A stretch of DNA of 36,645 nucleotides from Nitrospirota bacterium. GTDB taxonomy: Bacteria; Nitrospirota; Thermodesulfovibrionia; Thermodesulfovibrionales; Magnetobacteriaceae. Position 1 is the first letter of the stretch, and each line of letters begins with the position of its first letter. Of the stretch, positions 1-36,645 are shown piece by piece. The notes below the pieces were generated by a model, which worked only from the letters and a program-made list of their open reading frames with translations, was not told where the DNA came from and ran no database searches. The position numbers were made by a program, and so were the translations under genes. Location of the stretch: NCBI GenBank assembly GCA_015233015.1, contig JADFYO010000035.1:1-36645 (forward strand), in the 5' to 3' direction.

Positions 1-1033
1 TCAGGCCCATTGGGTCGGGATTTGGCATAATCTTTAAGACCCTGTTGCCGCAGAGCCACACGCATATGTGATATACCGCGGTTGGGTCTATTATTGGTGT
101 GCCAAAGAAATCCTCAAACACCGGCTCTAACGAATCATCCTGTGCGTTTGCCCATGAGAGGATTTGCCCTCCATCGATGTCGCCCCAGAATTCGAGGACT
201 TCTATCTTGTCTTCTTTGCCGCCGGTGAATGGATTGTGTCCGGTCAGCGTAAGGCCGTCACCGCCTCTGTTTGTGGTCTGTTTTTGCAGAATGCCCTCTC
301 TGTGGTCGCGTAATATTGCCCTTATGGCTTCATAGTCAAACCCCGGCACTCCGGCAAGTGCCGACATCTGCGATGTGGACAGCGTCAGGCGGTCTATCAA
401 GTAGCCGTCGTCTATGCCTGAGCTTGACGGCGATGGGTAGATGTAAAACGGGGAGCGCCTTTCGTATTCAGGCACGAGGCGGTCGTCTATTACGTTTGTC
501 CATGTTGTACCGTTGAATACTCTTCGGCGGACTTTTTCAATTCTCAGCACTGGGCCTTTGATAAATCCTGCCTTGTATGTGACCACGTCGTGGAGGAATT
601 CCTCTATCGCTGTGTACCAGCCGCCCTGGCTGAACTGGGCGTCGATTTTTTCCTTCATCAGCCCTGCCGCCGCATATGACCTTTCTTTGAGTTCGGCTTC
701 GGTGAGTTTGGGGTCGTCTTCTTTTTGCGGCAGTTCTGGCATGGGCGTTGGCTCAAGGTCCCATGGTATGTGGTTTGGCTGCACGAGTATGTCCTTCAGC
801 CATGCCTCTGCGTCCCGGCATCGCGCGCCGCTTAAGAGCATATAGATGAGGCTCCCCCCCATGCGTCTGATTGCCCCAAGTTTTTCGGGGTCGTATTTAC
901 CTGCCCGCTGTCTCAGGCTTCTCATCATCTGCGCCTCGATTGGTTCCTTTGCCAATTTGGCCTGATGCCAGCAGTGCGTTACATAGGTGCCGATGCCTTT
1001 CTTGATTGTTAGTGCCGCGTTGTCAAAACTCAT
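1..1033 (-). CDS. Phage portal-type protein, C-terminus cut by window edge
   Basis: Reading leftwards from ATG at 1033, the frame stays open for about 344 codons to position 1. An AAAGGAG ribosome site sits about 6 bases before the ATG. The product begins MSFDNAALTIKKG and has segments typical of podovirus-like portal proteins: a WYTAIEEF region, VLRIEKVRR, an EVLEFWGDI segment near residue 275 and VWLCGNRVLK close to the cut end. Portal proteins form the dodecameric ring through which terminase pumps DNA. Supporting context is strong: it lies 33 bases downstream of a terminase large subunit on the same strand, the usual terL-portal order. I recognise the family by pattern only, so 'head-tail connector' is an equivalent label. 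The remainder of the gene lies outside the window. Confidence 0.72.
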   Translation of the reverse strand, partial: MSFDNAALTIKKGIGTYVTHCWHQAKLAKEPIEAQMMRSLRQRAGKYDPEKLGAIRRMGGSLIYMLLSGARCRDAEAWLKDILVQPNHIPWDLEPTPMPELPQKEDDPKLTEAELKERSYAAAGLMKEKIDAQFSQGGWYTAIEEFLHDVVTYKAGFIKGPVLRIEKVRRRVFNGTTWTNVIDDRLVPEYERRSPFYIYPSPSSSGIDDGYLIDRLTLSTSQMSALAGVPGFDYEAIRAILRDHREGILQKQTTNRGGDGLTLTGHNPFTGGKEDKIEVLEFWGDIDGGQILSWANAQDDSLEPVFEDFFGTPIIDPTAVYHICVWLCGNRVLKIMPNPDPMGL

Positions 1034-1066
1034 ACGTTTCTCCTTTTGGATTAAGATTAAGACGCG

Positions 1067-2797
1067 TTACGTCCATGCGTCTTCGTTGGGTTTGGTTGTC
1101 TGGGGTGCTGCGCGTAATGGTGCGGCTGCGCCTGAGGGAAGGGGCAGTGTCTTCCTTACGTGTTTGGCGATTGCCGCCGCCATTACCCTGTCGTCATGCG
1201 CCCCTGTGTCAGCGTTGTATTTGCCGTCTTCTGTCTGGACATATGTCAGCATCTCGTCAAACGTCTCTGCCGAAACAATGCCGCTTGTGCCATCCCTGAT
1301 TTCTGAGACGAGATTGTCAATAATCAGGTGCTTGTTTGATACGCTTGTCAGCCAGCCGAAGCGTTTTCTCGACTTTGCTGGCGGTTCTAAAACCATCTCT
1401 ACATAAAGGCGTGGATATCTCTGCTCGACGATTTTGAGGATTGTCGTAAGGCCGTGATTGTTGCGCTCGGGAGCAAGCCATGCCGTGTTGTAGTATCGGC
1501 CTAAGTTGACCAGCAGTGCCCCGAAAAGGTCGGCGTCCATATGACCATGCCAAATGGCGGCCTGTCTGCCGGTTAGACGCTCCACTACAAAGGCGCAGGA
1601 AAAGTCGCCGCTCTGAAGCCCCTCGGCCACATCCGCGCCAATTACATATATGAGGCCATGCGCCGGCTCTTCCCATATCATAAGACGGCCATTCTTCGCT
1701 TCTGTCCATTTCATTGTGCCAAAGGCAAACTCACGGCGCGTCATAGGCGGTGGGGCAGAGGCCTTCAGATGCGCTATCGCATCTGAATCAAAGATGGATC
1801 TTTGTTTGCTTACAAATGCCTCGCGCGCGTTTGACGGGTACTCCTGTCTGAATACGTCCAGAGAACCGCCGCAGCGATTCTCGATGGCCTTTCTTCGCCA
1901 CAGTAAATGGCCGTTTGTTATGCCGTAGAGGTGTTTTATGGCTGACTCGTCATGGGTAATGCCGGTACATTTGCCGGTTAATTTGTATTTTCTGAACACG
2001 TACCACGGGATAAACACCGCAGAGTAGAGATTCTCTCTGCTGCTGGATTCGTTTATCTTTGTACGGTACTGAGCATTTCCTTTTTTGTTCAGATATACTT
2101 CGTAAAAGTATCGTGCCTTAAAAAAACGTTCATAGAATTCGCCGGCCGGCCCTTTAGCGGTGCTTTCGAAGATTACTTCTGTGTCCTGTTCGTCGGGGAC
2201 GCACTGAAGCACTGAGGTCAGGAGCTGCGACGCCTTCTGAACAGGCCACTTCGCCGTCTCCGAAAGCAGGATGTAGTGAATCAACTGCCCTGAGCCGAAG
2301 TCTGTCTTGTTCGCTGTGCCTACGCGTATGGCGCTGTCAAGGCCCTTTCCCGATGGGTGGTTGAATTCGAGGTTCTTACCGTTGTTGAAAAGTTCAGCTG
2401 GTTTGCAGCCGTTTGGGATGTGGCGCTGGAAGCGTTTAACCATTCCAAACAAAAAGTCCGTAGCCTCCCTTTCATGAGCAATTATAACGGCGGCACGGTT
2501 GAAATTAGTCGCCGCCTTCCAATAGAGCCGCCCCGCCGCCCATGTGCTTATTCCTTCGCGCCGCGCCTTGAGGATTATCAGGCGCACAGGACGCCCGCTT
2601 GCCCTTATGTCTATGACAATTTCCTCGAGGAGTTCCTGGATTTCATTTAACAAAAACGGTGCGAGCTTTCCTTCTGTGGTTTGGATTTTTAGGACTGCGC
2701 GGGCAAATGCAGGGAAGTCTTTGTATAGCTCCCGTTCTTTGTCGGAAATGCCCCACATCACAGGCCAGAGGATTCTTTCCTTAGTCGTCTTTTCCAT
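1067..2797 (-). CDS. terL: Phage terminase large subunit (TerL)
   Basis: A 576-residue DNA-packaging motor: N-terminal ATPase plus C-terminal nuclease that cuts concatemeric DNA. Visible motifs are the terminase-style Walker A KARREGIST (residues 77-85), a Walker B-like stretch HYILLSETAKW near 180-190, the coupling motif VIFESTAKG, and an RNase H-like nuclease with IGADVAEG (about 386), APERNNHG and a final acidic AHDDRVMA near 550. Length is normal and no frameshift is seen. AGGAG lies just upstream of ATG 2797. It precedes the portal-type gene. Unusually, nothing phage-like lies upstream: no small terminase subunit, only palindromes and then a divergent chromosomal gene. It is therefore the outermost gene of a prophage or of a decayed remnant. 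Confidence 0.9.
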   Translation of the reverse strand: MEKTTKERILWPVMWGISDKERELYKDFPAFARAVLKIQTTEGKLAPFLLNEIQELLEEIVIDIRASGRPVRLIILKARREGISTWAAGRLYWKAATNFNRAAVIIAHEREATDFLFGMVKRFQRHIPNGCKPAELFNNGKNLEFNHPSGKGLDSAIRVGTANKTDFGSGQLIHYILLSETAKWPVQKASQLLTSVLQCVPDEQDTEVIFESTAKGPAGEFYERFFKARYFYEVYLNKKGNAQYRTKINESSSRENLYSAVFIPWYVFRKYKLTGKCTGITHDESAIKHLYGITNGHLLWRRKAIENRCGGSLDVFRQEYPSNAREAFVSKQRSIFDSDAIAHLKASAPPPMTRREFAFGTMKWTEAKNGRLMIWEEPAHGLIYVIGADVAEGLQSGDFSCAFVVERLTGRQAAIWHGHMDADLFGALLVNLGRYYNTAWLAPERNNHGLTTILKIVEQRYPRLYVEMVLEPPAKSRKRFGWLTSVSNKHLIIDNLVSEIRDGTSGIVSAETFDEMLTYVQTEDGKYNADTGAHDDRVMAAAIAKHVRKTLPLPSGAAAPLRAAPQTTKPNEDAWT

Positions 2798-2816
2798 TTT
2801 TTTCTCCTAAGACATT

Positions 2817-2860
2817 GAGGGCACTGCCCTCAAACTCCCGCAAGGAGGGTAACCCTCCTT
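2817..2860. repeat. Double palindromic intergenic element
   Basis: Two perfect small palindromes follow each other: GAGGGCA-c-TGCCCTC (2817-2831) and AAGGAGGGT-a-ACCCTCCTT (2842-2860), joined by a short C-rich linker. They sit about 20 bases upstream of terL. They could form paired hairpins. There is no T-run, so a simple terminator is unlikely; a dispersed palindromic repeat at the prophage border is the likelier reading. Confidence 0.55.
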
Positions 2861-3124
2861 GACCTCGTACTTAGAGGCAACAGATTAAATACGCATTTAT
2901 TTATCATGATTACAGCTGAGGCAGCAGGCACTAAGGCCGTAGCACACCCTCTATATATGTATGAGATTCGCATGAATAGGGTTTTTACCCAGTGTTTATG
3001 CCGATCTCCTATTCGCATGAAACGTTGCGAAGGCATGATTCAGGTAAAAACGCCTACAATTATGTAGCTATGCTACAATATTGTATGATTGGTGTGTTTT
3101 GTCCGATGTTAGGATGTTTTCGTT
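2861..3124. other. Intergenic region between prophage edge and glycosyltransferase gene
   Basis: No convincing gene is seen here. An 11-base direct repeat, ATTCGCATGAA, occurs at 2966-2976 and 3011-3021, flanking a short AGGGTTTTTACCC palindrome-like stretch. This could be a regulatory or junction sequence at the prophage boundary, but nothing shows which. The open frame that continues upstream of the glycosyltransferase into this region has no ribosome site and is not convincing as protein. Confidence 0.4.
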
Positions 3125-3153
3125 TTGATATTTTATGTGGTTACAGTTATAAT
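3125..3153 (+). promoter_or_regulatory. Near-consensus sigma70 promoter, leaderless geometry
   Basis: TTGATA (3125-3130) and a perfect TATAAT (3148-3153) are separated by exactly 17 bases. The -10 box ends 6 bases before ATG 3160, so initiation would fall on or next to the A of the start codon. No Shine-Dalgarno sequence is seen before that ATG. Confidence 0.7.
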
Positions 3154-3159
3154 AGCGGC

Positions 3160-4842
3160 ATGAGAACTGACGGTACTGTTTCTGAAGAAAAGAATGTTAA
3201 TCTGCTTTACTGGTCTTTTTTTATCCTTACGATAATAGCTGTTGTTTTTGTGCGCATCAGGCTTCTTGGCATTCCATTAGAAAGAGACGAGGGTGAATAT
3301 GCCTACATGGGACAGCTCATATCTCACGGCGTCATCCCATATAAAGAGGCTTACAGTATGAAACTCCCCGGCACTGCCTTTATGTACTATGTGATTATGT
3401 CTGTATTTGGACATAGCATCAATGGCATTCATTTAGGGCTGATGGCGGTAAATCTGGCAGTCCTGCCGGCGTTATTCCAGTTATCTAAACGGCTTATTAA
3501 TGAGCGGGCGGCTATTGTTGCGACTGCCTCCTATGCGGTCATTTCTGTTAGTGTGCCGGTGCTTGGGTTTATGGCTCACGCCACTCATTTTGTTGTCTTT
3601 TTTGCCGTTTGGGGTGTCTATTCCATGGTTACAGGGGAGAAAAGGAAATGGCTTTTAGCGGTTTCGGGCCTGTGTCTGGGGATGGCTTTTCTGATGAAGC
3701 AGCATGGGGTTTTTTTTATTTTTTTTGCAGTTGCCTACCTTTTTTTTGTTCGGGACAGGCTTAAAACTTTTGTAATCGACGGCCTGGTCCTTGCGGTTAT
3801 GTCGGTGGTGCCGTTTGCCCTTACCATCTTTATAATGTACAGGGGCGGGGTCTTTGCTAATTTTTGGTTCTGGTGTTTTACTTATTCTGGTAAGTATGTG
3901 TCGAGGCTGTCGCTGATGGATGGCCTTTCAGTATTTAAGATTATGGTATTGACTATGATTAAACACTTTACAATGTTCTGGATTCTGGGCGTTACAGGCT
4001 TCCTTATGCTTATTCTGGCACAAATTAAATTCCTTCCCTCGCGGATAGACGGCAAAAGGCTGTTCATCCTGCTTTTTTTTATTTTTTCTTTTTTGTCTAT
4101 AACGCCGGGATTCTATTTCAGAGAACATTATTTTGTTTTAGTTATCCCTGCGATTTCGATTGCGGCGGCTTATTGCTCAGAGTTTCTTACTGGTGAGCTT
4201 ATAAGAAAATTCCAGCGTAGAATATTCTATGTTCTTCCTGTTGCGGTATTATTGCTGACTATGTTATTTACATTTACGGTGCAGGGTGAATTATATTTTA
4301 AGCTGTCGCCTGAGGAGGTATGCCGCAATATCTACGGAGCGAATCCATTCGTCGAATCAGTTAAGATAGCCGAATATCTCAAGAGTCATGTAAAAGAAGG
4401 CGACAGGATTGCCATATTGGGTTCTGAACCTCAGATATTGTTTTATTCGGGAATTCCTTCGGCAACAGGCTATATATATATGTACGGTCTGATGGAAGAC
4501 CAGCCATATAATCTGCAGATGCAAAAAGGAATGGCCGCCGAGATCGAAAAAGTCAGCCCAGCCTTTGTAGTCTTCGTAAACGTTCCTGCGTCGTGGCTTC
4601 CCGATAAGCACGCTCCTCTTTATATTTTCGATTGGGCAAAGAATTATACCGAGAAAAATTATGTCCTCACCGGCGTCATAGATATGATTTATTATGATAA
4701 TATCGTTTATAAGTTTGACGCTGAGGTATTTAATTATAAGCCACAGTCAAAATACTATGTATGTATTTTCAAGCGAAATGTATTTTCAAACGAAAAAGCA
4801 GAGGTGGACATGAATAAGAAGGGCGGCGATGGACATGAATAA
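3160..4842 (+). CDS. GT-C fold membrane glycosyltransferase (GT39/ArnT-like)
   Basis: About 560 residues from ATG 3160. An earlier in-frame ATG at 2992 is rejected because the promoter lies between the two and the extra residues are not protein-like. A first membrane segment (about 16-32) is followed by the acidic loop LERDEGEYAYMG, with Asp43-Glu44 where GT-C enzymes of the PMT/ArnT group carry catalytic acids, and then KLPGTAFMYY. Roughly ten hydrophobic helices follow, and a soluble C-terminal domain with GDRIAILGSEPQILFYSG and ATGYIYMYGL. Such enzymes transfer a sugar from a polyprenyl-phosphate carrier to lipid or protein on the periplasmic side; the acceptor cannot be told here. The last codons overlap the next gene and form part of a 21-base duplication. 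Confidence 0.82.
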   Translation: MRTDGTVSEEKNVNLLYWSFFILTIIAVVFVRIRLLGIPLERDEGEYAYMGQLISHGVIPYKEAYSMKLPGTAFMYYVIMSVFGHSINGIHLGLMAVNLAVLPALFQLSKRLINERAAIVATASYAVISVSVPVLGFMAHATHFVVFFAVWGVYSMVTGEKRKWLLAVSGLCLGMAFLMKQHGVFFIFFAVAYLFFVRDRLKTFVIDGLVLAVMSVVPFALTIFIMYRGGVFANFWFWCFTYSGKYVSRLSLMDGLSVFKIMVLTMIKHFTMFWILGVTGFLMLILAQIKFLPSRIDGKRLFILLFFIFSFLSITPGFYFREHYFVLVIPAISIAAAYCSEFLTGELIRKFQRRIFYVLPVAVLLLTMLFTFTVQGELYFKLSPEEVCRNIYGANPFVESVKIAEYLKSHVKEGDRIAILGSEPQILFYSGIPSATGYIYMYGLMEDQPYNLQMQKGMAAEIEKVSPAFVVFVNVPASWLPDKHAPLYIFDWAKNYTEKNYVLTGVIDMIYYDNIVYKFDAEVFNYKPQSKYYVCIFKRNVFSNEKAEVDMNKKGGDGHE

Positions 4843-4849
4843 AAAGGGC
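4804..4849 (+). repeat. 21-bp direct duplication across a gene junction
   Basis: GTGGACATGAATAAGAAGGG at 4804 recurs with two differences as ATGGACATGAATAAAAAGGG at 4829, a 25-base period. The first copy encodes the tail (VDMNKKG) of the glycosyltransferase, the second the start (MDMNKKG) of the molybdopterin-binding protein. The glycosyltransferase stop lies inside the second copy. This looks like a local duplication that created the present overlap. Confidence 0.8.
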
Positions 4850-5935
4850 ATAAGAGTAGTGCCGGCACGAAATTCAGCCGGTCTTGTCCTGGCTCACGAT
4901 ATAACGGAAGTCAGGCAGGGTGAATTTAAGGGCAGGGCGTTTAAAAAAGGCCATGTAGTTACAGAACAAGACATTGAGCACCTTGAGAGGCTCGGCAAGG
5001 AAAACCTGTACCTCCTTGACATAGGAGCAGATGAACTCCACGAAAATGACGCGGCCCTCTCCCTGGCTAAGGCATTGACAGGCAATCAGACAAGCGGCGT
5101 TTCATTCGATCCTGAACCTAAAGAAGGGAAGATAACCCTTGTCGCGCAAATCGACGGCCTGTTTAAGGTTGACAAGGACGCTCTTTTTGAATTTAATATG
5201 CTTGGCGATGTGATGTGCGCGACCCTTCATACGAATACCGTAGTGACAATAGGCCAGATTGTTGGAGGCGTTCGCGCTATACCACTCGTAGTGAAGAAAG
5301 AACTCATCGGGAGGGCGGTCAGCGCCATATCAGATACTGCGTTAAGTAAGGATACGCTTGAAGGGCAGCCGCGCGCGGTATTGTCTGTGCTGGGGCTGAG
5401 GCGGCCAAAGGCCGGAGTTGTCATAACGGGAAACGAGGTTTTTACGGGGAAGATACAGGATTCTTTTTTGCCGGTGGTCAGAAATAAGATACGACAATAT
5501 AACGGCGTAATCGTCGGGCAGCACTTCGCTCCAGACGACGAAGGGTTTATTGCAGAGCGGTTGATGGCACTTGCGGCAGGGGGTGCAGATTTACTGATAA
5601 CCACAGGGGGGCTTTCGGTCGATCCCGACGATGTTACCTCGGCTGCTGTTCGCAGTCTGCCGGTTATGGATGTGTTTTACGGCACTGCGGTGCTTCCCGG
5701 TGCGATGTTCATGATTGCATATATGAAAAAACCCGGTGATAGCGCTGACCTGATTCCAATACTATGTATGCCGGCGTGTGGGATGTACCACAAGATAACG
5801 GTATTTGACCTGTTGTTGCCGCGCGTTCTGGCGGGTGAGTATATTGACAGGCAGAAGCTCGCCGAAATGGGCCACGGCGGCCTGTGCCTGAATTGTAAGG
5901 AGTGCAGGTATCCGGTTTGTCCATTCGGGAAATAA
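4829..5935 (+). CDS. MoeA-like molybdopterin-binding protein with Cys-rich tail
   Basis: 368 residues; ATG 4835, two codons in, is an equally possible start. The N-terminal half resembles the MoeA-type gateway region (AGLVLAHDITEV, GRAFKKGHVV). A MoCF-type molybdopterin-binding domain covers about 195-300, with VVITGNEVFTG, the acidic FAPDDEGFI and LLITTGGLSVDPDD, the GGxS and acid motifs expected for binding molybdopterin. The C-terminus ends in CLNCKECRYPVCPFGK, a C-x2-C-x2-C-x4-C cluster (353-364) that could bind a metal or Fe-S centre and is absent from classical MoeA. It probably acts in molybdenum cofactor handling or sensing; it is shorter than MoeA, so full insertase activity is uncertain. 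It starts inside the 3' end of the glycosyltransferase gene, hence co-transcribed. Confidence 0.82.
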   Translation: MDMNKKGIRVVPARNSAGLVLAHDITEVRQGEFKGRAFKKGHVVTEQDIEHLERLGKENLYLLDIGADELHENDAALSLAKALTGNQTSGVSFDPEPKEGKITLVAQIDGLFKVDKDALFEFNMLGDVMCATLHTNTVVTIGQIVGGVRAIPLVVKKELIGRAVSAISDTALSKDTLEGQPRAVLSVLGLRRPKAGVVITGNEVFTGKIQDSFLPVVRNKIRQYNGVIVGQHFAPDDEGFIAERLMALAAGGADLLITTGGLSVDPDDVTSAAVRSLPVMDVFYGTAVLPGAMFMIAYMKKPGDSADLIPILCMPACGMYHKITVFDLLLPRVLAGEYIDRQKLAEMGHGGLCLNCKECRYPVCPFGK

Positions 5936-5968
5936 CGGCAGACTTGGTTGACAGACTGTTGATACCCC

Positions 5969-5997
5969 TTGACATGTACGGCTCTTTGTCGTGCAAT
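5969..5997 (+). promoter_or_regulatory. Candidate promoter for the TacA-type antitoxin gene
   Basis: TTGACA (5969-5974) is a perfect -35 box. TGCAAT (5992-5997) follows after 17 bases as a fair -10 box. An AGGAGG ribosome site at 6007-6012 and ATG 6021 follow at normal distances. Confidence 0.5.
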
Positions 5998-6020
5998 ATA
6001 GGGGATAGGAGGTAAATGCT

Positions 6021-6314
6021 ATGCCTTCAACTGAAATTGATAAATTTGGCTCGAAAGACGGACGTTTGGAAGCCAGGATCAGCAATGAGCAAAAACGCCT
6101 GTTCAAACGGGCTGCGCAACTGCAGGGCAGCACATTGACCGATTTTGTGGTATCTACGCTGCAAGCCGCGGCAACGAAGGTTATTCAGGATCATGAGGTC
6201 ATGTCACTGGTTGGACAAGACCGCGAAATATTTGTTTCGGCACTGCTGAACCCCGCATTACCATTTGGCCGGTTAAAGAAAGCAGTAAGACGGTATAAGA
6301 AAAGCATGGATTGA
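6021..6314 (+). CDS. DUF1778/TacA-type ribbon-helix-helix antitoxin
   Basis: 97 residues. The N-terminal part (RLEARISNEQKRLFKRAAQL, then STLTDFVVSTL) is the ribbon-helix-helix of the DUF1778 family. These proteins repress their own promoter and bind a GNAT acetyltransferase toxin through the C-terminal half (here DREIFVSALLNP and a basic RLKKAVRRYKK end). AGGAGG stands at a proper distance before ATG 6021. In intact systems the toxin gene overlaps or follows directly; here only a toxin tail remains, in the same frame just past the stop codon. The antitoxin is therefore an orphan, or possibly retained as a repressor or protective copy. Confidence 0.85.
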   Translation: MPSTEIDKFGSKDGRLEARISNEQKRLFKRAAQLQGSTLTDFVVSTLQAAATKVIQDHEVMSLVGQDREIFVSALLNPALPFGRLKKAVRRYKKSMD

Positions 6315-6434
6315 TGTGCCGGCAGCGACAAGGCCAAGTCCTTCTATGAGCATTTCCAGTTTATATCGCTGCTCAATCATTCGCACCGGCTTTTCCTGCC
6401 TATGGCGGCCATTAGGGATTGTTTCGCCGCATAG
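6315..6434 (+). pseudogene. GNAT acetyltransferase toxin (TacT-like), 3' remnant only
   Basis: Immediately after the antitoxin stop, in the same frame, about 39 codons read CAGSDKAKSFYEHFQF and then HRLFLPMAAIRD before TAG at about 6432-6434. This matches the C-terminal end of TacT/AtaT-type GNAT toxins, where D-x-K-A-x-x-FYE-x-FGF precedes LFLPM. The usual N-terminal ~120 residues, including the acetyl-CoA loop, are absent. An internal deletion has thus joined antitoxin and toxin tail. No start codon or ribosome site serves it. Confidence 0.75.
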
Positions 6435-6538
6435 CCCGGCATCCTCTAAAATGGCCACAATCGGATTTATTCAGCTGATTAAAAAATTGTATAAAATTTA
6501 CTATAAACTTTTTCGACCATTCTTCCGATAAGTGCTTT

Positions 6539-8848
6539 GTGAGCATGAACGGACAGCTAGATTTTAAAGACAAGGTACTCGTCATAGACGACGAGCAGGC
6601 AGTCCACGATCTGATACATAAACACCTGAGCAGTGATGGACAGGAAGTATATCACGCCCTTAACGCGGAGGCGGGGCTTTCGATGTCCGGCAAGCTCAGG
6701 CCGGCAGTTATTCTCCTCGACATGAACATGCCCATTATGGACGGGCATGAATTCCTCGATATATTTCGGGAAAGATTTCTTTTCCCATGTTCCATTATCG
6801 CAGTTGCCGGACCTGCCGGCGATGTCAATTTTGAAAGATGTTTTAAGAAAGGCGTTTCGTCCTTCCTTCATAAACCATTCAATTCATACGAGTTAAGGGC
6901 AGTGGTTAATAGCTCTGTAAATATGCAGCGCTTGCAGAGGCCTGTTACGGGAGAGCTGTCGCAGAGGAAGGCCATAAAGTCCATAGAGGAGAAACACCTG
7001 CGGCTTCTTGACGAGTTTGAGACCATATTCGATAATGCGCCGTTTGGTCTGGCATATTTAGATACAGAGTTTAATGTCTTTAAAATGAATCGATTTCTGT
7101 ACGATTTCACCGGATTTAATCCCGAAGATATCATCGGCAAGCCTTGTTATGAAACCGTTGGGGAATTCGCAGCCGATAACGCCAAAGGCGGCAATGTAAG
7201 AGTGTGCAGCTTCTGCAATAAAGCGGAGGTCTTTATGACCGGCGAGCGAACCACTTTTGAGAGGCCGTTAGGAGATCATTTTTTAAAGGTTACAACAGTC
7301 CCGCATTTCTCAAAAAACAGGTCTATCGACCACTTCCTCGAGGTCGTCGAAGACATAACATGGCAAAAAGAGGCGGAGGAGAAAATTGTACGCCACTACC
7401 AGATTCAGGGCACTATTAACTCTATTTTACAGATTTCCATAGAACCTATTTCTCTTACCGATGTCTTACAGCAAGTGCTTGACCTGGTATTGTCCATCCC
7501 CAGGTTCTCTCTTAAATCCAAGGGTTCGATACATTTGATGGACGATAAGGCGCGGTCACTCACTCTGATTGCCCAGCATAATTATACCGAAGTTCAGTTG
7601 AAGGCCTGCGCTACTGTCCCTCTTGGGGTATGTCTTTGTGGTGCCGCGGCCAATACCGGTGAGGTTGTCTATTCAGAAATGGTTGACGCCCGCCACACTA
7701 TAACGTATGAGGATATAGCCCCTCACGGACATTACTGTGTCCCCATTGTCAACGATAATAAAGTGCTTGGAGTATTAAATATATCTATTCCCGAAGGCCA
7801 CAAGAGAGAAGCCGGCGAGGAGGATTTTCTGACCGCCATTGCCAATACGCTTGCCGGCGTGATTGTGCGTAAACGCAGCGACGCCCAAATATTAGAGCGC
7901 GAGGAACATTTCCGCTCAGTCGTCGAATCCACAAGAAACGCGATTATTACGATAAACAGCGAGGGCAAAATATTTTTCTGGAATAGGGCCGCCGAAGATA
8001 TTTTTGGCTATACCTTTAATGAGGTCAAAGATAAGCCTCTGACGAAAATAATACCTGAGAGATTTCAGGAAGATCATCTGAAAGAGATTAACAGGGTTAT
8101 GAAGACCGGGAAAACCCGCGCTATCGGCGAAACCCTGGAGCTATACGGCCTGAGAAAAGATGGAAGCGAATTCCCTGTCGAATTCTCCGTAGCCAGATGG
8201 GAAGCAAGCGTGGGTACATTCTTCACTGCCGTCTTAGTCGATATAACAAAACGTAAACAAGCGGATGCAAACCTGGCCGAGAGTTTTGACAATCTGAGAA
8301 AGGCCGTCGGCGGCATAATTCGTACCCTTTCTATGGCCGTAGAGGCAAAAGACCCCTATACCGCCGGGCATCAAAGAAGGGTTGCCGACCTTGCAAGGGC
8401 AATAGCCACCGAGATGGGACTATCGAAGTATCAAATAGAAGGCGTGCGTATGGCCGGCGCCATTCATGACCTCGGTAAAATATGGGTACCAACTGAAATC
8501 CTCAGCAAACCCGGCAGGCTTCACGAAAGCGAATTTACATTGATAAAAAACCATTCACATGTGGGTTTTGAGATCCTCAAGACAATAGATTTCCTCTGGC
8601 CTATCGATCAAATGGTACTGCAGCACCACGAAAAACTTGACGGCTCCGGCTATCCTAACGGCCTCAGCGGAGATGAAATTCTGATAGAGGCCCGTATTAT
8701 ATGCGTTGCAGACATCATAGAGGCCATGTCCTCTCACCGGCCATATCGTCCATCGCTCGGCATGAATATCACAATGGATGAGATAGTCTCAAACCGGGGC
8801 ATTCTCTACGACGCAGATGTCGTGGACGCCTATCTGAGATTGGCATAA
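6539..8848 (+). CDS. REC-PAS-GAF-PAS-HD-GYP response regulator
   Basis: 769 residues from GTG 6539 (ATG 6545 is an alternative; no good ribosome site for either). Order: receiver domain (about 12-125) with acidic pocket VIDDE and phospho-acceptor Asp61 in LLDMNMP; a PAS domain near 165-285; a GAF domain near 290-445 with CLCGAAANTGE; a second PAS near 460-580 (NRAAEDIFGY); and an HD-GYP domain from about 595 with HQRRVADLA, AIHDLGK (His642-Asp643) and HHEKLDGSGYP (near 699-709). HD-GYP proteins hydrolyse c-di-GMP. Phosphorylation plus ligand or redox sensing by PAS/GAF would gate this. All catalytic motifs appear intact. No histidine kinase gene is adjacent, so its partner is unknown. Confidence 0.92.
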   Translation: MSMNGQLDFKDKVLVIDDEQAVHDLIHKHLSSDGQEVYHALNAEAGLSMSGKLRPAVILLDMNMPIMDGHEFLDIFRERFLFPCSIIAVAGPAGDVNFERCFKKGVSSFLHKPFNSYELRAVVNSSVNMQRLQRPVTGELSQRKAIKSIEEKHLRLLDEFETIFDNAPFGLAYLDTEFNVFKMNRFLYDFTGFNPEDIIGKPCYETVGEFAADNAKGGNVRVCSFCNKAEVFMTGERTTFERPLGDHFLKVTTVPHFSKNRSIDHFLEVVEDITWQKEAEEKIVRHYQIQGTINSILQISIEPISLTDVLQQVLDLVLSIPRFSLKSKGSIHLMDDKARSLTLIAQHNYTEVQLKACATVPLGVCLCGAAANTGEVVYSEMVDARHTITYEDIAPHGHYCVPIVNDNKVLGVLNISIPEGHKREAGEEDFLTAIANTLAGVIVRKRSDAQILEREEHFRSVVESTRNAIITINSEGKIFFWNRAAEDIFGYTFNEVKDKPLTKIIPERFQEDHLKEINRVMKTGKTRAIGETLELYGLRKDGSEFPVEFSVARWEASVGTFFTAVLVDITKRKQADANLAESFDNLRKAVGGIIRTLSMAVEAKDPYTAGHQRRVADLARAIATEMGLSKYQIEGVRMAGAIHDLGKIWVPTEILSKPGRLHESEFTLIKNHSHVGFEILKTIDFLWPIDQMVLQHHEKLDGSGYPNGLSGDEILIEARIICVADIIEAMSSHRPYRPSLGMNITMDEIVSNRGILYDADVVDAYLRLA

Positions 8849-8893
8849 GCGGCTAAACGTGCCAAAACATCCAGTTATACCGAAATGCGTTCA

Positions 8894-9078
8894 TAGAAAT
8901 AAGAAGACTTGAATTGTCCTGAAACAATCGAATTGTCCTGAAACAATCGAATTGTCCTGAAACAATCGAATCATCCTGAAACAATCGAATCATCCTGAGC
9001 TTGTCGAAGGATGCTCCTTTCTTTATCATTTCCCCATAAATCGGCAATCCTTCGACAGGCTCAGGATGATTCTTTAAC
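8894..9078. repeat. REP-like inverted-repeat element, copy 1, with 19-bp tandem array
   Basis: Two 24-base arms (8988-9011 and 9048-9071) are inverted copies with one mismatch. They share the core CATCCTGAGC-TGTCGAAGGA. The loop contains TCATTTCCCCATAAATCGG, also found in copy 2 at 36332-36523. The left arm is preceded by four tandem 19-base units (8911-8986) of GAATTGTCCTGAAACAATC, the last changed to GAATCATCC..., so the tandem unit appears derived from the arm itself. A leading TAGAAATAAGAAGACTTGAAT is also shared with copy 2. No coding potential. Confidence 0.85.
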
Positions 9079-9334
9079 ATGATAATTGTTACTTCTATGG
9101 TTGCAACGTCGTATTAGGGAAACATAAAGATGAACATGTGTACATTTTTATCGGGGTAACATCACCTGTCGAAAATTACAAGGCACTCACAGCTGTAACT
9201 AATGTCACATAATAATTTAATCTTGTCCGGCTATGATAATTTAAGTTTACATGCCGTGAATTACTCATTTACATTTTAGGTAAAACTATGGTAAATTCGT
9301 AACACACGCTGTATTAATTTTGGGGAGGTAGAAA
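9079..9334 (+). other. Intergenic region upstream of the hydrolase gene
   Basis: AT-rich, no gene seen. TGTAAC at 9194-9199 followed by TGTCAC at 9203-9208 resembles, imperfectly, the paired boxes found upstream of 13672 and 18542. TTTACA (9268-9273) with TAAATT 18 bases on is a weak promoter candidate. GGGGAGG just before ATG 9335 is the ribosome site of the next gene. Confidence 0.35.
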
Positions 9335-10234
9335 ATGAAGACTGAAGAAGGGTTTCTTGATATTGGCGGCGGCAAGATATGGTATCAAATATGTGGTGTG
9401 GATAAGCGGGGTATTCCACTTATCGTTGTTCATGGCGGTCCCGGATTTTCCCATGATTACCTTGAACCCTTAAATATGCTCAGCGATGAGCGGCCTGTTA
9501 TTTTCTATGATATGACAGACTGCGGGAATTCCAGCAAGAGCGATGACCCGTCAAGGTGGTGTGTCGAATATCTGGGCCGCGAACTTGCAGAGGTGTTAGC
9601 GGCGCTTGGGCTTAAACGCTGCCACGCGTTAGGGCATTCTTTCGCCGGGGCGGTTGTTGTATCCTGTCATCTTGATGCAAGATGTGAAGAGATAACAAGT
9701 CTGATACTTGCCAGTCCACTGTTAAGTGGTCAGCTGTTTAGTGACGATATTAGAGGTGCCATTGAGTTGATGCCCGAAGATCAGGGAGTAATTCTCCGTG
9801 CAGCCTGCAACTCCGATATGTCTGGATTTACTCAGGAGCAGCTTGAGGCAGCGGCGTCTGCCTACTATAAACGTTTTTATTGCCGGTTAGAGCCATGGCC
9901 AGAATGTCTTTACAGAAGTATCGGGAAACAGAATCGCAGTTTCTTTAATCATATGGCAGGCGGGGGCTTGTTTAACTTCAACGGCAATCTCAGAAACTAT
10001 GATATAACTGATAAACTTGGGGCAATTAAAGTTCCGGTTCTTTTAACGTGGGGCGCTCACGAATGTGTTAATCCTGATTTGGACGAAGTAGCGTTATATA
10101 ACAATAAAATACTGGGTGCGCGTTCAGTAGTCTTTCCCGAATCCGGCCACATGCCTCACCTTGAAGAAACAGAAGCATATTTAAAGGCAGTCAGGGATTT
10201 TCTCAAGGAATCCGAAACTGGCATGAAGGCATGA
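9335..10234 (+). CDS. Alpha/beta hydrolase, proline iminopeptidase-like
   Basis: 299 residues. HGGPG at 33-37 forms the oxyanion-hole motif of the proline iminopeptidase group, YDMTDCGNSSKSDDPS (58-73) corresponds to the family's YDQ-x-GCG-x-S region, and GHSFAG (100-105) carries nucleophile Ser102. A C-terminal ESGHMPHLEE supplies the histidine. The acid position reads WGAHECVNPD rather than the common G-x-x-D, so the acid could be Glu or the later Asp. No signal peptide, so probably cytoplasmic. Family members cleave N-terminal residues or hydrolyse small amides and esters, and the substrate cannot be told. GGGGAGG precedes ATG. The gene is followed after 47 bases by a SARP-type regulator, which suggests co-transcription. 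Confidence 0.85.
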   Translation: MKTEEGFLDIGGGKIWYQICGVDKRGIPLIVVHGGPGFSHDYLEPLNMLSDERPVIFYDMTDCGNSSKSDDPSRWCVEYLGRELAEVLAALGLKRCHALGHSFAGAVVVSCHLDARCEEITSLILASPLLSGQLFSDDIRGAIELMPEDQGVILRAACNSDMSGFTQEQLEAAASAYYKRFYCRLEPWPECLYRSIGKQNRSFFNHMAGGGLFNFNGNLRNYDITDKLGAIKVPVLLTWGAHECVNPDLDEVALYNNKILGARSVVFPESGHMPHLEETEAYLKAVRDFLKESETGMKA

Positions 10235-10281
10235 TACAGGCAAGACAAGACAGTAGTCTGAAATTGAAGGAATCATAGAAC

Positions 10282-13200
10282 ATGGCAGCGGCGGTATTAT
10301 CGAAGATAACGGCTCCGGATCTTGACAGGGTTATAGAGCGGGAGTTGTGTTTTCGTACCATAGACAAGTCCCTGCATAAGCGGGTCGTCTGGGTATCTGC
10401 CCCCGGCGGCTCTGGAAAGACCACATTGGCAGCAAGCTATCTTAGAAATCGCGGCAATCCCTTCATTTGGTATCATATGGATGAAATGGACATTGACGCG
10501 GCCTCTTTTTTCTATTATATGAGCCTTGCCGTTACAATGCTGCCGCGCCAAAAGAAACAAATAACGCTGCCGGAGTTTTCCTCTGAATATTTTAATAATG
10601 TACAGGGCTTCGCCGCGAGATATTTTAAACAACTATTCTCCGGTATTAAAGAATATAACGGTTCAAAGGAAACTAATGCCCCGTTTGTAATCATTTTCGA
10701 TAATTATCAGAATGCCCCCGTGGATTCGATAGTTCATGACCTAATAGTGAGAGGACTTTTTCCCATGATGCCAGAGGGATTTGCCGCTTGCTTAATAAGC
10801 AGGGGTGAGCCTCCAATCGAATATGCGGAAATCAGGAGAAACGACGGTTTGGGCCTTGTCGAATGGAATGATCTTCTATTTACCCTGGATGATACCTTAA
10901 GGCTGGTCAAGGCATCTACGAAGACCGGGGTGCCGGATGATGTAATCAGGCAGTTACACAAAAAAATGGACGGCTGGGTGGCTGGACTTACTTTAGCAAT
11001 CGAAAGAGGCGACCTTGCGTCTTTTATTACGCATTTTGAAAGTACGGGTGTAAATGAGGCTATTTTTGATTACTTTGCCAGTGAGATATTAGAAAGTGCT
11101 AAACCAGTAGAGCGGGAGTGTCTGCTTAAGACCGCATATCTTAAAGAGTTCAGCCTTCCAATGGCAGAAAAATTAACCGGCTGCAGTCAAACCAATAAAA
11201 TATTGTCAAAGAAACACCGCCAGTTTTTTCTTACCCAAAAACAGACAGACAGCGGCCTGATATTTCAATATCATGATTTGTTCTATGATTTTTTACGTGC
11301 ACGTGCAAAAGAACACTTCACTAAGCAGCGCGAAAGTGAGATTGTAAACAAGGCCATCGATATTTTAGAAGAGAACGGACATTTCGAGGCCGCCGCCCAA
11401 CTGTGCATAGAAACTTCTGACATAGAAAAACTTTCATCCCTAATGCTTAAGCACACCGCGCCGATGATTGCACAGGGTAGAGGCGCTATGTTAGAGAAAT
11501 GGTTTACCGCGATTCCCAATAATTTTATTGCAGACCAGCCGTGGCTGCTTTATTGGAAAGGTATGACCAAGCTGCAAAGTAATCCCAAGTTGGCGCGTGA
11601 AAGTCTTGAGGCTGCGTACGCGAAATTCAAATCTGCAGATGACCCCGAAGGTTTATTTTCGGCGTTTTGCGCCGTTGTAGAGACGTTTATTTATGAATGG
11701 AAGGATTTTCATCCTCTGGATAACTGGATTGATGAATTTGATATAATGGCGAAACGGTTTACGATTGCCTCCACACCGCTTTTTTCACCTGAGCTTAGAA
11801 AGCGAATAACTATAAGCGTATTCTCCGCGCTTGTGTTCCGGCAGCCAAATCATCTGAACATGCCTTACTGGGAGAATAAGGCGTTGAAGATATTACGTAG
11901 TTCCCAAAATATTATCCAGCTGATGTCGCTTGGGCATACAATAATTCTTTACTATCTCTGGACCGGCAAAACATACAAGGCCGGTACTATAGTAGATATG
12001 CTTTCTCCTGTTATTGAAAAGACAGAAGGACATGTATTACCAAGATTAATGTTCTACAGGTCAAAATCGTTATATCTTTGTTATATTGCCTCATATAAAG
12101 AGAGCCAGATGGTTGTTGATGGTGCCTTAAATCTTGCAGAAGAGTACGATATGCACATGCTGGATTTAATGTTTTACGGTATGGGTATTTATAATTCCAT
12201 CCCCGTCGGTAATAATGAGATTGCGGAAGATAATCTCAGTAAAATGGAATCCTCTATGAACAGCGTTCAGTGTTATGCACAGATATTGTATAATAACATG
12301 GCCTCGCTGGTAGCCCTAAGCCGTGGAGATTACTCTTCAGCTATTGAACACGATGAGTTAGCAGTAACATTAATGTTAGAAGCCGGATTACCTTTATCAG
12401 TTGGAATTTTTAAAATGATGTTTGCGTATGTACTAATTGAAGCCGGACAGTTTGACAAGGCAAGGCATCAAATAAAAGACTGCCTTAATCTCGCCGCTAC
12501 TAATGGAAGTACGCCTTTCTATGAATATACAGGCCAACTGTATGAGGCCATGATAGCCCTCTATGAAAATGACGAAGGGCAATTTGCCAAAAAACTTACA
12601 AGCTCCATTATAGTTTCAAAAACTATGGGGATGAGGTACACTTGCTCGCTGCAAAGCTCTATGAAACGTCTATGTACGGCAGCCCTCGAAAGAAATATCG
12701 AACCGGCCTTCATTAAAGATTGGATCAGAGACCATAATATTACCCCCGGAGACTATAAGCATGATAACTGGCCTTATCCCATAAAAATCCATACTCTTGG
12801 GAGATTCGCAATAGAAATAGACGGCAAACCAGTCAAATTCACGGGCAAAACGCAGAAAAAGCCACTCGAAATGCTGAAGGCGGTCATAGCCCTTGGAGGA
12901 AAAGATGTCGGCATTACGCAGTTGTCAGACGCCCTATGGCCAGACGCCGACGGCGACGCGGCGGCAACATCTTTTCGCACGACCATGCATCGCCTTAGAA
13001 AACTCCTCAGTGCCGATTATGAAATAATTCTTTCGTCTGACAGCTATATATCTGTTAATCCCGACTACTGCTGGATAGACGTGTGGGTCTTGAGGGATAT
13101 TATAGATGAATTCAAAAAAATGATAGCGTTACCGGACGCCGCACAAAAAACATACGAACTATTCAACAGAGCCTCAAGTATTTATAAAGGCGGCTTCCTT

Positions 13201-13527
13201 CCGGGTGAGCAGGAACATTCGTGGGCCGAACACTATAGAGAACAACTGAAGGATGACTTCGTCAATCTTTGTAGTAAGGCCGGGACATTTTACGAGGGTA
13301 TTGGTGACTGGAACAAAGGCATAGAGTGTTATAAATCGGCGATAGAGGCGGACAACCTTAGGGAGGAGTGTTACAGGCGCACGATAACATCTTACCTGAG
13401 GGCCGGGTTGAAGCCGGAGGCCATTGCCATATACAACAAATGTAAGCAAACACTTAAAACGCAATTGGACGTCAGCCCATCTGCGGAGACAGAGAAACTG
13501 ATGAAGCCGATAGTGAAAGCCGAATGA
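10282..13527 (+). CDS. Giant STAND ATPase/SARP-type transcriptional regulator, copy A
   Basis: 1081 residues. A MalT-like N-terminal NTPase has Walker A APGGSGKTT (40-48) and a Walker B-like FVIIFDNYQ near 137. A long helical, TPR-like middle follows (about 350-820). From about 834 comes an OmpR-type winged helix (IHTLGRFAIEIDGKPV, then LWPDADGDAAATSFRTTMHR near 885) and a bacterial transcriptional activation domain (BTAD) of TPR helices to the end. This is the AfsR/SARP arrangement, a signal- and ATP-dependent activator. The start has AAGGA about 10 bases upstream. The N- and C-terminal thirds are nearly identical to the copy at 14568, with the middle diverged. It probably forms one transcript with the hydrolase gene. 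Its signal is unknown. Confidence 0.9.
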   Translation: MAAAVLSKITAPDLDRVIERELCFRTIDKSLHKRVVWVSAPGGSGKTTLAASYLRNRGNPFIWYHMDEMDIDAASFFYYMSLAVTMLPRQKKQITLPEFSSEYFNNVQGFAARYFKQLFSGIKEYNGSKETNAPFVIIFDNYQNAPVDSIVHDLIVRGLFPMMPEGFAACLISRGEPPIEYAEIRRNDGLGLVEWNDLLFTLDDTLRLVKASTKTGVPDDVIRQLHKKMDGWVAGLTLAIERGDLASFITHFESTGVNEAIFDYFASEILESAKPVERECLLKTAYLKEFSLPMAEKLTGCSQTNKILSKKHRQFFLTQKQTDSGLIFQYHDLFYDFLRARAKEHFTKQRESEIVNKAIDILEENGHFEAAAQLCIETSDIEKLSSLMLKHTAPMIAQGRGAMLEKWFTAIPNNFIADQPWLLYWKGMTKLQSNPKLARESLEAAYAKFKSADDPEGLFSAFCAVVETFIYEWKDFHPLDNWIDEFDIMAKRFTIASTPLFSPELRKRITISVFSALVFRQPNHLNMPYWENKALKILRSSQNIIQLMSLGHTIILYYLWTGKTYKAGTIVDMLSPVIEKTEGHVLPRLMFYRSKSLYLCYIASYKESQMVVDGALNLAEEYDMHMLDLMFYGMGIYNSIPVGNNEIAEDNLSKMESSMNSVQCYAQILYNNMASLVALSRGDYSSAIEHDELAVTLMLEAGLPLSVGIFKMMFAYVLIEAGQFDKARHQIKDCLNLAATNGSTPFYEYTGQLYEAMIALYENDEGQFAKKLTSSIIVSKTMGMRYTCSLQSSMKRLCTAALERNIEPAFIKDWIRDHNITPGDYKHDNWPYPIKIHTLGRFAIEIDGKPVKFTGKTQKKPLEMLKAVIALGGKDVGITQLSDALWPDADGDAAATSFRTTMHRLRKLLSADYEIILSSDSYISVNPDYCWIDVWVLRDIIDEFKKMIALPDAAQKTYELFNRASSIYKGGFLPGEQEHSWAEHYREQLKDDFVNLCSKAGTFYEGIGDWNKGIECYKSAIEADNLREECYRRTITSYLRAGLKPEAIAIYNKCKQTLKTQLDVSPSAETEKLMKPIVKAE

Positions 13528-13563
13528 CCGCTCAAATATATTTATTTTCACACCCTCCTGATG

Positions 13564-13595
13564 TGTAACTCATATGTAACATCTCATGTGTTACA
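13564..13595 (+). promoter_or_regulatory. Candidate operator: three TGTAAC half-sites
   Basis: TGTAAC at 13564-13569 and TGTAACA at 13575-13581 are direct repeats 11 bases apart. TGTTACA at 13589-13595 is the inverted form of the second, giving TGTAACA-N7-TGTTACA. The 11-base spacing puts the sites on the same helix face. The same layout recurs at 18458-18489. Possible targets of the SARP-type regulators, which commonly bind direct repeats at helical spacing. Confidence 0.55.
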
Positions 13596-13671
13596 ATGGT
13601 TCGGCGTGTGGATTAATTATTCGGCAGGCGATTTATGAAAAATACAGAACTTTATTGAGGAGGAAATGAAG

Positions 13672-14529
13672 ATGGGGGGATTCAAAAATTATTTTGTCAT
13701 CGTTATCATGCTTATCACCATGCTGGCTGCGATCGATTGTCAGGCGGTGGATCCTTTTGAAAACAATGTCGGTCTTTTATCACAGCCGAATGAGCTTTAT
13801 TTGTGCGTATATCCCACATTTTATTCGGCATCGAAGCTAAAGGACAGTTCCGGCAACACAGTTACCAATGATCTCGGCGCAAGGGTTTACCAATCCACAT
13901 TGAGGCTTAGTTATTATAATCAATCCCTGTTTGGAAATGCGCTTACGCTGGGTGCGGTGCTTCCCGTGGGAAGAACAGAGCTTTTAGGCAGCTCGGACGC
14001 TGGTATAGGCGATGCAATGTTTGTAGTCGGCTATTGGCTCGTCGATGACAAGGCTTCGGGGACATATATTGCTGCAGGGTCTTACCTCGGCGTCCCGACA
14101 GGCTCATATAACAGTAACAGGATTGCAAACATGGGTCAAAACGTATGGCAAATAATGCCAACCGTGGTTGCGGCCAAGCAAATAGACAAGCTCGATATGG
14201 AGCTTACCTTTAAGTACGATATGTACACAGAAAACAAGGCCACGGGCACAAGAAACGGTAACGCGGCGATAGTCGAGAGCTACACCGGTTACTTTGTGAG
14301 GCAGGATATGCTTTTGGGAGCACACTTAAATGCCAATTTCGGGGCAGACAGCTATGTTAATGGCATCAGAATCACCAATACCTCTGCACATATTTTTCAG
14401 GCTGGGCCGTCGATTATGTGGGTATCAGGGAAGTTCAGCGCACTTTTGGTTGGACTTGGAGATTTCGCCGCAAGGAATGCCGCTCAGGGAGTGACAATTT
14501 ACGCGAGGCTGGGGTATAAATTGTTTTAA
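13672..14529 (+). CDS. Outer-membrane beta-barrel protein (phenol MetA-like family)
   Basis: About 285 residues. ATG 13672 is preferred over ATG 13666 because GAGGAGG (13657-13663) stands 8 bases before the former and only 2 before the latter. A signal peptide is clear: Lys near the start, a hydrophobic FVIVIMLITMLAAI core and probable cleavage after CQA. The mature part is rich in alternating strands with GLLSQPNELYLCVYPTFY, LGAVLPVGRTELLGSSDAGIGD and a terminal aromatic residue (GYKLF), the end expected for Bam-dependent barrels. This resembles the 'MetA-pathway of phenol degradation' family, whose members are outer-membrane proteins of unclear substrate. It lies between TGTAAC boxes and the second SARP-type regulator, with only 38 bases to the latter. 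Confidence 0.8.
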   Translation: MGGFKNYFVIVIMLITMLAAIDCQAVDPFENNVGLLSQPNELYLCVYPTFYSASKLKDSSGNTVTNDLGARVYQSTLRLSYYNQSLFGNALTLGAVLPVGRTELLGSSDAGIGDAMFVVGYWLVDDKASGTYIAAGSYLGVPTGSYNSNRIANMGQNVWQIMPTVVAAKQIDKLDMELTFKYDMYTENKATGTRNGNAAIVESYTGYFVRQDMLLGAHLNANFGADSYVNGIRITNTSAHIFQAGPSIMWVSGKFSALLVGLGDFAARNAAQGVTIYARLGYKLF

Positions 14530-14567
14530 GACAAGACGCAGTTCTTAACTCTAAGGAATCATAGAAC

Positions 14568-17500
14568 ATGGCAGCGGCAGTATTATCGAAGATAACGGCT
14601 CCTGACCTTGACGGGGTCATAGAGCGGGAGGCGTGTTTTCGCGCCATAGACAAGTCCCTGAATAAGCAGGTTGTGTGGATCTCTGCCCCGGGCGGCTCTG
14701 GAAAGACTACCCTTACCGCAAGCTATCTCAAAAACCGCGGCAATCCCTTTATCTGGTATCATATGGATGAAATGGACATTGACGCGGCCTCGTTTTTTTA
14801 TTATATGAGCCTTGCCGTTACAATGCTGCCGCGCCAAAAGAAACAAATAACGCTGCCGGAGTTTTCCTCTGAATATTTTAATAACGTACAGGGCTTCGCC
14901 GCGAGATATTTTAAACAGTTGTTCTCTGGTATTAAAGAATCGACCGATTCAAAGGCAACTCACGACCCGTTTGTAATCGTTTTCGATAATTATCAGAGCG
15001 CCCCAGCGGATTCAATCGTTCATGACGTCATAGTAAGAGGACTTTTTCCCCTGATGCCGGCGGGATTTGCCGCTTGCGTAATAAGCAGGGGTGAGCCTCC
15101 GATTGAATATGCGGAAATCAGGAGAAACGACGGTCTGGGCCTTGTCGAATGGAATGATCTTCTATTTACCCTCGACGACACCTTAAAGCTGGTCAAGGCT
15201 TCTACGAAGACCGAGGTGCCGGAGGCAATAATCAGGCAGCTGCACAAGAAAATGGACGGCTGGGCTGCCGGATTGACTTTGGCAATTGAAAGAGGAGACA
15301 TCGCGTCTTTTATTTCCAATATTGAAAGCACGGGTACTGATGAGGCCATATTTGACTATTTTGCCAATGAGATATTAGAACAGACCGAACCCGTCGAGCG
15401 TGAGTGCCTTCTTAAGACCGCGTATCTTAAGGAATTCAGCATTCCCATGGCAGAGAGATTAACCGGCTGCGGGCAGACCTATAAGATATTATCAAAGAAG
15501 CACCGCCAGTTTTTTATTACCCGGAAGCATACAGACAGTGGACTTATGTTCCAGTATCACGATCTTTTCCATGATTTTTTACTATCTCGTGCCAAAGAAC
15601 ACTTCACTAAGCAGCACGAAGGTGAGATAACGCGCCGTGCCGTGGATGTTTTAGAGGAGAACGGGTATTTTGAAGCTGCCGCCCAACTCTGCATAGACAC
15701 TTCTGACATAGAAAAACTCTCGTCCATTATGCTTAAGCATACCGCGCCGATGATTGCCCAGGGACGTGGCGCTATGTTAGATAAATGGTTTACCGCTATT
15801 GCCGATGATTTTATCAAAGACCAGCCGTGGCTGCTTTATTGGAAAGGCATGACCAAGCTGCAAGCCAATCCCGCTCTGGCGCGTGAAAGCCTTGAAGCCG
15901 CATATACGAAATTCAAATCAATGAATGACCCTGAGGGTTTATTTTCAGCGTTTTGTGCTGTTGTGGATACGTTTATTTATCAATGGAAGGATTTTCATCC
16001 TCTGGATAATTGGATTCAGGAATTTGATATAATGGCGAAATTATATGATTTTGCATCCACACCGCTCATTTCACCAGAGCTTAGACACCGGACAACCATA
16101 AGCATATTTTCGGCGCTTATGTACCGGCAGCCAGGGCATCCAAGAATATCCTACTGGGAAGAGGAGGTTTTAAAGATATTACGCGGTTCTCAAAACATTA
16201 TGCAGCTTATGTCTCTTGGGCATACTATCGTCATTTACTATCTATGGACTGGCAGAATTTACAAGGCCGGTGTTGTAGTAGATATGCTGTCTCCAGCTGT
16301 TGAAAAGACAACGGGACACGCATTACCAATATTGATGTTCAACAGGTCAAAATCGTTATACCTGTGTTATACCGCTTATTACAAGCAGAGCATGATGCTT
16401 ATAGAGGAGAGTTTGAAGATTGCGCAAGAATATGATATTCACATGTTTGATTTAATGTATTACAATATCGGTATTTATAATTCCCTCTCTGTTGGCAATA
16501 ATGAGATAGCAGAAGAATATCTAAAAAAAATGGAATCTGTTATGAACAGTGTGCAGAGTTTTACCCAAATTTTTTATCATCACTTTACCTCACTTGTGAC
16601 ACTCAGCCGTGGAGATTACTCGTCAGCTATCGAGTACAATAAAATAGCAATAGAATTACGTACAGAAGCCGGCATCTCCTATACGCCTTATGAATATAGT
16701 CATGCGTATATATTGGCAGAGACTGGACAGTATGAGAAGGCAAGGCAGTATATAAAAAAGTGCTTTAATACAGGGGCTGTTAACGGAAGTACGCTCTTCT
16801 TTAATTATACTTGCCCGATGCTTGAAGCATTAATAGCCTTGTACGAAAATGACGAAGTACAATTCGTCGAAAAAATTACAAGTGGCATTGGCGTTTCAAA
16901 GGCAATGGGGATGAGATTTACGGTTTTTTTGCAAAGCGCCATGAAACGTCTATGTACGGCGGCCCTCGAAAGGAATATCGAGCCGGATTTCATTAAAGAC
17001 ATGATCAAAGACCATAACATTACCCCCGGAGACTATAAGCATGATAGCTGGCCATATCCGGTAAAAATCTATACACTGGGAAGGTTCTCGATAGAAATAG
17101 ACGGCAAACCAGTCAAATTCTCAGGCAAGACGCAGAAAAAACCACTCGAAATGCTGAAGGCGGTCATAGCCCTTGGAGGAAAAGACATTAGTATTACGCA
17201 CTTATCAGACGCCCTGTGGCCTGACGCTGACGGCGACGCTGCGGCGACATCTTATCGCACCACACTTCATCGTCTTAGAAAACTCCTCAGTGCCGATTAT
17301 GAAATAATTCTTTCGTCTGACAGCTATATTGCTATTAATCCCGACTACTGCTGGATAGATGTATGGGTCTTAAGGGATATTATAGATGAGTTTAAAAAAA
17401 TGATAGTGTTATCAGACGCCGGGCAAAAGATATATGAATTATACGATAAGGCTGTAACAATATATAAAAGCGGCTTCCTTCCGGGCGAACAAGGCCAGCC

Positions 17501-17807
17501 GTGGGACGAACACTATCGAGAACAACTGAAGGATGAGTTCGTCTATCTTTGTAGTAAGGCTGGGACATTCTACGAGGGTATTGGTGACTGGAACAAAGGC
17601 ATAGAGTGTTATAAGGCAGCGATAGAGGCCGACAACCTTAGGGAGGAGTGTTACAGGCGCACGATAACATCCTACCTGAGGGCAGGGTTAAAGCCCGAGG
17701 CCCTTGCCCTATACAACAAGTGTAAGCAAACATTTGAGACACAATTGGGCGTCAGCCCATCGGCGGAGACAGAGAAATTGTTTAAGTCGATAATGAAAGC
17801 TGAATGA
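14568..17807 (+). CDS. Giant STAND ATPase/SARP-type transcriptional regulator, copy B
   Basis: 1079 residues with the same order as copy A: Walker A APGGSGKTT (40-48), FVIVFDNYQ, a TPR-like middle, a winged helix (IYTLGRFSIEIDGKPV, LWPDADGDAAATSYRTTLHR) and BTAD. The paralogy reaches upstream: AGGAATCATAGAAC before the ATG is identical in both, and AAGACAAGAC recurs just after each preceding gene. DNA identity is patchy. For example 14799-14884 matches 10513-10598 base for base (86 bases), while residues of about 540-810 differ widely. This mosaic suggests duplication followed by gene conversion at the ends or diversifying change in the sensor part. It ends convergently, 40 bases from the toxin gene on the other strand. 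Confidence 0.9.
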   Translation: MAAAVLSKITAPDLDGVIEREACFRAIDKSLNKQVVWISAPGGSGKTTLTASYLKNRGNPFIWYHMDEMDIDAASFFYYMSLAVTMLPRQKKQITLPEFSSEYFNNVQGFAARYFKQLFSGIKESTDSKATHDPFVIVFDNYQSAPADSIVHDVIVRGLFPLMPAGFAACVISRGEPPIEYAEIRRNDGLGLVEWNDLLFTLDDTLKLVKASTKTEVPEAIIRQLHKKMDGWAAGLTLAIERGDIASFISNIESTGTDEAIFDYFANEILEQTEPVERECLLKTAYLKEFSIPMAERLTGCGQTYKILSKKHRQFFITRKHTDSGLMFQYHDLFHDFLLSRAKEHFTKQHEGEITRRAVDVLEENGYFEAAAQLCIDTSDIEKLSSIMLKHTAPMIAQGRGAMLDKWFTAIADDFIKDQPWLLYWKGMTKLQANPALARESLEAAYTKFKSMNDPEGLFSAFCAVVDTFIYQWKDFHPLDNWIQEFDIMAKLYDFASTPLISPELRHRTTISIFSALMYRQPGHPRISYWEEEVLKILRGSQNIMQLMSLGHTIVIYYLWTGRIYKAGVVVDMLSPAVEKTTGHALPILMFNRSKSLYLCYTAYYKQSMMLIEESLKIAQEYDIHMFDLMYYNIGIYNSLSVGNNEIAEEYLKKMESVMNSVQSFTQIFYHHFTSLVTLSRGDYSSAIEYNKIAIELRTEAGISYTPYEYSHAYILAETGQYEKARQYIKKCFNTGAVNGSTLFFNYTCPMLEALIALYENDEVQFVEKITSGIGVSKAMGMRFTVFLQSAMKRLCTAALERNIEPDFIKDMIKDHNITPGDYKHDSWPYPVKIYTLGRFSIEIDGKPVKFSGKTQKKPLEMLKAVIALGGKDISITHLSDALWPDADGDAAATSYRTTLHRLRKLLSADYEIILSSDSYIAINPDYCWIDVWVLRDIIDEFKKMIVLSDAGQKIYELYDKAVTIYKSGFLPGEQGQPWDEHYREQLKDEFVYLCSKAGTFYEGIGDWNKGIECYKAAIEADNLREECYRRTITSYLRAGLKPEALALYNKCKQTFETQLGVSPSAETEKLFKSIMKAE

Positions 17808-17847
17808 CTGTGAGCTTATATCAGATCTGGTGTCTCAGCATATCAGG

Positions 17848-18192
17848 CTATTTCAAATCCAGTAGGTCTCTTAATGAGCTTTCCATTGATAGAATATCAT
17901 TTTTAGAGAGCTTTCCTAATCTCAATAAAATTAGTGATCTATCAATAGTCGAAATGGCAGCCTTTATTGATGATGGTTTTAACAAACCTGCTTCATGCCA
18001 ATCAGTAATTAGGCATTGTCCTATTCCGCTGGTTTTCCATGTTTGGCTCGTAACTGCCATGATAACAACATCAGAAGAGATATTATTGTAGATATTTGAG
18101 CTTATGATTACTGCAGGTCGTTTCTTAAGGGTATTATGGTTACTAAAGGGGAAAGGAACAAGAACAACATCTCCCCTTTCACAGACTGTCAT
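17848..18192 (-). CDS. PemK/MazF-type mRNA interferase toxin
   Basis: 114 residues from ATG at 18192, chosen because CERGDVVLVPFPFSN directly follows it; upstream in-frame Met codons would run through the antitoxin gene. The family signature is visible: RGDVVLVPFPF, KKRPAVIIS, VVIMAVTS and the C-terminal LLRLGKLS. MazF/PemK proteins cut mRNA at short sequence motifs. The start codon lies inside the last codons of the antitoxin gene (14-base overlap), which implies translational coupling, antitoxin first. Confidence 0.88.
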   Translation of the reverse strand: MTVCERGDVVLVPFPFSNHNTLKKRPAVIISSNIYNNISSDVVIMAVTSQTWKTSGIGQCLITDWHEAGLLKPSSIKAAISTIDRSLILLRLGKLSKNDILSMESSLRDLLDLK

Positions 18193-18376
18193 AAACAGCA
18201 TCCTCATCGTTATTCCAGACTGCATCAAATACAGGACCCGACAGCTCCTGATAAGTTTTAACGAGAAGAGTTTTTTCCTTTTTCACTTCAATAAATTGAA
18301 TATAGTCAAAAACCTCTGCCAGAAGATTCTCCGGCAGTTTATCTATCTCGCTTTTAATCATATCTTTAACAGACAT
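18179..18376 (-). CDS. Antitoxin of the PemK/MazF pair (DUF2281-like)
   Basis: 65 residues from ATG at 18376, with GGAGG five bases upstream; a GTG two codons earlier lies within the ribosome site and is not used. The sequence MSVKDMIKSEIDKLPENLLA followed by EVFDYIQFIEVKKEK resembles DUF2281-type antitoxins (short helical N-terminus, then a linker). The acidic tail AVWNNDEDAVYDSL would fold on the toxin. The N-terminal part presumably dimerises or binds DNA. It precedes and overlaps the toxin gene. Confidence 0.78.
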   Translation of the reverse strand: MSVKDMIKSEIDKLPENLLAEVFDYIQFIEVKKEKTLLVKTYQELSGPVFDAVWNNDEDAVYDSL

Positions 18377-18457
18377 AGTCACCTCCTGCCCATATATTAA
18401 AATTATAACTTTATTACGCTAACTCTTTCCATTCTTTTTTTGCCGTCACCCCCAATT

Positions 18458-18489
18458 TGTAACAGATATGTAATGCCTCGTCAGTTATT
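18458..18489 (+). promoter_or_regulatory. Candidate operator: TGTAAC boxes, same geometry as 13564
   Basis: TGTAACA (18458-18464) and TGTAAT (18469-18474) are 11 bases apart, and GTTAT at 18484-18488 lies where the inverted third site occurs in the upstream copy. The surrounding bases also agree (ATATGTAA in both). It lies about 55 bases before the 13-codon reading frame at 18542. Confidence 0.5.
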
Positions 18490-18541
18490 ATAAGCTTAAC
18501 GTTGTCATCGTAGATTCCTTTTAGGGAAGGAGGAAAAGAAG

Positions 18542-18583
18542 ATGGGTCTTGCTGAGGCGTTATACATGGAGGAAACGATATGA
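18542..18583 (+). CDS. 13-codon upstream reading frame / leader peptide
   Basis: ATG 18542 is preceded by a strong AAGGAGG at a proper distance. It encodes MGLAEALYMEETI. Its TGA overlaps the ATG of the next gene (ATGA), and the second gene's GGAGG lies within it. This arrangement fits translational coupling or a leader. It may equally be a decayed gene start; no family is recognised. Confidence 0.4.
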   Translation: MGLAEALYMEETI

Positions 18584-18750
18584 AATCAAGTTATCTCATG
18601 AGCATTTACAGGAACGAGGGACCACTATCATTAGTGGGCATCGTCAAGTACATTTCATCGGAAGAAACAAAGGTTTTCAAGACGTTAGAAGAACTGGAGG
18701 CGATAATCAGAGAAATCGCAGAGACATCGCAAGTCAGGGATGAGCTGTAA
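18580..18750 (+). CDS. Small conserved-looking protein, 56 residues
   Basis: ATG 18580 with GGAGG 7 bases upstream opens a 57-codon frame. The product starts MKSSYLMSIYRNEGP, has LVGIVKYISSEETKVFKTLE and then a charged helix (ELEAIIREIAE). It looks like a compact beta-strand/helix protein and resembles small uncharacterised proteins of the pattern 'YLxxIYRR...VGIVE...FxxxEEL' that I have seen in related bacteria; this recollection was not checked. The base pattern and ribosome site support a real gene. It is preceded by TGTAAC boxes like those upstream of 13672, so it may belong to the regulon of the SARP-type proteins. Confidence 0.68.
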   Translation: MKSSYLMSIYRNEGPLSLVGIVKYISSEETKVFKTLEELEAIIREIAETSQVRDEL

Positions 18751-18785
18751 GGCGATTCTATAGATAATTTAACCATTGCCGTAAT

Positions 18786-18814
18786 TTGACAAATTAAATT
18801 CTATGTGCTATACT
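18786..18814 (+). promoter_or_regulatory. Strong sigma70 promoter of the tRNA pair
   Basis: TTGACA (18786-18791), 17-base AT-rich spacer, TATACT (18809-18814). The first tRNA begins 10 bases beyond the -10 box, so the precursor leader would be only a few bases long. Confidence 0.85.
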
Positions 18815-18823
18815 CGCAGGGTT

Positions 18824-18896
18824 GAGCCGCTAGCTCAGCTGGTAGAGCACCGCCCTTTTAAGGCGGGCGTCCTGGGTTCGAATCCCAGGCGGCTCA
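18824..18896 (+). tRNA. tRNA-Lys (anticodon TTT)
   Basis: Full cloverleaf: acceptor GAGCCGC/GCGGCTC with discriminator A, D arm GCTC...GAGC, anticodon arm CCGCC-CTTTTAA-GGCGG with anticodon TTT, and T arm CTGGG-TTCGAAT-CCCAG. The 3' CCA is not encoded. Confidence 0.96.
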
Positions 18897-18902
18897 TAAT
18901 GC

Positions 18903-18980
18903 GTCCCTATCGTCTAGCCCGGCCTAGGACGTCGGCCTTTCACGTCGATAACACGGGTTCGAATCCCGTTGGGGACGCCA
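18903..18980 (+). tRNA. tRNA-Glu (anticodon TTC)
   Basis: Acceptor GTCCCTA pairs with TGGGGAC (one G-T pair), anticodon arm TCGGC-CTTTCAC-GTCGA with anticodon TTC, T arm ACGGG-TTCGAAT-CCCGT, discriminator G and an encoded CCA at 18978-18980. It lies 6 bases after tRNA-Lys, so both derive from one precursor. Unlike its neighbour it encodes CCA. Confidence 0.95.
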
Positions 18981-19092
18981 ATTAAATACTTATATGTCAA
19001 TGGCTTATCTTCGCAAGCCCCCCCCAGTACCGTCACCAACCCGTCGCCAGCTTTTTTCAGGCTACTGTTTTTGAAAAATATCGTTTCCTTTT

Positions 19093-19579
19093 TCACTGAA
19101 TTTTTTTAAAGTCTTCCTGTACTTCTTTCTTTGCCTCTACATGAAAGGGTCTTGGTACTATTTTTCTCCAGCCATTACTCTTAAGAAGTCTATAGATTGT
19201 TGTTTTGTGAACTGGATGCCCTAAGGCCTGCTCAAGAGCACTCTGAATTTCTTTAGCAGTAGCTATCTTACCAGTAAGAGCTCTCTCCCGTTCGAGACGT
19301 GCTTTTTCCTCCTCTATCGTCAAATAACAACGACGCCTTCCTCCTTTCCCTGGTCTTTCAACTACTATAGGGCCTATACGATTGTATTCGGAAATCAGAT
19401 TGTGTACCGTTTGTTCTGCAAGTCCGGGATGCAGAGCAATCTCTTTGACTGGTCTTGGAGCTATCAGTGCATTGAGTAAACCCAACCATTTTTGCACACG
19501 CCTGCCATGCTTCTATGTGTCCCTTCCAATAGCTGGACGCCTTTGAGACTGATTCCTTCTTCCCTTTGCTCGTCATCAT
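19093..19579 (-). pseudogene. IS630-family transposase remnant, frameshifted, catalytic domain lost
   Basis: The frame starting at ATG 19579 (AGGAGG upstream) gives SYWKGHIEAWQAC and then leaves frame near 19497. The next frame carries the helix-turn-helix region of IS630-type transposases (QKWLGLLNALIAPRPVKEIA, GLAEQTVHNLISEYN, a winged-helix TIYRLLKSNGWRKIVPRPFH) and stops at 19093 after VQEDFKK. The DDE catalytic domain that should follow (starting around an EDFKKN motif) is absent. Two lesions are thus seen: an internal frameshift and a 3' truncation. No terminal inverted repeats could be identified. It lies beside the tRNA pair. Confidence 0.78.
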
Positions 19580-19651
19580 GAACCTCCTGCTTTCGGCTCA
19601 TTATGACATCTAACTTTCCCCTTGTAAAGATGGGTTCTTGACGCTTACATT

Positions 19652-20446
19652 TTAACTGATGTCTGTGGCATCTCCATTTTGTTGTATTATAAATTTATCC
19701 ATAAGCACTATTTTATCGTGAGTATCTTTATCAGATTCCTTGTTGATATCAATTTCAATGCCACCGATGTAAATGATGTCTATCTCATCTGTTTTAGCAA
19801 GTTTTATAAGCTGTTGCTTTATCCATGGAATTTGGTCACGATATGAGTTAATCGTAACCTCTAATAAATCATGACCAAGTGGCTTCTGTTTTATATTATG
19901 AATGTTAATAGTTTTTTTTATATACCTGCTAAGCGCTCTCAGGTCAAAATCCGAGGGCATTTTCATCCCTTTAACTATTTGATCATAACAAGACTTTATA
20001 GCCCCACATGCAGGAGTAGAACTGTCGTGTCCGTATCTTACAAACGAACCGAACTCTTCTGTGTTGCCGTTATAGCCTATATGTGATAAGTTTAAAATCA
20101 TCAGCTTATCATCTTCTTTTACCGGCACATGATGTGCAGCTGGCAAGAGGCTCTCATAAGTCTTTATTTTAGGTAAAAATATCCCTCCAAAAAGACGCAT
20201 ATTGTAGAATTTTTCTATTTGAATTAAAGTATCGTTATCAATAATTGAATGATAAAACCTCCTCATCTCGTGCTTTATATTGTCTATGACTGTAGTGCAT
20301 TGCTCATCAAGACAGTTTATTACAACCACAACTACATTAACCCCAAGATATACATTATATCTTTCCATTATACTATGGATAACTTCACACAACTGGTGTA
20401 TATCTATTGCCTTTATAAGAAAATTGTCAGCCGACACTTGTTCCAT
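19652..20446 (-). CDS. LCIB/C-like (beta-carbonic-anhydrase fold) family protein
   Basis: 264 residues, GGGAG before ATG. No exact family name is certain, but landmarks of the LCIB/C family, first described in algal CO2-concentrating systems, appear in order: AAHHVPVKEDD (103-113), LNLSHIGYNG with His122, a variable loop with FVRYGHDSSTPACGAIKSC (Arg137, Cys147) and a C-terminal IIYIGGIEID (about 224-233) followed by a hydrophobic strand ending KFII. In that family the His of HIG and Cys of ACGA help bind zinc. Some family members interconvert CO2 and bicarbonate; others are inactive. The local sequence is AT-rich. The next gene upstream is a coiled-coil protein on the same strand, 150 bases away. 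Confidence 0.5.
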   Translation of the reverse strand: MEQVSADNFLIKAIDIHQLCEVIHSIMERYNVYLGVNVVVVVINCLDEQCTTVIDNIKHEMRRFYHSIIDNDTLIQIEKFYNMRLFGGIFLPKIKTYESLLPAAHHVPVKEDDKLMILNLSHIGYNGNTEEFGSFVRYGHDSSTPACGAIKSCYDQIVKGMKMPSDFDLRALSRYIKKTINIHNIKQKPLGHDLLEVTINSYRDQIPWIKQQLIKLAKTDEIDIIYIGGIEIDINKESDKDTHDKIVLMDKFIIQQNGDATDIS

Positions 20447-20574
20447 ATTTATATCTCCCGTTTCAGAGTATCAAACCATCCTATTAGGCTATCCGCAGAT
20501 AAAGTGTAGCAGTAGTTTATATAAAGTGGCAAGCTTCTCAGCCTGCCTAATCCATAGTGAGTATAGCCGTTCTC

Positions 20575-20612
20575 TTATAAAAAAAGAAACGGGGTTCACT
20601 CCCCCTTTTCCT
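20575..20612 (-). terminator. Possible terminator after the coiled-coil gene
   Basis: On the minus strand a short GGGG-AGTGAA-CCCC stem overlaps the stop codon of the coiled-coil gene and is followed by GTTTC and a run of seven T. The stem is short, so the call is tentative. Confidence 0.35.
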
Positions 20613-21606
20613 GTTCCCTTATAATCACACGCTGCCCTGAAGCACCTTCAATAGCCTTTACCGCAATATCTCGCACCTGAAGTCCAGCCTCGCTTGCCCT
20701 TTGCGTAAGCTGGCGGATCATCTCATCCTGCTCCTTGATTTTAGCCTCCAGAGATGCAACCATCTGTTTATTGAGTTTTCTCTCGCCCTCAATTTCCTTC
20801 GATAGAAGTGCTGCCTCGTGCTTATATTTTACTTCCAATCCACTCAGAACTGCCTTCTCTGTATCTTTGACAGCCTTTTCTAGTTCCGAAGGGAATGATG
20901 CAGCCTTGGCTTTTAACTCGTTATACTCTTTCTCCTTTGCCGCAAGTGCAGACACTCTTTCTGCTATATCCCTGTTAAAGGCTTCGCGTTTTTCTTGTAG
21001 TTCTTTTTCTTGGGCCGCCTTTTTAGCCTCGTATTCGTCGGTCTCTTTCTTCTTTTTCAACTGGAAACTGTAGTTATACTCCTCCTCGGCACGCTGTTTC
21101 TCTTTTTTGGACAGAGCATCTTTTTCTTTTGCCGTTGCCTCGTACTCCGCCTGCTCCTTTTTCCACAGAAGTCTCTTTTCGGTTATTTCGTCTTCCAGAG
21201 CTTGTCTCTTTTGAGTTATCTCCGACTCAAACTTCTCCTTTCTCTCCTTCTGAGCCAACAACAATGCCGCGAGGCTGTCAGCGTTGACCGCTATTTCATG
21301 CACTTCCTCAAGGTTTCTCTTTTCAATGCTAATAGCCTGCTGAAGGCCAGTCAGGGTTTTATATTCGGCAATGAGTTTCTCCTCAAGGCCGTCAAGCGAA
21401 TTCACGATATCAACTTTGATGTTCGCAAGGTTCTTTACAATCTTCTCCATACTGGTATCCGATGCAACCTCTACGATCTCCTTCTCTTCATGTTTCTTCT
21501 TTTCAGCCTGCCTATCGATGGTTTTTTGCTCCCTGACTTTGACCAATAACTCGTTATAGGCAGCCAGTATCTCATTTTTCGTGCTTTTTGACATGTCCTT
21601 TTCCAT
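20596..21606 (-). CDS. Long coiled-coil protein, function unknown
   Basis: 336 residues. Apart from a short N-terminus and C-terminus, residues of about 15-300 are rich in Lys, Glu, Ala and Gln with regular heptads (for example EKEIVEVASDTSMEKIV, EKRLLWKKEQAEYEATAKE, QEKELQEKREAFNRDIAERV). It has no signal peptide or membrane segment. The C-terminal ASGQRVIIREQEKGE is polar. No enzymatic motif is visible. It may be a cytoplasmic scaffold or filament-forming protein. GGGGGAA stands before ATG 21606; ATG 21594 is an alternative start. The downstream gene on this strand is the LCIB-like protein, and a possible terminator lies between the two. Confidence 0.7.
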   Translation of the reverse strand: MEKDMSKSTKNEILAAYNELLVKVREQKTIDRQAEKKKHEEKEIVEVASDTSMEKIVKNLANIKVDIVNSLDGLEEKLIAEYKTLTGLQQAISIEKRNLEEVHEIAVNADSLAALLLAQKERKEKFESEITQKRQALEDEITEKRLLWKKEQAEYEATAKEKDALSKKEKQRAEEEYNYSFQLKKKKETDEYEAKKAAQEKELQEKREAFNRDIAERVSALAAKEKEYNELKAKAASFPSELEKAVKDTEKAVLSGLEVKYKHEAALLSKEIEGERKLNKQMVASLEAKIKEQDEMIRQLTQRASEAGLQVRDIAVKAIEGASGQRVIIREQEKGE

Positions 21607-21741
21607 ATATCATTCCCCCGCTTTAGTTTAGTTTCCTCTTTTCAACTTATTCCATTTACTGCAACGAGACTGGAGTCGTATTATACTATAACAGAAATCA
21701 CTTTCATTTCTACAATATTGTGCCTGAGATGTAACCCCTTA

Positions 21742-21764
21742 GTTAGGTACATTTTATACCTAAC
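21742..21764. promoter_or_regulatory. Inverted repeat GTTAGGTA-N7-TACCTAAC
   Basis: Perfect 8-base arms with a 7-base spacer, about 135 bases upstream of the coiled-coil gene's start and about 64 bases beyond the flavoprotein's stop. There is no T-run, so an operator fits better than a terminator. Confidence 0.4.
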
Positions 21765-21827
21765 TGGCAACTGGCAAAAATAAGGATTCTAGCCGCATGG
21801 GTGGGTCAATATACATTTCTTCAAGCA

Positions 21828-22475
21828 TCACCGCCCACCAGCAAACCTTACTCCCATCTGAAAGGCCTTCTCGCAATCATCAGGAAATACCTCCTGTCGT
21901 CTCCCTGACTTCTTCTCTGGATCAAAACGGCTTGAAACAACCTTTGAATAATCATCAAACTGGTAAGTGTCGAAGCAGCAAAGGTACTCGGATTCCCCAA
22001 ATATCATCTTGAGATATCTCTCATGGTGGTTGAATAATTGAACGTATCCCCACTCCTTCATCTGATCTTCCGTCACATTCATCGTATAGATGAAGCCTGT
22101 TCTGATCTTATTAGGAAAGAGCGACTGCGGTGGATCAGTATAAGTAAGATTCGGAAACAGCAGACGTTCCATGAATGATTTCATTTCTCCAGAGACACTG
22201 CCAAAATAGATAGGGGAGCCCAAGATAATGGCATCAGTCTGTTCAATTTTGCTGAAGACCGCTGTCAGGTCATCGGCAACAGCGCACTTGCCGTAGCTTT
22301 TACCCCCTATGGTTTTACACGCAAAGCAGCTTACGCATCCCTTGAAGTTCATGTCATATAAGTGAATAAGTTCTGTTTCAGCCCCACATGAGGCTGCACC
22401 TTCAAGAGCCTTTTGAAGCAATGTTGCCGTGTTCCATGTTTTCCTTGGGCTTCCATTTATAGCCATTACCTTCAT
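21828..22475 (-). CDS. Iron-sulfur flavoprotein / NADPH-dependent FMN reductase family
   Basis: 215 residues with a flavodoxin-like fold. MKVMAINGSPRKTWNTATLL (1-20) is the FMN-phosphate loop, and AIILGSPIYFGSVSGEMKSF (near 84-103) the second flavin-binding stretch. Between them lies GCVSCFAC followed by GKC (C-x2-C-x2-C-x8-C, from residue 47), the compact cysteine motif of iron-sulfur flavoproteins that hold a 4Fe-4S cluster. It would transfer electrons in the cytoplasm; donor and acceptor are unknown. A CTGTCCTCC stretch on the plus strand corresponds to a GGAGGACAG ribosome site just before ATG. The creatininase-family gene lies 148 bases upstream on the same strand. Confidence 0.85.
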   Translation of the reverse strand: MKVMAINGSPRKTWNTATLLQKALEGAASCGAETELIHLYDMNFKGCVSCFACKTIGGKSYGKCAVADDLTAVFSKIEQTDAIILGSPIYFGSVSGEMKSFMERLLFPNLTYTDPPQSLFPNKIRTGFIYTMNVTEDQMKEWGYVQLFNHHERYLKMIFGESEYLCCFDTYQFDDYSKVVSSRFDPEKKSGRRQEVFPDDCEKAFQMGVRFAGGR

Positions 22476-22623
22476 GCTGTCCTCCTGTTAGACATGGGGT
22501 TTTCATGTGCACAACCTATCCTATCAATGTCCATTATCTGTCGTCAAGGATTATTGCATGGCTGTCGGTTAGGCGATGGACTGAAATCTCTCATTTCCCC
22601 ATCCTCTCGGCAGCCACGACCTT

Positions 22624-23346
22624 CTAAAACCCCTCAACCACCCCAATCCTATCTATCAATTCTATTATCTTATCAGAAATGATTTTAATGGCCTTCTTAC
22701 CCTTCTCAATTGACGCCTTCTCAGGATTACCCCATACGCCTCCAGGCCAGTATTTTACCTTGTCTCTGACTATGAACGGTTTAGGAAACTGTGGGTATTC
22801 CTCTTTTGCTCTTCCTTTGACGAGATTGGGAGATATGGCAAGCACCATAGATGTCTCAAGTTCCCCGGCGTGGCCGTCATTTTTTGTCTCACATAGGCCA
22901 AAAAGTTCCTTTATAAGCACTTCATACGGCGAGAAGACTGCAATCCTGATATCCTCTAACTCGTTGATTAATATTTCTGATACCTCTTTAATGGCCTCCA
23001 TATGAAGGCTGCCGCCATGCCCCGAGACAAGCAGAACATTCCTTAATCCCTTGCTATACGCATCTCCAACGAGGTCTAAGGTCAAACTCCTCAGCGTTTC
23101 GGCAGTTATCCTTATAGTACCCGGATGATTTCCATTAGAAGTGCATACGCCATAGTGGATTGGAGGGGCAAGAAAGAAATCGCGTTCTTTCTCAGCCATG
23201 TACAAGGCCTCGCTAATACTGATGGTGTCAGTATTTAACGGCAAATGGCTTCCATGCTCTTCAATAGTACCGTATGGAAACACTATAGTCTTTGTCTTTT
23301 TGAGATATTCTGTAAATTCCGCCATTGTGCAGTCTTGAAGTATCAT
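22624..23346 (-). CDS. Creatininase-family amidohydrolase
   Basis: 240 residues. Metal-ligand motifs of the creatininase/MftE family are intact: PYGTIEEHGSHLPLNTD (25-41, Glu, His and Asp ligands), VSGHGGSLHMEA near 108-119, and DGHAGELETSMVL near 157-169. Members hydrolyse cyclic amides or, in the MftE branch, cleave peptides during redox-cofactor maturation; some act in riboflavin or F420-related degradation. The substrate cannot be read from sequence. AAGGAG stands before ATG 23346. It is preceded closely by a possible 41-residue ORF and followed by an iron-sulfur flavoprotein, so a small redox or cofactor operon is conceivable, but this is only positional. Confidence 0.87.
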   Translation of the reverse strand: MILQDCTMAEFTEYLKKTKTIVFPYGTIEEHGSHLPLNTDTISISEALYMAEKERDFFLAPPIHYGVCTSNGNHPGTIRITAETLRSLTLDLVGDAYSKGLRNVLLVSGHGGSLHMEAIKEVSEILINELEDIRIAVFSPYEVLIKELFGLCETKNDGHAGELETSMVLAISPNLVKGRAKEEYPQFPKPFIVRDKVKYWPGGVWGNPEKASIEKGKKAIKIISDKIIELIDRIGVVEGF

Positions 23347-23364
23347 TGGTGACTCCTTATTGGC

Positions 23365-23490
23365 CTATTCAGGCAAAATCTGTCTTGGTTTTGTAAGGCT
23401 TGGAAAATCCAACTCGCTTGAATGTACCATCAGCGGGTTCTCTGTGTCAATTTCCCTCGTATAAACACCACCGCTTTTAAAAAGAGGCAT
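23365..23490 (-). CDS. Possible 41-residue ORF upstream of creatininase gene
   Basis: ATG 23490 opens a 42-codon frame ending TAG at 23365, 18 bases before the creatininase start. The product begins MPLFKSGGVYTREIDTENPL and ends PSLTKPRQILPE, which looks like real protein rather than noise. No Shine-Dalgarno sequence is visible before this ATG. It could be a small gene or the leftover 3' end of a longer one. No family is recognised. Confidence 0.35.
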   Translation of the reverse strand: MPLFKSGGVYTREIDTENPLMVHSSELDFPSLTKPRQILPE

Positions 23491-23515
23491 ATTAACCAAC
23501 TGGGTGTGGTTATTT

Positions 23516-23578
23516 AGACGCTTACGGTTATCTTTAGGTTTGTACCCCGCTCCTGCAGCATATTCCCCCTAAGCGTCT
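23516..23578. promoter_or_regulatory. Inverted repeat AGACGCTTA ... TAAGCGTCT
   Basis: Perfect 9-base arms at 23516-23524 and 23570-23578 enclose 45 bases in the divergent region between the minus-strand creatininase cluster and the Crp/Fnr gene. The arms could form a looped hairpin or two half-sites. Confidence 0.45.
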
Positions 23579-23619
23579 GTAGTTGTGAAACTATCTTGAT
23601 TTTTAACGGGTTATTTGTT

Positions 23620-23633
23620 TATTCTTAAGAATA
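23620..23633. promoter_or_regulatory. Perfect palindrome TATTCTTAAGAATA upstream of crp/fnr gene
   Basis: A 14-base perfect palindrome 41 bases before ATG 23675 of the Crp/Fnr regulator, followed by TATAAA-like sequence. Its position suits autoregulation, but it does not match the classical CRP or FNR half-site (TGTGA or TTGAT). Confidence 0.45.
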
Positions 23634-23674
23634 GTGTATAAAGGTTATTCTGGCGGCTTGAGGGTAGGGACTTA

Positions 23675-24373
23675 ATGGAAAAAGAAGCGAACATGCTGAT
23701 TGGTGTTTTAAAGCATAGTCCTGTGTTTTCGAATTTATCCGAGGATGAGCTGCTCCATGTCATCAGCAGGGTACATGTCCGGGAGTATGATAAAAACGCT
23801 AAGTTTATGCACGAGGGCGATTCCAATAGTTTCATGTATCTGATTATATATGGACGGGTTAAAATCAGCCTTGTTAACGCTGAAGGCAAAGAAATGATTA
23901 TAGCAATCCGGCAAAGCGGAGACTATTTCGGGGAGATGTCATTGATTGACGGCAAGACCAACAGCGCCTCTGTATGTGCTATGGAAAAGACCATGATTGC
24001 CGTTATTTTTAAAGAAGATTTCTGCCACTTGCTCAATACCCAGCCCAAACTCCTGCTTGGCATGATGCGGGAGCTGTGTTTTCGCTTGCGTGAGGCCAAT
24101 GAAATAATTGAGAGGCTGTCCTACAACAAGGCCCCGCAGAAGCTGAGTTTATTGTTCAGGAACTATATCAACCGCTACGGGAGAAAAGACAACGATTCTA
24201 TTGTCTTAACCATTAAACTGACCCATCAGGAAATCGCCGATATGAGCGGGCTGGTGCGTGAAACAGTTACCGCTACTGTCAATCAGTGGAAAAACGACGG
24301 GTATCTTACCACTAACGCTGACGGCCTTTTTTGTTTTTCGGCATCTTTTCTGGAGAACTTTCCAATTTTGTAA
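23675..24373 (+). CDS. Crp/Fnr-family transcriptional regulator
   Basis: 232 residues. Cyclic-nucleotide-binding-type beta roll at about 14-125 (HSPVFSNLSEDELLHVI, IYGRVKISLVNAEGKEMII, SGDYFGEMSLIDGKTNSASV), a long dimerisation helix near 130-150, and a C-terminal winged helix with LTHQEIADMSGLVRETVTAT (about 179-198). The phosphate-binding cassette differs from true cAMP receptors, and there is no N-terminal cysteine cluster for an Fe-S centre as in FNR; the ligand is unknown. The recognition helix sequence VRETVTATVNQW is of the usual type. Its stop codon lies inside a palindrome, and the protease gene follows 105 bases on, making that region its likely target. Confidence 0.9.
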   Translation: MEKEANMLIGVLKHSPVFSNLSEDELLHVISRVHVREYDKNAKFMHEGDSNSFMYLIIYGRVKISLVNAEGKEMIIAIRQSGDYFGEMSLIDGKTNSASVCAMEKTMIAVIFKEDFCHLLNTQPKLLLGMMRELCFRLREANEIIERLSYNKAPQKLSLLFRNYINRYGRKDNDSIVLTIKLTHQEIADMSGLVRETVTATVNQWKNDGYLTTNADGLFCFSASFLENFPIL

Positions 24374-24410
24374 TCCGGATTACATAGTGTATGTAATTCA
24401 AACTACATAC
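24370..24410 (+). promoter_or_regulatory. Cluster of three overlapping palindromes before the protease gene
   Basis: GTAATCCGGATTAC (24370-24383) is a perfect palindrome covering the stop of the Crp/Fnr gene. ATTACATA-GTG-TATGTAAT (24379-24397) overlaps it. GTATGTA-N8-TACATAC (24389-24410) overlaps that. All arms are exact. Mutually exclusive hairpins or a multi-site operator are possible; the nearest regulator is the Crp/Fnr protein just upstream. Confidence 0.6.
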
Positions 24411-24478
24411 TCACGGTCAATCCGTCTGTTATCCTAAAATCAAGGATGTAGAAAAATATCAAATTTGGAGGAATGAAT

Positions 24479-27400
24479 ATGAAAAGGACAATAATGGCAG
24501 CAGGGTTAGTGGTTGCATTGATTTATGCGTTAGCAGGGATAGTCTTTGCCGGTGAGAGCCTGAAATCTGTACAGTTAAATTCAGCTATCGAGGCTGCCGG
24601 GGCGAAATGGCAGGCAAGTGAGACGCCTTTTTCGGCTTTGACATCAGAACAGAGGAAAAACCGCTTAGGACTTATCGAAGCGGATTATGGCGACACATCG
24701 AGAATTGCTTACGCCCCACTACCTCAGGGGGCAACCCTGCCGTCAAGCCTTGACTGGAGAAACAACAATGGTAATTGGGTTACTTCTGTGAAAGATCAGG
24801 GAAACTGCGGCTCTTGCTGGGCATTTGCCACGACGGCGGCCTTAGAATCCTATACATTGATAAAAAAGAACACCCCTGGCGTGGACTTGGATTTATCTGA
24901 ACAGGTGCTGCTGTCATGCGGCGGCGCGGGCAGCTGTGCCGGTGGTTATGTTACCTATGCCTCAGACTTTTTACGCAACTATGGCGAACCGGTGGAGTCT
25001 TGCTACGCATACACGGGAACAAATGGTTCATGCTCCAGTGCATGCGGAAGCCGCACATCGGCCGCTGACACCATAAGCTCGTGGAAGCTGGTTTCAACTT
25101 CTTCTACCACTTCCGATATGTTAAGAAACGCCCTCAACACATATGGCCCATTAGTTGTTACGATGTCTGTTTACGATGATTTCTTTTACTATAACGGCGG
25201 AATATATAGCCACGTTTACGGCGCTTATGAAGGCGGCCATGCGGTATTACTCGTGGGTTACAATGACGCACAGCAATATTTTATAGTAAAAAACTCATGG
25301 AGTTCATACTTTGGTGAAAACGGTTACTTCAGAATAGCGTACTCTCAGGTTGGTGGCGCAGTATCCTTCGGCGCTACCACAATAGCGTACCCGCAGCCAT
25401 CGCCCACGCCCACACCGGCGCCTATGGCGGTAACTCCGACGTCATTAACCGTAGGGTCAGGCAAATCGGGCACCGTCACAGTATCAGGCGGGCAGACCCC
25501 ATACACAGCCAGCTCCGCAAGCACTCAAATTGCAACCGCATCGGTAAGCGGCACGACTGTTACCATAACCGGCGTTGCTACCGGTTCCACGACTATCACA
25601 GTAAAAGACAACGCAGGCAGCAGCAAGACCGTATCGGCAGTCGTAACAGCCCCATTAGTGGTAAGCCCAACCAGCGTTAATGTTACAACCGGCAAGACGG
25701 CAACATCGGCTGTCAGCGGCGGCACTGCCCCCTATAAGGTATCCTCTTCAAGCGCGACTGTGGCAACGGCGGCCATAAGCGGCAGCACCGTTACCATAAC
25801 CGGAGTTGCCAGCGGCACATCCACTATAACCGTCACGGACAATAACAGTGTAACCGCAACAATCAGTACAACCGTAACAGCCCCATTAGCGGTAAGCCCA
25901 ACCAGCCTTACCGTTGCGGCTGGTAAGACGGCAACCGCGGCAATAAGCGGCGGCACGGCGGCCTATTCGGCATCGTCATCAAACGCGGGCGTTGCAACGG
26001 TATCGGTAAGCGGCAGCAGCGTTTCTATAACCGGTGTAGCCAGCGGCACATCCACTATAACCGTTACCGACAATAATAAGACAACGACAACAGTAAGCGT
26101 TACAGTGACAGCCCCGGTAGTAGTAAGCCCAACCAGCATCGGCGTTGTAACCGGCAAGACGGCAACCGCGGCAATAAGCGGCGGCACGGCGGCCTATTCG
26201 GCGTCGTCATCGAGCAATAGTATTGCAAGCGTCTCGGTAAGCGGCAGCACAGTTACAATAACCGGAGTTGCCAACGGCTCGGCCACTATAACCATTACTG
26301 ACAAAAACGGCCTGACCGCGGCAGTTGGCGTTACCGTAACAGCCCCATTAGCGGTAAGCCGAACCAGCATTCTCGTTGTAACCGGTAGTTCGACATCGGC
26401 AACTATAAGCGGCGGCACTGCCCCCTATTCGGCATCGTCATCGAGCAATAGTGTTGCAACGGCATCGGTAAGCGGCAGCTCTGTTACTATCGCCGGTGTT
26501 AGCAGCGGCACATCCACTGTTACCGTTAAAGATAAGAACGGCCTGACCGTATCGGTAAGCGTTACCGTAACAACCCCGGTATCAGTCAACCCGACCAGCC
26601 TTAGTGTCGTAACCGGCAAGACGGCAACGGCGGCAATAAGCGGCGGCACGTTGGCCTATTCGGTATCGTCATCAAACGCGGGCGTTGCAACGGTCTCGGT
26701 AAGCGGCAGCACCGTTACAATAACCGGCGTTGCAAGCGGCACGGCGACTATAACCGTTACCGACAAAAACGGCCTGACCGCGGCAGTAAGCGTAACCGTA
26801 ACAGCGCCATTAGCAATCAGTCCAACCAGCGTTACCGTTGCAGCCGGCACGACGGGGTCGGCAGCCATAAGCGGCGGTGCCTCGCCATATAAAATATCAG
26901 CCATCTCTTCACAAGCAGCATCGGCAAGCATCAGCGGCAGCACCCTGACTATCATTGGCTACTCCGCCGGTACAGCCTCTATAACCGTTGCCGACAAGAA
27001 CAATAACACTGCTGTTGTGAATGCCACTGTAACTGCCCCATTATCAGTTAGCCCGATGAGTATCAGACTTCCTGCGGGCACTTCAACCACCGCGACTATC
27101 AGCGGCGGGTTACCGGCCTATACGGCAACGTCTGGAAATACAAAGACAGCAACCGTAAGCCTCAGCGGCAGCACAGTTACCGTAACCGGCGTTGCTACTG
27201 GAACAGTATCTATTACTATCCTGGACAAGAACAACGGGATAGCGTCTATCGGCGTAACCGTAACAGCCCCGTTAGCGGTTGACCAGAGCAGCCTCAGCGT
27301 AGTAACTGGCAAGTCGGCAACTGTAAACGTCAGCGGAGGTACTGCCCCATATTCAGTGTCGTCTTCAAACACGAAGACAGCAACGGCAAGCATCACTAAC

Positions 27401-27958
27401 GGTATTGTTACCGTAACCGGCGTTTCCGCAGGCACGGCTACTATTACCGTTACCGACAAGAACAATACAACGGTATCTGTCAGCGTTACTATAAATACCC
27501 CTGTAGTGGTAAGCCAAAGCACCATCAGCGTCATTGCCGGCAAGACGGCCTCTGTGTCTATCAGCGGTGGCACTGCCCCATATGCAGTATCGACAAGTCT
27601 GAAATTAGCGACGCTTAGCATCAGCGGCGGCACTCTTACAATAACCGGAGTTACCACAGGTATCACCACTATTATCGTGACCGACAAGAACAACACTCAG
27701 GCTGCTATCACCGTTAGTGTAACTCCCCCATTGGCAGTCAGCCAAAGCAGTGTCAGCGTCATTGCCGGTAAATCGGCATCTGTGAACGTCAGCGGAGGTA
27801 CAGTACCTTATGTGGCAGCGTCTGCAAACACGAAAATAGCGACGGTAAGCATAGCCAACGGCGCAGCTACGCTAACCGGAGTTGCCAAAGGTTCTACTAC
27901 AATTACCGTTACCGACAAGAACAATACTCAGTTAACTGTTGGTGTGACCGTTCAATAA
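24479..27958 (+). CDS. Secreted papain-like (C1A) cysteine protease with 11 Ig-like repeats
   Basis: About 1159 residues. ATG 24479 is preferred to ATG 24473 because GGAGG is 7 bases before it. A signal peptide (MKRTIMAAGLVVALIYALAG) ends near VFA. A short propeptide follows (SALTSEQRKNRLGLIEADYG), then a C1A catalytic domain (about 88-305) with WRNNNG, the oxyanion Gln in VKDQGNCGSCWAF with nucleophile Cys113, His254 in GGHAVLLVGY and Asn272 in VKNSWSSYFGENG. After a Pro/Thr linker (PSPTPTPAP) come eleven repeats of about 77 residues resembling bacterial Ig-like domains. Ends in QLTVGVTVQ, with no LPXTG or beta-barrel anchor, so it may be released or held by other factors. Likely a cell-surface or extracellular protease. 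Upstream palindromes suggest control by the neighbouring Crp/Fnr protein. Confidence 0.9.
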   Translation: MKRTIMAAGLVVALIYALAGIVFAGESLKSVQLNSAIEAAGAKWQASETPFSALTSEQRKNRLGLIEADYGDTSRIAYAPLPQGATLPSSLDWRNNNGNWVTSVKDQGNCGSCWAFATTAALESYTLIKKNTPGVDLDLSEQVLLSCGGAGSCAGGYVTYASDFLRNYGEPVESCYAYTGTNGSCSSACGSRTSAADTISSWKLVSTSSTTSDMLRNALNTYGPLVVTMSVYDDFFYYNGGIYSHVYGAYEGGHAVLLVGYNDAQQYFIVKNSWSSYFGENGYFRIAYSQVGGAVSFGATTIAYPQPSPTPTPAPMAVTPTSLTVGSGKSGTVTVSGGQTPYTASSASTQIATASVSGTTVTITGVATGSTTITVKDNAGSSKTVSAVVTAPLVVSPTSVNVTTGKTATSAVSGGTAPYKVSSSSATVATAAISGSTVTITGVASGTSTITVTDNNSVTATISTTVTAPLAVSPTSLTVAAGKTATAAISGGTAAYSASSSNAGVATVSVSGSSVSITGVASGTSTITVTDNNKTTTTVSVTVTAPVVVSPTSIGVVTGKTATAAISGGTAAYSASSSSNSIASVSVSGSTVTITGVANGSATITITDKNGLTAAVGVTVTAPLAVSRTSILVVTGSSTSATISGGTAPYSASSSSNSVATASVSGSSVTIAGVSSGTSTVTVKDKNGLTVSVSVTVTTPVSVNPTSLSVVTGKTATAAISGGTLAYSVSSSNAGVATVSVSGSTVTITGVASGTATITVTDKNGLTAAVSVTVTAPLAISPTSVTVAAGTTGSAAISGGASPYKISAISSQAASASISGSTLTIIGYSAGTASITVADKNNNTAVVNATVTAPLSVSPMSIRLPAGTSTTATISGGLPAYTATSGNTKTATVSLSGSTVTVTGVATGTVSITILDKNNGIASIGVTVTAPLAVDQSSLSVVTGKSATVNVSGGTAPYSVSSSNTKTATASITNGIVTVTGVSAGTATITVTDKNNTTVSVSVTINTPVVVSQSTISVIAGKTASVSISGGTAPYAVSTSLKLATLSISGGTLTITGVTTGITTIIVTDKNNTQAAITVSVTPPLAVSQSSVSVIAGKSASVNVSGGTVPYVAASANTKIATVSIANGAATLTGVAKGSTTITVTDKNNTQLTVGVTVQ
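25427..27955 (+). repeat. Eleven tandem ~231-bp repeats (Ig-like domains)
   Basis: Units begin with variants of AVSPTSLTV (AVTPTSLTV, VVSPTSVNV, AVSPTSLTV, VVSPTSIGV, AVSRTSILV, SVNPTSLSV, AISPTSVTV, SVSPMSIRL, AVDQSSLSV, VVSQSTISV, AVSQSSVSV) and contain SGGTAPY, VSGSTVTITGVA and TITVTDKN segments. DNA similarity is high among units 2 to 6 and falls towards the end, where the lead motif changes from SPTS to SQSS. In-frame expansion by recombination is likely. Confidence 0.9.
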
Positions 27959-27988
27959 GGGTTGATTAAGAACGCGTACATGTAAAAC

Positions 27989-28028
27989 TAAGGCGGTGCT
28001 GCCGGAAGCGGGCGGCACCGCCTTTTTA
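27989..28028 (+). terminator. Rho-independent terminator of the protease gene
   Basis: AAGGCGGTG and CACCGCCTT form the outer stem, with further G-C pairs (CTGCC/GGGCGG) inside and a TTTTT run at the 3' side. It lies about 32 bases after the stop codon. A flanking ACTAA/TTAGT extends the stem, so it may work in both directions. Confidence 0.88.
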
Positions 28029-28263
28029 GTTGAGGTAAGGCCAGATGCCATAGTTACATTTGGTAGTGCCTCAGTTTGATTTTTTTTGCCCCTTAGGTAA
28101 CAGGAGTTACCCCGAGAAAAGGCAGTAAAAGCAGATAAGCGAAATAAAAACAAGGGAAAAAAGGAATAGAGAAGTGGCGGGGCAGAAAATTAGGCAAAAA
28201 AATGGGGGCAGTCCGTTTATATTTCTCTTGACTTTGTTTATAAGATCCGACATAATTCAGTTA
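28029..28263 (+). promoter_or_regulatory. R-M upstream region: promoter and GGTAAC inverted repeat
   Basis: TTGACT (28228-28233) and CATAAT (28251-28256) are 17 bases apart. The -10 box ends 7 bases before ATG 28264, and no ribosome site is seen, so the mRNA may be leaderless. Further upstream GGTAAC-AGGA-GTTACC (28096-28111) is a possible operator. A long purine-rich stretch lies between them. No gene is seen in this interval. Confidence 0.55.
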
Positions 28264-29256
28264 ATGCAGTACAGAATTCAAGAAAAAGTGCTTAGCTCTT
28301 TAGAGTTATGTGCTGGCGGTGGCGGACAAGCACTTGGGATAGAGTTTGCCGGGTTTGAACATAAAGGGCTTGTGGAGATTGACCAGCATTGTTGTAATAC
28401 TCTTAGGTTAAATCGCCCGCATTGGCAAGTTTATGAACAAGACATTGAAACTTTTGACGGATCGCCGTTTGAAGAAATAGATCTTCTTGCTGGCGGTTTG
28501 CCTTGCCCACCATTCTCTAAAGCAGGTAAACAGCTTGGCAAAGCCGACGAACGCAATTTATTTCCGGCTGCTATCCGCCTGATTGAGCAAATCCGCCCAC
28601 GTGCTGTTATGATTGAAAACGTGCGAGGTATTCTTGATGCGATCTTTGAGGACTACAGGCAGTATGTTTCCGGCCAGATTGCCAGACTTGGTTATAAAAC
28701 AGATTGGCGGCTTTTGAACGCCTCAGATTATGGTGTTCCACAGCTCCGCCCCCGTGTTGTTTTCGTTGCTATTCTTGAAAAATATGCGCCTGCTTTCGAG
28801 TGGCCAACACCTCATAAGCAAAGACCATTGACTGTTGGAGAAACCCTTTTTGATCTTATGGCTTCACGTTACTGGCGTGGCGCGTTGTCGTGGCGCGAGC
28901 AAGCTAACGAAATAGCACCAACCATTGTTGGCGGATCAAAGAAACACGGTGGCCCCGATCTTGGGCCTACACGTGCCCGGAAGGCTTGGGCAGCATTGAA
29001 CGTTGATGGCATCGGCATTGCCGATGAGCCTCCAGACTTTAATTTTGTGGGAATACCACGCCTTACTGTGCCTATGGTTGCGCGATTACAGGGATTTCCC
29101 GATGACTGGTTTTTCACAGGTAAAAAAACGCAGGCTTACCGGCAAGTGGGAAATGCCTTTCCCCCGCCCGTTGCTTGTGCCGTAGCCACTCAGATTTATG
29201 CTTGTTTAACAGCCCGGCGAATTTTCTCTATAACTAAGCAACAAAGCTGGGCATAA
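28264..29256 (+). CDS. DNA (cytosine-5-)-methyltransferase of an R-M system
   Basis: About 330 residues from ATG 28264. C5-methyltransferase motifs occur in order: motif I SLELCAGGGGQALGIEFAG (SAM binding), motif IV LAGGLPCPPFSKAG with the catalytic Cys, motif VI MIENVRG, motif VIII QLRPRVVFVAI, a target-recognition region with IAPTIVGGSKKHGGPDLGP, motif IX RLTVPMVARLQGFPDDW and motif X QVGNAFPPPVA. All are intact. An ORF extension upstream to 28174 is judged unlikely because it would cross the promoter. It protects host DNA from the partner nuclease; the recognition site is not readable by eye. Its TAA shares a base with the ATG of the HNH gene. Confidence 0.93.
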   Translation: MQYRIQEKVLSSLELCAGGGGQALGIEFAGFEHKGLVEIDQHCCNTLRLNRPHWQVYEQDIETFDGSPFEEIDLLAGGLPCPPFSKAGKQLGKADERNLFPAAIRLIEQIRPRAVMIENVRGILDAIFEDYRQYVSGQIARLGYKTDWRLLNASDYGVPQLRPRVVFVAILEKYAPAFEWPTPHKQRPLTVGETLFDLMASRYWRGALSWREQANEIAPTIVGGSKKHGGPDLGPTRARKAWAALNVDGIGIADEPPDFNFVGIPRLTVPMVARLQGFPDDWFFTGKKTQAYRQVGNAFPPPVACAVATQIYACLTARRIFSITKQQSWA

Positions 29257-29828
29257 TGGCAAGAATAGGATCAAAGGAAAAAATACGGCAGTTTCTTCTT
29301 GCCAATGTTGGCCGCGTTATCGAATCCCATGAATTACAAGAAGCCTCAGGTGGCGCGGGGCAATATGGCCGCAGATTACGAGAACTGCGAGATCAGGAAG
29401 GCTGGCCGATTCTTTCTCACCACGACAACGCCGACTTAAAACCGGGGCAATATTTATTAAGGGAAAAGCCACCAGAGACGGCTATCGTTGTATTTTCACC
29501 CGTTATTTCTGCCCGGCTACGTGCTATGGTTCTTGACCGCAACGGTTTCACCTGCCAGATGTGCGGCCTTACACCCGGCGACATTGATCCCTTTACTGGC
29601 CGCAAAGCACGGCTTCATATCGGCCATATTGTTGATCGTAGTCATGGCGGAAAAGATGAATTATCAAACTTGCGCGCTCTATGCTCTACCTGCAATCAAG
29701 GTGCAAAGAATATTACTACAGAAAAGCCAAGCACGATATGGTTGCTAACACAGATCAGGCGTGCAGGGATTGACGAGCAACGATCTGTTTATGATTGGCT
29801 GCGTCAGAAATTTGATGTTAGAGATTGA
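29256..29828 (+). CDS. HNH endonuclease, probable restriction enzyme
   Basis: 190 residues. N-terminal winged-helix-like part (SHELQEASGGAGQYGRRLREL). A zinc-bearing HNH fold follows: CQMCG near 101-105, LHIGHIVDRSHGGKDELSNL (about 124-143, with the first His and the catalytic region) and LRALCSTCNQGAKN, the second zinc pair followed by Asn. The order Cys-x2-Cys, H-x-x-H, N, Cys-x2-Cys is typical of HNH restriction nucleases. It starts with a 1-base overlap (TAATG) on the methyltransferase stop, so the nuclease is made by coupled translation after its protecting enzyme. Complete, with no lesion seen. Confidence 0.88.
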   Translation: MARIGSKEKIRQFLLANVGRVIESHELQEASGGAGQYGRRLRELRDQEGWPILSHHDNADLKPGQYLLREKPPETAIVVFSPVISARLRAMVLDRNGFTCQMCGLTPGDIDPFTGRKARLHIGHIVDRSHGGKDELSNLRALCSTCNQGAKNITTEKPSTIWLLTQIRRAGIDEQRSVYDWLRQKFDVRD

Positions 29829-30238
29829 CCGATAAAATCTCCATAGACCGCCGCAGTGCCAACATGCGTGCCATACGGAGCAAGGGCACAAAGCCTGAAA
29901 TGACTGTGCGCTGCTTAGCTCATCGAATGGGTTATCGTTTCCGGCTTCACCGCAAAGATCTTCCCGGCAAACCAGATATGGTCTTTCCAAGCCGCCACGC
30001 TGTTATTTTCATACACGGCTGTTTTTGGCATCTTCACCCTGACCCGAAATGCAAAGACGCACACACTCCCAAATCAAAAACCGGTTATTGGCAGCCCAAG
30101 CTTGTGCGCAATCAGGTACGTGATGCAGAGCATGAAGCAACTTTGAAAGTCCAAGGGTGGCGTGTACTGATATTATGGGAATGTCAAATTAAAGACAATG
30201 AGGAATTAAAACAACGTCTTTTGGCTTTTCTCGGATGA
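29825..30238 (+). CDS. vsr: Very short patch repair endonuclease (Vsr)
   Basis: 137 residues from TTG 29825, whose last bases overlap the HNH gene's TGA. Vsr nicks 5' of the T in T-G mismatches that arise when 5-methylcytosine deaminates, starting short-patch repair. The family is plain: SANMRAIRSKGTKPE at the N-terminus, LPGKPDMVFPSRHAVIFIHG with the catalytic Asp, CFWHLHPDPKC with zinc ligands, and NQVRDAEHEATLKVQGWRVL near the end. Its presence behind a C5-methyltransferase is the classical partnership. The coupling order is methyltransferase, nuclease, repair enzyme. Confidence 0.95.
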   Translation: MTDKISIDRRSANMRAIRSKGTKPEMTVRCLAHRMGYRFRLHRKDLPGKPDMVFPSRHAVIFIHGCFWHLHPDPKCKDAHTPKSKTGYWQPKLVRNQVRDAEHEATLKVQGWRVLILWECQIKDNEELKQRLLAFLG

Positions 30239-30368
30239 CTTCTGCTAAACAATTTAAACTGAGACTCTACCTAACATTTTGATATATTGAGATAGGATTA
30301 TACTCTGTGTTAGAATAACAGGTGTAACCTGATAGTAATTCTTATTCATAACAGGAGGCTCAAAGAAG

Positions 30369-31364
30369 ATGGCAGATAAGGACATTTTACTTATCAATGA
30401 GAAGGTTAAAAGGGAGAGCGCTTTTATTAGCCTGCTCATGTCGGAACTTGAGAAAATAATTGTTGGACAAAGGTATCTGCTTGAAAGGCTGCTTGTGGGG
30501 ATTTTGGCAAACGGTCATGTGCTGCTTGAGGGTGTGCCTGGACTAGCTAAGACCACCGCCGTTAAGGCCCTCGCTCAGGCTATTAAGACCGATTTCAGGC
30601 GTATCCAGTTTACCCCCGACCTCCTGCCCGCAGACATCATCGGCACTCAAATCTATAACCCCAGAGACGGGACTTTTTCAACTAAGAAAGGGCCGGTGTT
30701 TGCTAACATCGTCCTCGCCGACGAAATCAACCGCGCCCCGGCTAAGGTTCAAAGCGCCCTGCTTGAGGCAATGCAGGAACGCCAGGTTACCATCGGCGAA
30801 CATACATATAAACTCAATGAGCCGTTCTTAGTGCTCGCAACCCAAAATCCTATCGAGCAGGAAGGCACATATCCCCTCCCTGAGGCCCAAACCGACAGGT
30901 TCATGCTCAAGGTGAAACTCACCTACCCCAACAAGGATGAGGAACGCCTCATTCTCAAACGCATGGCCTTTACCTCTAAGGAGGTCAAGGCCTCTGCCGT
31001 CATAATCCCAAGCGACATTATGAACGCGCGTATGGTTGTAGATGAGGTCTATATGGATGAAAAGATAGAAAAATATATCGTCGATATCGTCTTTGCCACA
31101 AGACAGCCGCAGGACTATAAACTTGACGAGCTGTCGGGGTTAATCCAGTACGGGGCATCGCCGCGCGCTACAATTTATCTCGCCCTTGCCGCTAAGGCAT
31201 ACGCATTTATCCAGGGAAGGGGTTTCGTTACGCCGCAGGATGTTAAATCCATCGGCCCGGACATCCTGAGACACCGTGTCATCGTCAGCTACGAGGCCGA
31301 GGCCGAGGACAAGACCTCCGATGACATCGTGCGCCGCATCCTCGAAGAAGTGGAAGTCCCGTAA
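30369..31364 (+). CDS. moxR: MoxR-family AAA+ ATPase
   Basis: 331 residues. Walker A GVPGLAKT (55-62), Walker B IVLADEINRAP (Asp118-Glu119), sensor 1 VLATQNPIEQEGTYPLPEAQ and the arginine-finger region DRFMLKV are all present, and the C-terminal helical lid holds SGLIQYGASPRATIYLALAAKA. MoxR ATPases act as chaperones for VWA-domain partners and are usually the first gene of a cluster with DUF58 and Bat genes, as here. GGAGG stands about 11 bases before ATG. A TATACT box at 30299-30304 is a possible -10 element but lacks a good -35. Confidence 0.93.
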   Translation: MADKDILLINEKVKRESAFISLLMSELEKIIVGQRYLLERLLVGILANGHVLLEGVPGLAKTTAVKALAQAIKTDFRRIQFTPDLLPADIIGTQIYNPRDGTFSTKKGPVFANIVLADEINRAPAKVQSALLEAMQERQVTIGEHTYKLNEPFLVLATQNPIEQEGTYPLPEAQTDRFMLKVKLTYPNKDEERLILKRMAFTSKEVKASAVIIPSDIMNARMVVDEVYMDEKIEKYIVDIVFATRQPQDYKLDELSGLIQYGASPRATIYLALAAKAYAFIQGRGFVTPQDVKSIGPDILRHRVIVSYEAEAEDKTSDDIVRRILEEVEVP

Positions 31365-31374
31365 CCATATCGCC

Positions 31375-32256
31375 ATGCTTCCTATCGATGTAATTAAGAA
31401 CATCCGAAGGGTGGAGATAAAGACACGCCGCATGGCCGCCGATTTCTTTACCGGCCACTACCGGAGCGTGTTCAAAGGCCGCGGCATGGAGTTTGACGAG
31501 GTGCGCCAATACACACCCGGCGACGATATTCGCTCCATCGACTGGAACGTTACGGCCAGAATGGGCGAGCCGTTCATTAAGAAATTCGTCGAAGAGCGTG
31601 AACTCACAATAATATTTCTCCTTGATCTTTCGCAGTCATGTGTTTTTGCCACTACTAAGAGGCTGAAGCGGGATTTGGCCGCTGAACTCAGCTCCGTACT
31701 TGCCCTCTCTGCCATCAGAAACAACGACAAGGTGGGTTTCATCGCCTTCACAGATAAGATAGAGAAATTCATCCCACCGGCCAAGGGCCTGAAGCATGTC
31801 TTGCGGGTTGTAAGAGAATCCCTATATCTTAAGCCGCAGGGTAGGGGGACTGACATAGCGTCAGCCCTCGAATACCTGAATAAGGTAAGCAGCCGCAGGG
31901 CGGTTGTGTTTATTATCTCAGACTTCCACGCCGCGGAATATGCGAAGGCACTTTCGATTGCCAACAAAAGGCATGACGTTATAGCCGTAACGCTTACCGA
32001 CCCTGTGGAACGGGCACTGCCCAATGTGGGGATTATAACGCTTGAGGACGCCGAGACGGGGAACACTTATATCGTCGATACATCGAGCGCTGCCGTTAGA
32101 AACCAATACAAGGAAAAGGCCGCTCAGATGTTTGAAGAGCGTAGAAGGCTCTTTCTCAGAAGCGGCGTTGACCACATAGAGATTACCACTGATGTGCCTT
32201 ACCTTAAGACCTTGATAAGATTTTTCAGGATGAGAGAAAGGAGACTGAGTCGTTAA
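31375..32256 (+). CDS. DUF58 protein, VWA-like partner of MoxR
   Basis: About 293 residues from ATG 31375. Upstream in-frame starts would lie inside moxR and are rejected. The DUF58 hallmark is clear: GRGMEFDEVRQYTPGDDIRS and DWNVTARMGEPFIKKFVEER in the first third. A VWA-like domain follows with FLLDLSQSCVF (an incomplete MIDAS, with D-x-S-x-S) and VVFIISDFHAAEY. Such proteins partner with MoxR in envelope-linked processes; the substrate is unknown. The spacing from moxR is 10 bases and to the next gene 4, consistent with one operon. No clear ribosome site precedes the ATG, so translation probably depends on coupling. Confidence 0.88.
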   Translation: MLPIDVIKNIRRVEIKTRRMAADFFTGHYRSVFKGRGMEFDEVRQYTPGDDIRSIDWNVTARMGEPFIKKFVEERELTIIFLLDLSQSCVFATTKRLKRDLAAELSSVLALSAIRNNDKVGFIAFTDKIEKFIPPAKGLKHVLRVVRESLYLKPQGRGTDIASALEYLNKVSSRRAVVFIISDFHAAEYAKALSIANKRHDVIAVTLTDPVERALPNVGIITLEDAETGNTYIVDTSSAAVRNQYKEKAAQMFEERRRLFLRSGVDHIEITTDVPYLKTLIRFFRMRERRLSR

Positions 32257-32260
32257 TAAT

Positions 32261-33157
32261 ATGGCGTCAAAAACAGCCTCGGCTATATTATTGATTTTTA
32301 TTATGGCGGGAGCGGCAGCTGCCGCCTCTGACAACGTCACGGCCTCGGTGTATAAAAAAACCGTTGCCGTCGGGGAGAGACTTCTATATTCTATAACTGT
32401 AAAAAACGGTAAAGATGTGGAGTTTCCAACTGTAAGCGTCGATAACCTCACCCTCGTAAAGTCTGCCCTTGTAACACACGGGATTTTTTTTAATAAAGAA
32501 TACACGATGCAGTACGTGATGAGGGGTTTTATTCCGGGAGAATATGTCTTCGGCGGCTATAAAGTAAGATATAAGGACGCGGGCGTATCGAAAGAGGTCA
32601 GCGTGCCGGAGGTTCGCGTCGTAATTGGAACGACGCTGTTTGACAATGATACGCTTGAGATTGCCAGCATAAAAGGCCCTGAGGACATGGGCTGGAGAAA
32701 TCAGCCATGGTGGTGGTATATCGCGGCGGCGCTTATGATTGCGGCCGTTGCCGCCCTGATATATTATTTAATTAAAAGAAGGAAGGCAAAAAAGGCGCTG
32801 CCACCGCCGCCTCGCCGCGCTCACGAAATTGCCTACGATGCGCTTCAGAGGCTGAAGGAAAAGAACCTCGACAAGGCTGGTCTGATAAAAGAGTATTTTA
32901 CAGCGCTCTCATCTATTGTCAGATACTATATCGAGGACAGGTTCAGGCTCAAGGCCCCTGATATGACTACGGAGGAGTTCCTGTTTATGGTCAGGAACTC
33001 TATGGAACTATCGGAGGCGCACAAGGAGCTGCTTAAGGATTTCCTGAACAGGTCTGATATGGTTAAGTTTGCCAAATACGGGCCGTCCTATGAGGAGATT
33101 CAGGGGAGTTTTCTATCGGCGGGAAAGTTTGTGGATGAGACGAGGGAGTATCCTTAA
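32261..33157 (+). CDS. Exported membrane-anchored protein of the Bat operon (DUF4381-like)
   Basis: 298 residues. A signal peptide (KTASAILLIFIMAGAAAAAS) leads to a beta-rich periplasmic part with VGERLLYSITVKNGKDVEFP and VMRGFIPGEYVFGGYKVRY, recalling BatD-like domains. A single membrane helix (WWWYIAAALMIAAVAALIYY, about 148-167) is followed by a basic, Pro-rich stretch and a cytoplasmic helical region with IVRYYIEDRFRLKAPDMTTE. This layout matches proteins found between DUF58 and BatA genes, sometimes labelled DUF4381. It likely helps tether the VWA proteins to the inner membrane; that is inference. Confidence 0.75.
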   Translation: MASKTASAILLIFIMAGAAAAASDNVTASVYKKTVAVGERLLYSITVKNGKDVEFPTVSVDNLTLVKSALVTHGIFFNKEYTMQYVMRGFIPGEYVFGGYKVRYKDAGVSKEVSVPEVRVVIGTTLFDNDTLEIASIKGPEDMGWRNQPWWWYIAAALMIAAVAALIYYLIKRRKAKKALPPPPRRAHEIAYDALQRLKEKNLDKAGLIKEYFTALSSIVRYYIEDRFRLKAPDMTTEEFLFMVRNSMELSEAHKELLKDFLNRSDMVKFAKYGPSYEEIQGSFLSAGKFVDETREYP

Positions 33158-33158
33158 A

Positions 33159-34226
33159 ATGATGACGCATATGATGGAATTTATTAAGGGACTGCCATTA
33201 CTAAACGGGCTGCAGTTTTACAATGGGATTTTTTTACTCAGGGACCCATTGGTGCTGCTATTAATCCCCATAGCAATAGGCCTGTTTATCCTGAGATTAA
33301 GGAATACATTTGTGCCGGCGGTCAGGTTTTCAACGAGTGAACTGCTGGTTGACCTTCCCGCTACATTTAAGACGACGGCGTCAAGGTACATGGTAATTCT
33401 GAGGATTCTCGCAGTTATGCTGTTGATTGTTGCCCTTGCAAGACCGCAAAAAAGGCTTGAGGAGACCACGGTTGAGACTAAGGGCATAGACATCGCCCTT
33501 GCCGTTGATCTATCGACGAGCATGTTTGCCGAGGATTTTTCATATAAAGGCAAGAGACAAAACCGGCTTGACGCCGTTAAGGCAGTGGTGAGGGATTTCA
33601 TAAGAAGCCGAAACGGCGACAGGATAGCGATGGTGGCCTTTGCTGCGAGGGCATATACGGCAAGCCCCCTTACGACAGACTATAATTATCTGCTTGAGAA
33701 CCTGAACCGTATCTACATTGGGATGCTTGAAGACGGCACCGCTATAGGAAACGGTCTCGCCGCCGCCCTGAACAGGATAAAGGACACAAAGGCGCAGTCT
33801 AAGGTAGTCATCCTACTCACAGACGGCAGAAACAACATGGGCACAATCTCCCCGATGACAGCCGCCGAGGCCGCCCGTGCAGAAAACATCAGGGTCTATA
33901 CGATTGGCGCCGGCTCAAAAGGCCCTGTGCCATACCCGGTGAAAGACCCCTTGGGTAATATCGTCTATCAAAATGTGGAAATCGATGTCGATGACGACAC
34001 TCTTACCGACATTGCCAGACTTACCGGCGGCCAGTATTACAGGGCAACGGACTTCGCTTCGTTAAAGAAAGTTTACGCCGAAATAGATAAACTCGAAAAG
34101 ACACGCTTCGAGGAAAAACGGTTCTTTGAGTACAAGGAATATTTTCACTATTTTTTAATGGCAGCTTTGATGTTGCTCTTGCTTGAGACGGTGCTAAAGA
34201 CGACCGTCCTGAGGAGGATACCATGA
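33159..34226 (+). CDS. batA: BatA-like VWA-domain membrane protein
   Basis: About 355 residues from ATG 33159, directly after the previous stop codon. Upstream in-frame starts would sit inside the preceding gene and are rejected. Two N-terminal membrane helices (LVLLLIPIAIGLFIL and YMVILRILAVMLLIVALA) precede a VWA domain with a complete MIDAS: DLSTS from Asp117 and a later VVILLTDGRNNMG. A C-terminal helix (YFHYFLMAALMLLLLETVL) anchors the other end, giving the Bat topology with the VWA domain between membrane segments. Bat proteins are linked to aerotolerance and envelope stress in some species. Its stop overlaps the start of batB. Confidence 0.9.
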   Translation: MMTHMMEFIKGLPLLNGLQFYNGIFLLRDPLVLLLIPIAIGLFILRLRNTFVPAVRFSTSELLVDLPATFKTTASRYMVILRILAVMLLIVALARPQKRLEETTVETKGIDIALAVDLSTSMFAEDFSYKGKRQNRLDAVKAVVRDFIRSRNGDRIAMVAFAARAYTASPLTTDYNYLLENLNRIYIGMLEDGTAIGNGLAAALNRIKDTKAQSKVVILLTDGRNNMGTISPMTAAEAARAENIRVYTIGAGSKGPVPYPVKDPLGNIVYQNVEIDVDDDTLTDIARLTGGQYYRATDFASLKKVYAEIDKLEKTRFEEKRFFEYKEYFHYFLMAALMLLLLETVLKTTVLRRIP

Positions 34227-35227
34227 GGTTTGGTAATCTTCAGGCGGTGCATCTGCTTTGGGCAGCGGCAGTAACGGCGGTGTTTTATATATTGGCGTTT
34301 AAGGCTGGGAAAAAGGCGTTACGCAGGTTTGCCGATGCCGGCCTGTTAAACGATTTAACGATGGGATTGAGCCTGACCAGGCAGTATCTTAAAGCTGCAC
34401 TGATTGCTGCGGCAATTATTTTGTGTGTAACGGCGTTGATGAGACCTCAGTGGGGGTTTCATCTGGAGGAGGTCAAGCGGCGTGTGTCTGATATACTTAT
34501 AGCCATAGATACGTCAAAGAGTATGCTTGCCACAGACGTCAAACCCAACCGGCTTCAGCGCTCAAAATTTGCCGTCAACGATTTGATTAAAAAACTCAGG
34601 GGCGACAGGGTAGGGCTTATTGGATTTGCCGGGAAGGCATTCCTGTTTTCGCCGCTTACGGTTGACTATAACGGTTTTATGCTTGCTTTAAATGACTTGA
34701 GTGTAAACTCTATCCCCGTGGGAGGCACAGACATAGCAAGTGCCATCGATGAGGCCATATCAATCTACAAAGACAATCCATCGAAAGACAAGTCCTTGAT
34801 ATTAATAACCGACGGCGAAGACCTCGCGGGCAATGCGCTTGCTGCCGCCGAAAGGGCAAAAACCGCAGGGATGAAGATATATACCGTAGGAATAGGCACC
34901 CCTGAAGGAGAACTCATTCAGGTGGCCGACGAAAAAGGCAGCTCACAATTTTTAAAAGACAGCGAGGGCAATATGATAAAGTCGCGGCTCGATGAGGGCA
35001 CGCTGGAAAAAATTGCCCTGACCACGGGCGGCAGCTACGTCAGGGCGGGAAGCGCTGAACTTGGCCTCGGGCTTATCTATGACGAACAACTCTCCCATGC
35101 GGACAAAAAAGAGATGGATGAGAAGATGGAAAGGCGCTATAACGAGCGCTTCCAGTACCCGCTTGCCCTTGCCCTGATTTTCATCATGATAGAGGCGCTT
35201 CTGCCCGAAAGGAAGCGGACAAGATGA
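34223..35227 (+). CDS. batB: BatB-like VWA-domain membrane protein
   Basis: 334 residues, starting in a 4-base ATGA overlap with batA. N-terminal helices (VHLLWAAAVTAVFYILAF and YLKAALIAAAIILCVTALM), a VWA domain with MIDAS DTSKS from Asp96, SLILITDGEDLAG and an acidic GGTDIASAIDEA, and a C-terminal helix (PLALALIFIMIEALLPE). It is paralogous to batA and is expected to act with it. Its end overlaps batC by 4 bases (ATGA), indicating tight coupling of the three proteins. Confidence 0.9.
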   Translation: MRFGNLQAVHLLWAAAVTAVFYILAFKAGKKALRRFADAGLLNDLTMGLSLTRQYLKAALIAAAIILCVTALMRPQWGFHLEEVKRRVSDILIAIDTSKSMLATDVKPNRLQRSKFAVNDLIKKLRGDRVGLIGFAGKAFLFSPLTVDYNGFMLALNDLSVNSIPVGGTDIASAIDEAISIYKDNPSKDKSLILITDGEDLAGNALAAAERAKTAGMKIYTVGIGTPEGELIQVADEKGSSQFLKDSEGNMIKSRLDEGTLEKIALTTGGSYVRAGSAELGLGLIYDEQLSHADKKEMDEKMERRYNERFQYPLALALIFIMIEALLPERKRTR

Positions 35228-36237
35228 AAGCGGCTGCCATGTCATTTACGGCCATATTTATATTTATGATGGCCTCGACATTCAGCACAGCCGAAGCCGG
35301 TATATTTAATGACCCGGTCAGCGAGGGCAATCGGCTGAACCGGGAAGGGAAATACGACGAGGCCATAAAAAAATACGACGAGGCAATAAAGAAGACCCCT
35401 GACGCGGACATACCAAATTACAACGCCGGCACGGCCTGGTACAATAAGGGGGACTACCAGAAGGCCCTCGGGCACTTTATAAAAGCCATGTCAACTAAGA
35501 ATCCTAAGATCGAGACACGCTCAAACTATAACGCCGGCAACGCCCAATATCAGATCGGGAAATCCCTTGAGGAAGAGAATCCCTCAGCCGCAATGTCCTC
35601 ATTCGAGAGCGCCCTCCAATACTTTAAACGTGCCATCGAACTCGATGACACCGACACGGACGCAAGGCGTAACTACGAACTCACTAATAAAAAAATCCAG
35701 CAGCTAAAAGAAAAACAAAAAACCCAAAAGCCCCAAGATAAGAAAGACGACAAGAAAGAAGATGAAAAGGACAATAAGGACAAGGATAAAGATAAGGATA
35801 AGGACAAGGATAAAGATAAGGATAAGGATAAGGACAAGGATAAAGATAAGGATAAGGACAAGGATAAAGATAAAGATAAGGATAAGGACAAGGATAAAGA
35901 TAAGGATAAGGACAAGGATAAAGATAAGGATAAGGACAAGGATAAAGATAAGGATAAGGACAAGGATAAAGATAAGGATAAGGATAAAGATAAGAACAAG
36001 GACAAGGATAAAGGAAAAGACGAAAAGGGACAGGACAAGGAAGGCAACGAGCCTAAGCAGAGCAAGCCCACGCCGCTTCCCGAAAAAAAGCAGGATATGA
36101 AAGGCGCCGCTCCTCAAATGTCCAAAGATGAGGCCGACAGGCTCCTCGAAGGGCTGAAGAACGACAACGTCCCCCGTGGCATGCTTGACGACAAGGGAAA
36201 GAGGGGCGGTTACCCCAATGTGCAGAAGGACTGGTAG
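35224..36237 (+). CDS. batC: BatC-like exported TPR protein with Lys-Asp tract
   Basis: 337 residues. A signal peptide (MKAAAMSFTAIFIFMMASTF, cleavage near TAEA) leads to about three TPR units (GKYDEAIKKYDEAIKK, YNAGTAWYNKGDYQKALGHF, YNAGNAQYQIGKSLEEE) to about residue 160. From about 184 to 262 comes an almost pure alternating Lys-Asp tract, then a polar C-terminus (MSKDEADRLLEGLKNDNV). BatC TPR proteins commonly have low-complexity, charged tails, but this run is extreme. The tract should be soluble and extended, perhaps spanning periplasmic space. It is the last gene seen; 400 bases beyond it hold no CDS, so batD/batE homologues are not adjacent. Confidence 0.85.
   Translation: MKAAAMSFTAIFIFMMASTFSTAEAGIFNDPVSEGNRLNREGKYDEAIKKYDEAIKKTPDADIPNYNAGTAWYNKGDYQKALGHFIKAMSTKNPKIETRSNYNAGNAQYQIGKSLEEENPSAAMSSFESALQYFKRAIELDDTDTDARRNYELTNKKIQQLKEKQKTQKPQDKKDDKKEDEKDNKDKDKDKDKDKDKDKDKDKDKDKDKDKDKDKDKDKDKDKDKDKDKDKDKDKDKDKDKDKDKDKDKDKDKDKDKNKDKDKGKDEKGQDKEGNEPKQSKPTPLPEKKQDMKGAAPQMSKDEADRLLEGLKNDNVPRGMLDDKGKRGGYPNVQKDW
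35776..36012 (+). repeat. Lys-Asp coding microsatellite in batC
   Basis: A run of GAYAAR hexamers, with higher-order copies of a unit of the form GACAAG-GATAAA-GATAAG-GATAAG. Because the unit length is a multiple of three, slippage alters tract length without breaking the frame. It produces spurious antisense reading frames rich in Ser-Leu and Leu-Ile. Confidence 0.92.
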
Positions 36238-36331
36238 CGGTGGCTATAATTTCATTTTTCGTCAGGATGACGGCCACATACGCAGAAGTTATGGGCAGTG
36301 ATAATTGTGCTGTAATACCAGGTTGCGTTGA

Positions 36332-36523
36332 TAGAAGTAAGAAACCTTGAATCTATAGAAGTAAGAAACCTTGAATCTATAGAAGTAAGAAAACTTGAAT
36401 CATCCTGAGCCTGTCGAAGGATGCTCCTTTAAGTCTCATTTCCCCATAAATCGGAACCCCTTCGACAGGCTCCGTCCTTCGACAGGCTCAGGATGATTCT
36501 ATTAACAGGATGATTCTATTAAC
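36332..36523. repeat. REP-like inverted-repeat element, copy 2, with tandem arrays
   Basis: Perfect 24-base inverted arms at 36398-36421 and 36475-36498 (core CATCCTGAGCCTGTCGAAGG), a loop with the same TCATTTCCCCATAAATCGG as copy 1, and an extra partial right arm at 36459-36473. The left side carries two full and one partial copy of a 24-base unit starting TAGAAGTAAGAAACCTTG (36332-36379, then from 36380). The right side carries AGGATGATTCTATTAAC twice (36490-36506, 36507-36523). Confidence 0.85.
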
Positions 36524-36645
36524 CTAAAAACGGCAGTTAAGTATCAAAAGCAGTTGGCATAAGTGCAAAATAAAATGGTTGAGCAGGTTGTTTTTGCAAA
36601 ATTAATCTAAAAGCGTAAGAGATAATAATCTTCATTTTTTCTGCA
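36524..36645. other. Intergenic, nothing recognised
   Basis: AT-rich sequence after the REP-like element, without a gene or a clear promoter or terminator. The stretch 36238-36331 before the element is equally empty apart from a small CGTC-AGGAT-GACG hairpin. Confidence 0.4.

Follow-up and report, generated by a model that had tools for sequence, protein, structure and literature searches.

The LCIB family is known from algal pyrenoids and CO2-concentrating systems, and its role there is still argued. SulP–carbonic anhydrase fusions also exist, and BicA-type pairings combine a SulP-STAS transporter with a carbonic-anhydrase-type partner. The nearest structure to the protein described here is PtLCIB4 of Phaeodactylum (5b5y, 5b5z and 5b60). 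According to passages in two articles, purified LCIB and LCIC of Chlamydomonas had no activity although the site was present (PMC5876011; PMC8825250), and a passage of the former suggests that disorder of His162/161 and Arg194/193 may explain this inactivity.

Here, we analyzed a gene in a stretch of 36,645 nucleotides (the window; contig JADFYO010000035.1 of assembly GCA_015233015.1) from a Nitrospirota bacterium of the Magnetobacteriaceae. Its features are listed in Table 1; the open reading frame starts with ATG, and its coordinates include the stop codon. The protein shares with PtLCIB4 the fold and the predicted positions of zinc ligands (H106 corresponding to H88, and C147), but the two are only about 15% identical, and PtLCIB4 has Ser47, and CrLCIB an Arg, where the window protein has Leu46. 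The operons of its relatives are similar to BicA-type pairings in that a SulP-STAS transporter has a carbonic-anhydrase-type partner. However, the partner here is of the LCIB type and is accompanied by a cytidylate-kinase-like gene and two-component proteins.

Table 1. Features of the LCIB-like gene and its flanks (window coordinates).
Feature	Coordinates	Strand	Basis or remark
LCIB_C_CA-type carbonic-anhydrase-fold protein, 264 aa	19652..20446	-	ORF, Pfam, predicted folds
Cys45 codon, predicted zinc ligand	20312..20314	-	Invariant in 27/27; aligns with C of canonical-LCIB CxDE
Asp47 codon, predicted Asp of Asp-Arg pair	20306..20308	-	Invariant in 27/27
His106 codon, predicted zinc ligand	20129..20131	-	Aligns with PtLCIB4 H88 / CrLCIB H162
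Arg137 codon, predicted Arg of Asp-Arg pair	20036..20038	-	Aligns with CrLCIB R194
Cys147 codon, predicted zinc ligand	20006..20008	-	Alignment; invariant in 27/27
RBS-like GGGAG, 8 bases 5' of the LCIB ATG	20455..20459	-	Within similarity block ending at 20462 or 20468
Terminator-like hairpin between coiled-coil and LCIB genes	20528..20547	-	Consensus match only; 3 found in the region against 3.0 expected
Coiled-coil protein gene, same strand, 5' of the LCIB gene	20596..21606	-	Judged an incidental neighbour
Short ORF with transposase-type helix-turn-helix (HTH_33, Tc3-like), likely insertion-sequence remnant	19093..19497	-	Pfam
tRNA-Lys and tRNA-Glu genes	18823..18980 (18823-18897, 18903-18980)	+	tRNA search

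A divergent LCIB-family protein and its predicted zinc site

The sequence-only reading had assigned the protein to the LCIB/C type from the order of its motifs, and AAHHVP, SHIGY, VRYGH, ACGA and IGGI are indeed present in that order. The Pfam scan matched PF18599 (LCIB_C_CA) at 43.3 bits, above the cut-off of 25, with an E-value of 3.4e-11; the match spanned only residues 103-238 of the protein and positions 71-210 of the profile. Because the score exceeded the cut-off and none of the 14 control genomes matched in the LCIB family search, the match is not a chance one. The NCBIfam scan of the protein returned no match, and phmmer with the single window sequence found nothing in the PDB at E up to 10; the latter blank indicates that the protein has strongly diverged.

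We predicted its structure with AlphaFold2 in two ways. Model A1 was built from the protein's own subfamily only (13 rows; mean pLDDT 78.8, pTM 0.84). Its nearest structure was PtLCIB4 (5b5y; Z 20.8, rmsd 2.9, 224 residues aligned; Foldseek E 8.5e-11), followed by CrLCIB (5k5w; Z 17.6) and ordinary beta-carbonic anhydrases (Z about 12). Thus, the LCIB-type fold was recovered, and not another one. Model A3 (27 rows, pLDDT 80.0) combined 13 of the 15 subfamily copies, omitting the near-duplicate G005 and the partial G002, with 14 canonical hits, omitting near-duplicates and fragments. It matched PtLCIB4 with Z 22.8 over 228 residues, a higher value that is not independent of the LCIBs because canonical ones were in its alignment, whereas A1 is independent. 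A profile–profile comparison of the subfamily with the 14 canonical Nitrospirota LCIBs gave an E-value of 1.6e-11.

In the joint alignment, 14 columns were invariant in all 27 sequences, including C45, D47, H106, R137 and C147. Canonical Nitrospirota LCIBs (e.g., L005, G051) thus share all 14 columns, the five catalytic ones among them, with the window protein, as well as the CxDE motif, but their motif reads CRDE, their identity to the window protein is 18-23%, and the window protein has additional residues at about 64-84. From the alignment, C45, H106 and C147 are predicted to be zinc ligands and D47-R137 the Asp-Arg pair; the protein would presumably bind zinc. The roles of the residues were drawn from a review (PMC5876011) and from the names of PDB entries. 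A numbering check identified CrLCIB His162 as the His of SHSP and Arg194 as the Arg of SRPGR, and these align with H106 and R137. The entry names 5b5z (H88A) and 5b60 (S47R) place PtLCIB4 His88 on H106, and C147 aligns with the PtLCIB4 Cys that precedes a Gly. For the N-terminal half, including Cys45, the alignment comes from profile and model alone, the Pfam match being at residues 103-238.

Position 46 is Leu in the window protein and Leu or Pro in the subfamily (Pro in L107), and its equivalent is Arg in CrLCIB, CrLCIC and the canonical Nitrospirota LCIBs. We would guess from the PDB entry name that the S47R change lowers PtLCIB4 activity. Beta-carbonic anhydrases (PF00484) resemble the protein in overall fold and in the Cys-x-Asp start of the motif. 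However, its Asp-Arg pair is completed by R137, some 90 residues further on, and not by the Arg of CxDxR, a motif that is absent (the sequence reads CLDEQ), and PF00484 did not match the protein. By profile, fold and catalytic residues, the window protein therefore belongs to the LCIB/C family, as a divergent bacterial form.

We then surveyed its distribution. A scan of 84,980 species genomes with two peptide patterns gave nine loci, none of them outside Nitrospirota. Among these were loci of Ca. Magnetominusculus sp. LBB02 at 88% identity, Ca. Magnetominusculus xianensis HCH-1 at 78% and Ca. Magnetomicrobium cryptolimnococcus at 56%. We take the host to be a magnetotactic species near Ca. Magnetominusculus. 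Within the taxonomic family, 13 of the 19 genomes had a subfamily hit at E up to 0.001 (12 strong, and a weak one in G012), with 15 strong copies in all and one weak one (G012); because copies and genomes are related, these counts are not independent. Relatives were found neither in the viral contigs nor in the plasmids that were searched. The setting had been called unexpected, but the LCIB family exceeded the Pfam cut-off in 57 of 395 Nitrospirota genomes, and the host group is described in a passage of PMC8353452 as autotrophic through the Wood-Ljungdahl pathway. Thus, the setting no longer appears unusual.

Transporter operons and receiver fusions in relatives

Of the 15 copies, seven closed an operon that also contains genes for a SulP anion transporter and a cytidylate-kinase-like protein. 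Within the window's genus, the order is SulP-STAS, Cytidylate_kin2, LCIB (G000:C55, G003, G005, G004:C51 and G001); the SulP of G004:C51 is cut by the contig end, and G001, whose contig stops beyond the kinase-like gene, was counted as operonic with only that neighbour visible. In G011 and G016, which represent two genera, Pfam identified further operon genes ahead of LCIB: one for a receiver-fused second Cytidylate_kin2, one for a dCache histidine kinase and one or two for receivers. The window-genus operon has neither a histidine kinase nor a receiver. The other eight copies, including that of the window, stand outside a SulP operon, the contig of G002 being too short to tell. Neighbour labels outside the Pfam-scanned proteins come mostly from BLAST to labelled references.

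The Pfam scan found no receiver domain in the window protein. All four copies of this type in genus g3 (G008, G014, G016:C48 and G018) carry a Response_reg domain fused to LCIB, and Response_reg scored 101.8-104.6 bits in the three fusions scanned (L020, L021, L023). The fusions of G008, G014 and G018 stand apart from SulP, and in two of these genomes, G008 and G018, a receiver-like gene immediately precedes the fusion. The receiver part of the G014 fusion shares 61% identity with the stand-alone receiver of G010, whose operon contains SulP, the kinase-like gene and a histidine kinase. SulP-STAS itself is fused to a response-regulator receiver at L104:7735-13022 and L053:5908-8418.

G015 does not have the subfamily, and both of its SulP/Cytidylate_kin2 pairs adjoin a gene for Pro_CA_2, a different family of predicted carbonic anhydrases. 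These Pro_CA_2 genes (L101:7881-8306 and L102:7807-8232) converge on the pairs. In a PDB search, the nearest solved relative of the operon SulP was the plant Sulfate transporter 4.1, and the bacterial entry 6ki1 (BicA) scored lower. For this reason, the substrate of the SulP may be sulfate.

The canonical LCIBs of the phylum have different neighbours. At the 12 canonical loci with flanks, an SLC13-type gene was within two genes of LCIB in eight (this label was Pfam-tested on L141 alone and otherwise assigned by BLAST cluster), a CitMHS-type antiporter-like gene was found at seven and an Na/Ca exchanger at two, and two had no transporter; 10 of the 12 were thus beside SLC13-type, CitMHS-type or Na/Ca exchanger genes. 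GntR, CBS, histidine-kinase and receiver genes also recur there. Canonical LCIBs differ in this from the window's subfamily with its SulP: their neighbours are Na/Ca exchangers or genes of the SLC13/Na_sulph_symp, CitMHS antiporter-like, CBS and GntR types. At L139-L146 and L150, we observed recurrent Na_sulph_symp, CitMHS, CBS, GntR-UTRA, PPDK_N/PEP-utilizer and two-component genes.

A third divergent type is represented by the weak G012 protein, which by eye retains CSDE, a His-His stretch and DCG, and which adjoins a SulP-STAS-receiver fusion and a PAS histidine kinase. At further loci of this type, L151 has SulP and CitMHS and L152 has neither, so that the type is near SulP at two of three loci. 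As the transporter types vary by branch, different LCIB branches accompany different ion transporters.

We also observed a conserved cluster that combines a pair of Na/Ca exchangers and an HMA_2 P-type ATPase with HMA_2 and DUF5132 proteins and a pair of T2SSE-like ATPases (L047:877-10158, L048:8961-18863, L109:6863-15315, L110, L111 and L112; also L148 and L149). This Na/Ca-exchanger/P-type ATPase cluster, to which the window-type LCIB may be tied, flanks that gene in G004 and G006; in G000 it is on another contig, with no window-type LCIB. In G238 and G282, about 13 bases separate a canonical LCIB from a related Na/Ca exchanger.

The window gene is a new divergent member of the LCIB family, and the SulP/two-component operon and the receiver fusion appear to be new for that family, judged by our literature search, which found no paper describing this subfamily, its SulP operon or the receiver fusion. 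Searching for LCIB with histidine kinase and response regulator returned only a comparison of Chlamydomonas strains, and among papers on magnetotactic Nitrospirae and carbonic anhydrase none was on this subject by title. In a term search, LCIB, PF18599 and Nitrospir were absent from the main text of a 2026 survey of microbial carbonic anhydrases (PMC13098186).

Proposed function and alternatives

The operon and fusion context suggests that bacteria handle or sense dissolved inorganic carbon with the LCIB family. The best explanation of the window protein, and in our judgement the probable one, is a zinc protein of the carbonic anhydrase fold that converts or senses CO2/bicarbonate and is tied to anion transport. 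The LCIB protein would interconvert CO2 and bicarbonate in the cytoplasm, or bind them as a signal, and the substrate of the SulP would then be bicarbonate. In autotrophic magnetotactic Nitrospirota, the family may thereby set or report the pool of inorganic carbon that the transporter serves. The receiver-fused LCIBs and the operons with a histidine kinase and receivers would represent a signalling branch. Against this explanation stand the inactivity of purified Chlamydomonas LCIB and LCIC, the plant sulfate transporter as the closest solved structure to the SulP, and the eight of 15 copies, that of the window among them, outside a SulP operon.

Bacterial alpha-carbonic anhydrases are often periplasmic, and the window genome encodes one. 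Pro_CA (PF00484) had no match in any of the seven genomes of the genus, and neither Pro_CA nor Pro_CA_2 matched in the window genome. Because the alpha-carbonic anhydrase is present, the predicted carbonic anhydrase activity of LCIB is not unique in that genome, and we rejected the idea that LCIB is the sole carbonic anhydrase of the cell.

A broader reading, which we put forward tentatively, is that bacterial LCIBs form the carbonic-anhydrase or sensor part of inorganic-carbon modules linked to Na+/anion transporters in non-photosynthetic autotrophs, with one branch in the window's taxonomic family acting as a receiver-fused CO2/bicarbonate sensor. This is based on the transporters beside 10 of 12 canonical loci, the SulP operons of seven of 15 copies in the window subfamily and the two of three loci of the third type. 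Such a bacterial branch, with the full catalytic set, transporter operons and a receiver fusion, would permit a direct test of LCIBs as catalysts or sensors, and would suggest that autotrophs using the Wood-Ljungdahl pathway for CO2 fixation have an inorganic-carbon system.

The receiver fusion and the operons with histidine kinase and receivers also accord with a sensor that has no catalysis, in which the zinc site binds CO2 or bicarbonate and a conformational change is passed to the receivers or the histidine kinase. Passages on Chlamydomonas LCIB and LCIC, inactive despite their site, point the same way (PMC5876011; PMC8825250). However, the full catalytic set is retained in the subfamily, position 46 is Leu or Pro and not the Arg of CrLCIB, CrLCIC and the canonical proteins, and the window-genus operon has no kinase or receiver. 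We regard a purely non-catalytic sensor as rather unlikely.

Some enzymes of the carbonic anhydrase fold hydrolyse COS or CS2. In a sulfur-cycling bacterium, a hydrolase of this kind might stand near sulfate-family transporters, and the neighbouring families, SulP here and Na_sulph_symp at the canonical LCIBs, are named for sulfate. But the closest structures are LCIB proteins and then beta-carbonic anhydrases, and the same SulP/kinase pair stands in G015 beside Pro_CA_2, a second family of predicted carbonic anhydrases. Sulfur chemistry is thus a distinctly improbable role, and conversion or sensing of CO2/bicarbonate is the function that we prefer.

The window copy and its surroundings

The window gene is under purifying selection. 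Against the orthologue of LBB02 (G004), dN was 0.062 and dS 0.447 (dN/dS about 0.14), and against that of HCH-1 (G006), dS was 0.94 and dN/dS about 0.13. The sequence-only reading had noted that the gene is AT-rich, and this is correct (GC 0.342 against 0.463 for the whole window), but its inference of a recent transfer fails. The orthologues of LBB02 and HCH-1 have similarly low GC (0.354 and 0.371; the operon paralogue G000:C55 has 0.434). Because this low GC is common to the orthologues, at dS values of 0.45-0.94, the transfer was not recent, and we rejected that explanation.

In the tree, the window copy grouped with G004:C56, G006 and G016:C17 with support 100/100, and all four copies of this clade are without a SulP neighbour. 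DNA similarity to the LBB02 copy was confined to 19651-20462 and that to G016:C17 to 19652-20468. These blocks consist of the LCIB gene and its ribosome site, and the flanks differ from those in LBB02. The position in the window is therefore new, although the gene itself was not recently transferred; the copy is a stand-alone paralogue that was relocated and still has all five catalytic residues. We read it as an old, mobile-looking paralogue retained for use, and not as a recent arrival. That it should be a decaying or recently captured stray gene with no function, as its isolation, AT-richness and position near an insertion-sequence-like remnant and tRNA genes might suggest, is very improbable given a dN/dS of about 0.13-0.14 against two species, the lack of stops and the four-copy clade at 100/100.

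The LCIB gene does lie downstream of the coiled-coil gene on the same strand, as had been pointed out, but the neighbourhood appears to be incidental. The coiled-coil gene was found in two of the 12 genomes searched, that is, in one of the 11 others (G005), where no other part of the window aligned to its locus (L128) and no LCIB adjoined it. A functional link between the two genes was rejected on these grounds.

Several other genes of the window were also recorded. A PemK/MazF-like gene (17848-18228) adjoins the region of the tRNA genes and the insertion remnant. The genes at 10282-13527 and 14568-17807, with one gene between them, encode long proteins that are related to each other (1081 and 1079 aa), and the second carries a BTAD transcriptional-activator domain. 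A protease of the papain family, encoded at 24473-27958, has a long series of bacterial Ig-like domains. Finally, a short repeat at 8987-9113 and 36379-36547, with several further copies on other contigs in both orientations, resembles a small mobile or REP-like element.
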